64,000 bases of DNA from Mycobacterium sp. (GTDB taxonomy: Bacteria; Actinomycetota; Actinomycetes; Mycobacteriales; Mycobacteriaceae): the NCBI GenBank assembly GCA_003987775.1, contig RXJD01000005.1:58954-122953 (forward strand), in the 5' to 3' direction. The notes beneath the pieces are model-generated. The model made no database searches and had not been told where the DNA came from. It worked only from the letters and a program-made list of their open reading frames with translations. Positions 1-64,000 of the stretch are shown here, one piece after another. Position 1 is the first letter of the stretch. The number at the start of each line of letters is the position of its first letter. Both the position numbers and the translations under genes were made by a program.

Positions 1-930
1 CTTGAAGCTCTCCCAGTACAGCCGCGCGGAGGACGCCGCTGTCTCGGTCACCCAGTACAGCATCACGTTGTCCAGCAACTCATCTCGCGTAAGAACGTTC
101 TCCGGGTGCCCGTCGCAATCCATCCACGCCTGGAACTTCTCGACGATCCAGGCCAGCTGACCCACCGGCGAATCGACCAGCCCGTACCCCACCGTCTGCG
201 GCCGCGTCGACTGCTGCTTGGAATACCCCGTCCCGTTCTTGCGGTGCTCAGCCAGCGCGGCCAGCGCCTGCTGCTCCTCGGGCGTCGGGTTGGCCATCGT
301 CTCGGCGGTGGGCGTACCCAACGGCATGTTCAGATGGATCGCGGCGCAGTTGCCGCCCCCCGAACCGGCATTGCGACCGATCTGACTGGTGACCGCCGAG
401 CCCCAGTCACCACCCTGCGCGCCGTAGCGGTCGTAGCCCAACCGCTGCATCAACTCTTCCCAGACCAGCGCGATCTTCTCCACACCCCAGCCGGTGCGGC
501 CCGGCTTACCCGAGAACCCGTACCCCGGCAGCGACGGACACACCACGTGGAAGGCGTCCTCGGCCCGTCCACCGTGGGCGGTCGGGTTGGTCAGCGGCTC
601 GATCACCTTGTGGAACTCCACGATCGACCCCGGCCAGCCGTGGGTGATCAGCAGCGGGAAGGCGTCGTCGTGCGGCGAACGCTGGTGGATGAAGTGGATG
701 TCCAGACCGTCGAACTGGTCCACGAAGTGGTCGAAGCGGTTCAGCGCCGCCTCGCGGGCGCGCCAGTCGTAGTCGGTGGACCAGTAGGCGGCCAGATCCC
801 GGGTGTATCGCAACGGGATGCCCTGGCTCCAGTCGTCCACGCATTCGGCTTCCGGCCACCGGGTGCGCTGCAGCCGCAGGCGCAGATCGTCGAGTACGTC
901 GTCGGGAACGTCGATGCGAAACGGCTTCAC
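1..930 (-). CDS. Epoxide hydrolase with EHN-type N-terminus (3' end beyond window)
   Basis: Alpha/beta-hydrolase-fold epoxide hydrolase that would add water to epoxides. Translating the minus strand from a GTG at 930 gives 310 residues with no stop before the window edge, so the C-terminus is missing. The N-terminal part (VKPFRIDVPDDVLDDL, then the RTRWPEAE stretch) looks like the EHN domain of microsomal-type epoxide hydrolases. HGWPG at residues 97-101 is the oxyanion-hole motif, and GGDWG at 173-177 carries the nucleophilic Asp175. The acid and His of the triad should lie in the missing part. The start lies 10 nt after the stop of the small upstream gene, so the two may be cotranscribed. 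The substrate is unknown. Confidence 0.85.
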   Translation of the reverse strand, partial: MKPFRIDVPDDVLDDLRLRLQRTRWPEAECVDDWSQGIPLRYTRDLAAYWSTDYDWRAREAALNRFDHFVDQFDGLDIHFIHQRSPHDDAFPLLITHGWPGSIVEFHKVIEPLTNPTAHGGRAEDAFHVVCPSLPGYGFSGKPGRTGWGVEKIALVWEELMQRLGYDRYGAQGGDWGSAVTSQIGRNAGSGGGNCAAIHLNMPLGTPTAETMANPTPEEQQALAALAEHRKNGTGYSKQQSTRPQTVGYGLVDSPVGQLAWIVEKFQAWMDCDGHPENVLTRDELLDNVMLYWVTETAASSARLYWESFK

Positions 931-940
931 CCGGTCGACC

Positions 941-1135
941 CTACTTTTGTGTCGCGTCCTTGATCAGCGTGCTGATCTGCTCGAGCAGTTCACGCATGTC
1001 GGCGCGCATGGCATCCACCGCCGCATACAGGTCGGCCTTGGTTGCCGGCTGCTGGTCCGACGACAACGGCCGCACCGGCGGCCCCGATGTCTTGCGTGCT
1101 GCGCTGTCGCTCTGAGAACCAGGTAGGTCACCCAC
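941..1135 (-). CDS. Small hypothetical protein with coiled-coil tail
   Basis: A 64-residue protein from a GTG start, not recognised. The N-terminal half is polar and Ser/Pro-rich and probably disordered. The C-terminal half, ADLYAAVDAMRADMRELLEQ, has a heptad-like pattern and should form a short amphipathic helix or coiled coil. Its stop lies 10 nt upstream of the epoxide hydrolase start on the same strand, which is the main reason to accept it. A function cannot be assigned. Confidence 0.5.
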   Translation of the reverse strand: MGDLPGSQSDSAARKTSGPPVRPLSSDQQPATKADLYAAVDAMRADMRELLEQISTLIKDATQK

Positions 1136-1195
1136 GGTGTCGAGCGTGCCATACCCGGTCAGGCACGTCCACGAAGGGCAGCTTTTAGTGGCGGG

Positions 1196-1831
1196 TCACC
1201 GATCTGGGCGCAACTGTTCACGAAGCGCCGCATTCTCGGCCTGCAGGGCTGAAAGTCGTTGGCGCAACGAGGCGAGCTGCGGTTCAAGCTCCGCGGCGGT
1301 GAAGCGGGCAGTGATGTGCTGGTGACAGTTCCAGTCGTAGGCCTCGACGTCGACGACGACGGCGCGCTCCACGACCGCGTCATAACTGACTTCGGCAAGC
1401 TGGGCGATCAGGACGGGGTCGTCGTCGGCGGCAACGACACGGGCTCGCCCGAAGATCTTCAGGCGCCGCTTGTGCGCGTAATCCATTGCGATGATCGCGA
1501 CCCGGTTGTCCCCGGCGACATTGCCGGTGCTGATGTACTGCAGGTTGCCGCGAAAGTCGGCCCAGCCGATGGTGTGGTCGTCGATGACGCGAAGGAAACC
1601 GGGCGGCCCACCCCGGAACTGGACGTAGGGCCAGCCCGTCGCTCCGACGCTGGCCAGATAGAAGCTGTCGCGTTCGCCGAGGTAATCCCGCTCGTCATCG
1701 GTCAGCGGGTCGGCGCCGGGGACGGCCTTGGCCTGAACCCGTTTGCGATCGTAGAAGGCATCGCTGCCGTACTGATGCTGCACGGCTCGGACGTCATCGG
1801 TGAACGCGATCAGACCGTAGTGTTTGCTCAT
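1196..1831 (-). CDS. Pyridoxamine 5'-phosphate oxidase-fold FMN-binding protein
   Basis: A 211-residue protein of the PNPOx-like split-barrel flavin family. The segment from about residue 45 (LTDDERDYLGERDSFYLAS, then GWPYVQFRGGPPGFLRV) and the later GNLQYISTGN and DYAHKRRLKIFGRAR blocks are typical of the family, in which an FMN or F420 cofactor sits at a dimer interface. The last 30 residues (ASLRQRLSALQAENAALREQL) form a leucine-zipper-like coiled coil, an add-on for dimerisation. Many relatives are annotated only as general stress or 'pyridoxamine oxidase-related' proteins, so vitamin B6 metabolism should not be assumed. It diverges from feoA across a 281-bp gap. Confidence 0.75.
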   Translation of the reverse strand: MSKHYGLIAFTDDVRAVQHQYGSDAFYDRKRVQAKAVPGADPLTDDERDYLGERDSFYLASVGATGWPYVQFRGGPPGFLRVIDDHTIGWADFRGNLQYISTGNVAGDNRVAIIAMDYAHKRRLKIFGRARVVAADDDPVLIAQLAEVSYDAVVERAVVVDVEAYDWNCHQHITARFTAAELEPQLASLRQRLSALQAENAALREQLRPDR

Positions 1832-2032
1832 CGCGCACCCGCCTACTCTGTGTGGCCTCGGGAGTACGTTCGTTCACGCGGCCGGCGTCGGCCCACAACA
1901 ACCCGTGCGGGGCAACGGTCATGGTAACGCGCCGAGAGTGCGGTGGCATCCGAAGCCATCGGGCGCAACACCGCCGAGTCGGCCTCGAAACTCCTGTGCG
2001 TGATATGCCGCTGAGCCCTTGGCGCCCTTGCC

Positions 2033-2062
2033 CTTGGTGAGGCTGACCTAACTACGGATACT
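2033..2062 (+). promoter_or_regulatory. IdeR-type iron box overlapping the feoA promoter
   Basis: The 19-mer at 2033-2051 (cttggtgaggctgacctaa) matches the mycobacterial iron-box consensus TTAGGTTAGGCTAACCTAA at 15 of 19 positions by my alignment. A plausible core promoter overlaps it: TTGGTG at 2034-2039, a 17-nt spacer, and GATACT at 2057-2062. IdeR-Fe(II) bound here would block RNA polymerase, so feoAB would be repressed in iron-replete cells. The rest of the 281-bp gap (1832-2112) shows only the feoA ribosome site GGAGG at 2099-2103. The site is predicted from sequence alone. Confidence 0.7.
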
Positions 2063-2112
2063 CTTGGTTATCACCCGCGTGCGGGCGTGTCGGCAATCCG
2101 GAGGTACCAACG

Positions 2113-2406
2113 ATGCCCAACAGCCGGTTGGAGCGATCAGCGCCGAAGTCCCGGCCTGGTCAGGACCGCCGGCCGACCCTCGCCGACCTGGCTCCCGGCA
2201 CCGGCGCCAAGATCGTCGCGTTCGACCCAGCCATTGCGCCGGATATTGCAAATCGCCTGCGCCACTTGGGTTTCCGACCCGGAGTCCAAGTCATTAAGCT
2301 GCGCACCGCCCCGCTCGGCGACCCTGCGGTGTACCGGCTGCTGGGTTACGACACGTGCTTGCGGCGCCGGGAAGCCGCCCAGATCGAGATCACCGAGCAG
2401 TCATGA
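2113..2406 (+). CDS. feoA: FeoA, ferrous iron transport accessory protein
   Basis: A 97-residue cytoplasmic SH3-like FeoA-domain protein that assists the FeoB ferrous iron permease. The first 20 residues are a polar extension. The domain begins near LADLAPGTGAKIVAFD and runs through RLRHLGFRPGVQVIKLRTAPLGDPAVYRLLGYDTCLRRREA, with the typical LGFRPG turn and the GDP-x-x-Y-x-L-x-G segment. ATG at 2113 is preceded by GGAGG at 2099-2103. Its stop overlaps the feoB start (ATGA), so translation is probably coupled. A candidate IdeR box lies 62 bp upstream of the start. Confidence 0.92.
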   Translation: MPNSRLERSAPKSRPGQDRRPTLADLAPGTGAKIVAFDPAIAPDIANRLRHLGFRPGVQVIKLRTAPLGDPAVYRLLGYDTCLRRREAAQIEITEQS

Positions 2407-4343
2407 CCGCGTCCTGCCACGACGACGGGGGTGCGGTCGCCGCCCCGCCCGGCCTGTCCCGGACGGCGCTGATCGGCAGCCCCAACGCCGGCAAGACCAC
2501 CGTGTTCAACCAGCTCACCGGGATGAGGGCACGCACCGGCAACTACCCCGGTGTCACCGTCGCCCGCCGGGTAGGCACCGGGAAGTTCCGCAGCGAGGAC
2601 GAAACGACGACGTTCCTCGTCGAGGACGTCCCGGGGTGTTACAGCCTGCACCCCGTCAGCCCGGACGAACAGGTGGTCGCCGACCTGCTGCGCGGGGAAT
2701 TGCCTGGCATCACCGCACCGGATGCGCTCGCTGTGGTCGTCGATGTCACCGTCCTGGAGCGGTCGCTGTCGCTGGTGTCGCAGGTACTCGCACTGGGCAA
2801 GCCCACCCTGCTCATCCTCACCATGGGAGACGAACTTGCGGCCCGCGGTGGCCAGCTGGACACCGAAAAATTCGCCGCCGCGCTGGGCATCCCGGTGGTG
2901 AGCGTGATCGGCAGCCGCGGCAAGGGGTTCGAACCGCTACGGGCACTGCTGGCCGCGCCGCAGACCTGGCAGCGCGTCGCCATCCCGCCACCGTCCGACG
3001 ACGCCGAATACCAGAGCTGGATCGCCTCGATCCTCCATGCCGGCCGGTACCGGGCACCTGAGCCGGACCGCCGCAGCGCGCGGATCGACCGGGTGCTGTT
3101 GCACCCCGTGTGGGGTTCGTTGTTCTTCGTCGCGGTGATGTTCGCGTTCTTCCAGATCGTCTTCACCCTGGCAGCGCCGTTGCAGGACCTGATCGAGAAG
3201 TCGTTCAGCTGGCTGGGCACCCTGGTGGACGACCACATCAGCAACGGCGCGATCGCGGGACTGCTCGGCCACGGGGTGATCGGCGGAGTTGGCGCCGTCC
3301 TGGTCTTCATCCCGCAGATCGTGCTGATGTTCCTGCTGATCTCGCTGCTGGAAAACATCGGCTACATGACGCGCGCCGCGTTCCTGGTGGACCGCATCAT
3401 GGCGACCACCGGACTGGACGGCCGCGCCTTCGTGGCGATGCTGTCATCGCTGGCGTGCGCAGTGCCCGCCATCATGGCCACCCGCACCATTCCGTCGTCA
3501 CGAGACCGGCTCGCCACCTGCATGGCCGCGCCGTTGATGACATGTTCGGCCCGCCTGCCGGTGTACATCCTGCTGATCGGGATGCTGGTCAGTCCGCAGG
3601 ACAGGTGGGGGCCGGTCTCGATGCAGGGCGTGGTCATGTTCGGCATGTACCTGCTCGGCGGCGTCTCGGCGATGCTCACCGCCTGGCTGTTCAAATCGGT
3701 GGTGCTCGGCGGGGATCTGCTGCCGTTCTACATGGAGATGCCGCCCTACCGATTCCCGTCGCTCAAGTCGGTCGTGATGACCGTGTGGGACTCGGCAAAG
3801 GTGTTCCTGCGCAAGGCCGGAACCATCATCCTGGGCACTTCTGTCGTGTTGTGGTTTCTGCTCAACCTGCCGACGCGCACCGCGGAGACCGCCGGTATGG
3901 ACCAGGCCGCGGCTTCGGCCTACGTCGTCAACCATTCCTTCGCCGCCGGCCTGGGCAAGATTCTCGAACCGCTGTTCGCGCCGCTGGGTTTCGACTGGCG
4001 CGTCTGCGTCGGCCTGATCGGCGCGATGGCCGCCCGCGAAGTGTTCGTGGCCACGCTGGGGCAGATCTTCGCCACCGGCGAATCCGGCGACCTGGTCTCG
4101 GCCGCGCATTCGGCCGTCTTCACCTCCGGCCCGCATCACGGGGAGCTGGTGTTCACCGCGCCGACGATCATGGCGCTGCTCGTGTTCTTCGCCTACGCCC
4201 TGCAATGCATGTCGACGATCGCCACGCTGCGGCGCGAGACCAACTCGTGGCGCTGGCCGCTGGTGGCGTGGGGTTACATGTTCGTGCTCGCCTGGGTGGC
4301 GGCGTTCGCCGCCCGGCACATCACCATGTGGCTGACGGGTTGA
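2403..4343 (+). CDS. feoB: FeoB, ferrous iron permease
   Basis: Inner-membrane Fe(II) transporter of 646 residues with an N-terminal GTPase domain and a C-terminal permease. G1 is GSPNAGKTT (about residues 25-33), G2 is TGNYPGVTV, and G3 is DVPGCYS. The expected G4 NxxD appears as TMGD, so the usual Asn is Thr. Membrane signatures include SLLENIGYMTRAAFL, SLACAVPAIMATRTI, MTCSARLPVYI and GAMAAREVFVATL, the Gate-type segments of FeoB. I use the ATG at 2403 overlapping the feoA stop; an in-frame upstream start at 2355 lies within feoA and is less likely. It is followed 2 nt later by the NifU-like gene. Confidence 0.93.
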   Translation: MTASCHDDGGAVAAPPGLSRTALIGSPNAGKTTVFNQLTGMRARTGNYPGVTVARRVGTGKFRSEDETTTFLVEDVPGCYSLHPVSPDEQVVADLLRGELPGITAPDALAVVVDVTVLERSLSLVSQVLALGKPTLLILTMGDELAARGGQLDTEKFAAALGIPVVSVIGSRGKGFEPLRALLAAPQTWQRVAIPPPSDDAEYQSWIASILHAGRYRAPEPDRRSARIDRVLLHPVWGSLFFVAVMFAFFQIVFTLAAPLQDLIEKSFSWLGTLVDDHISNGAIAGLLGHGVIGGVGAVLVFIPQIVLMFLLISLLENIGYMTRAAFLVDRIMATTGLDGRAFVAMLSSLACAVPAIMATRTIPSSRDRLATCMAAPLMTCSARLPVYILLIGMLVSPQDRWGPVSMQGVVMFGMYLLGGVSAMLTAWLFKSVVLGGDLLPFYMEMPPYRFPSLKSVVMTVWDSAKVFLRKAGTIILGTSVVLWFLLNLPTRTAETAGMDQAAASAYVVNHSFAAGLGKILEPLFAPLGFDWRVCVGLIGAMAAREVFVATLGQIFATGESGDLVSAAHSAVFTSGPHHGELVFTAPTIMALLVFFAYALQCMSTIATLRRETNSWRWPLVAWGYMFVLAWVAAFAARHITMWLTG

Positions 4344-4345
4344 TC

Positions 4346-4867
4346 GTGACGGTTCCGCTGCTGCACCCGCAGACCACCGACGACCCCCGCCTGATGCGGT
4401 GGCTGACCGGGACACGGCAGCTGCCCGATGTCCCGCCGCAGTTGACCGCGCTGATCACCGAGGGCGTGCTGGAACGGGCGGAGGTAGGCGCCGGCGAGGT
4501 GCGAACGCGGTTGTGCGCCAACAGATCCTGGGAGGTCGACGGTCCCCGGGTGCGCTCAGCGCTGTTCGATGCGCTGTCCGGTCAGACCCCCGACGTCAGC
4601 GAACAGGAGTTGCGCGACGGGATCGACGAGATTCTGGCGCGCGACGTGTCGCCGATCGCCGCCTCGCACGGAGGCGCGATCAAGGTGCACTCGGTGCACG
4701 ACGGTGTTCTCACCGTGGAACTGACCGGAGCCTGCCTGGGCTGCCCGCTGAGCGGTCGCACCCTGGGCGACCTGGTGACCCGCAGCGTGCAGGCGCGCTA
4801 CCCGCAGATCCGCGAGGTCCGGGCGACCCAGCCGCGCCGCACGTGGCTGAAACTGAAACGGCGGTAG
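4346..4867 (+). CDS. NifU C-terminal-domain Fe-S protein of the feo operon
   Basis: A 173-residue protein from a GTG 2 nt after the feoB stop. The C-terminal part (about residues 85-165) is a NifU/NFU domain: ASHGGAIKVHSV, then GACLGCPLSGRTL with the CxxC pair Cys130/Cys133 that would bind a bridging [Fe-S] cluster. The N-terminal 80 residues are not recognised; one cysteine (C57) lies there. Its place directly after feoB suggests a role in Fe-S handling or iron sensing linked to Fe(II) uptake, perhaps replacing FeoC. That role is inferred from position only. Confidence 0.8.
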   Translation: MTVPLLHPQTTDDPRLMRWLTGTRQLPDVPPQLTALITEGVLERAEVGAGEVRTRLCANRSWEVDGPRVRSALFDALSGQTPDVSEQELRDGIDEILARDVSPIAASHGGAIKVHSVHDGVLTVELTGACLGCPLSGRTLGDLVTRSVQARYPQIREVRATQPRRTWLKLKRR

Positions 4868-4880
4868 CGCGCGCGTTGCC

Positions 4881-5951
4881 TCAACTGGCCGGGCAACCCT
4901 CGCGGTTGACCCCGTCGAGCGCCTTGGGCGCGCCCTCGATCGCCTTGTGCACCACGTCGAGCACCTGCGGATCCCAGGTGAGCGCGGTGGGCCAGTCCAA
5001 CCCGGCGGCGTTGGACACGAAGATGCTGTGGGTGTCGTCGAAGGTGTAACAGCGCCGGTGCGGCAGCACCGGATCGCCGACGTCCTTGGCCAGCGCGCTC
5101 TGCAACGCCACCAGACCGTCGTTGGGCCACACCGCGGGGTTCACCTGACTGGGCTTGGTGAACTTCTTGCCGCCGATCAGCACGACAGGGATCTTGTCCA
5201 GCACACCGGACTGGAAGTCGTTCCAGCCGTTCTTGCCCATCAGGAAAGCCTGGTTCACCTCACGGCCGGAGCCGGCCATCAGTCGCAGCACCTCGTCCTT
5301 GAATCCGTTCATCGCCTTCTCGCAGAACGTGTCTCCGAGGCAATCGGTGAGCGGAAGGATGCCGTTGGCATAGTCGGACAGATACGAGCCCTGCCACGGG
5401 GTGCCGATCGTGGTCAGCGAGCGGATATGCAGCGGGGAATTCGTGCTCGACAGCACCCGGATCGCGGCACGCGAGTAGAGACCGCCCATCGAGTGGGCAA
5501 CCAGGTCGACGTCGTTGACCCCTTTGTCGGTGTGCAGGTAGGTGAGGAACCGGGCGAGGTGCTCACCGGCGGTGTCGATACTTCCGGTGGAGTCGACGGT
5601 CATGTTCTCCGGCAGCGTCACCGGGCAGATCCCGAACGGGCCGAATCCGGTTTGGTCGACCACCTGCCCGCGCCCGGCCATCGCCGGCGAGGTGTAGACG
5701 GTGTACGCCTGCTTCAGCAGGTATTCGCGGATCGCGGTGTCGGTGTTGCCCGCCGCCAGTCCGGTTGCGCATGCCTGGTCCGGGGTGGTGAACGGGCTGG
5801 TGGCATCTCCCCCGGAGACGATCACCACGGCCTGAGCGGCCGGACGTTTGCCCGATGATGCATCTTTGTTCCCGCAGCCGGCGAGCATCGTCACCACCAC
5901 CACAACCAGCACCAGAAGTCGTCGCACGCCACAGGATGCTAGACCCCGCAT
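4881..5951 (-). CDS. Lipoprotein alpha/beta-hydrolase (lipase-like)
   Basis: A 356-residue exported lipid-anchored hydrolase. The start at 5951 gives an Arg-containing N-terminus, a hydrophobic VLVVVVVTML core and lipobox LAGC with Cys26. The mature protein carries VDLVAHSMGGLYSRAA, the nucleophile elbow with Ser154, and a late DDTHSIF whose His is a good catalytic candidate. This is the pattern of secreted triacylglycerol lipase/esterase proteins. The open frame extends upstream to 6314, but that stretch overlaps the acyl-CoA dehydrogenase and lacks a signal peptide. It follows that gene after 62 bp on the same strand. Substrate unknown. Confidence 0.8.
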   Translation of the reverse strand: MRGLASCGVRRLLVLVVVVVTMLAGCGNKDASSGKRPAAQAVVIVSGGDATSPFTTPDQACATGLAAGNTDTAIREYLLKQAYTVYTSPAMAGRGQVVDQTGFGPFGICPVTLPENMTVDSTGSIDTAGEHLARFLTYLHTDKGVNDVDLVAHSMGGLYSRAAIRVLSSTNSPLHIRSLTTIGTPWQGSYLSDYANGILPLTDCLGDTFCEKAMNGFKDEVLRLMAGSGREVNQAFLMGKNGWNDFQSGVLDKIPVVLIGGKKFTKPSQVNPAVWPNDGLVALQSALAKDVGDPVLPHRRCYTFDDTHSIFVSNAAGLDWPTALTWDPQVLDVVHKAIEGAPKALDGVNREGCPAS

Positions 5952-6013
5952 CGCGGGTTCTTGGTCAAACAGCCAAAGCCGGTGAGGTTTCGATCGGGAA
6001 CCGATGCCCGATC

Positions 6014-7231
6014 TCAGACGGTGTCCGATCCGGGCACCCGCGCCGCCGCGGACCCGACGTGGTTCATCCGCCGGATGATCGCGTACTTGTGGACTTCGGT
6101 GGGCCCGTCGTAGAGCCGGAATCCCCGGATGTCCCGGAAAATCATCTCGATCGGCGTTTCGTCGGTAACGCCGATTCCACCCATGACCTGTATGCAACGG
6201 TCGACGACCTTGAACAGCTCCTCGGACACGAATGCCTTGCTGATCGAACTCTCGTGCCGGCCTTTGTGCCCCTGGTCCAGGATCCACGCCGTGTGCCAGA
6301 TCGCCAACCGACACTGGGTGAGGGCAATTTCGTTGTCCGCCAACATGAATCCGACGCCCTGGTGATCGATGATCGGGGCGCCGAACGCCGTCCGGGTCTT
6401 CGCGTGCTCCAGGGCGATGTGCTGGGCACGTGAGGCGGCCCCCAGCCAGCGCATGGCGTGGGTGAGACGTGCCGGTGCCAGGCGCATCTGGGCGTAGCGC
6501 ATCGCTTCGCCGACTTCGCCGAGCACATTCGACGCGGGCACCCGCAGGTCGTCGAAGACGACGACGCCGTGCCCTTCGACATAGTTGCGGTCCATGGAGT
6601 TCATCACCCGCTCGATGACAATCCCTCCAGAACCGGGGTCATCACCCTTAGCCAGGAACAACGTTGGCCCGTTACGGTTTTCGTCACCGACCACGTTGGC
6701 CATAACGATCCAGGTTCCCGCGCCGTTGGCGCCGGTGATGAGCCACTTGCGGCCGCTGATGACGTAGGAGTCGCCGTCGCGTCGCGCTTCGGTGCGCAGT
6801 TGCGACGGATCCGAACCTGCTCCACCGGGCTCGGTCATCGCAAACACCGATCGGACGGTGCCGTCCAGGACGGGTTTCAGGAAGACCTCGGCCTGCTCGT
6901 CGGTCGTCAGCTTGTCGAGCAGAAACATGTTCCCCTCGTCGGGCGCGGCGCAGTTCATCGCGACCGGCCCGAGCGTGGACCACCCGGCCGCCTCGTAGAT
7001 TACCGACTGTTCGATGTGCGAAATGCCTTTTCCGCCGAATCGTGTGGAGGCCTGCGGGGTCAGAAGTCCTTCCTTGCGTGCCAATTCCACAAGCTCGCGG
7101 CGCAGGTCGTCGTTGGGGCCGTGCTGGGTGAGCCGCGGATCGCGCTCGTAGGGGACGATCGCGTCGATGACGAATCGGCGGACCCGCTCGCCGAGTGCCG
7201 TCAGTTCCGGGGGTACGGAGAAGTCGATCAC
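6014..7231 (-). CDS. Acyl-CoA dehydrogenase (FadE family, ACAD10/11-like)
   Basis: A 405-residue FAD-dependent acyl-CoA dehydrogenase catalysing alpha,beta-dehydrogenation of an acyl-CoA. FAD- and substrate-binding blocks are visible: FAMTEPGGAGSDPSQL, SGRKWLITGANGAGTWIVM, RTAFGAPIIDHQGVGF, and QVMGGIGVTDETPIEMIFRD. The C-terminal RLYDGPTEVHKYAI has the DGPxEVH form typical of the ACAD10/ACAD11 branch. It is encoded 27 nt after an APH-type phosphotransferase, the other half of ACAD10/11. In the animal enzymes the pair degrades 4-hydroxy fatty acids by phosphorylation and elimination. That role is an inference here. Confidence 0.88.
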   Translation of the reverse strand: MIDFSVPPELTALGERVRRFVIDAIVPYERDPRLTQHGPNDDLRRELVELARKEGLLTPQASTRFGGKGISHIEQSVIYEAAGWSTLGPVAMNCAAPDEGNMFLLDKLTTDEQAEVFLKPVLDGTVRSVFAMTEPGGAGSDPSQLRTEARRDGDSYVISGRKWLITGANGAGTWIVMANVVGDENRNGPTLFLAKGDDPGSGGIVIERVMNSMDRNYVEGHGVVVFDDLRVPASNVLGEVGEAMRYAQMRLAPARLTHAMRWLGAASRAQHIALEHAKTRTAFGAPIIDHQGVGFMLADNEIALTQCRLAIWHTAWILDQGHKGRHESSISKAFVSEELFKVVDRCIQVMGGIGVTDETPIEMIFRDIRGFRLYDGPTEVHKYAIIRRMNHVGSAAARVPGSDTV

Positions 7232-7258
7232 GGAGCCATCCTTTTGGGTTGTGGGCGA

Positions 7259-8341
7259 TCAGATGTCTTCTGCCGAAAGGGAATCGGCGGTCACCGTCAG
7301 AACAGATGTGGCAATGCGGTTGAACGCGGCGTACTGCGGGCCGACGAGCGCGCCACGTTGGTGCAGCACGAATAGCTGCTGCCAGGCGATCGCGAGGCGC
7401 AGCCGGCCCAACACCAGGTAGAAGCCGACCGGCACCGCTTCCCGTCCGGCCGCAACAAAGTACTTCGCCGCGAGCGCTTTCCGGTCCGGGAAGCCCGGCT
7501 GCAGGGACGGGGCCAATCCGAGGTCGCGAATGACGTCCGCGTCGTCGGCCTGCGCCCAATAGGACAGCGTGACGCCGAGATCGAAGAGCGGATCGCCCAG
7601 CGTCGACATGTCCCAATCGATCACCGCGGCAGCCGCGCCGGTGGCATCGAAGATGACGTTGTCAAACTTGAAATCGTTGTGCAGCACAGTGGGTTTGATC
7701 GACGGGTCGGGTGCAGCGGCGCCCAGCCAGGTCACGATGTGCTCGACCGTCGTCGGCGGTGTTCCGTCGAACGCGTTGTGCGCCCGCCGGTTCCAGCCGG
7801 CAATCTGTCGCGCGATGAAGCCTTGGGGCCGCCCGAGCTCGGCGAGCTCAGGGTGGGTGTCGAGGTCGATCGAATGCAGGTCCGCCAAGGCCGTCACGAA
7901 TTCGTCGGCGAGCCTGGCGCTGGGGATGGCGGCGAGTTGCTCGGGAATCGTGTCCGACACGACTGTGCCGGGGCGGTATTCGATCAGCTGAAAGGGGCCT
8001 CCGAGTACCGAGGCATCGTCACAGAAGGCCACTGCCCGCGGCGCGCGGCGGTAGTGCGCGTGCAGGCGACTCAGCACCCGGAATTCTCGCGCCATATCGC
8101 TGGCGCCCTCGGCCAGCTGTCCGCCCGGCGGCCGGCGCAACACCACGGGTTGGCCGTCCACCGAGATCAGGTAGTTCAGATTGGCCAGACCGTTGGCGAA
8201 CTGACGCGGCTCAACGGCGTCGAGCACCATCCCGCGGCCACGCAGCCAGGCGCCCAGCGCTTCCCAGTTCTGCGGCGAGCACTCGGCACGGAAACACTGC
8301 TGTTCAAGGGCGGCACCGGCGAGATCGTGGCGTGCGGTCAT
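7259..8341 (-). CDS. APH-type phosphotransferase, partner of the acyl-CoA dehydrogenase
   Basis: A 360-residue aminoglycoside-phosphotransferase-fold kinase. VLRRPPGGQ holds the likely ATP-contact region, HNDFKFDNVIFD is the catalytic loop (HxDxxxxN), and VIDWDMSTLGDPLFDLG the metal-binding segment. It resembles the N-terminal kinase domain of ACAD10/11 rather than antibiotic-modifying enzymes: VEPRQFANGLANLNYLISVDG, then EFRVLSRLHAHYRRAP. Next on the strand is the matching acyl-CoA dehydrogenase. The likely substrate is a 4-hydroxyacyl-CoA, made ready for elimination of phosphate. The family and operon support this; the substrate is inferred. Confidence 0.82.
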   Translation of the reverse strand: MTARHDLAGAALEQQCFRAECSPQNWEALGAWLRGRGMVLDAVEPRQFANGLANLNYLISVDGQPVVLRRPPGGQLAEGASDMAREFRVLSRLHAHYRRAPRAVAFCDDASVLGGPFQLIEYRPGTVVSDTIPEQLAAIPSARLADEFVTALADLHSIDLDTHPELAELGRPQGFIARQIAGWNRRAHNAFDGTPPTTVEHIVTWLGAAAPDPSIKPTVLHNDFKFDNVIFDATGAAAAVIDWDMSTLGDPLFDLGVTLSYWAQADDADVIRDLGLAPSLQPGFPDRKALAAKYFVAAGREAVPVGFYLVLGRLRLAIAWQQLFVLHQRGALVGPQYAAFNRIATSVLTVTADSLSAEDI

Positions 8342-8448
8342 CGGGCTCCTTTTAGACAGATCGCGTCCTACCGGACACTACGTCCGACGCCGATCGCGGG
8401 AACACGCCGCCCGAGCGTGCCGATAGCGCGCGGGCGCCCCTGACCCGC

Positions 8449-8508
8449 GCGAGCAGGCGCAAAATCACCTCATTTCGGCCCGAAATGGGTGATTTTGCGT
8501 CTGTTCGC
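8449..8508. repeat. Long palindrome, dispersed terminator-like family (copy 1)
   Basis: Two 21-nt arms pair over their whole length: GCGAGCAGGCGCAAAATCACC at 8449 and its complement ending at 8508, with two G-T wobbles. Inside, CATTTCGG and CCGAAATG continue the stem. It lies just 3' of tRNA-Val on the minus strand and upstream of the phosphotransferase gene, so it probably ends the tRNA transcript. The arm shares GCGAGCAGRCRCAAA with the palindromes at 20169 and 37171. Confidence 0.8.
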
Positions 8509-8519
8509 CACGTGAAAAG

Positions 8520-8591
8520 TGGGCGCGGACGGTATCGAACCGCCGACCGCTGGTGTGTAAAACCAGAGCTCTACCACTGAGCTACGCGCCC
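8520..8591 (-). tRNA. tRNA-Val (anticodon TAC)
   Basis: The minus strand folds as a complete cloverleaf: acceptor GGGCGCG/CGCGCCC, D-arm GCTC-AGTGGTA-GAGC, anticodon arm CTGGT-TTTACAC-ACCAG, five-base variable region CGGTC, and T-arm GGCGG-TTCGATA-CCGTC. The loop gives anticodon TAC, which reads valine GTA codons. Position 8520 supplies discriminator A, and CCA is not encoded. A long palindrome lies 11 nt past the 3' end. Confidence 0.95.
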
Positions 8592-8637
8592 TTATGCCCC
8601 GGCGCAGGCTACACGCCGAAAGCCCAACCACCCAAAA

Positions 8638-9099
8638 CTAAACGCGCAACGCCGCCAGCGCCTGGGTCCACACCGCACGATCGCGGGCCTCGCCGGGCTG
8701 CTTCATCTCGGCGAACCGGATGATGCCCTCCTTGTCCACCACGAAGGTGCCGCGGTTGGAGATGCCGGCCACCTCGTTGAACACCCCGTAGGCCTGACTG
8801 ACCTCGCCGTGCGGCCAGAAGTCCGACAGCACCGGAAACAGGAACCCGCTCTGCACCGCCCAGATCTTGTGGGTGGGCGGCGGCCCCACCGAGATGGCCA
8901 GCACCGCGCTGTCGTCGTTCTCGAACTCCGGCAGGTTGTCCCGCACCTGGTCCAGCTCGCCCTGGCAGATTCCGGTGAACGCCAGCGGGAAGAACACCAG
9001 CAGCACGTTCTTGGCGCCGCGATAGCCGCTGAGCGTGACAGGCTGCTGGTTCTGGTCGCGCAGCGTGAAGTCGGGGGCGGTTGCTCCGACGTCGAGCAT
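8638..9099 (-). CDS. ahpE: AhpE, one-cysteine peroxiredoxin
   Basis: A 153-residue thioredoxin-fold peroxidase that reduces hydroperoxides and peroxynitrite. The peroxidatic Cys45 sits in FFPLAFTGICQGELDQVRD, the AhpE-type context. No resolving cysteine is present, so an external thiol (mycoredoxin/mycothiol in mycobacteria) should regenerate it. The length and the C-terminal GTFVVDKEGIIRFAEMKQPGEARD match M. tuberculosis AhpE. The ATG overlaps the last base of the upstream DUF3052 gene, so the two form one minus-strand unit as in M. tuberculosis (Rv2239c-Rv2238c). Confidence 0.95.
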   Translation of the reverse strand: MLDVGATAPDFTLRDQNQQPVTLSGYRGAKNVLLVFFPLAFTGICQGELDQVRDNLPEFENDDSAVLAISVGPPPTHKIWAVQSGFLFPVLSDFWPHGEVSQAYGVFNEVAGISNRGTFVVDKEGIIRFAEMKQPGEARDRAVWTQALAALRV

Positions 9100-9509
9100 C
9101 AGCGCTTACCGGTCCGCGACTTCGGCTGAACCAATCTGCTGGCCGCCCAGTTGCCCAGGTTGACCGACGACGTGGGCATCAGGCCCGCAGTCGGGGCTGC
9201 CTCGGCGATGTCGGCGGGCAGGACGTGCCCCGGCCGGCCGGTCTTGGGCGTCAGCACCCAGATGACGCCGTCCTCGGCCAGCGGGCTGATTGCGTCCATC
9301 AGCAGGTCAACCAGGTCGCCGTCACCGTCGCGGTACCACATCAGGACGACATCGACGACCTCGTCGGTGTCCTCGTCGAGCAATTCGCTGCCGCAGGCAT
9401 CCTCGACATCAGCGCGGATGTCGTCGTCGGTGTCTTCGTCCCAACCCCACTCTTGGACGACTTGGTCCCGTTGGATGCCCAGTTTGCGAGCGTGATCCGC
9501 CGCGACCAC
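9099..9509 (-). CDS. DUF3052 family protein (Rv2239c-like)
   Basis: A 136-residue conserved actinobacterial protein of unknown function. The start (VVAADHARKLGIQRDQVVQEWGWDED) is followed by a very acidic stretch, DTDDDIRADVEDACGSELLDEDTDEVVDVV, then WYRDGDGDLVDLLMDAISPLAEDGVIWVLTPKTGRPGHV, the family's conserved core. No membrane segment or catalytic motif is evident. It precedes ahpE with a 1-nt overlap, a conserved pairing that suggests a shared redox or stress context. Confidence 0.85.
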   Translation of the reverse strand: MVAADHARKLGIQRDQVVQEWGWDEDTDDDIRADVEDACGSELLDEDTDEVVDVVLMWYRDGDGDLVDLLMDAISPLAEDGVIWVLTPKTGRPGHVLPADIAEAAPTAGLMPTSSVNLGNWAASRLVQPKSRTGKR

Positions 9510-9593
9510 CGTGGAACCTCCTAAACAGACGAGAGCAAGACAACCGAGAGCGACGAACGTAATCGTCGCACAGGCACTAGTAGCTTCATACGG

Positions 9594-10178
9594 CTAACCC
9601 ACGCACATTTTCAACGCCTTTGTCTTGGCGTCGTTGAGCCGGTCCACCCGCCGGTTGAACTCACCGGTCGAGGCGTGGGTGCCGATCGCGTTGGCGACCT
9701 GCCGAGCAGCGTCGTTGTAGGTGTTCATCGCGTCGCGCATCTGGCCCGGCAGCGCGTCACTGTAGCTGTTCTCCACCGCCGAGGCGCTGGCGTTCAGCGC
9801 GTCGATGGCCGGGCCTTCGGCCGGCCCGGTGTTCTTGCCGCCGTTGAAGGCCGCGACGAAGGCGTTCACCTTGTCGATCGCTTCCTTGCTGGTGGTGGCG
9901 AGCGTGTCGCAGGAGGTGCGAATCGCCCTGGTCGTCACCGAGGCGATGCGCTGGGATTCGCGGACGCTGGACGTCACCGACGACGCCGAAACCGACGCGG
10001 ACACCGAGGACCGGTAGGCGGGGGCGACCTTGGTGTCCGGCGCCCCGGTCCCCTCGGTCACCTTGGTACAGCCGACAATGCCGATCGCCACCACAGCGAC
10101 GGACCCGAGAGCCAGGGCGCCTCGCCTGGGGAACGCCCCCACGCGCCTGCGAGGGACGGCACGCCATCCGATGAGCAC
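9594..10178 (-). CDS. Putative lipoprotein (Rv2240c-like)
   Basis: A 194-residue probable exported lipoprotein. An Arg-rich N-terminus ([15 protein letters not shown]) precedes the hydrophobic [17 protein letters not shown], with Cys37 at a lipobox-like VGC. The mature part has a Ser/Thr linker, then a mostly helical domain with two further cysteines (SCDTLA and the C-terminal KMCVG) that may form a disulfide. No enzyme motif is seen. It diverges from aceE, as Rv2240c does in M. tuberculosis. The 160-bp gap between them includes an 8-bp dyad, CACCGGCG...CGCCGGTG, with a 26-nt spacer. Confidence 0.75.
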
Positions 10179-10338
10179 GGGACCTGACGTTACCGGGTCG
10201 CGATCCCAACTGCCCCATTAGCACCGACTTCGGTGTGGCACCGGCGAGCGGCACACGGGTACCCGCCGGGCACGCCGGTGCGGCACGATAGAGGGACGAC
10301 CACTCGAGCATCACCCATGCCAACTACAGGAGCGGAAG

Positions 10339-13134
<2,796 letters not shown>

Positions 13135-13183
13135 GCCCCGCTCGTTCTCTCGCCGAATGTGCGGCCCGCCGCACCGTCGGTGC

Positions 13184-13209
13184 CGAGTGTGCGGCTAGGC
13201 CCACACTCG
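13184..13209. terminator. Dyad downstream of aceE
   Basis: Perfect 8-bp arms CGAGTGTG (13184-13191) and CACACTCG (13202-13209) enclose a 10-nt loop, 50 nt after the aceE stop and 60 nt before mabR. There is no T-run, as is usual for mycobacterial hairpins. A partial copy of the same words (GCCGAATGTGCGGC) lies just upstream at 13152. It could be a terminator or a binding site; neither is proven. Confidence 0.5.
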
Positions 13210-13268
13210 CGCCGAAGCGCCAGGGGCCTTTAGCGGACCCCGACAGAAAAGGGGCGTAGCTTTTAGGG

Positions 13269-14588
13269 GTGGGCGACAACAACTTGGCGCAGCAGCTTGG
13301 GCGTCCCCGGTCGCCGCTGGAGCTGCTCGATACCGTGCCGGACTCTTTACTACGCAGGTTGAAGCAGTACTCGGGCCGGCTGGCCACCGAAGCCGTCTCA
13401 GCCATGCAGGAACGGCTGCCGTTCTTCGCCGACTTGGAAGCCTCCCAGCGCGCCAGCGTGGCACTGGTCGTCCAGACGGCGGTGGTCAACTTCGTCGAGT
13501 GGATGCAGGACCCGCACAGCGACGTCAGCTACACCGCGCAGGCCTTCGAACTGGTGCCGCAAGACCTCACCCGGCGCATTGCGCTGCGCCACACCGTGGA
13601 CATGGTGCGGGTCACCATGGAGTTCTTCGAAGAGGTGGTGCCGCTGCTGGCCCGCTCTGAAGAGCAGTTGACCGCACTGACGGTCGGGATCTTGAAGTAC
13701 AGCCGCGACCTGGCCTTCACCGCCGCCTCGGCCTATGCCGACGCCGCCGAGGCGCGCGGCAACTGGGACAGCCGGATGGAGGCCAGCGTCGTCGACGCGG
13801 TCGTCCGCGGCGACACCGGCCCGGAGCTGCTCTCCCGGGCAGCGGCGCTGAACTGGGACACCACCGCGCCGGCCACCGTCATCGTGGGAACCCCGGCACC
13901 GGGACGCGCCGACGGCGAGGCCGGCAGCGAGCGGGCCAGCCAGCATCTGCGTGACATCGCCACGCGACACGGCCGGGCGGCCCTCACCGACGTGCACGGC
14001 ACCTGGCTCGTCGCGATCGTCTCGGGTCAGCTGTCGCTCACCGACAAGTTTCTCAAGGACCTGCTGATCGCCTTCGCCGACGAACCGGTGGTGATCGGGC
14101 CGACGGCGCCCATGCTCACCGCCGCCTACCACAGCGCCAGTGAGGCCATCTCCGGCATGAACGCGGTCGCCGGCTGGCGCGGGGCCCCCCGCCCGGTGCT
14201 GGCCCGCGAACTGCTCCCGGAACGGGCCCTGATGGGCGACGCGTCGGCGATCGTGGCGCTGCACACCGACGTCATGCGCCCGCTGGCCGACGCCGGGCCG
14301 ACGCTGGTCGAAACCTTGGACGCTTTCTTAGATTCTGGCGGTGCTATTGAGGCTTGTGCCAGGAAGTTGTTCGTTCATCCAAACACCGTGCGCTATCGGC
14401 TCAAGCGGATCACCGACTTCACCGGGCGTGATCCCACCCAACCGCGCGACGCCTACGTCCTCCGCGTGGCGGCGACGGTCGGCCAGCTCAACTACCCGAC
14501 GCAGAGTTCCAGCGCCGCCAGTACGTCGGTCCCGCAGCTTCCGTCGCCGGTCAGAGGGGGTTCCGGCGCCGTTTCCGGCCGAAAGTGA
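13269..14588 (+). CDS. mabR: MabR, transcriptional regulator of the FAS-II operon
   Basis: A 439-residue PucR/CdaR-type regulator. The N-terminal and central parts (LLDTVPDSLLRRLKQYSGRLATE, then FELVPQDLTRRIALRHTVDMVR) are the sensor-like domains. The C-terminal LDAFLDSGGAIEACARKLFVHPNTVRYRLKRITDFTG is the PucR helix-turn-helix. In M. tuberculosis the protein at this position (Rv2242, MabR) is known to regulate the fabD-acpM-kasA-kasB-accD6 operon and to respond to long acyl-CoAs. The gene order is identical here and a matching operator lies just downstream. The start is a GTG at 13269; an upstream alternative cannot be excluded. Confidence 0.9.
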   Translation: MGDNNLAQQLGRPRSPLELLDTVPDSLLRRLKQYSGRLATEAVSAMQERLPFFADLEASQRASVALVVQTAVVNFVEWMQDPHSDVSYTAQAFELVPQDLTRRIALRHTVDMVRVTMEFFEEVVPLLARSEEQLTALTVGILKYSRDLAFTAASAYADAAEARGNWDSRMEASVVDAVVRGDTGPELLSRAAALNWDTTAPATVIVGTPAPGRADGEAGSERASQHLRDIATRHGRAALTDVHGTWLVAIVSGQLSLTDKFLKDLLIAFADEPVVIGPTAPMLTAAYHSASEAISGMNAVAGWRGAPRPVLARELLPERALMGDASAIVALHTDVMRPLADAGPTLVETLDAFLDSGGAIEACARKLFVHPNTVRYRLKRITDFTGRDPTQPRDAYVLRVAATVGQLNYPTQSSSAASTSVPQLPSPVRGGSGAVSGRK

Positions 14589-14638
14589 TTTAGATGACAG
14601 ATAGCGGGTGTATCTCAAACATGTAGCTTACGGAGCTA

Positions 14639-14680
14639 TTTTGTAGGAGATCTACAAAAACCTAAGACGAGGTTCATAAT
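14639..14680 (+). promoter_or_regulatory. Candidate MabR operator and fabD promoter
   Basis: An inverted repeat TTTTGTAG-GAGAT-CTACAAAA occupies 14639-14659. It contains TTTTGT-N9-ACAAAA, which I recall as the motif reported for MabR at the fasII promoter. CATAAT at 14675-14680 is a good -10 candidate, placing the dyad over the -35 region, where a bound regulator could act directly on polymerase. The fabD GTG lies 45 nt further on. The dyad is seen; the assignment rests on the literature motif and position. Confidence 0.75.
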
Positions 14681-14725
14681 CTGTTACACCCCGCAAAACC
14701 GTCTTCACAGTGTTCTCTTAGACAC

Positions 14726-15634
14726 GTGATCGCTTTGCTTGCGCCCGGACAGGGCTCCCAGACTGAGGGAATGCTGTCGCCATGGCTGGAACTGCCAGGC
14801 GCAGCAGACCAGATTTCGGCATGGTCGACGGCCAGCGGCCTGGATCTGGCCCGGCTCGGTACCACGGCATCGACCGAGGAGATCACCGACACCGCCATCG
14901 CCCAGCCCCTGATCGTTGCGGCCACCCTGCTGGCCCACCAGGAGCTGACCCGGCGCGGGCTGCTGTCGGGACAGGACCTCATCATCGCGGGCCACTCCGT
15001 CGGCGAGATCGCGGCCTACGCGATCGCCGGGGTGCTGGCCGCCGATGACGCCGTCATGCTGGCCGCCACCCGCGGCGCCGAGATGGCCAAGGCATGCGCA
15101 GCCGAGCCCACCGGCATGTCGGCCGTGCTCGGCGGCGACGAGTCGGAGGTGCTCACCCGTCTCGAGCAGCTCGACCTGGTTCCCGCCAACCGCAACGCCG
15201 CCGGCCAGATCGTCGCCGCCGGCCGGCTGACCGCGCTGGAGAAGCTTGCCGAGGACCCGCCGGCCAAGGCCCGGGTCCGCGCGCTGGGCGTCGCGGGCGC
15301 GTTCCACACCGAATTCATGGCCCCCGCCCTGGAGGGCTACGCCGCAGCGGCTGCCGGCATCGCGACCGCCGAGCCGACGGCCACGCTGCTGTCCAACTAC
15401 GACGGAAAGCCGGTGACCTCTGCCGCCGCGGCGATGCAGACCCTGGTTTCTCAGCTGACCCGGCCGGTGCGCTGGGACCTGTGCACTGCCACCATGCGTG
15501 AGCAGAATGTGACGGCGATCGTGGAGTTCCCGCCCGCGGGCACTCTGACCGGTATCGCCAAACGCGAACTTCGGGGGGTTCCGACGCGAGCCGTCAAGTC
15601 ACCCGCAGATCTGGACGAGTTGGCGAACATCTAA
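14726..15634 (+). CDS. fabD: FabD, malonyl-CoA:ACP transacylase
   Basis: A 302-residue acyltransferase that loads malonyl groups onto AcpM for FAS-II elongation. GHSVGEIAAY holds the nucleophile Ser91 and GAFHTEFM the catalytic His194, both at the positions known for mycobacterial FabD; LLAPGQGSQTEGM is the N-terminal oxyanion region. It starts with GTG and has no strong ribosome site nearby. It is the first gene of the FAS-II operon, preceded by the MabR-type dyad and followed after 75 bp by acpM. Confidence 0.96.
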   Translation: MIALLAPGQGSQTEGMLSPWLELPGAADQISAWSTASGLDLARLGTTASTEEITDTAIAQPLIVAATLLAHQELTRRGLLSGQDLIIAGHSVGEIAAYAIAGVLAADDAVMLAATRGAEMAKACAAEPTGMSAVLGGDESEVLTRLEQLDLVPANRNAAGQIVAAGRLTALEKLAEDPPAKARVRALGVAGAFHTEFMAPALEGYAAAAAGIATAEPTATLLSNYDGKPVTSAAAAMQTLVSQLTRPVRWDLCTATMREQNVTAIVEFPPAGTLTGIAKRELRGVPTRAVKSPADLDELANI

Positions 15635-15709
15635 TCGCCCGCTCTACCCCAGAGCCCAATAAGCACGTCAAATCGGTTTACACACAACACATTACGAAGG
15701 GAACTAACT

Positions 15710-16057
15710 GTGGCCGTCAGTCAGGAAGAAATCATCGCCGGTATCGCCGAGATCATCGAAGAGGTCACCGGTATCGAGCCTTCGGAGGTCACCCCGGAGA
15801 AGTCGTTCGTCGACGACCTGGACATCGACTCGCTGTCGATGGTGGAGATCGCCGTGCAGACCGAGGACAAGTACGGCGTGAAGATCCCGGACGAGGACCT
15901 CGCCGGCCTGCGCACCGTCGGTGACGTCGTCGCCTACATCCAGAAGCTCGAGGAAGAGAACCCCGAGGCTGCCGAGGCGCTGCGCGCCAAGCTGGAGACC
16001 GACAACCCCGAGGCGGCTGCCAACGTCAAGGCGAGGCTGGAAGCAGACAGCAAGTGA
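15710..16057 (+). CDS. acpM: AcpM, meromycolate acyl carrier protein
   Basis: A 115-residue acyl carrier protein for mycolic-acid precursor elongation. [12 protein letters not shown] carries Ser41, the 4'-phosphopantetheine site. The first 80 residues are the usual four-helix ACP; the extra C-terminal tail ([20 protein letters not shown] and a near repeat ending LEADSK) is the mycobacterial AcpM extension with an internal NPEAA repeat. GAAGGGA precedes the GTG start. The stop overlaps the kasA GTG (GTGA), suggesting coupled translation. Confidence 0.97.
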
Positions 16058-17304
16058 CCAAGCCTTCCACTGCTAATGGCGGTTACCCCAGCGTTGTGGT
16101 AACCGCCGTCGCGGCGACGACATGTCTCGCGCCGGACATCGAGAGCACGTGGAAGAGCTTGCTGGCCGGCGAAAGCGGTATCCACGTCCTCGAAGACGAA
16201 TTCGTCTCCAAATGGGACCTGCCCGCCAAAATTGGCGGACACCTCAAGGAACCGGTCGACAACCACATGGGCCGCCTGGACATGCGACGGATGTCGTATG
16301 TCCAGCGGCTCGCCAAGTGGTTGAGCGGCCAGTTGTGGGAGACCGCCGGCAGCCCCGAGGTTGATCCCGATCGCTTCAGCGTCGTGGTCGGCACCGGATT
16401 GGGCGGCGCCGAGCGGATCGTCGAGAGCTATGACCTGATGAACGAGGGTGGCCCCCGCAAGGTGTCGCCGCTCGCCGTTCAGATGATCATGCCCAACGGC
16501 GCCGCGGCGGTGGTGGGCCTGCAACTCGGTGCCCGCGCCGGTGTCATCACCCCGGTTTCGGCCTGTTCGTCAGGGTCGGAGGCCATCGCGCACGCGTGGC
16601 GTCAGATCGTGATGGGTGACGCCGACTTCGCGGTGTGCGGCGGTGTCGAGGGACCGATCGAGGCGCTGCCGATCGCCGCGTTCTCGATGATGCGGGCCAT
16701 GTCGACGCGCAACGACGAGCCCGAGCGGGCGTCGCGGCCGTTCGACAAGGACCGGGACGGATTCGTCTTCGGCGAGGCCGGAGCGATGATGATCATCGAG
16801 ACCGAGGAGCACGCCAAGGCTCGTGGCGCCAAGCCGCTGGCCCGGTTGATGGGTGCCGGTATCACCTCGGATGCCTTCCACATGGTCGCTCCCGCTGCCG
16901 ACGGCACCCGTGCCGGCGGAGCGATGCGACGGGCGATGGAGTTGGCGGGCCTGTCCCCCAGCGACATCGACCATGTCAATGCGCACGGCACTGCCACACC
17001 TATCGGTGACAGTGCCGAGGCCAACGCCATCCGGGTCGCCGGATGCGAAAACGCCGCTGTCTACGCGCCGAAATCGGCGCTCGGACATTCGATCGGCGCC
17101 GTCGGCGCACTCGAATCGGCCCTCACGGTGCTGACCCTTCGGGACGGAGTCATACCACCGACATTGAACTATGAGACCCCGGACCCCGAGATCGATCTTG
17201 ACGTGGTCGCCGGCGAGCCTCGCTACGGCGAGTACCGCTACGCGATCAACAACTCATTCGGGTTCGGCGGCCACAACGTGGCGCTCGCGTTTGGGCGCTA
17301 CTGA
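16054..17304 (+). CDS. kasA: KasA, beta-ketoacyl-AcpM synthase 1
   Basis: A 416-residue condensing enzyme that performs the early FAS-II chain extensions with malonyl-AcpM. Catalytic Cys171 lies in SACSSGSEA, with His311 in VNAHGTATP, Lys340 in APKSALGHS and His345, exactly the numbering of M. tuberculosis Kas[19 protein letters not shown] is the conserved C-terminus. It starts at a GTG overlapping acpM and is followed after 39 bp by kasB. It is the target of thiolactomycin-type inhibitors in the genus. Confidence 0.97.
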
Positions 17305-17343
17305 GGCACGGGGTTCGGCGATGATGCGGGCCGCACCCGGCCC

Positions 17344-18633
17344 GTGCCGGACGAATACGGAAGGAACGTGGCACAAGCCATGACAGAGCTGGTTACCGGG
17401 AAAGCATTCCCGAATATTGTCGTTACCGGCATTGCCATGACGACCGCACTGGCAACCGACGCCGAGAACACGTGGAAGTGCTTGCTCGACGGGCAAAGTG
17501 GGATTCGGGTCCTCGAGGACGACTTCGTCGAGGAGTTCGACCTGCCGGTGAAGATCGGCGGGCACCTGCTGGAGGAGTTCGACAGTCAACTGACGCGAAT
17601 CGAGCTGCGCCGCACGGGTTACCTGCAGCGGATGTCCACCATCCTGGGCCGGCGGGTCTGGGAGAACGCCGGTTCACCGGAGGTCGACACCAACCGGCTG
17701 ATGGTGTCCATCGGCACCGGGCTGGGTTCCGCCGAAGAGCTCGTCTTCGGGTACGACGAAATGCGGGTGCGTGGCTTCCGGGCCATCTCGCCGTTGACCG
17801 TGCAGAAGTACATGCCCAACGGCGCGGCCGCGGCGGTGGGCTTGGAGCGCCACGCCAAAGCCGGTGTGATGACCCCGATTTCGGCGTGTGCGTCCGGAGC
17901 CGAGGGCATCGCCCGGGCGTGGCAGCAGGTTGCGCTCGGCGAGGCCGACATCGCGATCTGCGGTGGTGTGGAAACCAAGATCGAGGCGGTGCCGATCGCG
18001 GGGTTCGCCAACATGCGAATCGTCATGTCCACCAACAACGACGACCCGCAAGGCGCCTGTCGCCCGTTCGACAAGGACCGCGACGGCTTCGTGTTCGGTG
18101 AGGCCGCCGCGTTGATGGTGATCGAGACCGAGGAACACGCCAAGGCCCGCGGCGCCAACATCCTGGCCCGCATCATGGGCGCCAGCATCACCTCGGACGG
18201 CTTCCACATGGTGGCGCCCGACCCCAACGGGATTCGCGCCGGACACGCGATCACGCGGGCAATCCAGCTCGCCGGTCTGCAGCCGAGCGACATCGGCCAC
18301 GTCAACGCGCACGCCACCGGCACTCAGGTCGGCGACGTGGCCGAGGGCAGGGCGATCAACAACGCGCTCGGCAGCAACAAGCCGGCGGTGTTCGCCCCGA
18401 AGGGTGCTCTCGGGCACTCGGTGGGTGCGGTCGGTGCCGTGGAGTCCATCCTGACCGTGCTTGCATTGCGGGATCAGGTCATTCCGCCGACACTGAACCT
18501 GGTCAACCTCGACCCCGAGATCGACCTCGACGTGGTGGCGGGCAAGCCCCGGTCCGGCAACTTCGAGTACGCGATCAACAACTCGTTCGGGTTCGGCGGT
18601 CACAACGTGGCGATCGCGTTCGGGCGTTACTAG
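17344..18633 (+). CDS. kasB: KasB, beta-ketoacyl-AcpM synthase 2
   Basis: A paralogue of kasA that extends meromycolate chains to full length. The [10 protein letters not shown] block holds the catalytic Cys (residue 182 from the GTG at 17344), and [12 protein letters not shown] and [15 protein letters not shown] carry the His and Lys partners. The start is uncertain. The open frame begins at GTG 17344, another GTG lies at 17368, and conservation with other KasB proteins begins near [17 protein letters not shown] (ATG 17380). GGAAGGA at about 17359-17365 lies between them. It follows kasA directly and precedes accD6 by 59 bp. Confidence 0.96.
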
Positions 18634-18692
18634 AAAGCTCCAAGGATCACGGGATAAACCCAGAGCACCACAGGCGAATTAGGAGATCTGCG

Positions 18693-20114
18693 ATGACAAT
18701 CATGGCCCCTGAGGCGGTTGGCGAGTCGCTCGACCCCCGCGATCCGCTGCTGCGTTTGAGCAACTTCCTCGACGACGGCAGCATCGAGCTGCTCCACGAG
18801 CGGGACCGCTCGGGTGTGCTGGCCGCGGCGGGCACCGTCAACGGCGTACGCACCGTTGCCTTCTGCACCGACGGCACCGTCATGGGCGGCGCCATGGGAG
18901 TCGAGGGTTGCGCCCACATCGTCAACGCGTACGACACCGCCATCGAGGAGCAGTGCCCGATCGTGGGCATCTGGCACTCGGGTGGCGCACGGCTTGCCGA
19001 GGGCGTCAAAGCGCTGCACGCGGTCGGGCTGACCTTCGAGGCCATGATCCGGGCGTCCGGCTACATCCCGCAGATCTCGGTGGTCGTCGGCTTCGCCGCC
19101 GGCGGCGCCGCCTACGGGCCGGCCCTGACCGACGTCATCGTGATGGCGCCGGAGAGCCGGGTCTTCGTCACCGGGCCCGACGTGGTCCGCAGCGTCACCG
19201 GCGAGGACGTCGACATGGCGTCCCTCGGTGGGCCCGAAACCCACCACAAGAAGTCCGGGGTGTGCCACATCGTCGCCGACGACGAACTCGACGCCTTCGA
19301 GCGTGGTCGCCGGCTGGTCGGATTGTTCTGCCAGCAGGGACATTTCGACCGCAGCAAGGCCGAGGCCGGCGACACCGACATCAGGGCGCTGCTGCCTGAG
19401 TCGTCGCGACGGGCTTACGACGTGCACCCGATCGTCAGCGCCGTGCTCGACTCGGACGCGCCTTTCGAGGAATTCCAGGCCAAGTGGGCGCCGTCGATGG
19501 TGGTCGGCCTGGGCCGCTTGTCGGGCCGGACGGTCGGCGTGCTGGCGAACAACCCGCTGCGCCTGGGCGGTTGCTTGAACTCCGAAAGTGCCGAGAAGGC
19601 AGCGCGTTTCGTGCGGTTGTGCGACGCGTTCGGTATCCCGCTGGTGGTCATCGTCGACGTGCCGGGGTATCTGCCCGGTGTCGACCAGGAGTGGGGTGGC
19701 GTGGTGCGCCGCGGCGCGAAGCTGCTGCACGCCTTCGGTGAGGCGACGGTTCCGCGGGTCACCCTGGTGACGCGAAAGATCTACGGCGGGGCCTACATTG
19801 CGATGAACTCCCGCTCGCTGAACGCGACGAAGGTGTTCGCCTGGCCGGACGCCGAGGTTGCGGTGATGGGCGCCAAGGCGGCCGTCGGCATCCTGCACAA
19901 GCGCAAGCTGGCCGCCGCACCGGACCACGAGCGTGAGGCCCTGCACGACGAGTTGGCCGCTGAGCACGAGCGCATCGCCGGTGGTGTGGACAGCGCCATC
20001 GACATCGGTGTGGTCGACGAGAAGATCGACCCGTCGCATACCCGCAGCAAGCTCACCGAGGCGCTGGCGCAGGCGCCGGCTCGCCGCGGACGCCACAAGA
20101 ACATCCCGCTGTAA
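18693..20114 (+). CDS. accD6: AccD6, acyl-CoA carboxylase beta (carboxyltransferase) subunit
   Basis: A 473-residue carboxyltransferase subunit that, with a biotinylated AccA3-type partner, makes malonyl-CoA for FAS-II. Crotonase-fold carboxyltransferase motifs are clear: SGGARLAEGVKALHAVG and FAAGGAAYGPALTD (oxyanion-hole glycines) in the N-terminal half, and the second half with VDVPGYLPGVDQEWGGVVRRGAKLL and RKIYGGAYIAMNSR. GGAG lies upstream of the ATG. It is the last gene of the operon and converges with a monooxygenase gene across a long palindrome. Confidence 0.96.
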   Translation: MTIMAPEAVGESLDPRDPLLRLSNFLDDGSIELLHERDRSGVLAAAGTVNGVRTVAFCTDGTVMGGAMGVEGCAHIVNAYDTAIEEQCPIVGIWHSGGARLAEGVKALHAVGLTFEAMIRASGYIPQISVVVGFAAGGAAYGPALTDVIVMAPESRVFVTGPDVVRSVTGEDVDMASLGGPETHHKKSGVCHIVADDELDAFERGRRLVGLFCQQGHFDRSKAEAGDTDIRALLPESSRRAYDVHPIVSAVLDSDAPFEEFQAKWAPSMVVGLGRLSGRTVGVLANNPLRLGGCLNSESAEKAARFVRLCDAFGIPLVVIVDVPGYLPGVDQEWGGVVRRGAKLLHAFGEATVPRVTLVTRKIYGGAYIAMNSRSLNATKVFAWPDAEVAVMGAKAAVGILHKRKLAAAPDHEREALHDELAAEHERIAGGVDSAIDIGVVDEKIDPSHTRSKLTEALAQAPARRGRHKNIPL

Positions 20115-20168
20115 ATCCTCGCGAGCGGGGCCAGCTCCCTACGCGAGCAGGGGGCACCACCCACTCGC

Positions 20169-20225
20169 GAGCAGACGCAAAATCGCACGATTTCCTTCGG
20201 GAAACGTGCGATTTTGCGACTGCTC
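20169..20225. terminator. Long palindrome, dispersed terminator-like family (copy 2)
   Basis: GAGCAGACGCAAAATCGCACG at 20169 pairs with its complement ending at 20225, with one mismatch. An inner stem TTTCC/GGAAA closes on a TTCG tetraloop. It lies between the convergent accD6 and FAD-monooxygenase genes and overlaps the latter's stop codon, the right place for a bidirectional terminator. The arm shares GCGAGCAGRCRCAAA with copies at 8449 and 37171. Confidence 0.85.
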
Positions 20226-21786
20226 ACCCGTGCGCCAGGATCGCGCTCAGCGCCTGTTGCAGTGCGCCGGCCGGGTCGTCCGGCATCTCCTCCACTCTCC
20301 ATCCCACGAAATCGTCGGGGCGCACCAGCAGCGCTCCCGTCGCGCCTAAACCGTTGACGTCCAACCACTCTGGCTCATCGATGCGGTGCATGGCGACCTG
20401 GAGACCGGCCGCTGCGGCACGCCACCGCTCGTCGGCAGACAGCAGCGTGAACCGGGGTCCCAGCAGGTCGAGCGTCGACAACCGCTTCCCGTCGCGCTGC
20501 AGCCACACGTGTGGAACTCGGGTGCCGGGCTGTCCGCGCAACTCCTGCACCAGCTCCAACGCCCCGGGATCGGGATCGTCGGTCAGCACCGCAGCCGACC
20601 GATACCGGTAGCCGATCAGCAGCTCGAACATCGAGCACTCCTGCTCGGGCGCTAAACGTGGCCGCTGGTCTCCCAATTCGAGAGTGGCCAGCGTGGGGCC
20701 CGTCAGTGACTGGTGGGCGGCGAACCGGCCGACCGGGTGCCGTTCGCTGTGATAACTCGACAGCAGCGCCGGTCCGGCCCGGCCCTGCAGCACCGCTGCC
20801 AGCTTCCAGGCGAGGTTGTGCGCACTCTGAATGGCAGTGTTGGCTCCGCCGGCTTTGAAGGGCGGCATGGTATGCGCGCAATCGCCGACCAGAAGGACAC
20901 GGCCACAACAGAATTGATCTGCAACCTGTTCATAGGGCTGCCACGAGGCGACCTCGATGATCTGTACCTCGGCCCGCTGTCCGATTGCCGCGGTCACCAA
21001 TTCGGCGCACCGCTCGGGCGTGAACTGTTGGGCCGTTTCACCTTTGGCGGGAAAATAGGTCGTGATGAACATGCCGCGGTCCTCATCGACCGCGAGGAAG
21101 ATGCCGGGCGCAGCCTGATTGCTGATCTGCACCGCATCGCCGTTGGTGAGATCCGGAGCGAACCGGCGCCATGCACAGCGAAAGTAGATGAACACCACAA
21201 AGATCGGCAACGCGCCATAGCCGGAAGTCGGTATCGACAGCGCCTTGCGGATCGGGCTGTGCACCCCGTCGGCCGCAATCAGATACTCGGCCCACACTGT
21301 CTGCGATCGCCCGGATTCCCGGTCGGCAAGGATCGCCGAGACACCGTCGCCGTCCTGCTCGAACGACACCAATGTGGTTCCATAGCGCACTTCACTGCCG
21401 CGACTTCGCGTCGCTCGCAACAACATCGGCTCCGACTCGCTCTGCGGGCAGTACTGCGCGGCGGGCTCGGGACTCACCGCGTCCAGGCCGGCGAATATCG
21501 CATCCATATCGATCGCCGGGTGCCCCGGGGCCGTGCTGGCCAGGGTCGGCTTGACCACCATGGTTGACACCCGCTCCGCCACGGCGTGCACCTCGTCGCC
21601 CAGACCGAGCCCGCGCAGAATTTCCAGACTACGAAAGCTCAGGTTGCGCGCCTTGGGATAGACGAAGGTCTCGTGCCGCCGATCAACCAGCAACGAGCGC
21701 ACGCCGTGCTGGGCAAGCAACGCCGACATCGCCAGCCCGCCCACCCCGGCGCCGACAATCAATACCCGACGGTCCTCCCCCGTCAT
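20224..21786 (-). CDS. FAD-dependent aromatic-hydroxylase-type monooxygenase
   Basis: A 520-residue class A flavoprotein monooxygenase (PheA/TfdB-like). GAGVGGLAMSALLAQHG is the Rossmann GxGxxG, LIAADGVHSPIRKAL the DG motif, and GRVLLVGDCAHTMPPFKAGGANTAIQSAHNLAWKL the GD motif that binds FAD ribityl. The roughly 130-residue C-terminal thioredoxin-like region of this subfamily is present. It would hydroxylate a phenolic or polyketide-like substrate with NAD(P)H and O2. It lies 39 nt after glpD on the same strand, but no pathway link is evident. M. tuberculosis has an unrelated small gene (Rv2248) at this spot. Confidence 0.88.
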   Translation of the reverse strand: MTGEDRRVLIVGAGVGGLAMSALLAQHGVRSLLVDRRHETFVYPKARNLSFRSLEILRGLGLGDEVHAVAERVSTMVVKPTLASTAPGHPAIDMDAIFAGLDAVSPEPAAQYCPQSESEPMLLRATRSRGSEVRYGTTLVSFEQDGDGVSAILADRESGRSQTVWAEYLIAADGVHSPIRKALSIPTSGYGALPIFVVFIYFRCAWRRFAPDLTNGDAVQISNQAAPGIFLAVDEDRGMFITTYFPAKGETAQQFTPERCAELVTAAIGQRAEVQIIEVASWQPYEQVADQFCCGRVLLVGDCAHTMPPFKAGGANTAIQSAHNLAWKLAAVLQGRAGPALLSSYHSERHPVGRFAAHQSLTGPTLATLELGDQRPRLAPEQECSMFELLIGYRYRSAAVLTDDPDPGALELVQELRGQPGTRVPHVWLQRDGKRLSTLDLLGPRFTLLSADERWRAAAAGLQVAMHRIDEPEWLDVNGLGATGALLVRPDDFVGWRVEEMPDDPAGALQQALSAILAHG

Positions 21787-21825
21787 GGCTAGGAACCTAC
21801 AACTCGCGCGCTGTGGCCGCGAGGG

Positions 21826-23364
21826 TCAGCCGACACCTGCCAGGAACTCCTCAGCTACCGCGACCGCCTTCTCGCGGTCACGCGGCACCAGACCGATGCG
21901 GGTCCGGCGATCGAGAATGTCACCGACGTCCAGTGCGCCCTCGTGGGTCACGGCGTACTCGAACTCCGCCCGCGTCACGTCGATGCCGTCGGCAACCGGC
22001 TCGGTCGGCCGCTCGCAGGTGGCCACCGCAACCACGTTGGCCGCCTCAGCGCCGTACCGCGCCACCATGGACGCCGGCACGTTACCCGGCCCCGCGGCAG
22101 GGCCCGGGTTGGCCGACGCCCCGATCAGCGGCAGGTTGCGGGTCCGGCACTGCCCGGCGCGCAACGTGCGCAGCTCGATCGCTCGGTTGAGCACATCCTC
22201 TGCCATGTAACGGTATTCGGTGAGTTTGCCACCCACCACGCTGATCACACCGGTCGGCGATTCGAAGATGGCGTGATCGCGCGACACATCGGCGGTGCGG
22301 CCTTCGCCGGTGTCGATCAGCGGCCGCAGCCCGGCGTAGGAGCCGATCACATCCGATGACGAGACCGTGGTGCCCAGCGCGGTGTTCACCGTGTCCAGCA
22401 GGAAGGCGATCTCTGCCGAAGAGGGCTCCGGGACATCGGGAATCGGGCCGGGCGCATCCTCGTCGGTCAGCCCGAGGTAGATCCGGCCGAGTTGCTCGGG
22501 CATGGCGAACACAAACCTGTTCACCTCGCCCGGGATCGGAATGGTCAGCGCCGCAGTCGGATTGCCGAACGCCGCCGCGTCGAACACCAGATGGGTTCCG
22601 CGGCTGGGCCGTAGCTTCAAGGCCGGGTCGATGTCACCGCCCCACACCCCGGCCGCATTGATCACCGCGCCGGCCTTCACCTCGAACGACTCGCCGGTCC
22701 GCTGGTCGGTCAGCCGCACCGAGGTGGCGGTGGCCTCCGAGGCGGCCACATAGGTCAAGATCCGGGCGCCGTGCTGGGCCGCGGTGCGCGCCACGGCCGT
22801 CACCAGCCGCGCATCGTCGATCAACTGCCCGTCGTAGTTGAGCAGTCCCCCCGCCAGGCCGTCGCGCTTCACCGTGGGTGCCAGCTCGACCACCCGGCTT
22901 GCCGAGATCCGCCGCGACCGGGGCAACGTCGAGGACGACGTGCCCGCCATCACCCGCAGCGCGTCACCGGCCAGAAAGCCGACCCGCACCAGGGCACGGT
23001 TGAAGTGGTTCATCGCCGGCAGCAGGGGAACCAGCTGCGGCATCGCGTGCACCAGATGAGGGGCGTTGCGCGACATCAGGATTCCGCGCTCGATGGCGCT
23101 GCGGCGCGCGATGCCGATATTGCCGCTGGCCAGGTAGCGCAGACCGCCGTGCACCAGTTTCGAACTCCACCGGCTGGTGCCGAACGCGAGGTCGTGTTTC
23201 TCCACCAGCGCGGTGCGCAGGCCGCGCGACGCGGCGTCCAGGGCGATGCCGACGCCGGTGATGCCACCACCGATGACGACGACGTCGAGCTCGGCGCCGT
23301 CGGCCAGGGCGGTGAGGTCTGCGGTGCGACGAGCGGCGTTGAGCGCGGTCAGGTTCTCCATCAC
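21826..23364 (-). CDS. glpD: Glycerol-3-phosphate dehydrogenase (FAD, GlpD type)
   Basis: A 512-residue FAD enzyme that oxidises sn-glycerol 3-phosphate to dihydroxyacetone phosphate at the membrane. VVVIGGGITGVGIALDAASRGLRTALVEKHDLAFGTSRWSSKLVHGGLRYL is unmistakable DAO-fold GlpD, and GVWGGDIDPALKLRPSRGTHLVFD and GLRPLIDTGEGRTADVSRDHAIF follow. The C-terminal helical domain ends near residue 512. GTG 23364 and ATG 23361 are both possible starts; the TetR stop overlaps them, so the regulator and glpD are cotranscribed, as Rv2250c and glpD1 are in M. tuberculosis. Confidence 0.95.
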   Translation of the reverse strand: MMENLTALNAARRTADLTALADGAELDVVVIGGGITGVGIALDAASRGLRTALVEKHDLAFGTSRWSSKLVHGGLRYLASGNIGIARRSAIERGILMSRNAPHLVHAMPQLVPLLPAMNHFNRALVRVGFLAGDALRVMAGTSSSTLPRSRRISASRVVELAPTVKRDGLAGGLLNYDGQLIDDARLVTAVARTAAQHGARILTYVAASEATATSVRLTDQRTGESFEVKAGAVINAAGVWGGDIDPALKLRPSRGTHLVFDAAAFGNPTAALTIPIPGEVNRFVFAMPEQLGRIYLGLTDEDAPGPIPDVPEPSSAEIAFLLDTVNTALGTTVSSSDVIGSYAGLRPLIDTGEGRTADVSRDHAIFESPTGVISVVGGKLTEYRYMAEDVLNRAIELRTLRAGQCRTRNLPLIGASANPGPAAGPGNVPASMVARYGAEAANVVAVATCERPTEPVADGIDVTRAEFEYAVTHEGALDVGDILDRRTRIGLVPRDREKAVAVAEEFLAGVG

Positions 23365-23933
23365 GACAGGTATCCGTTCAGTGTGTAGGCGAGTTGGGTG
23401 GCCAGGGCCTCGTCGTCGAGGATCGGTTTGACGATGTCGGCGGATTGGATGGTGGACTGGGCGATCAGCAGAATCATGGTCGCGAACTGACGGGGGTCAC
23501 CGGGCCGGACGGTGCCGGCCCGCTGCGCCTCGGCCAGCCGCTGGGCCAGCCCTTCGATCAGGAACTGCTGGCTGGCACCCAGGCGCTCGGTGATGTAGAC
23601 CCGGGCCAGCTCCGAGTGCATCACCGACATGATCAGCTCGTCGCGGCGCAACCGGTCGGCCACCGCCACCACCTGCCGGACCAGCGCCTCCCGGTCGTTG
23701 CCGGCAAAAGGCACCTCGCGCATCACGTTGGTGATGTGGTCGGTCAGCAGCGTCGACATGATCGACTGCGTGTCCGGCCATCGGCGGTAGACAGTCGGAC
23801 GGCTCACGCCGGCGCGGCGGGCGATCTCGGCGAGAGTCACCCGGTCGGCACCGAAATCGACCACGCAGCTGGCCGCCGCAGCTAATATTCGGTCCCCGGT
23901 ATCCAAATTTGGGTCATTACTCATTGACACCAT
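23361..23933 (-). CDS. TetR-family repressor upstream of glpD
   Basis: A 190-residue one-domain-plus-ligand TetR regulator. DRILAAAASCVVDFGADRVTLAEIARRAGVSRPTVYRRWPDTQSIM is the N-terminal helix-turn-helix; the remaining helices form the dimer and ligand domain. I prefer ATG 23933: TACAGT on the minus strand lies 7 nt upstream and no ribosome site is present, the layout of a leaderless mRNA. ATG 23924 is an alternative. The stop overlaps glpD. It faces the alkyl-DHAP-synthase-like gene with only 17 bp between starts and probably controls both directions. The ligand is unknown; an acyl or glycerol-phosphate compound fits the context. Confidence 0.85.
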   Translation of the reverse strand: MVSMSNDPNLDTGDRILAAAASCVVDFGADRVTLAEIARRAGVSRPTVYRRWPDTQSIMSTLLTDHITNVMREVPFAGNDREALVRQVVAVADRLRRDELIMSVMHSELARVYITERLGASQQFLIEGLAQRLAEAQRAGTVRPGDPRQFATMILLIAQSTIQSADIVKPILDDEALATQLAYTLNGYLS

Positions 23934-23950
23934 GTGTAATACTGTAACGC
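23916..23950. promoter_or_regulatory. Overlapping divergent promoters and candidate TetR operator
   Basis: The 17 bp between the two divergent starts, plus the start of the TetR gene, hold an imperfect dyad ATTACTC-N11-GTGTAAT (23916-23940). Two opposed -10-like words share bases: TACAGT on the minus strand (23946-23941), 7 nt before ATG 23933, and TACTGT/TAATAC on the plus strand (23937-23945), 5-8 nt before ATG 23951. Neither gene has a ribosome site, so both mRNAs may be leaderless and a single bound repressor could block both. Confidence 0.5.
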
Positions 23951-25561
23951 ATGACGCACCTTGAGGAACTCCTTCCGCCGATGAAATGGAACGCGTGGGG
24001 GGATCCCGCCGCGGCCAAGCCACTCTCCGATGGAATCCGCGGTCTGCTGAAGCAGGTTGTGGGCCTTGAAGATTCGGATGAGGACGAGCTGCAGCCCAAC
24101 GAGGTGAAGCTGCGCGAATGCGCCCTGTCGCAGGAAGCCCGGGACGGGCTCGCCAAGATCGTCGGCAGCGAGTACTTCCGTACCGCTGACCGCGACCGGT
24201 TGCTGCGCGCCGGCGGCAAGTCCACCCCCGACATGCTGCGCCGCAAAGACCGCGGCGTCCAGGATGCGCCCGACGCGGTGCTGCTCCCCGGCGATGACGA
24301 CACGATCTTGGAAATATTGCGCTACTGCTCCGACCACGGCATCGCAGTCGTCCCGTTCGGCGGCGGCACCAACGTCACCGGGGGCCTGGATCCCACCCGC
24401 GGGCAGTTCGCCGCCGTCATCTCGCTGGATCTGCGTCGCTTCGACGAGTTGCACTCCCTGGACCCGGTGTCGGGCATCGCGGAACTGGGCGGCGGCGTCA
24501 CCGGCCCGGACGCCGAACGCCTGCTCGGCGAACACGGTTTCTCCCTCGGGCACTTCCCGCAGAGCTTCGAGTACGCCACCATCGGCGGTTTCGCGGCGAC
24601 CCGCTCGTCCGGCCAGGACTCCGCCGGCTACGGCCGGTTCAACGACATGATCATCGGACTGCGCATGGTCACCCCCGTCGGCATCTGGGACCTGGGGCGG
24701 GTGGCGGCTTCGGCCGCCGGTCCGGATCTGCGCCAGCTGGCCATCGGCTCCGAAGGCACCCTGGGGGTCATCACCAAGGTGCGATTGCGGGTGCACCCCG
24801 TCCCGGAGACCACCCGCTACGAGGCGTGGTCGTTCCCGGACTTCGCAACCGGGGTCGCCGCATTGCGTGCCATCACCCAGACCGGCACCGGCCCCACCGT
24901 GGTGCGCCTTTCGGATGAGGCGGAGACCGGCATCAACCTCGCCACTCACGAGACGATCGGTGAAAACCAAAGCAGCGGTGGATGTCTGGGTCTGACGCTG
25001 TTCGAGGGCACCAAGGAGCACGCCGAGAGCCGGCACGCCGAGACCCGGGCGCTGCTGGAAGCCAGCGGCGGCACCTCGCTGGGCGAAGGCCCGGCCAAGA
25101 CGTGGGAGCACGGCCGGTTCAGCGCTCCGTACCTGCGCGACTCACTGCTGGCCGCGGGCGCGCTCTGCGAGACGCTGGAGACCGCCACCGACTGGTCCAA
25201 CATTCCCGCCCTCAAGGCCGCCGTCACCGAGGCGCTGACCAGTTCGCTGGGCGAGTCGGGCACCCCGGCGCTGGTGATGTGCCACGTGTCGCACGTCTAC
25301 CCCACCGGCGCCTCGCTGTACTTCACCGTGGTCGCCGGCCAGCGCGGCAATCCGGTCGAGCAGTGGTGGGCGGCGAAGAAGGCGGCGTGTGACGCGATCA
25401 TGGCCACCGGTGGCACCATCACCCACCACCATGCCGTCGGAGCCGACCACCGGGCATGGATGCGAGACGAAGTGGGCGACCTCGGGGTGCAATTGTTGCG
25501 CGCGGCCAAGGCCACCCTGGATCCAGCCGGAATTCTCAACCCCGGCAAACTGATTCCGTGA
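23951..25561 (+). CDS. FAD-linked oxidase, alkyl-DHAP-synthase-like (Rv2251-like)
   Basis: A 536-residue VAO-type flavoprotein. VPFGGGTNVTGGLDPTRGQF and PQSFEYATIGGFAATRSSGQDSAGYGRFNDMIIG form the PP-loop FAD-binding domain; VYPTGASLYFTV and THHHAVGADHRAWM, with a His cluster near the C-terminus, match the FAD-oxidase C domain of alkylglycerone-phosphate synthases. Family members exchange the acyl group of acyl-DHAP for a fatty alcohol to form ether lipids; whether mycobacteria do this is unsettled. It is followed by the diacylglycerol kinase with a GTGA overlap and sits opposite glpD, so a glycerol-phosphate or ether-lipid role is reasonable. Confidence 0.88.
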   Translation: MTHLEELLPPMKWNAWGDPAAAKPLSDGIRGLLKQVVGLEDSDEDELQPNEVKLRECALSQEARDGLAKIVGSEYFRTADRDRLLRAGGKSTPDMLRRKDRGVQDAPDAVLLPGDDDTILEILRYCSDHGIAVVPFGGGTNVTGGLDPTRGQFAAVISLDLRRFDELHSLDPVSGIAELGGGVTGPDAERLLGEHGFSLGHFPQSFEYATIGGFAATRSSGQDSAGYGRFNDMIIGLRMVTPVGIWDLGRVAASAAGPDLRQLAIGSEGTLGVITKVRLRVHPVPETTRYEAWSFPDFATGVAALRAITQTGTGPTVVRLSDEAETGINLATHETIGENQSSGGCLGLTLFEGTKEHAESRHAETRALLEASGGTSLGEGPAKTWEHGRFSAPYLRDSLLAAGALCETLETATDWSNIPALKAAVTEALTSSLGESGTPALVMCHVSHVYPTGASLYFTVVAGQRGNPVEQWWAAKKAACDAIMATGGTITHHHAVGADHRAWMRDEVGDLGVQLLRAAKATLDPAGILNPGKLIP

Positions 25562-26496
25562 CGCAGCAGTCCTCCGTCCTGAGCCGACGCGAGATCGCCA
25601 AGGTCACCGCGCTGACCAATCCCCTGTCGGGACACGGTGCCGCGATCGAGGCGGCGCAACGCGCGATCGCCCGGTTCCACAAACGCGGCATCGAAGTCGT
25701 CGAGATCATCGGCGACGGCGCCGAAGACGCACGCTTTCTGGTCGCCGCGGCGCTGGAGAAGGGCACTGACGCGGTCGTCGTCACCGGCGGCGACGGCGTC
25801 ATCTCCAACGCCCTGCAGGTGCTGGCGCAAACCGATGTGCCGCTGGGGATCATCCCGGCGGGCACCGGTAACGACCACGCGCGTGAATTCGGTATCCCCA
25901 CCAAGGATCCCGAAGCCGCGGCGGACATCGTGGTGGACGGCTGGACGGAAACCATTGACCTGGGCCGGATCCGCGACCAGCACGGCGTCAACAAGTGGTT
26001 CGGCACCGTGGCGGCAACGGGATTCGACTCGCTGGTGACCGATCGGGCGAACCGGATGACCTGGCCGCACGGGCGGATGCGGTACTACATCGCCATGTTC
26101 GCCGAGCTGTCGCAATTGCGGTTGCTGCCGTTCCGGCTGGTGCTCGACGGGCAGCAGGTGATCGAAACCGACCTCACCATGACAGCGTTCGGCAACACCC
26201 GCAGCTACGGCGGCGGGATGCTGATCTGCCCGAACGCCGACCGGTCGGACGGCCTGCTGGATCTGACCATGGTGCGGTCAGAGTCGCGCACGAAGCTGAT
26301 CCGCTTCTTCCCCACCGCCCTCAAAGGCACGCATGTGGGGCTCGACGAGGTCACCACCGCGCGGGCCAAGACCGTCGAAGTCGAATGCCCCGGCATCAAC
26401 GTGTACGCCGACGGCGACTTCGCCTGTCCGCTGCCGGCCGAGATCTCCGCGGTTCCGGCCGCGCTACAGGTGCTGAGGCCGGCCCACAAGGTGTAA
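25558..26496 (+). CDS. Diacylglycerol kinase (Rv2252-like)
   Basis: A 312-residue lipid kinase that phosphorylates diacylglycerol to phosphatidic acid, a precursor of phosphatidylinositol mannosides. TALTNPLSGHG opens the DAGK catalytic domain, VVTGGDGVISNAL contains the GGDG nucleotide loop, and IIPAGTGNDHAREFG is the second signature. YADGDFACPLPAEI near the end is the conserved C-terminal GD segment. The GTG at 25558 overlaps the previous stop; an open frame further upstream lies inside that gene. In M. tuberculosis Rv2252 follows Rv2251 in the same way. Confidence 0.92.
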   Translation: MTQQSSVLSRREIAKVTALTNPLSGHGAAIEAAQRAIARFHKRGIEVVEIIGDGAEDARFLVAAALEKGTDAVVVTGGDGVISNALQVLAQTDVPLGIIPAGTGNDHAREFGIPTKDPEAAADIVVDGWTETIDLGRIRDQHGVNKWFGTVAATGFDSLVTDRANRMTWPHGRMRYYIAMFAELSQLRLLPFRLVLDGQQVIETDLTMTAFGNTRSYGGGMLICPNADRSDGLLDLTMVRSESRTKLIRFFPTALKGTHVGLDEVTTARAKTVEVECPGINVYADGDFACPLPAEISAVPAALQVLRPAHKV

Positions 26497-26518
26497 CGAA
26501 CCGGTCACGCGACGCGAC

Positions 26519-27040
26519 ATGTTCAGCATGTCAGTGTTCGTCAAGACCGGGTTGGCCGCGGTAGCGGCCATAGGGATTCCGTTGTGCGTGGCGCCGGTGG
26601 CGCACGCGGGTGAAGTCGCCTCCTGGAACGGTGAATACCTCGTCGTGCTCGGCGCCAACGCCAAATCGGGCACCAGCGTGGCAGCGGGCCAGCCCGAATT
26701 CGCCCACCGCTCCACCGTCTCCTTCACCTCCAGCTGCGCCGCGGGCGTCTGCGTCGCCACGGTCGACAATCCGCCGGTACCGAAGAACGAATCGATGCCC
26801 CGGACAATCGAATTCACCTGGAACGGCTCGCAATGGGTGCGCGAGATGACCTGGAAATGGGACTGCCTGCTGCCGGACGGCACCATCGAATACGACCCGG
26901 CCAAATCGATAACCGTCTACACCCCAGGGCAATACGGCATTCTCACCGGCGTCTTCCACACCGATATCGCCAGCGGCACCTGCGCGGGCAATGTCGATAT
27001 GCCGGTGTCGGCCAAGCCGATATCAGGGCCCGTCACCTAA
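26519..27040 (+). CDS. Small secreted protein (Rv2253-like)
   Basis: A 173-residue exported protein of unknown function. The N-terminus, MFSMSVFVKTGLAAVAAIGIPLCVAPVAHA, is a Sec signal peptide with an AHA cleavage site. The mature domain has four cysteines (SCAAGVC, WDC and GTC), which suggests two disulfides, and a beta-rich pattern. It follows the diacylglycerol kinase by 22 bp, matching Rv2253 after Rv2252. A 9-bp hairpin begins 20 nt after its stop, ending the conserved block before the acyltransferase island. Confidence 0.8.
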   Translation: MFSMSVFVKTGLAAVAAIGIPLCVAPVAHAGEVASWNGEYLVVLGANAKSGTSVAAGQPEFAHRSTVSFTSSCAAGVCVATVDNPPVPKNESMPRTIEFTWNGSQWVREMTWKWDCLLPDGTIEYDPAKSITVYTPGQYGILTGVFHTDIASGTCAGNVDMPVSAKPISGPVT

Positions 27041-27060
27041 GTGCCCGTCCGCGAGACGGC

Positions 27061-27084
27061 GTCGATCAGCACGCACTGATCGAC
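27061..27084. terminator. Hairpin after the secreted protein gene
   Basis: Perfect 9-bp arms GTCGATCAG (27061-27069) and CTGATCGAC (27076-27084) with loop CACGCA, 20 nt past the stop at 27040. There is no T-run. It probably ends the conserved operon. It lies in the 304-bp gap 27041-27344, which contains no convincing gene; the open frame from 27192 is an upstream extension of papA. Confidence 0.6.
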
Positions 27085-27264
27085 CATTTCGCGCACGTTC
27101 CCGCGACGTAATCCACGTCCGCCGCACCACTGCGTGAGCATAACGCGCAAAACCCTGCAATCGTCGTTTACTCCGGCTATCGACCACAACCGTGACTGCT
27201 CGCCGCCGAATTCCTAGGTTTGTGATCAACCGATTGGCAGGCGCGCTCCGCCCAACCACGCAGA

Positions 27265-27285
27265 GGATTTCCGCCGGCGAAATCC
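27265..27285. promoter_or_regulatory. Dyad upstream of the PapA-type gene
   Basis: Perfect 7-bp arms GGATTTC and GAAATCC around the 7-nt GC-rich spacer CGCCGGC, centred about 70 bp upstream of the PapA start at 27345. The position suits an operator or a structured 5' leader for the whole acyltransferase-mmpL island. No known regulator motif is recognised. The start itself has AAGGGAT upstream. Confidence 0.4.
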
Positions 27286-27344
27286 AGGCACCCCAGTGGT
27301 TTTGCCTGCCATACACGGCCGGCACACGCGAAAGGGATCGAGCG

Positions 27345-28811
27345 ATGGTAGGACTGGGCACGATCAACGAATGGCGACCGCCGCACGGGCTGGTCACCAC
27401 CTGGACGGCCACCCCGGCGGCACGCGCCGCGGCACGGACGGCGCCGCACAGCACTCTGGCTCCCAGTTACCAACGGGAGCAGCACCTTCGGTCGGCCCTG
27501 GCCGCTCGGGAAGCCGGCCACACCCTGCCCCGGTTGATGGTCGTGGCCTGGGACATCGCCGGCACCTGCGACATCGGCGCAATGACGGCCGCGATCAACA
27601 CCCATGTGCGCCGCCACGACAGCTACCACGACTGGTTCGAATTCGACGGTGCGGCAATCCTGCGCCGGCGCATCGAGAACCCCGATGTCATCGCCTTCCA
27701 CCCGGTCCAATTCGGCCGGATGGGCACCGAACAGATACGCAACCATGCGCTGACCAGCACCCCGGGCACGCTGGAGTGGGGCTGCATCACCTTCGGGGTC
27801 ATCCAGCACGCCGACTACTTCACCTTCTACACCAGCGTCGACCATCTCTACATCGACGGCATGTCGGCCGGACTGATCTTCTTCGATATCCATCTCTCCT
27901 ATGACGCGCTGACGCAGAACCCGGCGCAGCAACCGGTCACTCCGGAGATCGCCAGCTATCGGCGTTACGCGGCGCGGCAGCACGAGCGGATAGCGCGCCT
28001 GACGCTCACGTCGCCAGAGGTCAGGGAGTGGATCTCCTTCATGGAGGGCACCGGTGGACACTGGCCCCGTTTTCCGCTTCCGCTCGGGGACGTCGATGTC
28101 ACCACCACGGGCGACTTCCTGACGGTCGACCTGCTCGACGCCGCCGGGACGGAATCGTTCGACGCCGCCTGCCGGGCCGCCGGTGCACGCTTCAGTGGCG
28201 GTGTCCTGGCCTGTGCCGCGCAGGCCGAGCATGACCTGACCGGCGCCACGACCTTCTACGGATTCACCCCCTACGACACCCGTACGCCCGGCCTGGACAC
28301 TCTCACCGTCGGCTGGTTCGCCAGCCTGGTACCGATCAGTGTCTCCATCGGCTCCGGATCCTTCCCCCGGATGGCCCGCGCCGCGCAGGAATCGTTCGAC
28401 GCCGCCAAGCGTCTGGCCGGTGTCCCGTTCGACCGGGTACTGCAACTGGCGACGCCGGAACAGCTGGGAATCGTGCCCCCCGAGCGTTCGGAATCGATGG
28501 TGTCGTTCATCGACGTCCGCAAGCTACCCCTGGCGCCCTTGTTCGAACAAACGAACTTCGGCGCCTACGGCGACAATCTGTCACGCGGCGGGGTCAACGT
28601 CTGGATCACCCGTCATGCCGACAAGACCACCGCGACCATCTCCTTTCCGGATAACCCGGAGGCACGCACGTCGGTACGCCGCTACCTCTCGGCATTGGCC
28701 GGAGCCTTCGCACGCATCGTCGCCCCGGCTACCCCGCCGTGGCTGGAAGAGGTTGCCGAGCATGCGAACTCGGGGCAGGGCATTCCGGTCATCAGCAAGG
28801 GATCGGTGTGA
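27345..28811 (+). CDS. PapA-type acyltransferase, first gene of the lipid island
   Basis: A 488-residue polyketide-associated acyltransferase of the condensation-domain superfamily. The N-terminus (INEWRPPHGLVTTWTATPAA) and CDIGAMTAAINTHVRRHDSYHDWFEFD strongly resemble PapA1/PapA2/PapA3, which acylate trehalose in sulfolipid and DAT/PAT synthesis. The active-site motif is DHLYIDG with His167 and Asp171, so the first His of HHxxxDG is Asp. A C-terminal NFGAYG stands near the expected DFGWG element. I chose ATG 27345 because AAGGGAT precedes it and PapA homology begins there, although the frame is open from 27192. The stop overlaps the next gene (GTGA). Confidence 0.85.
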   Translation: MVGLGTINEWRPPHGLVTTWTATPAARAAARTAPHSTLAPSYQREQHLRSALAAREAGHTLPRLMVVAWDIAGTCDIGAMTAAINTHVRRHDSYHDWFEFDGAAILRRRIENPDVIAFHPVQFGRMGTEQIRNHALTSTPGTLEWGCITFGVIQHADYFTFYTSVDHLYIDGMSAGLIFFDIHLSYDALTQNPAQQPVTPEIASYRRYAARQHERIARLTLTSPEVREWISFMEGTGGHWPRFPLPLGDVDVTTTGDFLTVDLLDAAGTESFDAACRAAGARFSGGVLACAAQAEHDLTGATTFYGFTPYDTRTPGLDTLTVGWFASLVPISVSIGSGSFPRMARAAQESFDAAKRLAGVPFDRVLQLATPEQLGIVPPERSESMVSFIDVRKLPLAPLFEQTNFGAYGDNLSRGGVNVWITRHADKTTATISFPDNPEARTSVRRYLSALAGAFARIVAPATPPWLEEVAEHANSGQGIPVISKGSV

Positions 28812-30157
28812 GTACCGTGGGCACTGTCGTCGATCTGGTCGACCACACCTTCTTCCGCATCGAGCGGGCCGCCGAGGTCACCAACGTGATCCAGTGCGCC
28901 TGGGTGTATGACCGCCCCGTCGCCATCGACGGCCTGAGGCGGTTCCATCACCATCTGCAGCGCGGCAGACTGGCCCGCCGAATCGAGCGCTCGCCACTGC
29001 CGTTCGGGCGTCCCCGCTGGGTCTCCCCCTGGCAGCAGAACCAGCTGGAGATCGCCGAGGAGCGTTGTCCACGCGCCGATTTCGACACGTGGCTGGCCCG
29101 GCAAGCCGACACCCCGCTGGATGCCGAGCACGGACCCGGCTGGCACCTGGCGGTAGTGCCCTTCAGCGACGGCGGCGCGGGCGTGAGTCTGGTTGCGTCG
29201 CATTGCCTTACCGATGCCGTCGGGCTGTGCGAAGCGCTCGCGGATGCGGCGCAGGGCCGCGATCTCCCACGGCGCTGGCCGGCAGCCGGGTCCCGCCCGC
29301 GGCCGCAGGCCCTGCGCGAAGACGTCTGGCAAACCGTGCGTGACGTCCCGGCCATCGGTAAGGCAGCCGCCGTCGCGGCACAGTTCGCGTGGCGCAACCG
29401 GCGGGACGGCGGACAGGTCGCCACACCGACCGGACCATCTGCCCGCATCACCATCCCCACCGCAACCGCCTTCGTCGACGCCGACCAGTGGGACTCCCGC
29501 GCCGGCGATCTCGGCGGGACCAGCAACACGTTGCTGGTCGCGGTGGCCGCCCGCATGGCCCAGCGGATGGGACGGACCACCGCGGACGGTGCGGTCGCGG
29601 TGACGATGGCCGTCAGCCAACGCGCCCCCGGCGACACCCGCGCCAACGCCATCACCAATGTGGACTTCACGGTAAACCCCACGCACGCCGCGACGGATCT
29701 CCGCGAGATCCGCACTGCCACAAAGCAAGCGCTGATCCGGTGCGCGGAGCAGCCCGAACAGCGCTGGCGCCTGCTGCCGCTGGTTCCGGTGATACCCGAG
29801 CGACTGGGCCGACGATGGGTCGATGCCGCCGCCACCAGTGCGGTCAGCGTCGGGGCATCCAACGTCGGGATCATCGATCCGGCCGTGAACCGGCCGGACG
29901 GCACCGACGCCGACCACTTCGCGATGAGGTCGCTCACCGCGCATGCCACTACCGCGATGACGGACCGCTCCGGCGGGCTGCTGTCGGTGCTCTCGGGCCG
30001 CGTGCGGGGCACGGTCTTCGTCTCGGTCGTCTCCTATCAGCGGGACGGCCGCAACTCCAACAGCTTTGTCAACGGCCTTGTTTCGGATGTGCTGAGCGAA
30101 TTCGCGCTCAGCACGACGACCGGATGGCCGGTGCAGGAAAGGATCCTCGGCAGATGA
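28808..30157 (+). CDS. Tandem WS/DGAT-like acyltransferase paralogue A
   Basis: A 449-residue member of a four-copy local family. VVDLVDHTFFRIERA at the N-terminus resembles the 'LSPLDAMFL' start of WS/DGAT enzymes; LGGTSNTLLVAVAARMAQ resembles their NDVVLA region and GASNVGIID their C-terminal SN motif. The catalytic-type motif is SHCLTDA (His132, Asp136), so this copy has Ala where the others have Gly, and Ser for the first His of HHxxxDG. DTRANAITNVDF is conserved in all four. GTG overlaps the PapA stop; the stop overlaps paralogue B. Substrate unknown. Confidence 0.75.
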   Translation: MSTVGTVVDLVDHTFFRIERAAEVTNVIQCAWVYDRPVAIDGLRRFHHHLQRGRLARRIERSPLPFGRPRWVSPWQQNQLEIAEERCPRADFDTWLARQADTPLDAEHGPGWHLAVVPFSDGGAGVSLVASHCLTDAVGLCEALADAAQGRDLPRRWPAAGSRPRPQALREDVWQTVRDVPAIGKAAAVAAQFAWRNRRDGGQVATPTGPSARITIPTATAFVDADQWDSRAGDLGGTSNTLLVAVAARMAQRMGRTTADGAVAVTMAVSQRAPGDTRANAITNVDFTVNPTHAATDLREIRTATKQALIRCAEQPEQRWRLLPLVPVIPERLGRRWVDAAATSAVSVGASNVGIIDPAVNRPDGTDADHFAMRSLTAHATTAMTDRSGGLLSVLSGRVRGTVFVSVVSYQRDGRNSNSFVNGLVSDVLSEFALSTTTGWPVQERILGR

Positions 30158-31491
30158 GCAACGTCCTTGATCTGGTCGATCAGACCTTCTTTCGTCTCGA
30201 ACAAGCCGCCGGCGTCGGCCAGTGCGTGTGGGTGTACAACCGCCCGGTGGACATCGACGGGCTGCGCCGATTCCACCACCACCTGCTGCAGGGACGGCTG
30301 GCGCGCAGCATCGAACGCTCACCGTTGCCGTTCGGCCGCCACCGCTGGGTGTCTCAGCGCGGGCCGTCCGCACTGCAGATCGCTCACCAGCCCCGGCCCC
30401 GTGCGGAATTCGACGCCTGGCTGACTGAGCAGGTCAACACCCCGCTGGATGCCGAGTTCGGACCGGGTTGGCACCTTGCGGTGTTGCCGTTCACCGACGG
30501 CGGCACCGGGGTCAGCCTGGTGCTCAGCCATTGCCTCACCGACGGTGTCGGCGGCGCCATCGCGGTGGCCGAGGCGGCGTGCGGCCGGGAGCCGTCCGCG
30601 CACTGGCCTGCCGCCGGCTCCCGCACCCGCTGGCGTGCGCTGCGCGAAGACGCCCGGCAGACCGCCCGCGACATGCCCGCCGTCTGCCGGGCCCTCGCCG
30701 CCGCCGCCCGGTTCGCCCGGCAGAACCGCGGCCGGGCCACCCCGATCCTCCCGATCGCCGGCGCCGACGAACCGTACACCGCCCCCACCACAACGGTTTT
30801 CGTCGACGCCGGGGAATGGGAAGCTCGCGCACACGCGCTCGGCGGAACCAGCAACACGTTGTTCGCGGCGGTGGCGGTCAAGCTCGCACACCGGGTCGGA
30901 CGGGTGGCTGCCGACGGCACGGTCGCCGTGGCGATACCCGTCAACGAACGCACCGCCGATGACACCCGCGCCAACGCCGTCACGATGGTGAACATCACGG
31001 TGGACCCGGCCATCGCGGCCGCCGACCTGCGCGTCATCCGGGCCGCCGTCAAGCATGCGCTGACCGGCTACCGGGAACTGCCCGACGAGCGGCGGACACT
31101 GCTGCCCCTGATCCCCTGGCTGCCACGGCGGCTCACCCGCCGGCTGGTGGGGGTCGCCACCGGCGGCGCGACCAATGTCGTCGTCGCGTCCAACCTAGGC
31201 ACGGCGCCGCCGGCCCTGAGCCGGCCAGACGGCACCGACGCCGACTACGTCGCCGTGCGGTCGGTCTACCCGGATCTGACCGAGGCGATGCTGGGCCAGA
31301 TCGGCGGCCTGCTGTCGTTGCACGCGATGACGGTGGGCCGGCGGATCGCGATCTCGGTGCTCGGCTATCAACCGGGCCAGATCAACGCCAATACCGCTCT
31401 CCAACAGCATATTTCGTGCGTGCTGGACGAGTTTTCGCTCACCGCGACCACATCCGACGACCTGACCACCGCGAAAGGTTCCCGATCATGA
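30154..31491 (+). CDS. Tandem WS/DGAT-like acyltransferase paralogue B
   Basis: A 445-residue paralogue starting MSNVLDLVDQTFFRLE. The motif SHCLTDGVG gives His126 and Asp130 with the usual Gly131. Shared blocks are IERSPLPFGRHRWVS, GPGWHLAVLPFTDGG, GGTSNTLFAAVAVKLA, DTRANAVTMVNI and ASNLGTAPPALSRPDGTDADYVAVRS. No signal peptide or membrane helix is present, so it should act in the cytoplasm or at the inner membrane face. ATG overlaps A's stop and its own stop overlaps C (ATGA both times). Functional divergence from its neighbours is likely but untested. Confidence 0.78.
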   Translation: MSNVLDLVDQTFFRLEQAAGVGQCVWVYNRPVDIDGLRRFHHHLLQGRLARSIERSPLPFGRHRWVSQRGPSALQIAHQPRPRAEFDAWLTEQVNTPLDAEFGPGWHLAVLPFTDGGTGVSLVLSHCLTDGVGGAIAVAEAACGREPSAHWPAAGSRTRWRALREDARQTARDMPAVCRALAAAARFARQNRGRATPILPIAGADEPYTAPTTTVFVDAGEWEARAHALGGTSNTLFAAVAVKLAHRVGRVAADGTVAVAIPVNERTADDTRANAVTMVNITVDPAIAAADLRVIRAAVKHALTGYRELPDERRTLLPLIPWLPRRLTRRLVGVATGGATNVVVASNLGTAPPALSRPDGTDADYVAVRSVYPDLTEAMLGQIGGLLSLHAMTVGRRIAISVLGYQPGQINANTALQQHISCVLDEFSLTATTSDDLTTAKGSRS

Positions 31492-32822
31492 GCGACGTTC
31501 TGGACCTCTATGACCAAACCCAGTTTCTGGGCCAGCGCGCCACCGGAGCGACCAACCTCCTGCAGTGCTTCTGGCTCTACGACCGCGCCGTCGACCTCGA
31601 CGGGCTGCGACGATTCCACCGCCACCTGCAGCACGGCCCGCTGGCGCGCAGCGTCGAACGCTCACCCCTGCCGTTCGGCCGCCATCGCTGGGTCTCACCC
31701 CGCCACGACTGCGAGCTTGAGATCGCCGAAACACCCCGGCCGCGTGCCCTGTTCGAGTCCTGGCTGGCCGAGCAGGCCGACGTCGCGCTCGATGCCGAAC
31801 ACGGGCCGGGATGGCATCTCGCGGTGCTGCCCTTCACCGACGGCGGGGCCGGAGTGAGCCTGGTGGTCACGCACTGCCTCACCGATGGAGTCGGGCTGTG
31901 CACGGCGCTGGCGGACGCGGCCTCCGGGCGGCACAGCCCGTTCCGGTGGTCGGCCGCCGGTTCCCGACCCCGGTGGCACGCGCTGTACCAAGACGCGGGT
32001 CAGACCCTGCGCGACATCCCGGCCATCGGGCGCGCCGTCGTCGTCATCGCCAGAGCGGCTCGGCGGCAGCAAGATTCGGCCGCACCGCCACCGCAAGACA
32101 GATCCGACGAGCCCGTGACGCTCCCGACGGCGACGATCTTCGTCGACGCCGACCAGTGGGACGCCCGCGCCGCAGCGCTCGGCGGGACCCCCAACACGCT
32201 GCTCGCGGGCGTCGCGGCCCGCCTCGCCCAGCGGGTGGGCCGGCTGACCGCCGACGGCACGGTTGCCCTGACCGTGCCGGTGAACGAACGCACGACCGGC
32301 GATACCCGGGCCAACGCGATCACCAACGTCGACTTCGCGGTCGCGCCGACGACAACGGACCTGCGGCCGCTGCGGGCCGCGATCAAGGACGCGCTGACCA
32401 GCGCCGCCACGTCGAAAAACGAGCGCTGGCAACTGCTGCCCCTGGTTCCTTTGCTGCCGCAATGGCTGGTGCGCCGCTGGGTCGGTCTCTCGGCCAGCGG
32501 CGCGGCCAGCGTGATCGCCTCCAACCTCGGAGCGATCGATGCAGCCGCCCTGCGGCCGGACGGCACCGAGGCCGACCATTTCGCGATGAAGTCACTGGCG
32601 CCGGGGGTGACCTCGGGGATCATGGACCGATTGGGCGGGTTGCTGATGGTGCTGTCCGGCCGCACGGGCCGGCACGTCTTCGTCTCGGTGCTGGCCTACC
32701 AGCAGGGCCGCCCCAACTCCACGCCCGAACTGCGACACCATCTTTCGGATGTGCTGACCGACTTCTCGCTGACCGCCGCAGAACTGTCCCAGCTGGCGGA
32801 CCAGGAGGCGTCCCGGCGATGA
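31488..32822 (+). CDS. Tandem WS/DGAT-like acyltransferase paralogue C
   Basis: A 444-residue paralogue starting MSDVLDLYDQTQFLGQ. The motif THCLTDGVG places His129, Asp133 and Gly134 as in the other copies. It shares VERSPLPFGRHRWVSPR, GPGWHLAVLPFTDGGAGVSL, GGTPNTLLAGVAARLAQRVG, DTRANAITNVDFAV and ASNLGAIDAAALRPDGTEADHFAMKS. A, C and D share VGLC/VGIC after the motif, which B lacks. ATGA overlaps join it to B and D. The chain of 4-nt overlaps implies one mRNA and similar expression of all copies. Confidence 0.78.
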   Translation: MSDVLDLYDQTQFLGQRATGATNLLQCFWLYDRAVDLDGLRRFHRHLQHGPLARSVERSPLPFGRHRWVSPRHDCELEIAETPRPRALFESWLAEQADVALDAEHGPGWHLAVLPFTDGGAGVSLVVTHCLTDGVGLCTALADAASGRHSPFRWSAAGSRPRWHALYQDAGQTLRDIPAIGRAVVVIARAARRQQDSAAPPPQDRSDEPVTLPTATIFVDADQWDARAAALGGTPNTLLAGVAARLAQRVGRLTADGTVALTVPVNERTTGDTRANAITNVDFAVAPTTTDLRPLRAAIKDALTSAATSKNERWQLLPLVPLLPQWLVRRWVGLSASGAASVIASNLGAIDAAALRPDGTEADHFAMKSLAPGVTSGIMDRLGGLLMVLSGRTGRHVFVSVLAYQQGRPNSTPELRHHLSDVLTDFSLTAAELSQLADQEASRR

Positions 32823-34177
32823 GTAACGTCCTCGATCTGATGGACCAGGCCGCGTTTCTGGCCGAGCGGGCCACGGGCTCCACGAATGTGCTGCAGTGCG
32901 CCTGGCTCTACCAGGGCGGCGTCGATCTCGACGGTCTGCGCCGATTCCACCACCACCTGCAGCGGGGACGCCTCGCGCGGCGCATCGAACGCTCACCGCT
33001 ACCCTTCGGCCGCCACCGCTGGGTGTCCACACCCGCCCAGCCCGAGCTCGAGATCATCGAATCACCCCGTCCGCGTGAGCATTTCGACAGCTGGCTGGAC
33101 GAACAGGCGGACATCGCGCTGGACCCGGAACGCGGACCTGGCTGGCATTTGGCGGTGCTCCCGTTCACCGACGGTGGCGCTGGGGTGAGTTTTGTGACCA
33201 CGCACTGCCTCACCGATGGCGTCGGCATCTGCGCCGCATTGGCCGACGCCGCCTGCGGGCACGACGATCCGGTCAGCTGGCCGGCCGCCCGCTCGCGGCG
33301 GCGGTGGCGGGCACTTCGCGAGGACGCCCGCCAGACCCGGCGCGACCTGCCCGCCACCCGGCGGGCTCTGCGAGACGCCGCACGTCTGGCACGCGGCACC
33401 CACCGGACCGCCACCGCACGGCCGGCCCGGTCTCCGCGGTCACCCCAGCGCGTGGCGCTGGCGACGGCGACGGTGCATATCTATGGCGACTGGTGGGACG
33501 CTCGCGCCCGGGCGCTCGGCGGCACCGGCAACGCGCTGCTGGCGGCGGTCACCGCCCGGCTTGCCCGGCGGACCGGACGCGTTACCGACGCGGGCTGCGC
33601 CACCGTGGCGATACCGGTCAACGAGCGGGTCGACGGCGATACCCGGGCCAACGCCATCACGGCCGTCGACGTCGAGGTGGACTCCACCACGGTGACGACG
33701 GACCTGACCCCGGTCCGGGCCGCCATCAAGGACGCGCTGGTTCGCCGCGGCACCACGCCCGACGAGCGCTCGGCGCTGCTCCCTCTGACTCCGTGGGTGC
33801 CGCGGTGGGCGGTTCGACGGATGGTCGGCGTGGCCCTCGGGGGTGCGACGACCAGCGGATCCTCCAACCTCGGCGTGATCGACCCGGCGGTCAACCGGCC
33901 GGACGGCACCGACGCCGACTGCATGGCCATGAGGTCGCTGTATCCGCGGTCTACCGCGGCGACGATGCGCCCGACCGGCGGCCTGCTGGGGCTCGTGTCC
34001 GGGCGTGTCAACGGGCAGATTTTCCTCTCGGCGCTGTCCCATCAGCCCTGCGATCGCAACTCGAATGCCCAACTGCTCAAGGACATTTCGGAGGTTCTGC
34101 GGGAATTCGGCATCCCTTCCGCCGCGGGCTGGCCGGCGGCAGAGCACAATGCGCACAACCTCGCCAAACGTGGCTAA
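32819..34177 (+). CDS. Tandem WS/DGAT-like acyltransferase paralogue D
   Basis: The fourth copy, 452 residues, starting MSNVLDLMDQAAFLAE. The motif THCLTDGVG gives His129, Asp133 and Gly134. It is more Arg-rich in the middle (WRALREDARQTRRDLPATRRALRD) and has VHIYGDWWDARARALGGTGNALLAAVTARLAR in place of the VFVDADQW block. DTRANAITAVDVEV and SSNLGVIDPAVNRPDGTDADCMAMRS are retained. It ends the overlapping chain; 131 bp with a strong stem-loop separate it from mmpL. A role in successive acylation of one glycolipid core fits the gene cluster. Confidence 0.78.
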   Translation: MSNVLDLMDQAAFLAERATGSTNVLQCAWLYQGGVDLDGLRRFHHHLQRGRLARRIERSPLPFGRHRWVSTPAQPELEIIESPRPREHFDSWLDEQADIALDPERGPGWHLAVLPFTDGGAGVSFVTTHCLTDGVGICAALADAACGHDDPVSWPAARSRRRWRALREDARQTRRDLPATRRALRDAARLARGTHRTATARPARSPRSPQRVALATATVHIYGDWWDARARALGGTGNALLAAVTARLARRTGRVTDAGCATVAIPVNERVDGDTRANAITAVDVEVDSTTVTTDLTPVRAAIKDALVRRGTTPDERSALLPLTPWVPRWAVRRMVGVALGGATTSGSSNLGVIDPAVNRPDGTDADCMAMRSLYPRSTAATMRPTGGLLGLVSGRVNGQIFLSALSHQPCDRNSNAQLLKDISEVLREFGIPSAAGWPAAEHNAHNLAKRG

Positions 34178-34241
34178 GTCCGACTATCGCTGACAAGCGC
34201 GACCGGGCGCCGGGGCGACCGTAGCTTCGGTGTCAACACGA

Positions 34242-34278
34242 CGCCCGCCGGCAGGCTGTGCACCTGCCGGGGCGGGCG
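34242..34278 (+). terminator. Strong stem-loop between acyltransferase D and mmpL
   Basis: CGCCCGCCGGCAGG (34242-34255) pairs with CCTGCCGGGGCGGGCG (34263-34278) around loop CTGTGCA, with a 2-nt bulge. It lies in the 131-bp gap, 31 nt before the mmpL ATG and partly over an in-frame GTG at 34258. No T-run follows. It may terminate or attenuate read-through so that mmpL is made at a lower level, or protect the 3' end of the acyltransferase mRNA. Confidence 0.6.
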
Positions 34279-34308
34279 TGCCTACGCCTGACCGAGAAGG
34301 ACGTCACC

Positions 34309-37242
34309 ATGTTGAAACGCTTCGCCCCTGCGCGGACCTCGATGCCGATCGGCGTGTTCTCGGTGTTGGGACGGGTCGCCGTGCGCGCACCCTGGGTGGT
34401 CATCGCCGCCTGGATCGTCGTCGTCGCAGCGCTGGCCGCCACCCTGACACCGCTGACCACGGTGGTCGAGAGCCGGCCGCTGCAGCCGTTGCCGCCCAGC
34501 GCCATGGCGGCAGCCGATCAGATGGCCAAGGACTTCGGCGAGTCCGCACAGAACCTGCTGCTGGTCGTCCTCACCGACAACCGGGGGTTGCAACCCGGTG
34601 ACGAGGACACCTACCGGAAGCTGGCCGCCACGTTGCGCAGTCAGACCGCTGATGTGGCCAATGTGCAGGACGTCCTCACCACGCCCGCGTTGCGTGCCTT
34701 CATGGCCAGCGCCGACCACAAGGCCATCTATCTGGCCGTGAGCCTCAAGGCGCCGGCCGGGTCCCCGGAATCGTCGCAGGCCTACCAACGGATCGCGCAG
34801 ATCGCCGAACGCGCCACTGCCGGTTCGTCGCTGACCGCGGCGGTGACGGGGCAGGCGGCGATGGTCGGCGACATGTCGATCCTCACCACCCATGACATGC
34901 ACATCATCGAAATCGCTACGGCCATCCTGGTGCTGCTCATCCTGATGGCGATTTATCGGCGGCCGATGACCGTGCTGCTGCCGTTGCTCACCATCGGCAT
35001 CTCGGTGGCCACCTCCCAGGGCGTGGTGTCCGGCCTGGCTCAACTGGGGCTCGGGGTATCGGCGCTCACGGTCGCGCTGATGACGGCGATGATCGTGGGC
35101 GCCGGCACCGACTACGCCGTGTTCCTGATCAGCCGCTATCACGAGCACATCCGCGCCGGCAGCGATTCCGACCAGGCGGTGTGCAAGGCGCTGAGCTCGA
35201 TCGGCGAAGTCATCGCGGCGTCGGCGGCCACCGTCGCGGTCACCTTCCTGTGCATGGTGTTCACCCGGCTGCCCGCATTCACCAGTATCGGCCCGGCCCT
35301 TGCGGTTTCGATCGCGATCGCATTCTTCGCGGCCGTCACCCTGTTGCCCGCCATCCTGGTGCTCGCCGGCCGGCGCGGCTGGGTGGCCCCGCGCCCCGGG
35401 CTGACCGACCGGCTGTGGCGGCGCTCTGCCGTCGCGATCGTGCGCCGGCCGAAGGCCCACCTGGTGGTGAGCCTGGCCGTACTGCTCACGCTGGCCGGCT
35501 GCGCGGCCTTGCTGCGGCCCACCTTCAACGATCGCCTGCAGCTACCGCAGTCGGCGCCCAGCAACGTCGGCTTCACTACGATGGCGGCGCACTATTCGAT
35601 GAATGCGCTACTGCCGCAGTACATCTACGTGCGCTCACCCCATGACCTGCGGACCTCACGGGCGCTGGCCGACCTGGACCAGATGGCACAGCGGGTGTCC
35701 CAGCTGCCCGACATCGCCGCGGTGCGCGGCGTCACCCGGCCCGACGGTCAGCCGCTCGACCAGGCCAAGCTCAGCGTGCAGGCCGGTGCCGTGGGCTCCA
35801 AGCTCGCGGACGCCTCGACCCAGATCAGCGACAAGACCGACGACCTCGATGCGCTGACCAACGGGGCCGACCAACTGGCCGCGGCGCTCGCCCAGGTTCG
35901 CGACCAGATCCGCGGCGCCAGCGAGCCGGTGGCACAGGTGACCGGCACGCTCAACGGAGTGCAGCAGCAGCTCACCGGGGCCGCCAACCTCCTGGACCAT
36001 CTTCGCGGGCTCGCCAACGGAGCCGTCACAGCGGGCAACGTCGCCGGGAACCCGGTCCTGGATGCCCTGGCCAACAGTCCGTTCTGCGCCGACGATACGA
36101 CGTGCCGCTCGCGCCTGGTGCCGTCGGCGATGCAGAACCTGCAGGCCGCGGTGCAGAACGTGAGCGCGATGCTCGCGAGCGCGGACAACAGCCTGCGCAC
36201 CGCGAGCTCCGGAGCCGCCGGCATCACCCAGCGGATCGCACAACTGCAGGCGGCAGCCGACAAGCTGGCCGACGGCAGCCAGCAGCTGGCGCGCGGCGTG
36301 CGGACGCTCGTCGAGCAGACGAAGAAGATGGGCTCGGGCATGAATCAAGCGGCCGATCTGCTGCTGTCGATGAAACGTGATGCGGCACAACCCGGCATGG
36401 CCGGCATGTACATCCCGCCCACGGTGCTCACCTCGCAGGACTTCAAGAACGCCGCACGGATGTTCATCTCTCCCGACGGGCACTCGGTGCGCTACATGGT
36501 GGAGACGAAGCTGGACCCGTTCAGCCCGGCGGCGATGGATCAGGTGGCCTCCATCCTCGACACCGCGCGCAGTGCGCAGCCGAACACCTCGCTGGCGGAC
36601 GCGTCGATCTCGATGGTCGGCACCACCCCGATGTACAGCACGCTGCGCCAGTACTACGACCGGGACGTGACCCTGATCATCATCGCCACCCTGGTCGTGG
36701 TCTTCCTCATCCTGGTGCTGCTGCTGCGCGCCCTGGTGGCACCGCTGTATCTGATTGCCTCCGTGGTGATCTCGTACATGTCGGCGGTCGGACTGGGGGT
36801 GGTCTTCTTCCAGTTCGTGTTGCACCAGGCGATCTATTGGAACGTGCAGGCGACGGCGTTCATCGTGTTGGTCGCGGTGGGGGCGGACTACAACCTGCTG
36901 CTGATCACCCGCATCCGGGAAGAGGCGGAGGCCGGAATCCGCTCGGGCATCATCCGGGCGGTGCGCTCGACCGGTGGCGTGATCACCTCGGCGGGCATCA
37001 TCTTCGCCGCGTCGATGTTCGGGCTGATGTTCGCCAGCATGTCCACCCTGGCGCAGACCGGTTTCATCATCGGCGCGGGTCTGCTGGTCGACACGTTCGT
37101 CGTGCGCACCATCACGGTGCCGGCGATGGCGGCACTGGTCGGGCGGGCCAACTGGTGGCCTTCCCGGCGCGAGCAGACACAAACTCGCGTGGGAGCGGCT
37201 GCTCCAACGCGAGTTTGTGTCTGCTCGGCAAGCGGGGGCTAG
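34309..37242 (+). CDS. MmpL-family lipid transporter of the island
   Basis: A 977-residue RND-superfamily exporter of the MmpL type. It has TM1 near residues 30-45, a first periplasmic domain, TM2-6 (about 200-365), a second long periplasmic domain with a Gln/Ala-rich coiled-coil section (ISDKTDDLDALTNGADQLAAAL, then KLADGSQQLARGV), and TM8-12. The proton-relay Asp-Tyr pairs are GTDYAVFL (Asp268/Tyr269) and GADYNLLL (Asp860/Tyr861). AGAAGGAC precedes ATG 34309. Next to PapA-type genes it resembles the papA1-mmpL8 and papA3-mmpL10 pairs that build and export acyltrehaloses. Residues from about 955 to the end are encoded by an inserted palindrome. Confidence 0.9.
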   Translation: MLKRFAPARTSMPIGVFSVLGRVAVRAPWVVIAAWIVVVAALAATLTPLTTVVESRPLQPLPPSAMAAADQMAKDFGESAQNLLLVVLTDNRGLQPGDEDTYRKLAATLRSQTADVANVQDVLTTPALRAFMASADHKAIYLAVSLKAPAGSPESSQAYQRIAQIAERATAGSSLTAAVTGQAAMVGDMSILTTHDMHIIEIATAILVLLILMAIYRRPMTVLLPLLTIGISVATSQGVVSGLAQLGLGVSALTVALMTAMIVGAGTDYAVFLISRYHEHIRAGSDSDQAVCKALSSIGEVIAASAATVAVTFLCMVFTRLPAFTSIGPALAVSIAIAFFAAVTLLPAILVLAGRRGWVAPRPGLTDRLWRRSAVAIVRRPKAHLVVSLAVLLTLAGCAALLRPTFNDRLQLPQSAPSNVGFTTMAAHYSMNALLPQYIYVRSPHDLRTSRALADLDQMAQRVSQLPDIAAVRGVTRPDGQPLDQAKLSVQAGAVGSKLADASTQISDKTDDLDALTNGADQLAAALAQVRDQIRGASEPVAQVTGTLNGVQQQLTGAANLLDHLRGLANGAVTAGNVAGNPVLDALANSPFCADDTTCRSRLVPSAMQNLQAAVQNVSAMLASADNSLRTASSGAAGITQRIAQLQAAADKLADGSQQLARGVRTLVEQTKKMGSGMNQAADLLLSMKRDAAQPGMAGMYIPPTVLTSQDFKNAARMFISPDGHSVRYMVETKLDPFSPAAMDQVASILDTARSAQPNTSLADASISMVGTTPMYSTLRQYYDRDVTLIIIATLVVVFLILVLLLRALVAPLYLIASVVISYMSAVGLGVVFFQFVLHQAIYWNVQATAFIVLVAVGADYNLLLITRIREEAEAGIRSGIIRAVRSTGGVITSAGIIFAASMFGLMFASMSTLAQTGFIIGAGLLVDTFVVRTITVPAMAALVGRANWWPSRREQTQTRVGAAAPTRVCVCSASGG
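37171..37226. repeat. Long palindrome (copy 3) inside the 3' end of mmpL
   Basis: Perfect 20-nt arms GAGCAGACACAAACTCGCGT (37171-37190) and its complement (37207-37226), with an inner GGAGC/GCTCC stem. It lies wholly within the mmpL frame and codes for EQTQTRVGAAAPTRVCVCS; the stop follows at 37240. It also lies just beyond the convergent DUF3145 gene's stop, the usual place for a bidirectional terminator. It shares GCGAGCAGRCRCAAA with copies at 8449 and 20169. Confidence 0.85.
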
Positions 37243-37751
37243 CCCACTCCCCGGCTCAGCCAGGTGACCTCGCCGGCGTCGCCGCCGTCGCGGTACGGCT
37301 CGAGCGCCTCGTCCCACGCGGTGCCCAGCACTGAATCCATCTCGGCGGCAAGGGTGTCGGCGCCCTGCGCCATCAACGTCCGCAACCGCATCTCGCCCAC
37401 CATGATGTCGCCGTTGGCGCTCATCGGCCCGCTCCACAACCCCAGCTGCGGAGTGTGGCTGAACCGGTGTCCGTCGACACCGGGGCTGGGGTCCTCGGTC
37501 ACTTCAAACCGCAGAACCGACCATGAGCGCAGCGCGTTCGCCAGACGGGCACCTGTCCCGACGGGACCCACCCAATTGGTGACCGCGCGCAACTGCCCGG
37601 GCATGGCCGGCTGCGGAGTCCACACCAAATTCGCCTTGGCTTGCAAGGTCGACGACAACGCCCACTCGACATGCGGGCACACCGCCGCTGGCGAGGCGTG
37701 GACGTACACCACACCAGCCGTCACGTCGGCGAACTGATTCGACGCACGCAT
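37239..37751 (-). CDS. DUF3145 protein (Rv2256c-like)
   Basis: A 170-residue conserved actinobacterial protein of unknown function. The start, MRASNQFADVTAGVVYVHASPAAVCPHVEWALSS, is nearly invariant in the family, and NWVGPVGTGARLANALRSWSVLRFEVTEDPS follows. No signal peptide, helix or catalytic motif is obvious. It marks the return to M. tuberculosis-like gene order after the lipid island. Its stop shares the CTAG at 37239-37242 with the mmpL stop on the other strand. Confidence 0.88.
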   Translation of the reverse strand: MRASNQFADVTAGVVYVHASPAAVCPHVEWALSSTLQAKANLVWTPQPAMPGQLRAVTNWVGPVGTGARLANALRSWSVLRFEVTEDPSPGVDGHRFSHTPQLGLWSGPMSANGDIMVGEMRLRTLMAQGADTLAAEMDSVLGTAWDEALEPYRDGGDAGEVTWLSRGVG

Positions 37752-37880
37752 CTTCTTGCTCCTTCGGTTTCACGAGGGACGTCTTCCCCAACGACCTGGT
37801 GAACCCGATCAAGCAGATACTGCGCGATATCTTTTCTTGTGTCTTGCGTGTCTATTGTGCCCTGTGATGCCTGTGTTGCG

Positions 37881-38717
37881 CTAGTGTGCATTTTCCTTTG
37901 ACGCGTACTTGCTGAGCACCGCGTCGGACAGCGCCGGCCACGGCTGCAACGCCCACTGTCCGAAGTCGCGGTCGGTGAGCACCACCAGGGCCAGGTCCGC
38001 GTCGGGATCGACCCAGATGAAGCCGCCTGACTGGCCGAAATGACCGTAGGTGCGCACCGAGTTGCCCGCGCCCGTCCAGTGCGGGGACTTCGAGTCGCGC
38101 AGCTCGAATCCCAGGCCCCAGTCGTTGGGCCGCTGGGAGCCGTATCCGGGCAGCACCCCGTCCAGACCCGGGAACTGCACGCTGGTCGCGTCGGCGTGCA
38201 TCTGTTCCGAGACCGTCGCCGGGCGCAGCAGGTCGCCCGCGAACCGGACCAGGTCGTCGACCGTGGAGGCTGCGCCGTAGCCGGCGGTGTCGGCGCCCCC
38301 GTCGAGTCGCGTCGAAGTCATGCCGAGCGGCTCGCATACCGCCTCGGTGAGGTAGCGGCCGAACTCGATGCCGGACTCGCGCTCGATGGTCTGGGCGAGC
38401 ACGGCGAACCCGTAGTTGGAGTAGATGCGGCGCGCTCCCGGGCGGGCCAGCACATCGCCGGAAAGCATGGCAAGACCCGAGGCATGCGCCAGCAGGTGAC
38501 GGATGGTGGAGCCGGGCGGGCCGGCCTCGGTGTCGAGCTCGACGACGCCTTCCTCCACCGCGACCTGCGCGGCCCGTGCCACGATCGGCTTGGTGACCGA
38601 TGCCAGCGCGAAGACGCGCGCGGTGTCGCCGTGGGAGGCCAGCACCCCCTTCGGTCCGACCACCGCGGCGGCGGCGTTCGGGACCGGCCAGTCGTCCAGG
38701 ACGTCGAGGGCGGCCAT
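37881..38717 (-). CDS. Beta-lactamase-family serine hydrolase (Rv2257c-like)
   Basis: A 278-residue class-C-beta-lactamase/esterase-fold protein. ALASVTKP gives the SxxK motif (Ser40, Lys43), RIYSNYGF the YxN motif (Tyr99, Asn101), and YGHFGQSGGF stands for the KTG-like HxG element. There is no signal peptide, so it is probably a cytoplasmic esterase or peptidase-like enzyme, not an antibiotic resistance factor. It begins directly after the stop of the methyltransferase gene (0-nt gap) and is probably cotranscribed with it, as with Rv2258c-Rv2257c. Confidence 0.85.
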   Translation of the reverse strand: MAALDVLDDWPVPNAAAAVVGPKGVLASHGDTARVFALASVTKPIVARAAQVAVEEGVVELDTEAGPPGSTIRHLLAHASGLAMLSGDVLARPGARRIYSNYGFAVLAQTIERESGIEFGRYLTEAVCEPLGMTSTRLDGGADTAGYGAASTVDDLVRFAGDLLRPATVSEQMHADATSVQFPGLDGVLPGYGSQRPNDWGLGFELRDSKSPHWTGAGNSVRTYGHFGQSGGFIWVDPDADLALVVLTDRDFGQWALQPWPALSDAVLSKYASKENAH

Positions 38718-39800
38718 CTATTTGCGGGCGATGTAGTAGTTGTTGATCGGGTCCGACTCGACCTCGGCCACCACGACGTCGCCGAAGCCGGCGTCGCCGA
38801 GCATCGAGGTGGCCAGCTGCGTGCCCCACGCCGCTCCCAGCCCGGCTCCGCCGTGTGCCAGCGACACCGTCATGCAGTGCATCAACGACACCGTGTAGAG
38901 GTAGGTGCTCATCGGTACGCCGACGTTCTCCTCGAGTCGGCTCGATGCCTTGATGTCTGCCATCAGGAACACACCGCCCGGCCGCAATGCGCGGTAGATG
39001 TTCTCCAGCACCCGCGCCGGCTGGGCCTGGTCGTGGATGGCGTCGAAGACCACGATGACGTCGTAGGCCGCCTCCCTGTCCAGCGTCGGCAGGTCGTGGC
39101 TTTCGAAAGCCGCATTCGTCAGGCCGAGCCGCGCTGCCTCGTCGCGGCCGGCGGCGATGGCCTCCTCGGAAAAGTCGATGCCGGTGAACCGGCTGGCCGG
39201 AAACGCCTGCGCCATCACATTCACGGCATGCCCACTGCCGCAACCGAAGTCAGCGACGTCGGCGCCGGCGCGCAGACGTTCCGGCAGGCCGTCCACCAGG
39301 GGCAGCACCACGTCGATGAGCCCGGCGTCGAACACCACACCACTCTGCTGGGCCATCAATGTGTGGAAGCGGGGATATTCGCTGTACGGCAGACCGCCGC
39401 CGGCCCGGAAGCAGCCGAGGATCTTCTGTTCGACCTCGCTGAGCAGCGGCACGAACTGTGCGACCAGCGCGAGGTTGTCCGGCCCGGCCGCACTGGTCAG
39501 TACCGCCGCACGGTGGGCGGGCAAACTATAGGTCCCGGTCTCGGCGTCGTAGTCGACGACGCGGCCGGTTGTCATGCCGCCCAACCACTCTCGGACGTAA
39601 CGCTCGTCGAGCTGGGCGGCCTCGGCGATCTCCGCGCTAGTGGATGGCGCCAATCGAGCCATGGTCTCCAGGAGTCCGGTCTGGTGCCCCAGACTCAGGA
39701 GCAGCGTCAGGCTTGCGTTGTCGATCGTCGAGACCATTCGGTCGGCGAACGCCTCCACGGTTTCAGGGACGGTTTCGGTGCCGGTCTCGGGTGCCGTCAT
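38718..39800 (-). CDS. SAM-dependent methyltransferase with winged-helix N-terminus (Rv2258c-like)
   Basis: A 360-residue methyltransferase. An N-terminal winged-helix dimerisation domain ([39 protein letters not shown]) precedes the Rossmann methylase core, where [34 protein letters not shown] is motif I and [20 protein letters not shown] motif IV. It was earlier called a transcriptional regulator in M. tuberculosis because of the first domain, but the fold is that of an O- or N-methyltransferase. The substrate is unknown. It diverges from mscR across 32 bp. Confidence 0.87.
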
Positions 39801-39832
39801 GGCAAGCGACGCTACACCGTAGGTTGGGGGCC

Positions 39833-40918
39833 ATGAGTCAGACAGTGCGCGGCGTCATTTCGCGGAGCAAAGGGCAACCCGTCGAGTTGGTCGACATCGT
39901 CATCCCCGACCCCGGACCGGGCGAGGCCGTCGTCGACATCACCGCCTGCGGCGTGTGCCACACCGACCTGACCTACCGCGAGGGCGGCATCAACGACGAG
40001 TACCCCTTCCTGCTCGGGCACGAGGCCGCCGGCACGGTCGAAGCGGTCGGTCCCGGCGTCACCCACGTCGAACCCGGTGACTTCGTGATCCTGAACTGGC
40101 GTGCGGTGTGCGGTCAGTGCCGGGCCTGCCGTAGAGGCCGGCCGCACCTGTGCTTCGACACCTTCAACGCCGAGCAGAAGATGACGCTGACCGACGGCAC
40201 CGAACTCACTCCCGCCCTTGGCATCGGAGCGTTCGCCGACAAGACATTGGTGGCGGCCGGGCAGTGCACCAAAGTCAATCCGGAAGCCGATCCGGCCGTC
40301 GTGGGCCTGCTCGGGTGCGGGGTGATGGCCGGCCTCGGCGCGGCGATCAACACCGGTGGCGTCACACGTGACGACACGGTTGCGGTGATCGGCTGCGGCG
40401 GGGTGGGTGACGCCGCGATCGCCGGCGCCGCGCTGGTCGGAGCGAAGAAGATCATCGCCGTCGACACCGACAACAAGAAATTGGAGTGGGCGCGCAAGTT
40501 CGGCGCCACCCACACAGTCAACGCCCGAGAGTTTGATGTCGTGGAGACCATCCAGGACCTCACCGGTGGCTTCGGGGTCGACGTCGTGGTGGACGCCGTC
40601 GGGCGGCCCGAGACCTGGAAGCAGGCCTTCTACGCCCGCGACCTCGCCGGGACCGTGGTGCTGGTGGGGGTGCCGACCCCGGACATGCGCCTGGACATGC
40701 CGTTGGTGGACTTCTTCTCCCGCGGCGGCTCGCTCAAGTCGTCGTGGTACGGCGACTGCCTGCCCGAGCGCGACTTCCCCACCCTGGTCGACCTCTACCT
40801 GCAGGGCCGGCTGCCGCTGGAGAAGTTTGTCTCCGAGCGAATCGGGCTAGACGGCATCGAGGAGGCGTTTCACAAGATGCATGACGGCGAGGTATTACGT
40901 TCGGTGGTGATTCTCTGA
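39833..40918 (+). CDS. mscR: S-nitrosomycothiol reductase / mycothiol-dependent formaldehyde dehydrogenase MscR
   Basis: A 361-residue zinc alcohol dehydrogenase, the length of M. tuberculosis Rv2259. Catalytic zinc ligands are Cys42 (CGVCHTD) and His63 (LLGHEAAG); structural zinc is held by Cys93, Cys96, Cys99 and Cys107 ([15 protein letters not shown]). The NAD site is [10 protein letters not shown]. It reduces S-nitrosomycothiol and oxidises S-hydroxymethyl-mycothiol, protecting the cytosol from NO and formaldehyde. I use ATG 39833; the frame is open further upstream but overlaps the divergent gene. It is followed by an MBL hydrolase with a TGATG overlap. Confidence 0.93.
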
Positions 40919-41541
40919 TGGTGGTCATCGACCGGCTGGTCACTCACGGCACCTTCGAACTCGACGGCGGCAGTTGGGAAGTCGACAACAACATCTGGTT
41001 GGTCGGCGACAATTCCAACGTGGTGGTGTTCGACGCCGCCCACGACGCGGCGCCGATCATCGAGGCCGTGGACGGGCGCCATGTGGTGGCGGTGGTGTGC
41101 ACACATGGGCACAACGACCACGTGACGGTGGCGCCCGAACTCGGCAAGGAGCTCGACGCGCCGGTGCTGCTGCACCCCGCGGACGAGGTGCTGTGGCGAA
41201 TGACGCATCCGGACAGCGACTTTCGGCCGATCTCCGAAAGTGAGGCGCTGAAGGTGGGCGGCACCGAGATACGCGCCATCCACACGCCGGGGCACTCCCC
41301 CGGATCGGTGTGCTGGTACATCCACGACCTCGGCGTGGTGTTCAGCGGCGACACGCTGTTCTCCGGCGGGCCCGGCGCGACCGGCCGTTCGTACTCGGAT
41401 TTCCCGACGATCCTGCAGTCGATCTCCGAGCGCCTGGGCAAGCTGCCCGGCGACACCGTCGTGCACACCGGCCACGGGGACAGCACGACGATCGGCGACG
41501 AGATCGTGCACTACGAGGAGTGGGAGAAGCGGGGCCACTAG
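40918..41541 (+). CDS. Metallo-beta-lactamase-fold hydrolase (Rv2260-like)
   Basis: A 207-residue glyoxalase-II-like MBL protein. THGHNDH at 62-68 is the HxHxDH-type metal motif, IHTPGHSPGSVCW holds the third His, VFSGDTLFSGG the bridging Asp, and VVHTGHGDSTTIGDE the last His. The ATG overlaps the mscR stop, so it should act with MscR; the plausible job is thioester hydrolysis, releasing formate or another product from S-acyl-mycothiol. This is inferred from pairing and family, not shown. Confidence 0.88.
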   Translation: MVVIDRLVTHGTFELDGGSWEVDNNIWLVGDNSNVVVFDAAHDAAPIIEAVDGRHVVAVVCTHGHNDHVTVAPELGKELDAPVLLHPADEVLWRMTHPDSDFRPISESEALKVGGTEIRAIHTPGHSPGSVCWYIHDLGVVFSGDTLFSGGPGATGRSYSDFPTILQSISERLGKLPGDTVVHTGHGDSTTIGDEIVHYEEWEKRGH

Positions 41542-41652
41542 GCCGGTTCAGCGTCATCGCCGGGCGTGCACTCAATGCCGCCGCTACCGGCGTGTCGCTG
41601 TACATCCGGGCACGCTCGCGCCACGGCACCACCCGCACGAAGGCGTAGGCCC

Positions 41653-42372
41653 CTACAGCCCGTCGAGGATCCGGCGCTTCTCCTGCTGGAACTCGTCTTC
41701 CGTCAACGCCCCCGAATCACGCAGCGCGGAAAGAGTTTTCAGCCGCTCCACACGCACGCCCTCGCCGGTGGGCTCGTAAGCCACCGCCGGCGCCGCGAAA
41801 GCGACGGGTGATCCGGAGGACGGCACCGGGCACCGCCGGGCCCGCCCCAGCCAGATGATCGAGAGCGTCAGGTCGACCAGTCCGACGACGAACAGGGCCA
41901 CGAACACCCAGACGAGGTAGCCGTACGAGCTCTGATGGCCGAAAGCCAGTCGCGGATTGATGTAACCGTTGACCTGGCCGTCGGTGATGACGTTGTAGGT
42001 GCCCTCGGCCGGCACCCGCACGTTCCACACCCGGATGTGGGCGTCGTTGTTCACCGTCGTTGTGCTGCCGATGCTTTCGGTGACCTCGGGCTGCGCCACT
42101 CCGTCCGGCGGAGTGATCGAGATGCGTAGCGGCGGCACCGGCAACCCGCCGCCGTCGGTCCCGCCGATCACCAGCGTGTGCAGGCTGACGGTGGCCTCCC
42201 CTTTGGGCAGGTGCACGCTGCCGGTGCCCGGGACGGGGACCTCACCGTAGGCGTCGAAGTCATCCAGGAAGAACACATTGAGTACCAGCGTGGTGATGAA
42301 GCCGGCGACCGCCACCACCAGCGTCACAACCGCCAGGATCAACGAGACCTTGGCGACCCGTCTGCTATTCAT
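41653..42372 (-). CDS. Membrane protein with C-terminal SHOCT domain
   Basis: A 239-residue protein. TM1 ([23 protein letters not shown]) is near the N-terminus, followed by an external domain of about 120 residues rich in Gly and Thr, then TM2 ([25 protein letters not shown]). The cytoplasmic tail ends with [30 protein letters not shown], a clear SHOCT module, which usually marks an oligomerisation or membrane-regulatory role. It converges with the MBL gene; 111 bp between them hold nothing convincing. Confidence 0.75.
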
Positions 42373-42453
42373 CCAGGCAGTGTGTCACGACCGGCGGCGA
42401 CGGGGGACACTGTTTGCGACCGCAGACGACGCAACCGGAAAAGGAGTTCTCCC

Positions 42454-43407
42454 ATGGCCAGCGATCTCGTCGCAACGGTGCCCGATCTGTCCGGCAAGCT
42501 GGCGGTTGTCACCGGATCCAACAGCGGCCTGGGATTCGGTCTGGCCAAGCGTCTCGCGGCGGGCGGCGCCGACGTCGTGATGGCCATCCGCAACCAGGCC
42601 AAGGGTGAGGCCGCCATCGAAGAGATCCGCAAAACCCTGCCCGATGCCAGCCTGACGATCAAGTCGCTGGACCTGTCGTCGCTGGCCTCTGTCGCCGCCC
42701 TGGGTGCACAGCTCAACACTGACGGCCGCCCGATCGACATCCTGATCAACAACGCCGGCGTCATGACCCCACCCGAGCGCGACACCACCGCCGACGGCTT
42801 CGAATTGCAGTTCGGCAGTAACCATCTCGGCCACTTCGCACTCACCGGCCACGTGCTGCCGCTGCTGCGCGCGGCGCCGGCCCCGCGGGTGGTCTCGCTG
42901 AGTAGCATCGCCGCCCGCCGTGGCCGCATCCACTTCGACGACCTGCAGTTCGAGAAGTCCTACGCCTCGATGTCGGCCTACGGCCAGTCGAAGCTGGCGA
43001 CGCTGATGTTCGCCCGCGAGTTGGACCGGCGCAGCCGGCGCGGTGGCTGGGGCATCATGTCCAACGCCGCCCATCCGGGGCTCACCAAGACGAACCTGCA
43101 GATCAGCGGGCCGTCGCACGGTCGGGACAAACCCGCGCTGATGCAGCGCCTGTACACGACGTCCTGGAAGTACGCACCTTTCCTGTGGCAGGAGATCGAC
43201 GAGGGCATCCTGCCGGCGCTGTACGCGGCGGTCACACCCGGCGCCGAGGGCGGCGCGTTCTACGGGCCGCGCGGGTTCTACGAGGCCGCCGGCGGCGGTG
43301 TCACCGAGGCCAAGGTGCCCGCGCGCGCCGCCAATGACGATGACTGCAAACGACTTTGGGAGATTTCGGAAAGGCTCACCGGTGTCAGCTACCCCTCGTC
43401 GCACTGA
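42454..43407 (+). CDS. Short-chain dehydrogenase/reductase (Rv2263-like)
   Basis: A 317-residue NAD(P)-dependent [11 protein letters not shown] (20-27) is the cofactor motif, INNAGV (98-103) the structural motif, Ser150/151, Tyr176 and Lys180 (YGQSK) the active site. It resembles the retinol-dehydrogenase/protochlorophyllide-reductase-like branch common in mycobacteria. AAGGAG at 42441-42446 fixes the ATG at 42454. Its last 26 bp overlap the next gene. The position matches Rv2263 of M. tuberculosis. Substrate unknown. Confidence 0.88.
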
Positions 43408-44521
43408 CCGGCAGCCCAAGGTCCGCCTGCCCGAATCAAGCGTCGTGGTGCGGCCGGAACCGATGGACTCCGCGACCTACACCCAGTCGTCGCGTCTGCA
43501 GGCGGCGGGACTGCTGCCGGCCGTCGCGCTGTTCGAACAGGCGGCGCAGCAGGTTCCGCTGCCCAAACCTCCGCAACCGGTCGTCATCGCCGATTACGGT
43601 GCGGCCACAGGCCACAACTCGCTGCGGCCCATGGCCACCGCGGTCGACGTGTTGCGCGCACGCACCCGCCACGACCACGCCATCCTGGTGGTGCACACCG
43701 ACGTGCCGGAGAACGACTTCACCGCCCTGTTCAACACGCTGTCCGACGACCCGGACAGTTACCTCAACAACGACACGGCCAGCTTCACCTCGGCCATCGG
43801 CCGGTCCTTCTATCAGCAGATCCTGCCCACCGGCACCGTCAACCTCGGGTGGTCGTCCTGGGCGATCCAATGGCTGAGCCGCGTCCCCGAAGGTGCGCCG
43901 GAAGTCGCCGACCATGTGCAGATCGCCTACAGCAGCAGCGCCGAAGCGCGGCGCGCATACCAACACCAGTCCGCGCTGGACTGGAATGACTTCGTCGCGT
44001 TCCGGGGCCGGGAGCTGTGCCCCGGCGGCCGGTTGGTGGTGCTCACCATGGCCCTCGACGAAGACGGCGAATTCGGTTATCGACCGCTGAACGAGGCTTT
44101 GATGGCGACGCTGGAGGAGCTTGCCGAACAGGGTCTGCTGCGCCGGGAAGAGATGCGGCGCATGGTGATTCCCGTCGTCGCCCGCACCGAGAAGGACTTC
44201 CGCGCCCCGTTCGCACCGCGCGGCTGGTTCGAGGGCCTGACGATCGAGCATCTCGAGATGTTCAATGCCGACGACCGGTTCTGGGCGAGGTTCCAAAAGG
44301 ATTCAGACGCAGAGGCTTTCGGCGCGCAGTGGGCGGCGTTCGCCCGGGCCGCCCTGTTTCCGACGCTGCGGGCAGGGTTGAGCGGCGGATTCAACGATCC
44401 GCGGGGGACGGACTTCGTCGAGCGGCTCGAAGCCGGTGTGGCCGAGCGGCTGGCCAAGGCACCCGAGCCCATGCGGATTCCGCTCGCGTCCCTGGTGCTG
44501 GCCAAGCGGGATTCGCAGTAA
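43382..44521 (+). CDS. SABATH-like carboxyl methyltransferase
   Basis: A 379-residue SAM-dependent methyltransferase related to the SABATH (salicylate/jasmonate carboxyl methyltransferase) family. [18 protein letters not shown] is the SAM-binding motif I in its SABATH form, [16 protein letters not shown] follows, and the middle holds the [24 protein letters not shown] block typical of that family (compare the plant 'SSYSLMWLS'). The start is uncertain: GTG 43382 overlaps the SDR by 26 bp, ATG 43463 is the alternative. It probably acts with the SDR on a small carboxylic acid, possibly a volatile ester product; this is inference. Confidence 0.75.
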
Positions 44522-44602
44522 CGGGAGTTTCGGCCCGACGTCGATGTGGTAACCCTCACTTTGGGTCGGGTCGCAGAGCAACTCCATAAGGGGGCCACAC
44601 GT

Positions 44603-45226
44603 ATGAGCGCGCACGAGGACGAATCGGCTGGTCAGGACGCCAGCAAGACCGACGAGGGTGCCGTTAGTACGGCCGAGGCCGACGAGAACGACAACGAGAA
44701 CAGCGGCGGCGTCCAGGACACCACCGAAAAGCCGGAGCCGGACGACGAGGCCAAGGAAAAGGCCGCCGAAATGATGACGGCTTACGAGGACAAGCCGACG
44801 CTGGTGATGCCCGGGTCGGGCAAGACCATCACCGGGACCGCGGTCAACGAGTGGCTCGACGACGACGGCAACCCCAAGTACGCCGACGACGAGGACTCGC
44901 CGGCGGCGAAGGCCAAGTCAGAGGGATCCGACGCCGCCAAGGGAGAACCGGCGGACGGAAACGATGCGGGCACAGACCGGGCCGACGACGACGGCGACAA
45001 CGAAGGCGGCAGCCGGGCCAAGAACACCGCCGAGAGTGAGCGCGCCTCTGAAGCCGACGAAACGGCGGAGGACGAGAACAAGTCGATCGAGCAGCTCAAC
45101 GAAGAAGCCGAACAACGCGTCAAAGACAACCTGGAGAAGGACAAAGAGTTCAACAAGGAGATCATCGAGGCGACCAAGCAGGACCGCGAGGACCGGGAGA
45201 AGGCCTCGGAAAAGGCGGAGGCTTAG
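44603..45226 (+). CDS. Acidic, disordered hypothetical protein
   Basis: A 207-residue, very acidic, low-complexity protein without signal peptide or helix. ATG 44603 follows AAGGGGG; the frame is open to 44546 without a better start. A short ordered-looking core, YEDKPTLVMPGSGKTITGTAVNEWLDDDGNPKY, is flanked by Asp/Glu/Ala runs, and the tail (NEEAEQRVKDNLEKDKEFNKEIIEATKQDREDREKA) is helical and charged. PGSGKT is reminiscent of a P-loop, but no NTPase fold surrounds it, so I do not call one. It converges with the Hsp70-like gene, sharing 4 nt at the stops. Confidence 0.7.
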   Translation: MSAHEDESAGQDASKTDEGAVSTAEADENDNENSGGVQDTTEKPEPDDEAKEKAAEMMTAYEDKPTLVMPGSGKTITGTAVNEWLDDDGNPKYADDEDSPAAKAKSEGSDAAKGEPADGNDAGTDRADDDGDNEGGSRAKNTAESERASEADETAEDENKSIEQLNEEAEQRVKDNLEKDKEFNKEIIEATKQDREDREKASEKAEA

Positions 45227-47055
45227 CGCCAGCTGATCCCGGGGATCTGCGGTAGCCCCGGAATCTGGGGGATCTGCGGAATCGCCGGTGGCGCAGGTGG
45301 ATTCGGATTGCCAGGGCCTGGCAGCTGAGGTATCTGCGGCACCGGCGGTTGGGTGGTCACCGGCGGCTGGGTGGTCCCTGGCGGCTGGGTGGTCCCTGGC
45401 GGCTGGGTAGTGACCGGCGGTTGGGTGGTCGCCGGCGGTGGCGCCGGCGCCTCGCTCGTGGGCGCCGGCGCTTGGGTGGCCGGTGGCGCCTGCTGTGTCT
45501 GCGGAGGCGGGGCGGGCGCCTGGGTCGTGGGCGCGGGCTCGGGCGTCGACGCCGGCGGCGGCTCCGGACTGGGGCTCGCGGAGGTGGCCGGCGCCGGGGG
45601 CGCGGAGCTGCGAGGGGTGGTGTTCACCCCGGGCGACTTGGTCCCTTTGCTGTCGTGCGACGTCAGCCCGATAGCCACTGCGGTTCCGACCAGCAGGACC
45701 GCCACCACCGTGCTGACGATGATCACCGCCGGCAGGCGGTACCACGGAATCGGCGAGGGTTTCTGCTCGGGCTCCGGGCGCTCGTCGTGTTCGAACTTCA
45801 TCTGCGGCCGGGCGGCCGTGTAGCCCGATCCGGATCCCGACCCGACTGCCGGCATCACCCGGGACTCGTCCTGAGCTTCCGACCAGGCCAGCGCGGGCTG
45901 CATCGCCGATACCGGTGCCGCGGCGGGCACGTCCTCGTATTCCTCGGCGGGCGGCTCCGGCGCCGGCACCGCGGGCGGCGCGGCGGGCGTCAACATGGTG
46001 GCGCTGGTGTCACCCGGGCCCCGGGCGGCGCGCAGGGCGGCACCGATGGCGGCGGTCAGGTGGGGGCGCGGCGTGGTGATCACCGGCACCCCGAACCGCC
46101 CGGACAGCGACGTCGTCACCGCCGGGATGTTCGCCCCGCCGCCGAAGGTGACGATCGCGACCAATCCTGTTGCGTTGCGCCGCAACGTTTCTTCGAGGAC
46201 CGCCATTACTCCGGCCAGCGAGTCGCGGATCGTCTCCTCGAGTTCGTTGCGGGTGAGCCGAATTTCCCCGCGCAGTCCCGGCACCGCTTCGGCCAGCGTG
46301 GTCGCCGTCGTCGCCGAGAGCCGCTCCTTGGCGGCGCGGCAGGCGGCTCGCAGCCGCGTCAGCGATCCGATCGCCGCGGTGGCCGTCGGATCGAACGAGC
46401 CCGTCGCGGGCATCTCGGACATGACGTAGCTCAACAGCGCCTGATCCACCAGATCACCGGAGAAGTCGTGATGGCGGACCGTGGGACCCAGCGGTTGATA
46501 GTCGCCGCTCGCGTCGACCAGGGTGATGCTGGTTCCGCTGCCACCGAAATCGCACACCGCGACCGTTCCCCGCGCCGGTATGCCGGGATTGGCCCGCACC
46601 GCGAACACCGCGGCTGCGGCGTCGGGAATCAGGGTGACCGGCGTGGCCTGGTGCGACCATTCCGCCACCCGGCTCACCGCACCGCCCAGCGCGTCGACCG
46701 CGGCCGGCGCCCAGTGCGCCGGGTAGGTCACCGCCACATTGTCGGGCAGTGCGCGCCCGCCGGTGGCCGCATAGGCCAGGGCCCGCAACCCGTCGGCAAC
46801 CAGGGCTTCGCTGCGGTGCACGGAACCGTCTGCCGCCACGATGCCGACCCGGTCGCCCACCCGGTCGACGAAGTCGGTGATCACCAGGCCGGGTTCGTCC
46901 AGCCGGGGATTCTCCGAGGGGATCCCGACCTCAGGCGGACGTTGCCGGTACAGGGTCAGCACGGGTTTGCGGGTGATGGCATGGTCGGGCGTGACGGCAG
47001 CCAGGTTGGTGGCACCGATCGACAGACCCAGTGCGGGCCTAGCTCCATCTGCCAT
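45223..47055 (-). CDS. Membrane-anchored Hsp70-like protein with Pro-rich tail (Rv2264c-like)
   Basis: A 610-residue protein. Residues 1-345 have the actin/Hsp70 ATPase layout: LGLSIGATNLAAV (phosphate 1), AVCDFGGSGTSITLVD (phosphate 2) and VTFGGGANIPAVTTSL (adenosine), as in DnaK. There is no peptide-binding domain. Instead a linker leads to one TM helix (LPAVIIVSTVVAVLLVGTAVAIGL, about residues 440-465) and an external tail rich in Pro, Thr and Ala with repeated TTQPP and a PQIPQIPGLPQIPG end. The topology puts the ATPase inside and the tail in the cell wall. The role is unknown. Confidence 0.85.
   Translation of the reverse strand: MADGARPALGLSIGATNLAAVTPDHAITRKPVLTLYRQRPPEVGIPSENPRLDEPGLVITDFVDRVGDRVGIVAADGSVHRSEALVADGLRALAYAATGGRALPDNVAVTYPAHWAPAAVDALGGAVSRVAEWSHQATPVTLIPDAAAAVFAVRANPGIPARGTVAVCDFGGSGTSITLVDASGDYQPLGPTVRHHDFSGDLVDQALLSYVMSEMPATGSFDPTATAAIGSLTRLRAACRAAKERLSATTATTLAEAVPGLRGEIRLTRNELEETIRDSLAGVMAVLEETLRRNATGLVAIVTFGGGANIPAVTTSLSGRFGVPVITTPRPHLTAAIGAALRAARGPGDTSATMLTPAAPPAVPAPEPPAEEYEDVPAAAPVSAMQPALAWSEAQDESRVMPAVGSGSGSGYTAARPQMKFEHDERPEPEQKPSPIPWYRLPAVIIVSTVVAVLLVGTAVAIGLTSHDSKGTKSPGVNTTPRSSAPPAPATSASPSPEPPPASTPEPAPTTQAPAPPPQTQQAPPATQAPAPTSEAPAPPPATTQPPVTTQPPGTTQPPGTTQPPVTTQPPVPQIPQLPGPGNPNPPAPPAIPQIPQIPGLPQIPGISWR
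45343..45432. repeat. 18-bp coding tandem repeat, five units
   Basis: Five consecutive 18-bp units of the form YGGCGGYTGGGTRGTSNC encode the hexapeptide (V/G/A)TTQPP in the Hsp70-like protein's extracytoplasmic tail. Units two and three differ at one base, which points to recent duplication. Copy number may vary between strains. Confidence 0.85.
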
Positions 47056-47147
47056 CTGGCCTCACCCCCGTGTCGCCCAGCTCATTTTCTCGGTAAAACC
47101 TATAGGCACTCTCAGTATCAGCTATGCGCGAGCTGTATGAGCGCTGG

Positions 47148-48236
47148 TCAGCGGATCGTACCTGCGCCCGGGATGAGGGGCAGATCCAGCGCGGTCACCC
47201 AGCCCGGCGACAGCTCGTTGACCGCGGGAACGGCGTTGAGCGCCCGCAGGCCGGTGGCCAGGCATCCGGCGGCCGCAGCGTCGCGGCCCGAGCCGTCGGT
47301 GAAGCGGAACGCGGTTTCCTGGAAGATACTGGGGGTTCCTTCGATGTCCACCCGGTACACGTCGTTGTCGTGGCCGGTCGGCCAGTCCGGGGCAGCGTCG
47401 AGCCCGATCCGGTTGACGTGCTCGAGCTGGATCCGCGTCTCCCCCCGGTAGAGGCCGTTGATGGTGAACCGGACGGCGGCGACGTTGCCCGCCTTGATCA
47501 CGCCCTTGGCCGACGGGCGGTCAGTAGGAGTCACCCACTTGTCCCAGGTGGTGGTCATCTCGTCGAGCATGATTCCGGCGGCGTGCGCGATCATCGGAAC
47601 GGTGGCGCCCCACGCGAAGATCAGCACGTCGCGGTTTTCCAGCATCGGGCTGAACTCGGGTTCGCGGCCGATGCCCATCTCCCGCTCATAGTCGCCTTCA
47701 TAGTTGGTGTAGTCCAGCAACTCCGAGGCGCGCACCCGCTTCACTTCGGAGCACAGGCCCATCAAGGTCATCGGGAACAGGTCGTTGGCGAAGCCGGGGT
47801 CGATGCCGGTGGTGAAACAGGACGACTCCCCCAGCTCGCAGGCCTGGGTGATCGGGGTGATCCAGTTCGGCGGGTTCTGCGGCATGGTCGGCCAGATCCA
47901 CGGCGTCATCGCCGTGGAGCACACGTCGATACCGGCCCGCAGGAACCGGGTGATCAACGAGATGTTGTCCTTGGCGTGCATCGCCGTCGGGCCGTAGTGC
48001 ACCAGAGCGTCGGGTTTGAGCGCGATCAGCGCGTCGACGTCGTCGGTGGCGGTGACGCCGACCGGTTCGGCCATGCCGCAGATGTCGCCCACGTCGCGGC
48101 CGACCTTGTCCGGGTTGCTGACGCCCACACCGACCAGCTCGAACAACGGATGCTTGACGATCTCGGGGATCACCATCCGCCCCACGAAGCCGGTGCCCCA
48201 CACCACCACTCGCTTAACGCCACTCTGCGTCATCAA
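47148..48236 (-). CDS. NAD(P)-dependent dehydrogenase, dihydrodipicolinate-reductase-like
   Basis: A 362-residue oxidoreductase of the DapB-N / 2,4-diaminopentanoate-dehydrogenase-like family widespread in mycobacteria. KRVVVWGTGFVGRMVIPEIVKHP is the Rossmann motif, followed by GVGVSNPDKVGRDVGDI. The middle and C-terminal parts (TTGIDPGFANDLFPMTLMGLC, YRVDIEGTPSIFQETAFRF) match that group rather than true DapB. The ligand is unknown. MT at the start gives two possible ATG/GTG choices a codon apart. Confidence 0.82.
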   Translation of the reverse strand: MMTQSGVKRVVVWGTGFVGRMVIPEIVKHPLFELVGVGVSNPDKVGRDVGDICGMAEPVGVTATDDVDALIALKPDALVHYGPTAMHAKDNISLITRFLRAGIDVCSTAMTPWIWPTMPQNPPNWITPITQACELGESSCFTTGIDPGFANDLFPMTLMGLCSEVKRVRASELLDYTNYEGDYEREMGIGREPEFSPMLENRDVLIFAWGATVPMIAHAAGIMLDEMTTTWDKWVTPTDRPSAKGVIKAGNVAAVRFTINGLYRGETRIQLEHVNRIGLDAAPDWPTGHDNDVYRVDIEGTPSIFQETAFRFTDGSGRDAAAAGCLATGLRALNAVPAVNELSPGWVTALDLPLIPGAGTIR

Positions 48237-48302
48237 TCGGCCACCTCTTTCGTTTATCGCTTCACCCTAAGCGGGCAGCCAGGGGACATCTAGCATCGGA
48301 CC

Positions 48303-48632
48303 GTGCGAGCGGTCCCGGCGTTGAGCCCGTGGCGGTTCGTCGACGCGACAGGACTGGTGGTCGCGGTGGTCACCGACATCGGCGAGGCCGCGGCGCTCGC
48401 CTCCGGTTGGCGCTACGACCGGTTCGGTGCCAAAACCCTTGTCGCACTGCCGGTCCTGTCCATCCTGGTGGCCCTGACGGCGTTCGGTCGCAGTGTTGCG
48501 CTGGTGATCGCAGGCGCTCTGCTGTGGGGCGCCGCCGTGGGGATCCAGGAGTCGGCCCTGCGCGCGGTGGTCGCCGACCTGGTGATGGCTCCGGTCAAAG
48601 CGGGCAAACCTCTGGTGTGGCGCCGCGGGTGA
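48303..48632 (+). pseudogene. Remnant of an MFS transporter gene
   Basis: A 109-residue open frame whose middle, ALASGWRYDRFGAKTLVALPVLSILVALTAFGRS, then IAGALLWGAAVGIQESALRAVVADLV, is a typical MFS block (motif A-like loop and the next helices). A full transporter has about 400 residues; here both flanks are lost and the last residues (MAPVKAGKPLVWRRG) leave the family pattern. In M. tuberculosis a complete MFS gene (Rv2265) stands at this position, so this is best read as its deleted remnant. Confidence 0.7.
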
Positions 48633-48639
48633 TGACACG

Positions 48640-49005
48640 ATGACAACCATGACCATCCGTCGCGCAGCTTCGATCCTGATTGCCACCGGCACCGCCTTCG
48701 GGGCCACCTACGGTGTGGCGCACGCGGATCCTTTCAAGCCACCGGGTGCCTTCCCCCAGGTCCACTATGAGGTCAGCGGCACCGGCATGGCCGAATACAT
48801 CTCGTACCAGACGCAATCCGGACAGCAGCGGGCCGTCAATGTGCCGTTGCCCTGGTCCACGGACTTCCAGGGTTTCGGCGGTCAGGTCTACGTGTTGAGC
48901 GCGCAGGGGCAGGGCACCATCGCCTGCAAGATCGTGTTGGACGGCAACGTGGTCAATGACGCGCACTCGACAGGGGCGCCGGGAAAGGCCATCTGCTCGC
49001 ACTGA
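48640..49005 (+). CDS. Secreted MmpS-like small protein
   Basis: A 121-residue exported protein. MTTMTIRRAASILIATGTAFGATYGVAHA is a cleavable Sec signal peptide with AHA before ADP. The mature part, VHYEVSGTGMAEYISYQ, then VPLPWSTDF and SAQGQGTIACKIVLDGNVVNDAHSTG, follows the extracellular beta-sandwich pattern of MmpS proteins with the two conserved cysteines (C109, C119). Unlike MmpS4/5 it has no retained N-terminal anchor and no mmpL next to it. The nearest MmpL here is 11 kb away. A lipid-carrier role is possible. Confidence 0.75.
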   Translation: MTTMTIRRAASILIATGTAFGATYGVAHADPFKPPGAFPQVHYEVSGTGMAEYISYQTQSGQQRAVNVPLPWSTDFQGFGGQVYVLSAQGQGTIACKIVLDGNVVNDAHSTGAPGKAICSH

Positions 49006-49064
49006 CACGGTCTAGGCTCGCCGGTGGCACACCTCCTCAACGGTGAGGGGGCAAAGGAGGATGC

Positions 49065-50369
49065 ATGAACCTCAAGACTGACGCGCACTCGGGCCTCAAG
49101 CCCAAGGTGAACGGGACGCCGCCGCCGGAGATTCCGCTGGCCGACATCGCGCTGGGTTCGCTGGACTTCTGGGCCCTCGACGACGACTATCGCGACGGCG
49201 CCTTTGCCACTCTGCGCCGCGAGGCCCCCATTTCGTTCTGGCCCGCGATCGAGATGGAAGGGTTCACCGGCGGCAACGGGCACTGGGCGCTGACCAGGCT
49301 GGACGACGTGTTCTTCGCCAGCCGCCATCCAGAGGTCTTCAGCTCCAGCCCGAACATCACCATCAACGACCAGACGCCGGAACTGGCCGAGTACTTCGGT
49401 TCGATGATCGTGATGGACGATCCGCGTCACCAACGGCTGCGCTCCATCGTCAGCCGGGCCTTCACCCCGAAGGTGGTGGCACGCATCGAGGCGTCGGTGC
49501 GCGACCGCGCGCACCAGTTGGTGACGTCGATGATGGCCAATCACCCCGACCGGCAGGCCGACCTGGTCAGCGAGATCGCCGGACCGCTGCCACTGCAGAT
49601 CATCTGCGACATGATGGGCATCCCCGAGGAAGACCACCAGAAGATCTTCCACTGGACCAATGTCATCCTCGGCTTCGGCGATCCCGACCTGGCCACCGAT
49701 TTCGGTGAGTTTCTTCAGGTTTCGATGGACATCGGCGCGTACGCCACCGCGATGGCCGACGACCGGCGCAGCGCGCGGGTAGAGCATCACGACGACCTGA
49801 CCACCGCGCTGGTGGAAGCCGAGGTCAACGGCGAGCGCCTCTCGTCGTCGGAGATCGCGATGTTCTTCATCCTGCTGGTGGTGGCCGGCAACGAGACCAC
49901 CCGCAACGCGATCAGCCACGGGGTGCTCGCGCTGTCGCGCTATCCCGAGGAGCGGGACAAGTGGTGGGCCGACTACGAGGGCCTGGCCCACACCGCGACC
50001 GAGGAGATCGTGCGGTGGGCCTCACCGGTGGTGTACATGCGCCGCACGCTGACCCGCGATTTCGAGCTGTCCGGCACGAAACTGGCTGAGGGCGACAAGG
50101 TTACGCTGTGGTACTGCTCGGCCAACCGGGACGAGTCGAAGTTCGCCGACCCGTGGCGGTTCGACGTGGCACGCAACCCCAACCCGCATGTCGGGTTCGG
50201 CGGTGGCGGTGCTCACTTCTGCCTGGGCGCCAACCTGGCCCGCCGCGAGATCCGGGTGGTGTTCGACGAGTTGCGCCGCGAGATGCCGGAGATCGTGGCC
50301 ACGGCCGAGCCGCGCCGACTGCTGTCACAGTTCATCCACGGCATCAAGGTGTTGCCGGTCACCTGGTAG
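49065..50369 (+). CDS. cyp124: CYP124, omega-hydroxylating cytochrome P450
   Basis: A 434-residue P450 closely matching M. tuberculosis CYP124: NGTPPPEIPLADIALGSLDFWALDDD, SSSPNITINDQTPELAEYFGSMIV, and the C-terminal LLSQFIHGIKVLPVTW. The I-helix is VVAGNETTRNAI, the ExxR is EEIVR, and GFGGGGAHFCLGANLARRE holds the haem thiolate Cys386. CYP124 omega-hydroxylates methyl-branched lipids and the cholesterol side chain, with electrons from ferredoxin. AAAGGAGG upstream gives a strong ribosome site. It overlaps the convergent methyltransferase by 11 bp. Confidence 0.96.
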   Translation: MNLKTDAHSGLKPKVNGTPPPEIPLADIALGSLDFWALDDDYRDGAFATLRREAPISFWPAIEMEGFTGGNGHWALTRLDDVFFASRHPEVFSSSPNITINDQTPELAEYFGSMIVMDDPRHQRLRSIVSRAFTPKVVARIEASVRDRAHQLVTSMMANHPDRQADLVSEIAGPLPLQIICDMMGIPEEDHQKIFHWTNVILGFGDPDLATDFGEFLQVSMDIGAYATAMADDRRSARVEHHDDLTTALVEAEVNGERLSSSEIAMFFILLVVAGNETTRNAISHGVLALSRYPEERDKWWADYEGLAHTATEEIVRWASPVVYMRRTLTRDFELSGTKLAEGDKVTLWYCSANRDESKFADPWRFDVARNPNPHVGFGGGGAHFCLGANLARREIRVVFDELRREMPEIVATAEPRRLLSQFIHGIKVLPVTW

Positions 50370-50961
50370 CGGGTCCTGCCTCCAGGTCATAGATGTACAG
50401 CACCCGCGGATAGACCGTCAGCCACTGCGGTGGTTGCGGAATTCGTTGCACACCAGTCGCTTTGGTGGCAAGCCAGGCCAGCGCCTGCCGGTATTCGTCG
50501 AGGCGTGCCGGACGGGACGGGTACCGGTGGTAGCGCGCGAAGGCCTGCACGTGCGCCTGCAATGCGAGCTTGCCGACCAACCCCTCAGGCATGTCTTCGA
50601 ACACGATGACACGCCGGCGTGCCACGCGGTCACACTCGGCGATCAGCCGGACCGGGTCGTGGCTGTGGTGCAGCACCTCGCTGAGGATCACGTGGTCAAA
50701 GGAGTTGTCGGAGAACGGGATCGATGTTCCGTCGAACTCGGTGAAGGAGATGTCGGCCTGCCGGGCGTCCTTGACGTCGATGCCGGTTGGGACCGCCCCG
50801 TACATCTCCCGCAGGTAGGACGAGAGAAGTCCGGTCCCGCAACCGACGTCGAGGACGCTGTCGCCGCGGCCGACGTAATCGGCGAGGGATTCGGCCTGTT
50901 CGCGTAACCGCACGGCGGGCTGCATGACGTGCTGGGCTTCGGAGAGGCGGCGGCGGAACAT
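50359..50961 (-). CDS. Class I SAM-dependent methyltransferase
   Basis: A 200-residue methyltransferase. DSVLDVGCGTGLLSSYLREMYGAVPTGIDVKD is motif I with the acidic loop, and NSFDHVILSEVLHHSHDPVRLIAE motif IV of the UbiE/Methyltransf_11 type. The C-terminal stretch (QPPQWLTVYPRVLYIYDLE) is family-specific. The substrate is not predictable from sequence. The 3' end overlaps cyp124 on the opposite strand, so strong transcription of one may interfere with the other. Confidence 0.85.
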   Translation of the reverse strand: MFRRRLSEAQHVMQPAVRLREQAESLADYVGRGDSVLDVGCGTGLLSSYLREMYGAVPTGIDVKDARQADISFTEFDGTSIPFSDNSFDHVILSEVLHHSHDPVRLIAECDRVARRRVIVFEDMPEGLVGKLALQAHVQAFARYHRYPSRPARLDEYRQALAWLATKATGVQRIPQPPQWLTVYPRVLYIYDLEAGPATR

Positions 50962-51046
50962 CTCGGCTCAACCTAGCACGCGCGAAAGCGCTTCCCGGCC
51001 GGCGTTGTGCGCCTAGACTCCCGCTGCGGAGGAGGGTGCCGGGTTC

Positions 51047-52366
51047 GTGAACGTCAGACGTATCGCGTTCGCGTGCATGGTGGGTACCACCGTCGAGTTC
51101 TACGATTTCTACATCTACGGCACCGCCGCGGCGTTGACGTTCCCCAAGGTCTTCTTCCCGGACCTCAGCCCCGGTCTGGCCACGGTCGCCTCGATGGGCA
51201 CCTTCGCCGCCGCGTTCGTGTCCCGTCCCGTGGGCGGCGCGGTGTTCGGCCACTTCGGTGACCGCATCGGACGCAAGGCGACCCTGGTCGCCACGTTGCT
51301 GATCATGGGTTTGTCCACGGTGGCGGTGGGCCTTACCCCGGGTGCCGCCACGATCGGTGTGGCGGCGCCGTTGATCGTGCTGACGCTGCGCCTGTTGCAG
51401 GGCATCGCGGTCGGTGGCGAGTGGGCCGGGTCGGCGTTGCTGGCCGCCGAATACGCGCCGACGGACCAGCGCGGCCGCTACGGCGTGTTCACGGCGATCG
51501 GTGCCGGGATCGCGATGGTGCTGACCGGCGTGACTTTCCTGCTCGTCAACGCCACCGTCGGGGAGACGAGTCCGGCGTTCCAGAACTGGGGATGGCGAAT
51601 CCCGTTCCTGCTCAGTGGGTTACTGGTGGCGTTCGCGTTGTACGTGCGGGTCAGCATCGAGGAGACCCCGGTATTCGCGAAGCAGAACGCGCCACCGCGG
51701 GTGCCGCTCGCCGACGTCCTGCGCCGGCAGTGGCGCGCGGTGTTGCTGGCGTCAGGCAGCTTCGTCGCGCTGTTCGCCTTTGTCTTCATGGCGGGCACCT
51801 ATCTGACCGGTTATGCCCACAGCCAGTTAGGGCTCTCCCGCACCGCGATCCTGGTCGCCGGATTACTCGGCGGGCTGGCGTGGACGGTGGTGGTCCCGGT
51901 GTCGGCCCGGATGTCCGACCGGGTCGGGCGCCGTCCCGTCATCCTGTCCGGCTGGGCAGTCGCGTTGCCGTGGTCGTTCGCCGTGCTGCCGTTGATCGAT
52001 GTCGGCACCCCGATGCTGTTCGCGGCGGCGATCGTGGGCACCTATGCGATCGCCGCGTTCGCCTACGCCCCGATGACGTCGTTTGTGCCTGAGCTGTTCA
52101 CGACCTCGCACCGATACACCGGCGCCGGGCTGGCGATCAACGTCTCCGGCATCCTCGGCGGCGCCGTTCCGCCGCTGATCGCCGAACCGCTGAGCGCGCG
52201 CTACGGCAGCTGGGCCATCGGGCTCATGCTGGCGGTGCTGGTGGTCGTCAGCCTCTGGTGTACCTATCGGCTGCCGGAGACCCGGGGCACGTCGCTGACC
52301 GACGTGAACTCGGCGCCGTCACGTTCCGGCCGGGCTCACGCCGAGCTGCGCCGCGGACGCCGGTGA
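51047..52366 (+). CDS. MFS transporter, metabolite:H+ symporter (MHS) type
   Basis: A 439-residue 12-TM carrier. FACMVGTTVEFYDFYIYGTAAALTFPKVFFP is the characteristic MHS start; FGDRIGRKATLV is motif A, and LLQGIAVGGEWAGSALLAAEYAP and QNWGWRIPFLLSG are further MHS signatures (shikimate, proline/betaine and dicarboxylate carriers). RMSDRVGRRPVILSG is the second motif A. It probably imports a small organic acid or zwitterion with protons. The last 48 bp overlap the convergent channel gene. Confidence 0.9.
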   Translation: MNVRRIAFACMVGTTVEFYDFYIYGTAAALTFPKVFFPDLSPGLATVASMGTFAAAFVSRPVGGAVFGHFGDRIGRKATLVATLLIMGLSTVAVGLTPGAATIGVAAPLIVLTLRLLQGIAVGGEWAGSALLAAEYAPTDQRGRYGVFTAIGAGIAMVLTGVTFLLVNATVGETSPAFQNWGWRIPFLLSGLLVAFALYVRVSIEETPVFAKQNAPPRVPLADVLRRQWRAVLLASGSFVALFAFVFMAGTYLTGYAHSQLGLSRTAILVAGLLGGLAWTVVVPVSARMSDRVGRRPVILSGWAVALPWSFAVLPLIDVGTPMLFAAAIVGTYAIAAFAYAPMTSFVPELFTTSHRYTGAGLAINVSGILGGAVPPLIAEPLSARYGSWAIGLMLAVLVVVSLWCTYRLPETRGTSLTDVNSAPSRSGRAHAELRRGRR

Positions 52367-53113
52367 ATGGCCGGCCAGGTGCCCGCCCGACGTCGCCCGT
52401 AGCTGCTCGGCCAGCTCCCGGATCTCACCGCGCAGCTCCTCGATCTGCGCGGCCGTCGCCGTCTGCGTCGCGGCATCGGTTTCGGAGACCCGCTGCACGA
52501 TCCAGGAGGCCAGCGATCCGGTCACCACACCGATCAGCGTGATGCCGCCCATCATCAGCAGGACCGCGACGACGCGGCCGGTGACGGTCAGCGGATACAG
52601 ATTGCCGTAGCCCACCGTGGTCACCGTGGTAATCGCCCACCACACGGCCTTGCCGAAGCTGTTGATGGTGGTGCCGACCTGCTGGCGTTCGGCGTCCAGC
52701 ACGGCCAGCGCGCCGGTGTAGACCAGCAGCAGCACCCCGGACACCGTGTAGATCAGGATCTGGCCGCGCACGGCATGGCCGACGGCCTTCTGCAGCACCC
52801 CCAGCAGCACGATCAGGCGCACCATCCGCAGCGGTCGCAGAAACGGCAGCACGACGATCACCAGGTCGAGGATGTGCAGCAGAAACCATTCCCGCCGGTT
52901 GTCCGCCAGCACCAGGCGGGCGAAGTAGTCCCCGACGAACAGTGCCCAGGCAATCCAGCACAGCAGCCACAGGATGCGCGCCTCCGAACCATGCGGGCGG
53001 GCCAGGATCTGCACCGAGTACATGATCAGGAAGGCGACGGCCACGATGGCCAGTGGCCACTCGGTGCGCTGCCTCCACATCTGTTCCTTGGAGAGAGAGT
53101 GCATATGCCTCAC
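52319..53113 (-). CDS. Voltage-gated-type potassium channel
   Basis: A 264-residue six-TM cation channel. S1-S3 occupy roughly residues 20-90; RPLRMVRL (93-100) is a short S4-like segment with Arg every third residue; the pore loop is WWAITTVTTVGYGN with the K+ filter TVGYG (166-170). S6 (VVAVLLMMGGITLIGVVTGSLASWI) leads to a cytoplasmic coiled coil (AAQIEELRGEIRELAEQL) suited to tetramerisation. No RCK domain is present. The GTG start overlaps the HAD gene's stop (GTGA). ATG 53104 is an alternative start. Confidence 0.92.
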   Translation of the reverse strand: MRHMHSLSKEQMWRQRTEWPLAIVAVAFLIMYSVQILARPHGSEARILWLLCWIAWALFVGDYFARLVLADNRREWFLLHILDLVIVVLPFLRPLRMVRLIVLLGVLQKAVGHAVRGQILIYTVSGVLLLVYTGALAVLDAERQQVGTTINSFGKAVWWAITTVTTVGYGNLYPLTVTGRVVAVLLMMGGITLIGVVTGSLASWIVQRVSETDAATQTATAAQIEELRGEIRELAEQLRATSGGHLAGHSPASAAQLGVSPAGT

Positions 53114-53808
53114 CCTACGAGCTGGTCGGCCAGGTCAACGAAATCACAAGCGTTGACGTCGAACTCGTCCTCGTAGGCGACGTCCGCCACACCGTCGGCG
53201 CCGAACTCGAGTGGCCGGGCGACGAAGGCGGTCTGAAAACCGAGCCGCGCGGCCGCGCGCAGGTCGTATTTGTGGCTGGCCACCATCATGATGTCGCCGG
53301 GCGGCAGGCCGAGGTAGGTGGCGGCCATCCGGTAGGCGGCCGGGTCGGGTTTGAAGACCCCGGCCATCTCCGCGGTGAAGATCGCGTCCCAGGGCAGGCC
53401 GGCGCGCTTGGAGATGTTGATCACCGCGCTGACGTCGGCGTTCGACAGGGTCGCCAGCAGGTACGCGCGGCGCAGCCGGGTCAGCCCCGGCACGACGTCC
53501 GGCCAGGGCCGCAGGCGCTGCCAGGCCAGCGCGAGGTCGTCACGCTCGTCGGGTGTCAGGGCGGTGAAGCCGGCGTCGGCCAGGACGTTGTCGAGCACGT
53601 CCCGGTAGACGGAGTGGACCGAGAGCCAGGCCCCGTGGCGCGGAGTGTGGTTCAGCGCCGCGAAGTAGCCGGCGCGCCAACGCCGCACGACCTCCGGCCA
53701 GTCCACCCCGGCGTCCCGGCCGGCGCTGATCCGGCGCGCGTCGTCGCACACCGTGGAGTGAAAGTCGGTCGCGGTTCCCTGGACATCGAATAACAGCGCC
53801 TTGAGCAC
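53110..53808 (-). CDS. HAD-superfamily hydrolase, haloacid-dehalogenase type II
   Basis: A 232-residue HAD protein. [12 protein letters not shown] gives nucleophile Asp8 in the D-x-x-G-T form found in L-2-haloacid dehalogenases; LLATLSNAD is motif [12 protein letters not shown] holds the motif III Lys, and [18 protein letters not shown] motif IV. The GTG at 53808 is chosen because homology begins there; the long upstream open frame runs antisense to a DUF202 gene. It shares 4 nt with the channel gene downstream, so the two are probably cotranscribed. The substrate could be a haloacid or a phosphate ester. Confidence 0.85.
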
Positions 53809-53823
53809 CCGACCGAATCTACG

Positions 53824-54207
53824 ATGTGCACCGTGCCCAGAGGCAAACCCGTGGAAGACAGCGTCGAAGAGATCGAGCCCGACTACCGTTTCACCCTCGC
53901 CAACGAGCGAACCTTCCTGGCCTGGCAGCGCACCGCGCTGGGTTTGCTGGCGGCCGCGGTCGCGTTGGTGAATTTCGTCCCGGAGCTGGTGGTGGTCGGC
54001 GCGCGCCGAACGATGGGTATCGGGTTGGCCGCGCTGGCGATCTCCACCAGCTGGACCGGTCTGCAGCGCTGGCGTCTGTCGCAGCGGGCCATGCGCCGAG
54101 GACAGCCGTTGCCACGGCACCCGTCACCGGGGCTGCTGGCGGTGGGCCTCATCGTGCTCGGCCTGATCACGCTCGCCATGGTGATCACCAAGGTGGTGAT
54201 GGGTTGA
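53824..54207 (+). CDS. DUF202 / YidH-type small membrane protein
   Basis: A 127-residue three-TM protein. After an acidic start, [33 protein letters not shown] is the DUF202 signature (NERTxLAWxRT), followed by two more helices ([17 protein letters not shown] and [22 protein letters not shown]). The function is not established; relatives include YidH and vacuolar-transporter-chaperone membrane domains. It precedes a second DUF202 gene with a TTGA overlap. Confidence 0.82.
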
Positions 54208-54524
54208 CCGAGCCGTTCAGCCCGGGCGGCCCCGCCGAACGGACGTCGCTGGCCTGGACCCGGACGTCGTTTGCGTTTCTGGTCAACGGAGTGCTGCTTG
54301 CGCTCAAGGACATTCATGGCGCCGGACAGCGAGTGGGGGCACTGGTGCCGGCCGGGGTGGCCTGTGTCGCCGCGTTGACCACCTACGTCATCGCGCGGCG
54401 CCGCCAGCACACGCTGGCTCAGCGCCCCTTGCCGTCGCCGATCACCGCTGCACGACAGGTGTACGTGGTCGGGTACGCGACGCTGGTGCTCGCCGTCACC
54501 ACCGCGATCACCCAACTGCTGTAA
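54204..54524 (+). CDS. Second DUF202 small membrane protein
   Basis: A 106-residue partner from a TTG start that overlaps the preceding stop. [26 protein letters not shown] carries the family motif; two further helices follow ([20 protein letters not shown] and [21 protein letters not shown]). Paired DUF202 proteins usually form one heteromeric unit; the pair here has the same layout as YidH-YidG. It converges with the kinase gene 10 bp on. Confidence 0.8.
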
Positions 54525-54534
54525 CGGGATTCGG

Positions 54535-56094
54535 TTACCAGAGATAGACGACGGCGTCTTTGCCGCCGGTGCACCGGATCCATGGGTTGGCTCCGTCACC
54601 GGCGCACTGCATCAGAAAGTTCGCCGGAATCTTCGGATCGCAGTTCGCACCCGCGACCGTGAAGCAGTCCACGGCTCCGGGCGACGACACGGTGCGCGCG
54701 CCGTTAGTGGCGTTGTTATAGGTATTCCAGTACGCGTGCAGGACGGCGTTGGCGAAGTAGCACGACGTCTGCGGCGAGCCGCGACCGCCATGCGAGCCGT
54801 ACCCGGTCACGTTCATCTGGAAGCCCTGGTCGCAGCTCTGGTGGTTGGCGCTCTGGTCGGGGCCGGTCACCAGCGGCGGTGCGGCGTTGGTCGGCCGCGA
54901 CGGGATGGGCTCCGGGCTCACTGTGGACGTCTCGCCCGAGTACGGCGGGATGGTCGGCGGCACGGTGGCGGTCGACGCCGGCGGGGAGTCCTCCTTTTTC
55001 GCCAGCAGTCCGACGGCCACGCCGATGCCTCCCAACACCAGCACCGCAGTGGCCACGGTGACGAGCGGAACCAGCCAGCGACGTCCCGGCTTCGCTGGAG
55101 CTTCGGGGGCGACCACCGGCTGCGGGCCGGACTGGGGGAACGATTGCGGGAAAGGTTGCGGATAGACCGCCTGCATCGTCGGTGGTTGCGGTGGCGGCGG
55201 GGGCGGCCAGGAGGCGGGCCGGGTCGGGGTGGGGTCGCCCGGGATGACCGGGTCGACCGCGGTGCGAACTCCGCTGCGCAGCGCCCGTTCGGCCGCCCGC
55301 CCGAATGCCCCGGCGCTGCCGTACCGGTCGTCAGGCTCCTTGGCCATACCGCGCGCGATGACCTCGTCCAGAGCAGCCGGAACCCGCGGGTTGGCCAGGC
55401 TGGGCCGCGGGGGCGGTGCTGACAGGTGCGCGGCTACCAAAGCGCCCTGGGAATCGCCCGGGAACGGAGGCTGACCGGTCAGCGCTTCATAGAGCACGCA
55501 CGCCAGCGAGTAGATGTCGGCGGACGGCGTGATGTCGCTGTCAGAAAACCGTTCCGGTGCCATGTAGGCCCAGGAGCCGAGGCGCATGTTGGCAGCGGTG
55601 AGACGGGTGTGCTCCCCCATCGTTTCGGCGATGCCGAAATCGGCCAGGTAGGCGAAGTCGGCAGGGGTGACCAGGATGTTCTGCGGCTTGATGTCCCGGT
55701 GCACGAGTCCTTCGGCGTGCGCGGCATCCAGCGCGGCGGCGATCTGGGCGACGATGGCGACCGCCCGCTCCGGTTCCAGCGGCCCACTTGCCAGCAAGCC
55801 GTCCAGATCCTTGCCGCGGACCAGTCGCATGTCGATGAACAGCCTGCCGTCGATCTCCCCGAAGCCGTGAATCGGGATGACGTGTGGTTCCTGCAGGGTG
55901 GCCGCGGCGTGCGATTCACGCTCGAAACGGGTGCGGTATTGGCGGTCGTTGGCGAACTGGCTGTTCATGATCTTGAGCGCGACGGTGCGGCCGATCTGGT
56001 TATCGTAGGCCTCGTAAACCTCGCCCATGCCGCCCTTGCCGACGACGCCGGTGATCGTGTATTTGCCGAAAGTCGAGCCGACCTGCTGATCCAC
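54535..56094 (-). CDS. Transmembrane Ser/Thr protein kinase with Cys-containing ectodomain
   Basis: A 519-residue receptor-type kinase. The catalytic domain (about 10-270) has GKGGMGEVYEAYD (P-loop), VALK with Lys41, HRDIKPQN (132-139), DFG (152-154) and SWAYMAPERF. A Pro-rich juxtamembrane region precedes one TM helix (WLVPLVTVATAVLVLGGIGVAVGLL). The external domain of about 130 residues contains six cysteines (CDQGF, TSCYFANAV, VDCFTV, NCDP, MQCAG, RCTGG) and is probably disulfide-bonded. It should sense an envelope signal. Two further kinases lie within 8 kb. Confidence 0.93.
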   Translation of the reverse strand: MDQQVGSTFGKYTITGVVGKGGMGEVYEAYDNQIGRTVALKIMNSQFANDRQYRTRFERESHAAATLQEPHVIPIHGFGEIDGRLFIDMRLVRGKDLDGLLASGPLEPERAVAIVAQIAAALDAAHAEGLVHRDIKPQNILVTPADFAYLADFGIAETMGEHTRLTAANMRLGSWAYMAPERFSDSDITPSADIYSLACVLYEALTGQPPFPGDSQGALVAAHLSAPPPRPSLANPRVPAALDEVIARGMAKEPDDRYGSAGAFGRAAERALRSGVRTAVDPVIPGDPTPTRPASWPPPPPPQPPTMQAVYPQPFPQSFPQSGPQPVVAPEAPAKPGRRWLVPLVTVATAVLVLGGIGVAVGLLAKKEDSPPASTATVPPTIPPYSGETSTVSPEPIPSRPTNAAPPLVTGPDQSANHQSCDQGFQMNVTGYGSHGGRGSPQTSCYFANAVLHAYWNTYNNATNGARTVSSPGAVDCFTVAGANCDPKIPANFLMQCAGDGANPWIRCTGGKDAVVYLW

Positions 56095-56142
56095 CGCTGA
56101 AGCCCTCCTCCGTAGGGATTATGCGGCACGTTGCCGGGATGT

Positions 56143-56988
56143 CTAAGGGTTTCCCGGGCACTGGCCGGCGGGCAGCTGCGAGAGATGGACGCTGAGCCAG
56201 GCGGCGGCTTCATCGAGTGCGCGGGTGCCGTCCTCGAACGATCCTGAGGCGGGCTCGGCCGCGATGGCGACGGCGAGTTTGCCCGAATTGAGCACACCCA
56301 TCTGGCGCACCAGGTATCGCCCGGCCGGGGACGGGCCCCAGCCGCCCTTGAATTGCGCGCCGGGTAGCGCGCCGATGCCCCAACTCTGTTGCTGCGCAAT
56401 CTGCCCCATCAACGCGAAGACCGGTTCGTTCTGCTTGTCGCAGAACGCCTGTGCGATGAAGCGGGCCTGATCGGTGAGCGACCAGATGGTCTGGCCGAAG
56501 GCGGTGAATTCCGGTCTCAGCTTGCGCGATTCGACGGTGGTGGGGTCGCCGGTTTCCCGGAGGACGTCCTGGACTTTGCCCGCCGCGGTGACCGGGTCGC
56601 CGAGCTGCTGCCAAAGTGCTTCTGCCGCTGCGTTGTCCGATTCGGTGATGGTGACGTTGATCTTGGCGGTGACCTGATGCTGCTGGCGGTAGGCGGCGAT
56701 CGCCAGTGGCACCTTGATCGTCGACCAGGCCGGGCCCTGATGCCAGTCGCCGTACGTGGTGGCCGGCTCGGTGCTTCCGACCGCGATGACGGCCAGTCCC
56801 ATCGTGGCGTGCACGCGGGTGGCGAGTTGGGCGAATTCGCTTGCCAGATCCGGGTTCTGCGGGGGCGGGGCGCTTGCGGGGGACGTCATCGGTGGCCTTT
56901 GCGGAGCGGGGGCGTGCCGGTAGGTGTAGACGGCGGTCAATGTGACGATCGCGGCCGCCACAACCAGTGTTGCGATGACCGCGATCAC
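56143..56988 (-). CDS. Membrane-anchored class-A-beta-lactamase-like serine enzyme
   Basis: A 281-residue protein with an N-terminal anchor (VIATLVVAAAIVTLTAVYTY) and a Pro-rich linker. The external domain has all three penicillin-recognising motifs: STIK (Ser89, Lys92), SDN (117-119) and KGG (214-216). The Glu166-type deacylating motif of true beta-lactamases is not obvious, so it may be a cell-wall peptidase/esterase or a weak beta-lactamase. It lies between a kinase and an amidase on the same strand, suggesting a peptidoglycan role. Confidence 0.82.
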   Translation of the reverse strand: MIAVIATLVVAAAIVTLTAVYTYRHAPAPQRPPMTSPASAPPPQNPDLASEFAQLATRVHATMGLAVIAVGSTEPATTYGDWHQGPAWSTIKVPLAIAAYRQQHQVTAKINVTITESDNAAAEALWQQLGDPVTAAGKVQDVLRETGDPTTVESRKLRPEFTAFGQTIWSLTDQARFIAQAFCDKQNEPVFALMGQIAQQQSWGIGALPGAQFKGGWGPSPAGRYLVRQMGVLNSGKLAVAIAAEPASGSFEDGTRALDEAAAWLSVHLSQLPAGQCPGNP

Positions 56989-56998
56989 GGTGCGGACG

Positions 56999-57748
56999 CT
57001 AGCCCGCCTTGGCTTGGAGATAAACGACGATCCCCTGCGTTACGGCGGCGGCGTATTTCGCTCGGCCGTCGGCACTTTCGATCTGGGCGGCGTCCTCGGC
57101 GTTTTTCATGTTGCCGAGTTCCACGAGCACGGCCGGGTACTCGGCCAGATTGAGGCCCGCGAGGTCGGCGCGACCGTACAGGCCGTCCGAGCCGATGTAG
57201 TTCGACGGCTGGAAGCCCGCGGCGATCAGCGCGGATCGCATCGCGTTGGCGAGTTGCATCGCGCCGTTGGATTGCGCGTCATTGAGTGGCGGGCTGGAGT
57301 AGTTCACGTGGAAGCCGTGCCCGGAGGTGGGCCCGCCGTCGGCGTGGATGCTGACGATCGCGTCCGGGTGCATCGCGTTGGCGCGGGCGGCGCGGGCGTC
57401 GATACAGGGTCCGACGGAGCCGTCGTCGGGCCTGGAGAGCTGGGTGTTGACGCCGAGGTTGTTCAGGTTGGCCGCGACCATATTCGTGACGTCCCACGTG
57501 AACGCGTGCTCGGGATAGCCGTCGCCGGCGGCGGTGCCCGAGGTGTTGCACGGCTTGGTGCCGCCCCGGCCGTTGGGCACCTGCTGGTTGATCGATGCGT
57601 CAGCGACCGCGTTGTGGCCGGGGTCGAGGAAGACGCTCATCCCGGCGATGCCGGCGGCCGAGGCGGGCGGGACGGTGGCCAGCGCGGCCAGCAGGACCGG
57701 TGCTGCGGCGGCGCATTTCAGCACGTCGCGCCTGGAAAATCGGCTCAC
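56999..57748 (-). CDS. N-acetylmuramoyl-L-alanine amidase, Ami1 (Rv3717) type
   Basis: A 249-residue exported zinc amidase that cleaves the glycan-peptide bond in peptidoglycan. GTG 57748 gives VSRFSRRDVLKCAAAAPVLLAALATVPPASA, a twin-arginine-type signal. The Amidase_3 domain begins VFLDPGHNAV (zinc His); the second His and Glu lie in YPEHAFTWD and SIHADGG, and VLVELGNMKN holds the catalytic Glu. Similarity to M. tuberculosis Ami1 is strong (PSNYIGSDGLYGRADLAGLNLAEYPAVLVELGN). It starts 10 bp upstream of the beta-lactamase-like gene, in an operon. Confidence 0.92.
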   Translation of the reverse strand: MSRFSRRDVLKCAAAAPVLLAALATVPPASAAGIAGMSVFLDPGHNAVADASINQQVPNGRGGTKPCNTSGTAAGDGYPEHAFTWDVTNMVAANLNNLGVNTQLSRPDDGSVGPCIDARAARANAMHPDAIVSIHADGGPTSGHGFHVNYSSPPLNDAQSNGAMQLANAMRSALIAAGFQPSNYIGSDGLYGRADLAGLNLAEYPAVLVELGNMKNAEDAAQIESADGRAKYAAAVTQGIVVYLQAKAG

Positions 57749-57923
57749 CGCGCGATGGTAACAACCTCGGTCGGCGCAGCGCCCTTCACCTGTGACGGGG
57801 GCGCTCGGCTGGCCGCGAGATTGCCGCAATGGTTGCGCATGGCGGCCCATTCACGACCATGACGGCAATCCCGACGTTGCCAAAGCGCCAGCGCTCAGTG
57901 GATCCGCGTGCTAAGACCGGACG

Positions 57924-58337
57924 ATGCGAATTCTCCTGCTCGCGCCGATCGCGGCCGCGGCCGCCGTCGCGCTGCCCGCCGTCGCGCACGCCAACCCGCA
58001 GAACTTCCGGACCCCGTCGGGCAACATCGTCTGCACGCTGGACAGCTCAGGCGCGGCGTGCGACATCAACGAGTACACCTACACTCCACCTCCGCCGCCG
58101 GAATGCGCCCAGCACATCGCCTGGGGTAACCGGTTCGTTCTCGACGTCGGCAAACCGGCCGCGATCCACTGTCACGGGGACACCCTGGGCGTGCCCGGCG
58201 AACCGACCCTGAACTACGGTCAGACCGCGTCGGCCGGCACTATCAGCTGTGTCAGCCAGGAAGCCGGCGTGAAGTGCAGCGACAGCAGCAGCGGCCACTA
58301 CTTCCAGGTTTCCCGGGACTCGTTCAAGCTCGGATAG
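57924..58337 (+). CDS. Small secreted protein, DUF6636-like
   Basis: A 137-residue exported protein. MRILLLAPIAAAAAVALPAVAHA is the signal peptide. The mature part begins NPQNFRTPSGNIVCTLDSSGAACDI and has six cysteines and the pattern TPSGNIxC...C...C...C of the DUF6636 actinobacterial family, ending GHYFQVSRDSFKLG. The function is unknown; the fold is probably a small disulfide-bonded beta domain. It converges with the mazF remnant. Confidence 0.82.
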   Translation: MRILLLAPIAAAAAVALPAVAHANPQNFRTPSGNIVCTLDSSGAACDINEYTYTPPPPPECAQHIAWGNRFVLDVGKPAAIHCHGDTLGVPGEPTLNYGQTASAGTISCVSQEAGVKCSDSSSGHYFQVSRDSFKLG

Positions 58338-58367
58338 CCGCGCGCACCTGCATCGCCGGGGCTTACG

Positions 58368-58752
58368 TCACAAGTCGAGGTGCAGCCGCAGCGCATCGTC
58401 GAGTTGCGCCAGCTCGGCTCCGGACACCCGGCCGAGTCGGCGGCGGAGACGTTCGGCCGCAACCGATCTGACCTGCTCGGCCTGGGCCTTCGAATCGACA
58501 GCGAGACCCATGGCGCCGCCCGTCAGCAACACTTGGAACGGGTAAACCGTAGTCACGTTGCTCGTTACGGGCACGACGGTCACGCCTCCACGGCCGAGAC
58601 GGGATGCAATCGCGTTCGCCCGGGCTCACTACGACGGCCGGACCAACCTTGTTCGCGTCGCTGCCTCGAGTTGGGTTGAGGTCGACCTGCCATATCTCAC
58701 CGCGCAGGCGGCGCCTCTTGGCCCGCGGCCCGGCTTCATCCGATCCGGCCAA
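58368..58752 (-). pseudogene. mazF-type toxin gene broken by a frameshift
   Basis: The first frame (58752 downward) encodes RRLRGEIWQVDLNPTRGSDANKVGPAVVVS, the MazF N-terminus. The second frame resumes with ANAIASRLGRGGVTVVPVTSNVTTVYPFQVLL and runs to AELAQLDDALRLHLDL at 58368. Between VVVS and ANA the usual three codons are replaced by four bases (CCGG, near 58618-58627), a net loss of about 5 nt. No MazE-like antitoxin precedes it; a lipoprotein gene overlaps the 5' end by 17 bp. The endoribonuclease should be inactive unless translated by frameshifting. Confidence 0.8.
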
Positions 58753-59518
58753 TTGCCAACTGCGCGAAGCGTTTCACGGTGTCACACGATCCGTTGCCCT
58801 GGATCACCCGCAGCAGCCGGTCGCCGTTGAGCGCGACGATCAGCGTGGTGGACGGCGGCGACGTCGTGAGGTCGTCGACACAGGCGGCCTTGACCCCGAC
58901 GCCGTCCACCTTCGTGGCCTGCCGCGCGTCGAGGGTGAACTGCGACGCCGCATCGACCAGAAACGCGCCGGGCAGTTGCAGGTCGACCTCGACGCCGTCG
59001 CCCATGTCACCGGGCTTGTTGTAGATGCAGGCGATGTCGACCGACCCGGCCTGGTCGCCATAGGGCTCCAGGCTGACCTGCCCACCCAGCAATCGGCGGG
59101 CTTCGGTCTCACTCACCCACTCACACGGGCGAAGCGCCGCCGGCTCCGTCGGGTCGAGTTCGGTGAGGTCGACCGTCACGCTGTCGTGGCGACCTGTCGG
59201 TGTGCCGGCAGCCGGCGACATGGCGACGATCCGATAGGTCTTCTCCGCGGGCTGCGCGGGACGGTGCAGCGGGTCGTGCCCGTCCGGCGCGACCCCCCGG
59301 ACGTTGTCCCAGCACCCCAACGCTCCGTCTTTGGCCTGGTAGAGCAGTCGCCCGACGACGTCAGGGAGCGGACGCGGCCAGGTCTGCGCCTCGCACAGCT
59401 GCTGCACCGTCGTCGGACCGGGCAGGGCCGGCATCGTGTTGCGCGGGGCTGACCGGTGCGCCGAGCACCCCGCAACCAGCACCGTCGTGGTGATGACGAC
59501 CGGTATCCACGGCTTCAC
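58736..59518 (-). CDS. Putative DUF3558-like lipoprotein
   Basis: A 260-residue lipoprotein. MKPWIPVVITTTVLVAGCSA has lipobox VAGC with Cys18. The mature part holds ALRPCEWVSETEARRLLGGQVSLEP followed by DIACIYNKPGDMGDGVEVDLQLPG, then ACVDDLTTSPPSTTLIVALNGDRLLRVIQG, the two-cysteine layout of the DUF3558 family seen in several mycobacterial Lpp-type proteins. It is surface-exposed by prediction and of unknown role. It diverges from the PknD-like kinase by 186 bp. Confidence 0.8.
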   Translation of the reverse strand: MKPWIPVVITTTVLVAGCSAHRSAPRNTMPALPGPTTVQQLCEAQTWPRPLPDVVGRLLYQAKDGALGCWDNVRGVAPDGHDPLHRPAQPAEKTYRIVAMSPAAGTPTGRHDSVTVDLTELDPTEPAALRPCEWVSETEARRLLGGQVSLEPYGDQAGSVDIACIYNKPGDMGDGVEVDLQLPGAFLVDAASQFTLDARQATKVDGVGVKAACVDDLTTSPPSTTLIVALNGDRLLRVIQGNGSCDTVKRFAQLAIGRIG

Positions 59519-59704
59519 GCCGATAAGTCAACGCGATGCAGTCGACTACCGAACCCAAAGTTCAGCCGGCGAACTGCCAATATGGTTAACGGACGGCAAA
59601 CGCGCAGCTAACCTGGCGCGACGACGGGCCCGGTGAAATGCTGTGACTGGTCACAGGCGCCCGCGTTACAGTCGGGCCAGTGGTGGCGATTGTGGGAGGC
59701 GTCG

Positions 59705-61627
59705 TTGCAGGAGACTTCGTTCGGCAAGTACCGGCTCATCGAGTTGATGGGCCGGGGCGGCATGGGCGAAGTATGGCGCGCCTATGACGCCGACACCGAC
59801 CGCGTCGTCGCCCTGAAGATCCTGCCGTCGGCCGTCTCCAACGACGAGGTGTTCCAGCAACGCTTCCGGCGCGAAGCACACGCCACCGCGCGGCTGAACA
59901 GTCCGCATCTGATTCCGATCCACACCTACGGCGAGATCAACGGGCGCCTGTATGTGGACATGCGGCTGATCGAGGGGCACGACCTGCAGTGGGTGCTGAA
60001 CCAAGGGCCGCTGCCGCCGGCGCGGGCGGTCGGCATCATCGACCAGGTCGCCAAAGGCCTGCACGCCGCGCACCGCGAACGGCTGCTGCACCGGGACGTC
60101 AAGCCGTCGAACGTCCTGCTCGACCATGACGACTTCGCCTACCTGATCGACTTCGGCATCGCCCGCGCCGCCGACGACCTGTCACTGACGGCGACCGGTA
60201 ACTTCATCGGCACCTACCACTACATGGCCCCGGAACGGTTCACCGCGGCAGAGGTGGACTCCCGCTCGGACATCTATTCGCTGGCCTGTGTGCTCTATGA
60301 ATGCCTGACGGCGCAGTCGCCGTTTCCCGGTGACACCCTGCAGGAGCAGATCACCGGCCACCGCAGTGCGCCACCACCGCGGCCGTCGAACACCAACCCG
60401 GACATTCCGGCCAGCCTGGACATGGTCATCGCGCGGGGAATGGCGAAGAACCCGGGCGATCGGTACGACACCGCCATCGAGCTCGCCCGGGACGCCGCCA
60501 ACGCGCTCACCGCCACGGCGGTGACCCCGACCATCAGGATGAATCCGGCTCCGGCCGCCTACACCAATCGGCTGCCCCGGCCCGACACCAACTGGCGCCA
60601 ACCCCCCGCGCCACCCCGGCAACCGCCGCCGCCTCCTCCGCCGCCGCGGCGGCCGGCACCGCCGCCGCCCCCGCAGAACGTCAACCCGACGATGGTGCGG
60701 CCGGTGGTCGTCCCCCCGCCGGAACCGTCAGTGCCCCGTCCGGCCCCCGCGCCGCCTGCTCCCCCGGCGCGCCCGTGGTGGCGTCGCAAGGCGGTCGCCG
60801 TGGCTGCCGTCCTGGTCGCGATCGTGACCGTGGTGGCCGTCGTCGTGATCGGCACGTCCGGGTCGAACAATGACTACGAACAGGTGACCTTGCCGTTCAG
60901 CGGGCTGCGCGACCCGCAGGGCTTGTCGGTGGACATCGGCGGCACGGTGTATGTCGCTGACACCGAACACAATCGGATTCTGGCGTTGTTCGCCGGCGCC
61001 ACCGAACCGCACACGCTGCCGTTCGATGGCCTCAACCTGCCGACCGGTGTGACCGCCGACAACACCGGCACCGTGTACGTCAACGACGCGGGCAACAAGC
61101 GGGTGCTGGTCCTGCGTCCGGGGTCGCAAACCCAAGAGGTGCTGCCCTTTACCGACCTGGAGAACCCGACGGGCCTCACCGTCGACAGCAGCCGCACCGT
61201 CTACGTCGCGGACACGGGTAAGAACCACGTCGTGGCGCTTCCCGCCGGGTCGACCACCATCTCCGAGGTCCCGTTCACCGGGTTGAACAATCCGACGGGT
61301 CTGGTAGTCACCGGCAACGGCACCGTGTATGTGGCCGACGGCGGCAACAACCGGGTGCTGATTTTGCCGGTCGAGACCAAAAAGCAAGCGGAACTTCCGT
61401 TTTCGGGTCTCAAGCAACCGGGCGGCCTGACCCTCGATTCCAAGGGCAACGTCTACCTCAACGACACCGGCCACAATCGCACGCTGAAACTCGCGGTCGG
61501 ATCCTCGACGCAGGAGGAGTTGCCCTTCACCGGCCTCGACTACCCGTGGGGCCTGTCGGTCGACAACAGCGGCACCGTCTACGTCGGCGGGCGCAACGAC
61601 AAGATTGTCGCGTTGCGGCACAAGTGA
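59705..61627 (+). CDS. PknD-like Ser/Thr kinase with external six-bladed NHL propeller
   Basis: A 640-residue receptor kinase. The catalytic domain has GRGGMGEVWRAYD, Lys38 in VALK, HRDVKPSN (129-136) and DFG (149-151). A very Pro-rich linker with runs of eight prolines leads to a TM helix (AVAVAAVLVAIVTVVAVVVIG). The ectodomain is six NHL-type repeats of about 42 residues, each with LPFxGLxxPxGLxVDxxGTVYVxD, as in M. tuberculosis PknD. I choose TTG 59705 because GGGAGG lies 7 nt upstream; the frame is open to 59633. The context differs from M. tuberculosis pknD, so orthology is not claimed. Confidence 0.92.
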   Translation: MQETSFGKYRLIELMGRGGMGEVWRAYDADTDRVVALKILPSAVSNDEVFQQRFRREAHATARLNSPHLIPIHTYGEINGRLYVDMRLIEGHDLQWVLNQGPLPPARAVGIIDQVAKGLHAAHRERLLHRDVKPSNVLLDHDDFAYLIDFGIARAADDLSLTATGNFIGTYHYMAPERFTAAEVDSRSDIYSLACVLYECLTAQSPFPGDTLQEQITGHRSAPPPRPSNTNPDIPASLDMVIARGMAKNPGDRYDTAIELARDAANALTATAVTPTIRMNPAPAAYTNRLPRPDTNWRQPPAPPRQPPPPPPPPRRPAPPPPPQNVNPTMVRPVVVPPPEPSVPRPAPAPPAPPARPWWRRKAVAVAAVLVAIVTVVAVVVIGTSGSNNDYEQVTLPFSGLRDPQGLSVDIGGTVYVADTEHNRILALFAGATEPHTLPFDGLNLPTGVTADNTGTVYVNDAGNKRVLVLRPGSQTQEVLPFTDLENPTGLTVDSSRTVYVADTGKNHVVALPAGSTTISEVPFTGLNNPTGLVVTGNGTVYVADGGNNRVLILPVETKKQAELPFSGLKQPGGLTLDSKGNVYLNDTGHNRTLKLAVGSSTQEELPFTGLDYPWGLSVDNSGTVYVGGRNDKIVALRHK

Positions 61628-61802
61628 TTTGGGGCTGAAGCCCAGCAGTGTCGGCCTGTGTCCAGCCCGTCCTGCAGGCAAGCTCATGGGCGAATCATGC
61701 GCGCCGGCGTCTTTGCGCAACGGATATCCATTCCCCGAAAACGCCCGCCGCTTGTCAGACCTCCATCGCATACTGGCGAATGGGAGGAAGGCAGGAATTG
61801 CC

Positions 61803-63352
61803 ATGAAGTCACTCGTGGGTGAAACCTTTGGCAAATACGAAGTCAGCCGGCTGCTCGGCAAGGGTGGCATGGGCGAGGTGTACGAGGCATTCGACACCGA
61901 CAAGCGGCGCGCCGTGGCGCTGAAGGTGCTGCCCGACGAGTACGCCGACGACCAGACCTTCCGTGAGCGGTTCCTACGTGAGTCGCATGCCGCGGCGATT
62001 CTGCAAGAGCCGCATGTGATTCCGATCCACGACTGGGGCGAGATCGACCACACCCTCTACATCGACATGCGGCTGGTCCGGGGTCAGACCCTGCACGACA
62101 TCCTCGCCAAGGGTGCGCTGCCGGTGGAGCGGGCCGTCGAGATCATCGGTCAGGTGGCGGCGGCGCTGGATGCCGCTCACGCCAACGGGCTGATCCACCG
62201 TGACGTCAAGCCGCAGAACATCATCGTCACCCCCGACGACTTCGCCTACCTTGTCGACTTCGGCATCGCCGAGGCGCGGGGCGAGTCGCATCTGACGATG
62301 ACCGGGTACCAGGTCGGCAGCTTCGCCTACATGGCGCCCGAGCGACTCAACAAGATGGGCCGGCGACGTCCGCGGTCGATGTGTATGCGCTGGCCTGCGT
62401 GCTGTACGAGGCACTGACCGGCCGTCGGCCGTTTGTCGGCGACACCCAGCAGATCATTGCCGGTCACTTGACGGCGCCGCCGCCGCGGCCCAGCGTCGGC
62501 CGGTCGGGCGTGCCGCTGGCGCTCGATCAGGTTGTCGCCCGGGGAATGGCCAAGCACCCGGATGACCGGTACGGCAGTGCCGGGGCGTTGGCACGTGCGG
62601 CCAAGCGCGCGTTGTCGGCTCCGGAGCCGGCTGCCGCGGACACCGTGTATGCCGCGCAGTACCAGCCGCCGCCGCAGCATTTCCCTTCTCCTCCAACGGT
62701 TCCCCCGTACCAGCCGCGGGACGACTCGCGGCGCTATCTGGTGCCGACGCTCGTCGCCGTGGCGGCCGCCCTGGTCGTTGTGGCGGTGGTCTTGGTGGTG
62801 GTCGTCGCCGGGAAACAGAACACGGATCCGGACCGGCCGGCAGTGGCCTATCCGACGTCGGGGCGACCGACGTATGAGCCGTCGTCCGAGACGAGCGCCG
62901 CGCCGACCTATCAGACGACGACGCCCTCGACCACGCGGCCCGCGGCGATCCCTACGACTTCGGCCGCCGCAGTGCGCGATGCCGAGCAGCAGTTGCGCCA
63001 GTACGTGAACCTCGACCGCTCCATCGTCGCCACCGAGGCCGCCGACAAGTGGGTGCCGCAGCTCAGTTCCAAGCGTCCCGGTATTCGCGACAACGGGGCG
63101 GTGTGGGACAACGAAATGGCGCTGCAGGAACACCTGCAATTTCGCAAGCTGTACAACGCCAAGTTGCTGTGGTCGGGTGACTGGTCGACATTCTCCGAGC
63201 CGAATTTCTGGGTAACGATCGCGGGGATCACCTTCGCCGACGCCCGGGGTGCGCTGATGTGGTGCAGCAGCAAGGGGTTCGACCGGGATCACTGCATCGC
63301 GAAGATCGTGAGCACGACGCATCCGGTGGCGGGGAGCACGGCGTACAACTGA
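61803..63352 (+). pseudogene. Ser/Thr kinase gene split by a one-base frameshift
   Basis: The first frame (ATG 61803) encodes a kinase domain with GKGGMGEVYEAFD, Lys41, [18 protein letters not shown] and [11 protein letters not shown], then goes out of frame near 62358-62362 and stops at 62417. The other frame supplies [25 protein letters not shown], the rest of the lobe, a Pro-rich linker, a TM helix ([14 protein letters not shown]) and an external domain ending at 63352. Restoring one C in GGGCCGG rejoins them into a kinase of about 516 residues. It is either a real mutation or a sequencing error. The kinase lobe resembles that at 54535-56094. Confidence 0.8.
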
Positions 63353-63370
63353 GGGGGCTCCCCGGGGCAG

Positions 63371-63637
63371 CTATGTGCGCTTCACCTTGCTGATCACGAT
63401 GTCGTGCGACGAGCACAGCCGGCACGTCAGCGGCCGGATCTTCAACCGAAGCCTCGACATCCGTAACGCCTTGCTGCAGAACGGGTATCGGCACCCGCAC
63501 GACAGGGTGATCCACCAGTCGGCGGCGTGGTCCGCCTCGCTGCAGAACTTCCGGCAGATGCATGGAATCTCGGTTTCGAAATCCAGCGCCGACAGGACCT
63601 CGAACTCCGGCAGCAGTACGCACTCCCCGACCATCAC
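63371..63637 (-). CDS. Small Cys-rich hypothetical protein
   Basis: An 88-residue protein, not recognised. Eight cysteines occur in pairs: CICRKFC, CGCRYPFC and CRLC followed by SSH, suggesting one or two zinc-ribbon-like sites. The two hydrophobic-acidic N-terminal segments (VLLPEFEVLSALDFETEIP) precede them. There is no signal peptide. Because Cys is rare in this genome and the spacing is regular, I take it as a real gene. It converges with the frameshifted kinase, 18 bp apart. Confidence 0.6.
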   Translation of the reverse strand: MMVGECVLLPEFEVLSALDFETEIPCICRKFCSEADHAADWWITLSCGCRYPFCSKALRMSRLRLKIRPLTCRLCSSHDIVISKVKRT

Positions 63638-63854
63638 GGAGTGAAGGGTAAACCTCTAGTTGAGACTTTTGGGTTAGGCGCGCGCGGCCGTGGCGCGAAC
63701 CCCTCCCGGAGGAGGGCGGCGAAGGATCAGGGACTCCACGGCGCCCGCATTCCCCACCCCGATCGCGGTCGAATACCCGGCAAAAAGGTGGTTCACATTC
63801 CCGCATTTCTGCAATACATTACCGATCGATTCGCCCCAATGATGGGAGCCGCAG

Positions 63855-64000
63855 ATGTCGACTTTTCTGATCGCAGCACCTGAGGCTCTGGCCGCGGCGG
63901 CGGCGGATTTGAGTGGGATCGGGGAGGCGGTCAGGAAGGCGACGGCGTCGTGGGCGCCGTCGACCACGTCGGTGGCGGCGGCCGCCGCTGATGAGGTGTC
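63855..64000 (+). CDS. PE-family protein, N-terminal part (runs off window)
   Basis: The first 48 residues of a PE protein: MSTFLIAAPEALAAAAADLSGIGEAV, with Pro-Glu at positions 9-10 and the Ala-rich helix typical of the PE domain. PE proteins are exported through type VII secretion, usually paired with a PPE partner. ATG 63855 has GGGAGCC upstream. The rest lies outside the window, so PE_PGRS, PE-lipase or plain PE cannot be told apart. The 217-bp gap before it holds no other gene. Confidence 0.88.
   Translation, partial: MSTFLIAAPEALAAAAADLSGIGEAVRKATASWAPSTTSVAAAAADEV

Follow-up and report, generated by a model that had tools for sequence, protein, structure and literature searches.

Mycobacterial surface glycolipids influence host recognition, phage infection and the type of colony formed. 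The papA-mmpL lipid loci known so far include PKS and FadD genes of their own. The sulfolipid and DAT/PAT loci of M. tuberculosis combine PapA1/2/3 and MmpL8/MmpL10 with Pks2 or Pks3/4, FadD21/23 and Chp1/2; for DAT, the excerpted text of PMC4183827 describes cytosolic acylation by PapA3 followed by MmpL10-dependent export to the surface. The trehalose polyphleate (TPP) locus is given as pks, papA3, mmpL10, fadD23 and PE in the available portion of PMC10465359. LOS loci are described from M. smegmatis (MSMEG_4727-4737 and 4741) and from M. marinum, there with MmpL12 (PMC12507525, in extract). Extracts of PMC8125055, PMC8440910 and PMC10245118 identify MSMEG_4727 as the LOS PKS, MSMEG_4728 as a Pap protein and MSMEG_4741 as an mmpL, and link MSMEG_4731 to polymethyl-branched fatty acids. 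In the excerpted text of PMC11139207, deletion of the block MSMEG_4728-4732 restored phage sensitivity to an lsr2 mutant; the single deletions reported there are of 4728, 4731, 4733, 4734 and 4737, with neither 4729 nor 4730 among them.

The locus described here lies in a 64,000-nucleotide stretch of Mycobacterium sp. DNA (contig RXJD01000005.1, positions 58,954 to 122,953), henceforth the window, and consists of a papA gene, four paralogous genes for HxxxD proteins, here termed X, and an mmpL. Like the sulfolipid and DAT/PAT loci it has an MmpL and a PapA of the same subfamily (PapA2); unlike them it has no PKS, FadD or Chp-type acyltransferase, and the four X proteins are present instead. 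With the TPP locus it shares papA and mmpL, but it is without pks, fadD23 and PE, and the five genes named in the extract for that locus include no X. LOS-type loci resemble it in having X adjoining papA, in the order PKS-papA-X-X-FAAL, whereas the island is without PKS, FAAL and glycosyltransferases and has PapA, X and MmpL proteins from clades other than theirs. Thus neither the PKS and FadD that accompany papA and mmpL in sulfolipid, DAT/PAT and TPP loci, nor the PKS, FAAL and glycosyltransferases that do so in LOS loci, are found in the island, a PKS and FAAL occurring instead on contig C88 of the same genome; because it lacks their PKS and FadD, we do not count the island among the sulfolipid, DAT/PAT, TPP or LOS loci. 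Its parts are of known kinds (PapA, MmpL, HxxxD fold), and it is filed here as a variant of the PapA-MmpL lipid loci. Within the loci found, no counterpart appears for the PapA-Xn-MmpL combination, for X as an undefined family, or for an ordered and portable array of this kind; among the matches listed, no description of the papA-X array or of the X family was found in the open-licence literature.

Gene content and setting of the block

The features of the block, in window coordinates, are as follows.

papA, 27345..28811, plus strand: predicted PapA1/2/3-type acyltransferase, 488 aa, HLYID motif at residue 167
X1, 28808..30157, plus strand: HxxxD acyltransferase-like protein, 449 aa, HCLTD motif, 4-nt overlap
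X2, 30154..31491, plus strand: HxxxD acyltransferase-like protein, 445 aa, HCLTD motif, 4-nt overlap
X3, 31488..32822, plus strand: HxxxD acyltransferase-like protein, 444 aa, modelled with AlphaFold2
X4, 32819..34177, plus strand: HxxxD acyltransferase-like protein, 452 aa, HCLTD motif, 4-nt overlap
mmpL, 34309..37242, plus strand: MmpL transporter, 977 aa from the ATG at 34309
Inserted island, 27041..37169, plus strand: 10,129 bp, missing from the same site in relatives
Host inverted repeat, 37170..37229, no strand assigned: terminator-like, at the right junction and common to the empty site

The papA, the four X paralogues (about 445 aa) and the mmpL form six plus-strand open reading frames spanning 27345-37242, none with an internal stop. 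The coordinates of these frames bear out the account given in an earlier note on this DNA, of six consecutive plus-strand genes with the first five joined by 4-nt overlaps; the four overlaps read GTGA once and then ATGA three times. RBS-like purine-rich stretches precede all six starts. The mmpL begins 131 nt downstream of the end of X4, with an alternative GTG start at 34258 that would give 994 aa. X3 is 59, 56 and 59% identical to X1, X2 and X4, respectively, and papA and X1-X4 all contain the HxxxD motif.

With PKS and FAAL proteins from relatives as queries, no modular PKS or FAAL was matched among the called genes of the window or in the preceding 19 kb of the contig. Besides papA, X and mmpL, the only matches to these queries were two weak ketosynthase matches of 87 and 75 bits, to type II synthases lying at 16-18.6 kb and read as KasA/KasB, and one of 22 bits to an alcohol dehydrogenase at 39833. 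The island itself contains no sugar-synthesis or glycosyltransferase gene. The flanking backbone reads, with Pfam assignments for part of it, as an aceE, fabD-acpM-kasA-kasB-accD6, DAGK-like and Rv2258c-like region, judged against the gene order of M. tuberculosis.

The PapA and MmpL proteins

The best solved relative of the island PapA is M. tuberculosis PapA2, a trehalose-2-sulfate acyltransferase of solved structure (6aef), with 406 bits and E 2e-120 over residues 4-458 and with the HLYID motif aligned to HLCVD of PapA2; Pfam Condensation scores 45 bits. Near full-length similarity and the HxxxD motif together place the protein, as far as its sequence goes, in the PapA1/2/3 type, and the earlier note was right to call it PapA1/2/3-like.

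The MmpL matches Pfam MMPL (PF03176) with 560.3 bits and two MMPL stretches, and covers profile positions 1-910 of 910 of NCBIfam TIGR00833, although its 846.8 bits lie below the cut-off of 874.7. MmpL4 and MmpL5 are the nearest solved structures, and the nearest relatives in the window genome (49-51% identity) are MmpLs on contigs C77, C88 and C32, of which that on C77 adjoins a papA and a PKS and that on C88 lies in a LOS-like locus. In quick trees with SH-aLRT support only, as were all our X, papA and mmpL trees, the window copies of papA and mmpL pair with those of the relative G238 with full support, inside starred sets of island copies, and the island PapA and MmpL cluster with island copies from elsewhere, apart from their C77 and C88 counterparts. 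The mmpL tree also joins the C88 MmpL to that of locus L076 by branch lengths of 0.005 and 0.022; judged by the C88 MmpL alone, the window genome would be close to M. gordonae.

X proteins as a branch of the HxxxD acyltransferases

An alignment of X relatives was reduced from 186 domains to 125 by dropping those with fewer than 400 profile positions and rows of more than 88% identity (in alignment A2, row L013 was omitted and the window's own rows took the place of those of L001). H129xxxD133, in X3 numbering, is invariant in 125 of the 125, as are, among others, W29, D102, D169, R268 and D272. The AlphaFold2 model of X3 has a mean pLDDT of 94.0, and Foldseek matched it to AzeD (E 5e-19) and PapA5 (1q9j, 7e-14), within a set comprising condensation and heterocyclization domains, the plant acyltransferase HCT and, at rank 19, the chain-release condensation domain of the enacyloxin PKS. 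The TM-scores, about 0.45-0.6, and the rmsd values, mostly 7-10 A, suggest that the lobes of X3 are set differently from those of the matched structures. With both a two-lobed fold in the model and a conserved HxxxD motif, the X proteins can be placed in the superfamily of condensation and HxxxD CoA-dependent acyltransferase folds, and fold and motif together point to a distinct branch of the HxxxD acyltransferases. The earlier note had taken the paralogues for acyltransferases of this type; fold and motif agree with it, and no non-acyltransferase family emerged.

Searches against PapA, WS/DGAT and condensation models, which that note had proposed, returned papA as PapA2-like and X as weakly similar to WS/DGAT, with no Pfam family for X1-X4 and no match of PF03007 to any window X at E<=1. 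The wax ester/triacylglycerol synthase model TIGR02946 matched X1 (4e-6) and X4 (5e-5) over most of their length and X2 and X3 not at all. At E<=0.01, TIGR02946 matched 70 of 99 X relatives and PF03007 36 of 99. The motif of WS/DGAT enzymes is HHxxxDG, whereas the window X proteins read S/T-H-C-L-T-D-G/A, with a single histidine; the X proteins differ from WS/DGAT (TIGR02946, PF03007) in motif as well as in gene partners, score far below the TIGR02946 cut-off, and, being under the cut-offs, were rejected as true WS/DGAT. Assignment as NRPS condensation domains was likewise rejected: a whole-genome search with Pfam Condensation gave 33 matches, papA included, but none of the six X proteins of that genome, though the fold is shared.

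The block as a discrete insertion

In the relative G006 the site is empty, window positions 27040 and 37170 aligning 7 positions apart with 6 bases between, and G238 shows the same core site empty with the same junction (27038 and 37170 aligned 9 apart). The island is missing here also from G010, G007, G023, G029 and G018, some of which have other sequence in its place, giving seven relatives read in total. G238 does carry the island at another place, where window 27127-37160 aligns with 83.7% identity over 10,094 columns and with nearly the same ends; since the neighbouring core DNA of the two genomes is 88-89% identical, the island is more diverged than the core. On the right, window 37170..37229 gives direct and reverse-complement matches to G006 at 4238-4300, and because the junction falls at this terminator-like hairpin the last ~23 codons of mmpL are host sequence. 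The island has a GC content of 69.2%, against 67.2% for the remainder of the window. Present or absent as one unit, the block is a discrete insertion and not part of the local backbone.

Carriage of the island on a plasmid was rejected, since megablast against 72,556 plasmid records gave no match and protein searches of plasmids found distant relatives only (3 records for X3, 10 for PapA). In G018 a different insert of about 8 kb with a 1,668-residue ORF occupies the same core site (L117:3578-11816), so this site may attract insertions.

Distribution and array architecture

Among 198 genomes of the genus, strict limits gave 47 with a close X protein (a count that takes in the window genome) and 33 with a close papA; 26 of the 198 had a match to the island MmpL at E<=1e-300, and 22 of the 29 MmpL matches showed at least 66% identity. 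As at most 8 X, 8 papA and 4 MmpL candidates were scored per genome, these figures may miss copies. Counted by eye from coordinates, X stood beside papA in 36 of 40 close papA matches (exceptions in G047, G150, G163 and G167) and directly beside mmpL on the same strand in 20 of the 22 more similar MmpL matches (66% identity or higher), the exceptions being G199, with X on another contig, and G105, with mmpL divergent beside papA-X.

We collected 99 loci, a set in which some contigs, to judge by their lengths, appear twice (L031/L111, L034/L131, L038/L132, L047/L112) and split copies raise the number of X (L121 is entered with five, L029 with six, L130 with two). Their arrays range over papA-X5-mmpL, papA-X4-mmpL, papA-X2-mmpL, papA-X-mmpL, X-mmpL and papA-X with no mmpL in the stretch read, so that the genus contains repeated papA-Xn-mmpL arrays with n from 1 to 5. 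Among those with five copies are L030 and L038 (both M. colombiense), L031, L034 and L035, together with L029, where one copy is split; four copies are present in the window, L047 and G238 (first X split). One X is split into two frames in G238 (L121:12695-14049), IS-836 (L029:11253-12767) and G143 (L130:8183-9520). Plain papA-X runs make up 19 of the 99 loci, with no mmpL in the stretch read save L127, where a divergent mmpL adjoins; since many papA-X units are of this kind, the island-type MmpL does not seem obligatory for the enzymes. The gene order is thus found in other species, with split copies in few, which answers the earlier note's question of its conservation. Because it recurs in many other records the papA-Xn-mmpL order is not due to chance, and the same order in many independent records led us to reject an artefact of a single assembly.

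Elsewhere in the window genome, on contig C11, a solo X (L026:5005-6378) stands where G006 has X-mmpL (L109:9880-14119), with matching sizes of the flanking genes; the mmpL appears to have been lost at this site.

X lineages and selection

In a tree of 67 X proteins, window X1 clusters with X proteins in first position in four other arrays (5 rows, support 100). The group of window X2 (10 rows, 98) contains the second X of the five-copy arrays, the X that opens two-copy arrays and L047's third X; that of X4 (4 rows, 99) contains the X at the end of the five-copy arrays. Support is weaker (92, not starred) for the group of X3, in which the fourth X of L030 and that of L035 are joined by L034's third and L047's second. 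In L047 the order is permuted, its second and third X grouping with window X3 and X2 and its last X with the second X of two-copy arrays, not with window X4. The window and the five-copy arrays agree in their slots, the order of which is mostly, not strictly, kept, and the X duplications are, on this tree, older than their spread over these species.

Between the window and G238, dN/dS is 0.19 for papA, 0.22 for X2, 0.20 for X3, 0.25 for X4 and 0.14 for mmpL, X1 being left out because it is split in G238. Such values indicate that the five genes compared are under purifying selection.

X proteins in PKS-containing and LOS-type loci

The earlier note's statement that the block has neither PKS nor FadD holds for the island, as the absence of modular PKS and FAAL matches in the window and 19 kb upstream on the contig attests, but it does not extend to the X family, which elsewhere adjoins PKS, PapA and FAAL and is even fused to PKS. 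In 19 of the 99 loci a PKS is followed on the same strand by papA-X-X, and in 13 of these directly by FAAL; they belong to a part of the family about 38-47% identical to X3, and several of the species concerned are rapid growers. In seven loci (L021-L025, L078, L079) a very large PKS or FAAL-PKS protein ends in an X domain at its C-terminus, the L023 fusion having the architecture FAAL-ACP-KS-AT-ACP-X. A Pfam search of two such fusions gave no family over the X part. This position suggests that the PKS-fused X is a chain-releasing transferase domain; in the tree these X proteins form a clade of their own, apart from the island X.

The locus on C88 of the window genome (L104, L105) comprises papA, PKS, two GT28, a methyltransferase, MmpL, a divergent FAAL, X, two GT2, an SfLAP protein and an epimerase. 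On C77 (L103), mmpL and papA are divergent from a large PKS, with a PE-PPE protein adjoining, an arrangement that is DAT/PAT- or TPP-like.

Genome G115 contains the exact site of the MSMEG_4728 forward primer, whose sequence is printed in the excerpted text of PMC10245118; the reverse primer was not found in the G115 stretches read. Here the order is PKS-PapA-X-X-FAAL, with an MmpL about 8 kb beyond the FAAL, matching the M. smegmatis LOS island as far as it is described in the extracts of PMC11139207, PMC8125055 and PMC8440910. By gene order, the two X genes of the LOS locus would be MSMEG_4729 and MSMEG_4730. Outside the genus, a Tsukamurella tyrosinosolvens plasmid (NZ_LR134451; L137, 49-60 kb) carries an X relative near a GT28, two PapA_C acyltransferases and a condensation protein, the cluster sitting among acc and sulfurtransferase genes. 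To judge from the genes around them, the wider contexts of the X family are those of glycolipids or polyketide esters.

Proposed function and alternative explanations

We consider it probable (about 0.7) that the island works as a self-contained cassette for assembling a polyacylated glycolipid and exporting it. The observations behind this reading are the gene order, the tight coupling of the genes, the fold and intact motif, the long-separate X lineages, the purifying selection seen for five of its six genes, the presence or absence of the block as a whole and the repeated linkage of the X family to glycolipid loci. PapA would begin by acylating a polar core, for which trehalose or a trehalose-based sugar is the likeliest candidate; the similarity of PapA and the partner loci point towards trehalose, to which we would give even odds. 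The four X proteins, each with its own conserved specificity, would then add further acyl groups, with the HxxxD histidine as base and with acyl-CoA or carrier-bound chains from ordinary fatty acid synthesis, or from a PKS elsewhere in the cell, as donors, and the MmpL would move the acylated product outward. Such a scheme parallels DAT assembly, with several dedicated X transferases replacing the PKS/FadD supply and the Chp enzyme. It is also the stepwise acylation and export that the earlier note had envisaged, which stands as the best reading, the paralogues belonging to no non-acyltransferase family and the gene order not being peculiar to this strain; from these data we infer the core sugar, acyl donors, order of steps and export substrate, that is, the chemistry.

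It is possible, if on balance unlikely, that the X proteins act as chain-release transferases on polyketides made by PKSs elsewhere, giving a polyketide ester like those of the LOS, DAT/PAT and TPP loci in place of a simple fatty ester. The fusions of X to the C-terminus of PKS or FAAL-PKS proteins, the enacyloxin chain-release domain among the fold matches and 35 ketosynthase rows in the window genome, weak and partial ones included, are in keeping with this, yet no PKS or FAAL accompanies the island or is labelled in the flanks read of papA-Xn-mmpL loci, LOS-type loci apart, and the PKS-fused X proteins lie in a clade away from those of the island. Given that the genome holds the C77 and C88 loci, with their own relatives of papA and mmpL, the island might instead merely modify the lipids of the LOS-type locus on C88 or of the PapA/PKS/MmpL locus on C77, adding acyl variety and no new lipid class; this we think doubtful, as the island brings its own PapA and MmpL, which group with island copies.

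That the X proteins are storage-lipid synthases, making wax esters or triacylglycerol beside an unrelated transporter, is very improbable: the many weak WS/DGAT matches across the family would fit, but the window X proteins reach at most 25.9 bits against the TIGR02946 cut-off of 309.95, and X is repeatedly linked to papA, PKS, GT and mmpL genes. Hardly any weight can be given to the array being a decaying set of redundant duplicates. The split copies in G238, IS-836 and G143 and the solo X on C11 are what decay would leave, whereas in the window all six genes are open, five with dN/dS of 0.14-0.25, separate X lineages are kept across species and HxxxD is invariant.

If the island is indeed a glycolipid cassette, a recurring unit free of PKS and FadD would point to surface lipids not yet isolated, and X would be an acyltransferase family for which no Pfam or NCBIfam model scored above its cut-off here. 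As X occurs in LOS-type loci and at the ends of PKSs, work on one X protein could assign a step in several pathways. A bolder and tentative proposal, which we regard as rather less than probable, is that of a portable, PKS-free module in which the number and kind of X genes (n = 1 to 5) determine how many acyl chains a surface glycolipid carries and where, species swapping surface lipid types by gaining, losing or relocating modules. It predicts that the number of acyl chains follows the number of X genes; were it true, surface lipids would be swapped in a manner comparable to O-antigen loci in other bacteria, an unrecognised source of surface variation, for example in phage reception.

Genes adjoining the island and related loci

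None of the window's flanking genes is consistently shared with 26 related loci (10 kb flanks), matches being to one or two loci each and the strongest of 59%, to L047; shared flanking genes were accordingly rejected as a clue to the substrate. Rejected as a functional clue, too, was the papA-X of L133 adjoining acc-fadE-echA, which we read as an insertion beside core catabolic genes. A histidine kinase and response regulator pair (~561 and 231 aa), checked by Pfam in L108 and judged by gene size in the other loci, adjoins the mmpL end in L107, L108, L109, L111, L124, L125, L126, L129, L131 and L132. At 43463-44521 the window encodes a SAM-dependent carboxyl methyltransferase of the PF03492 family, which is known mainly from plants.
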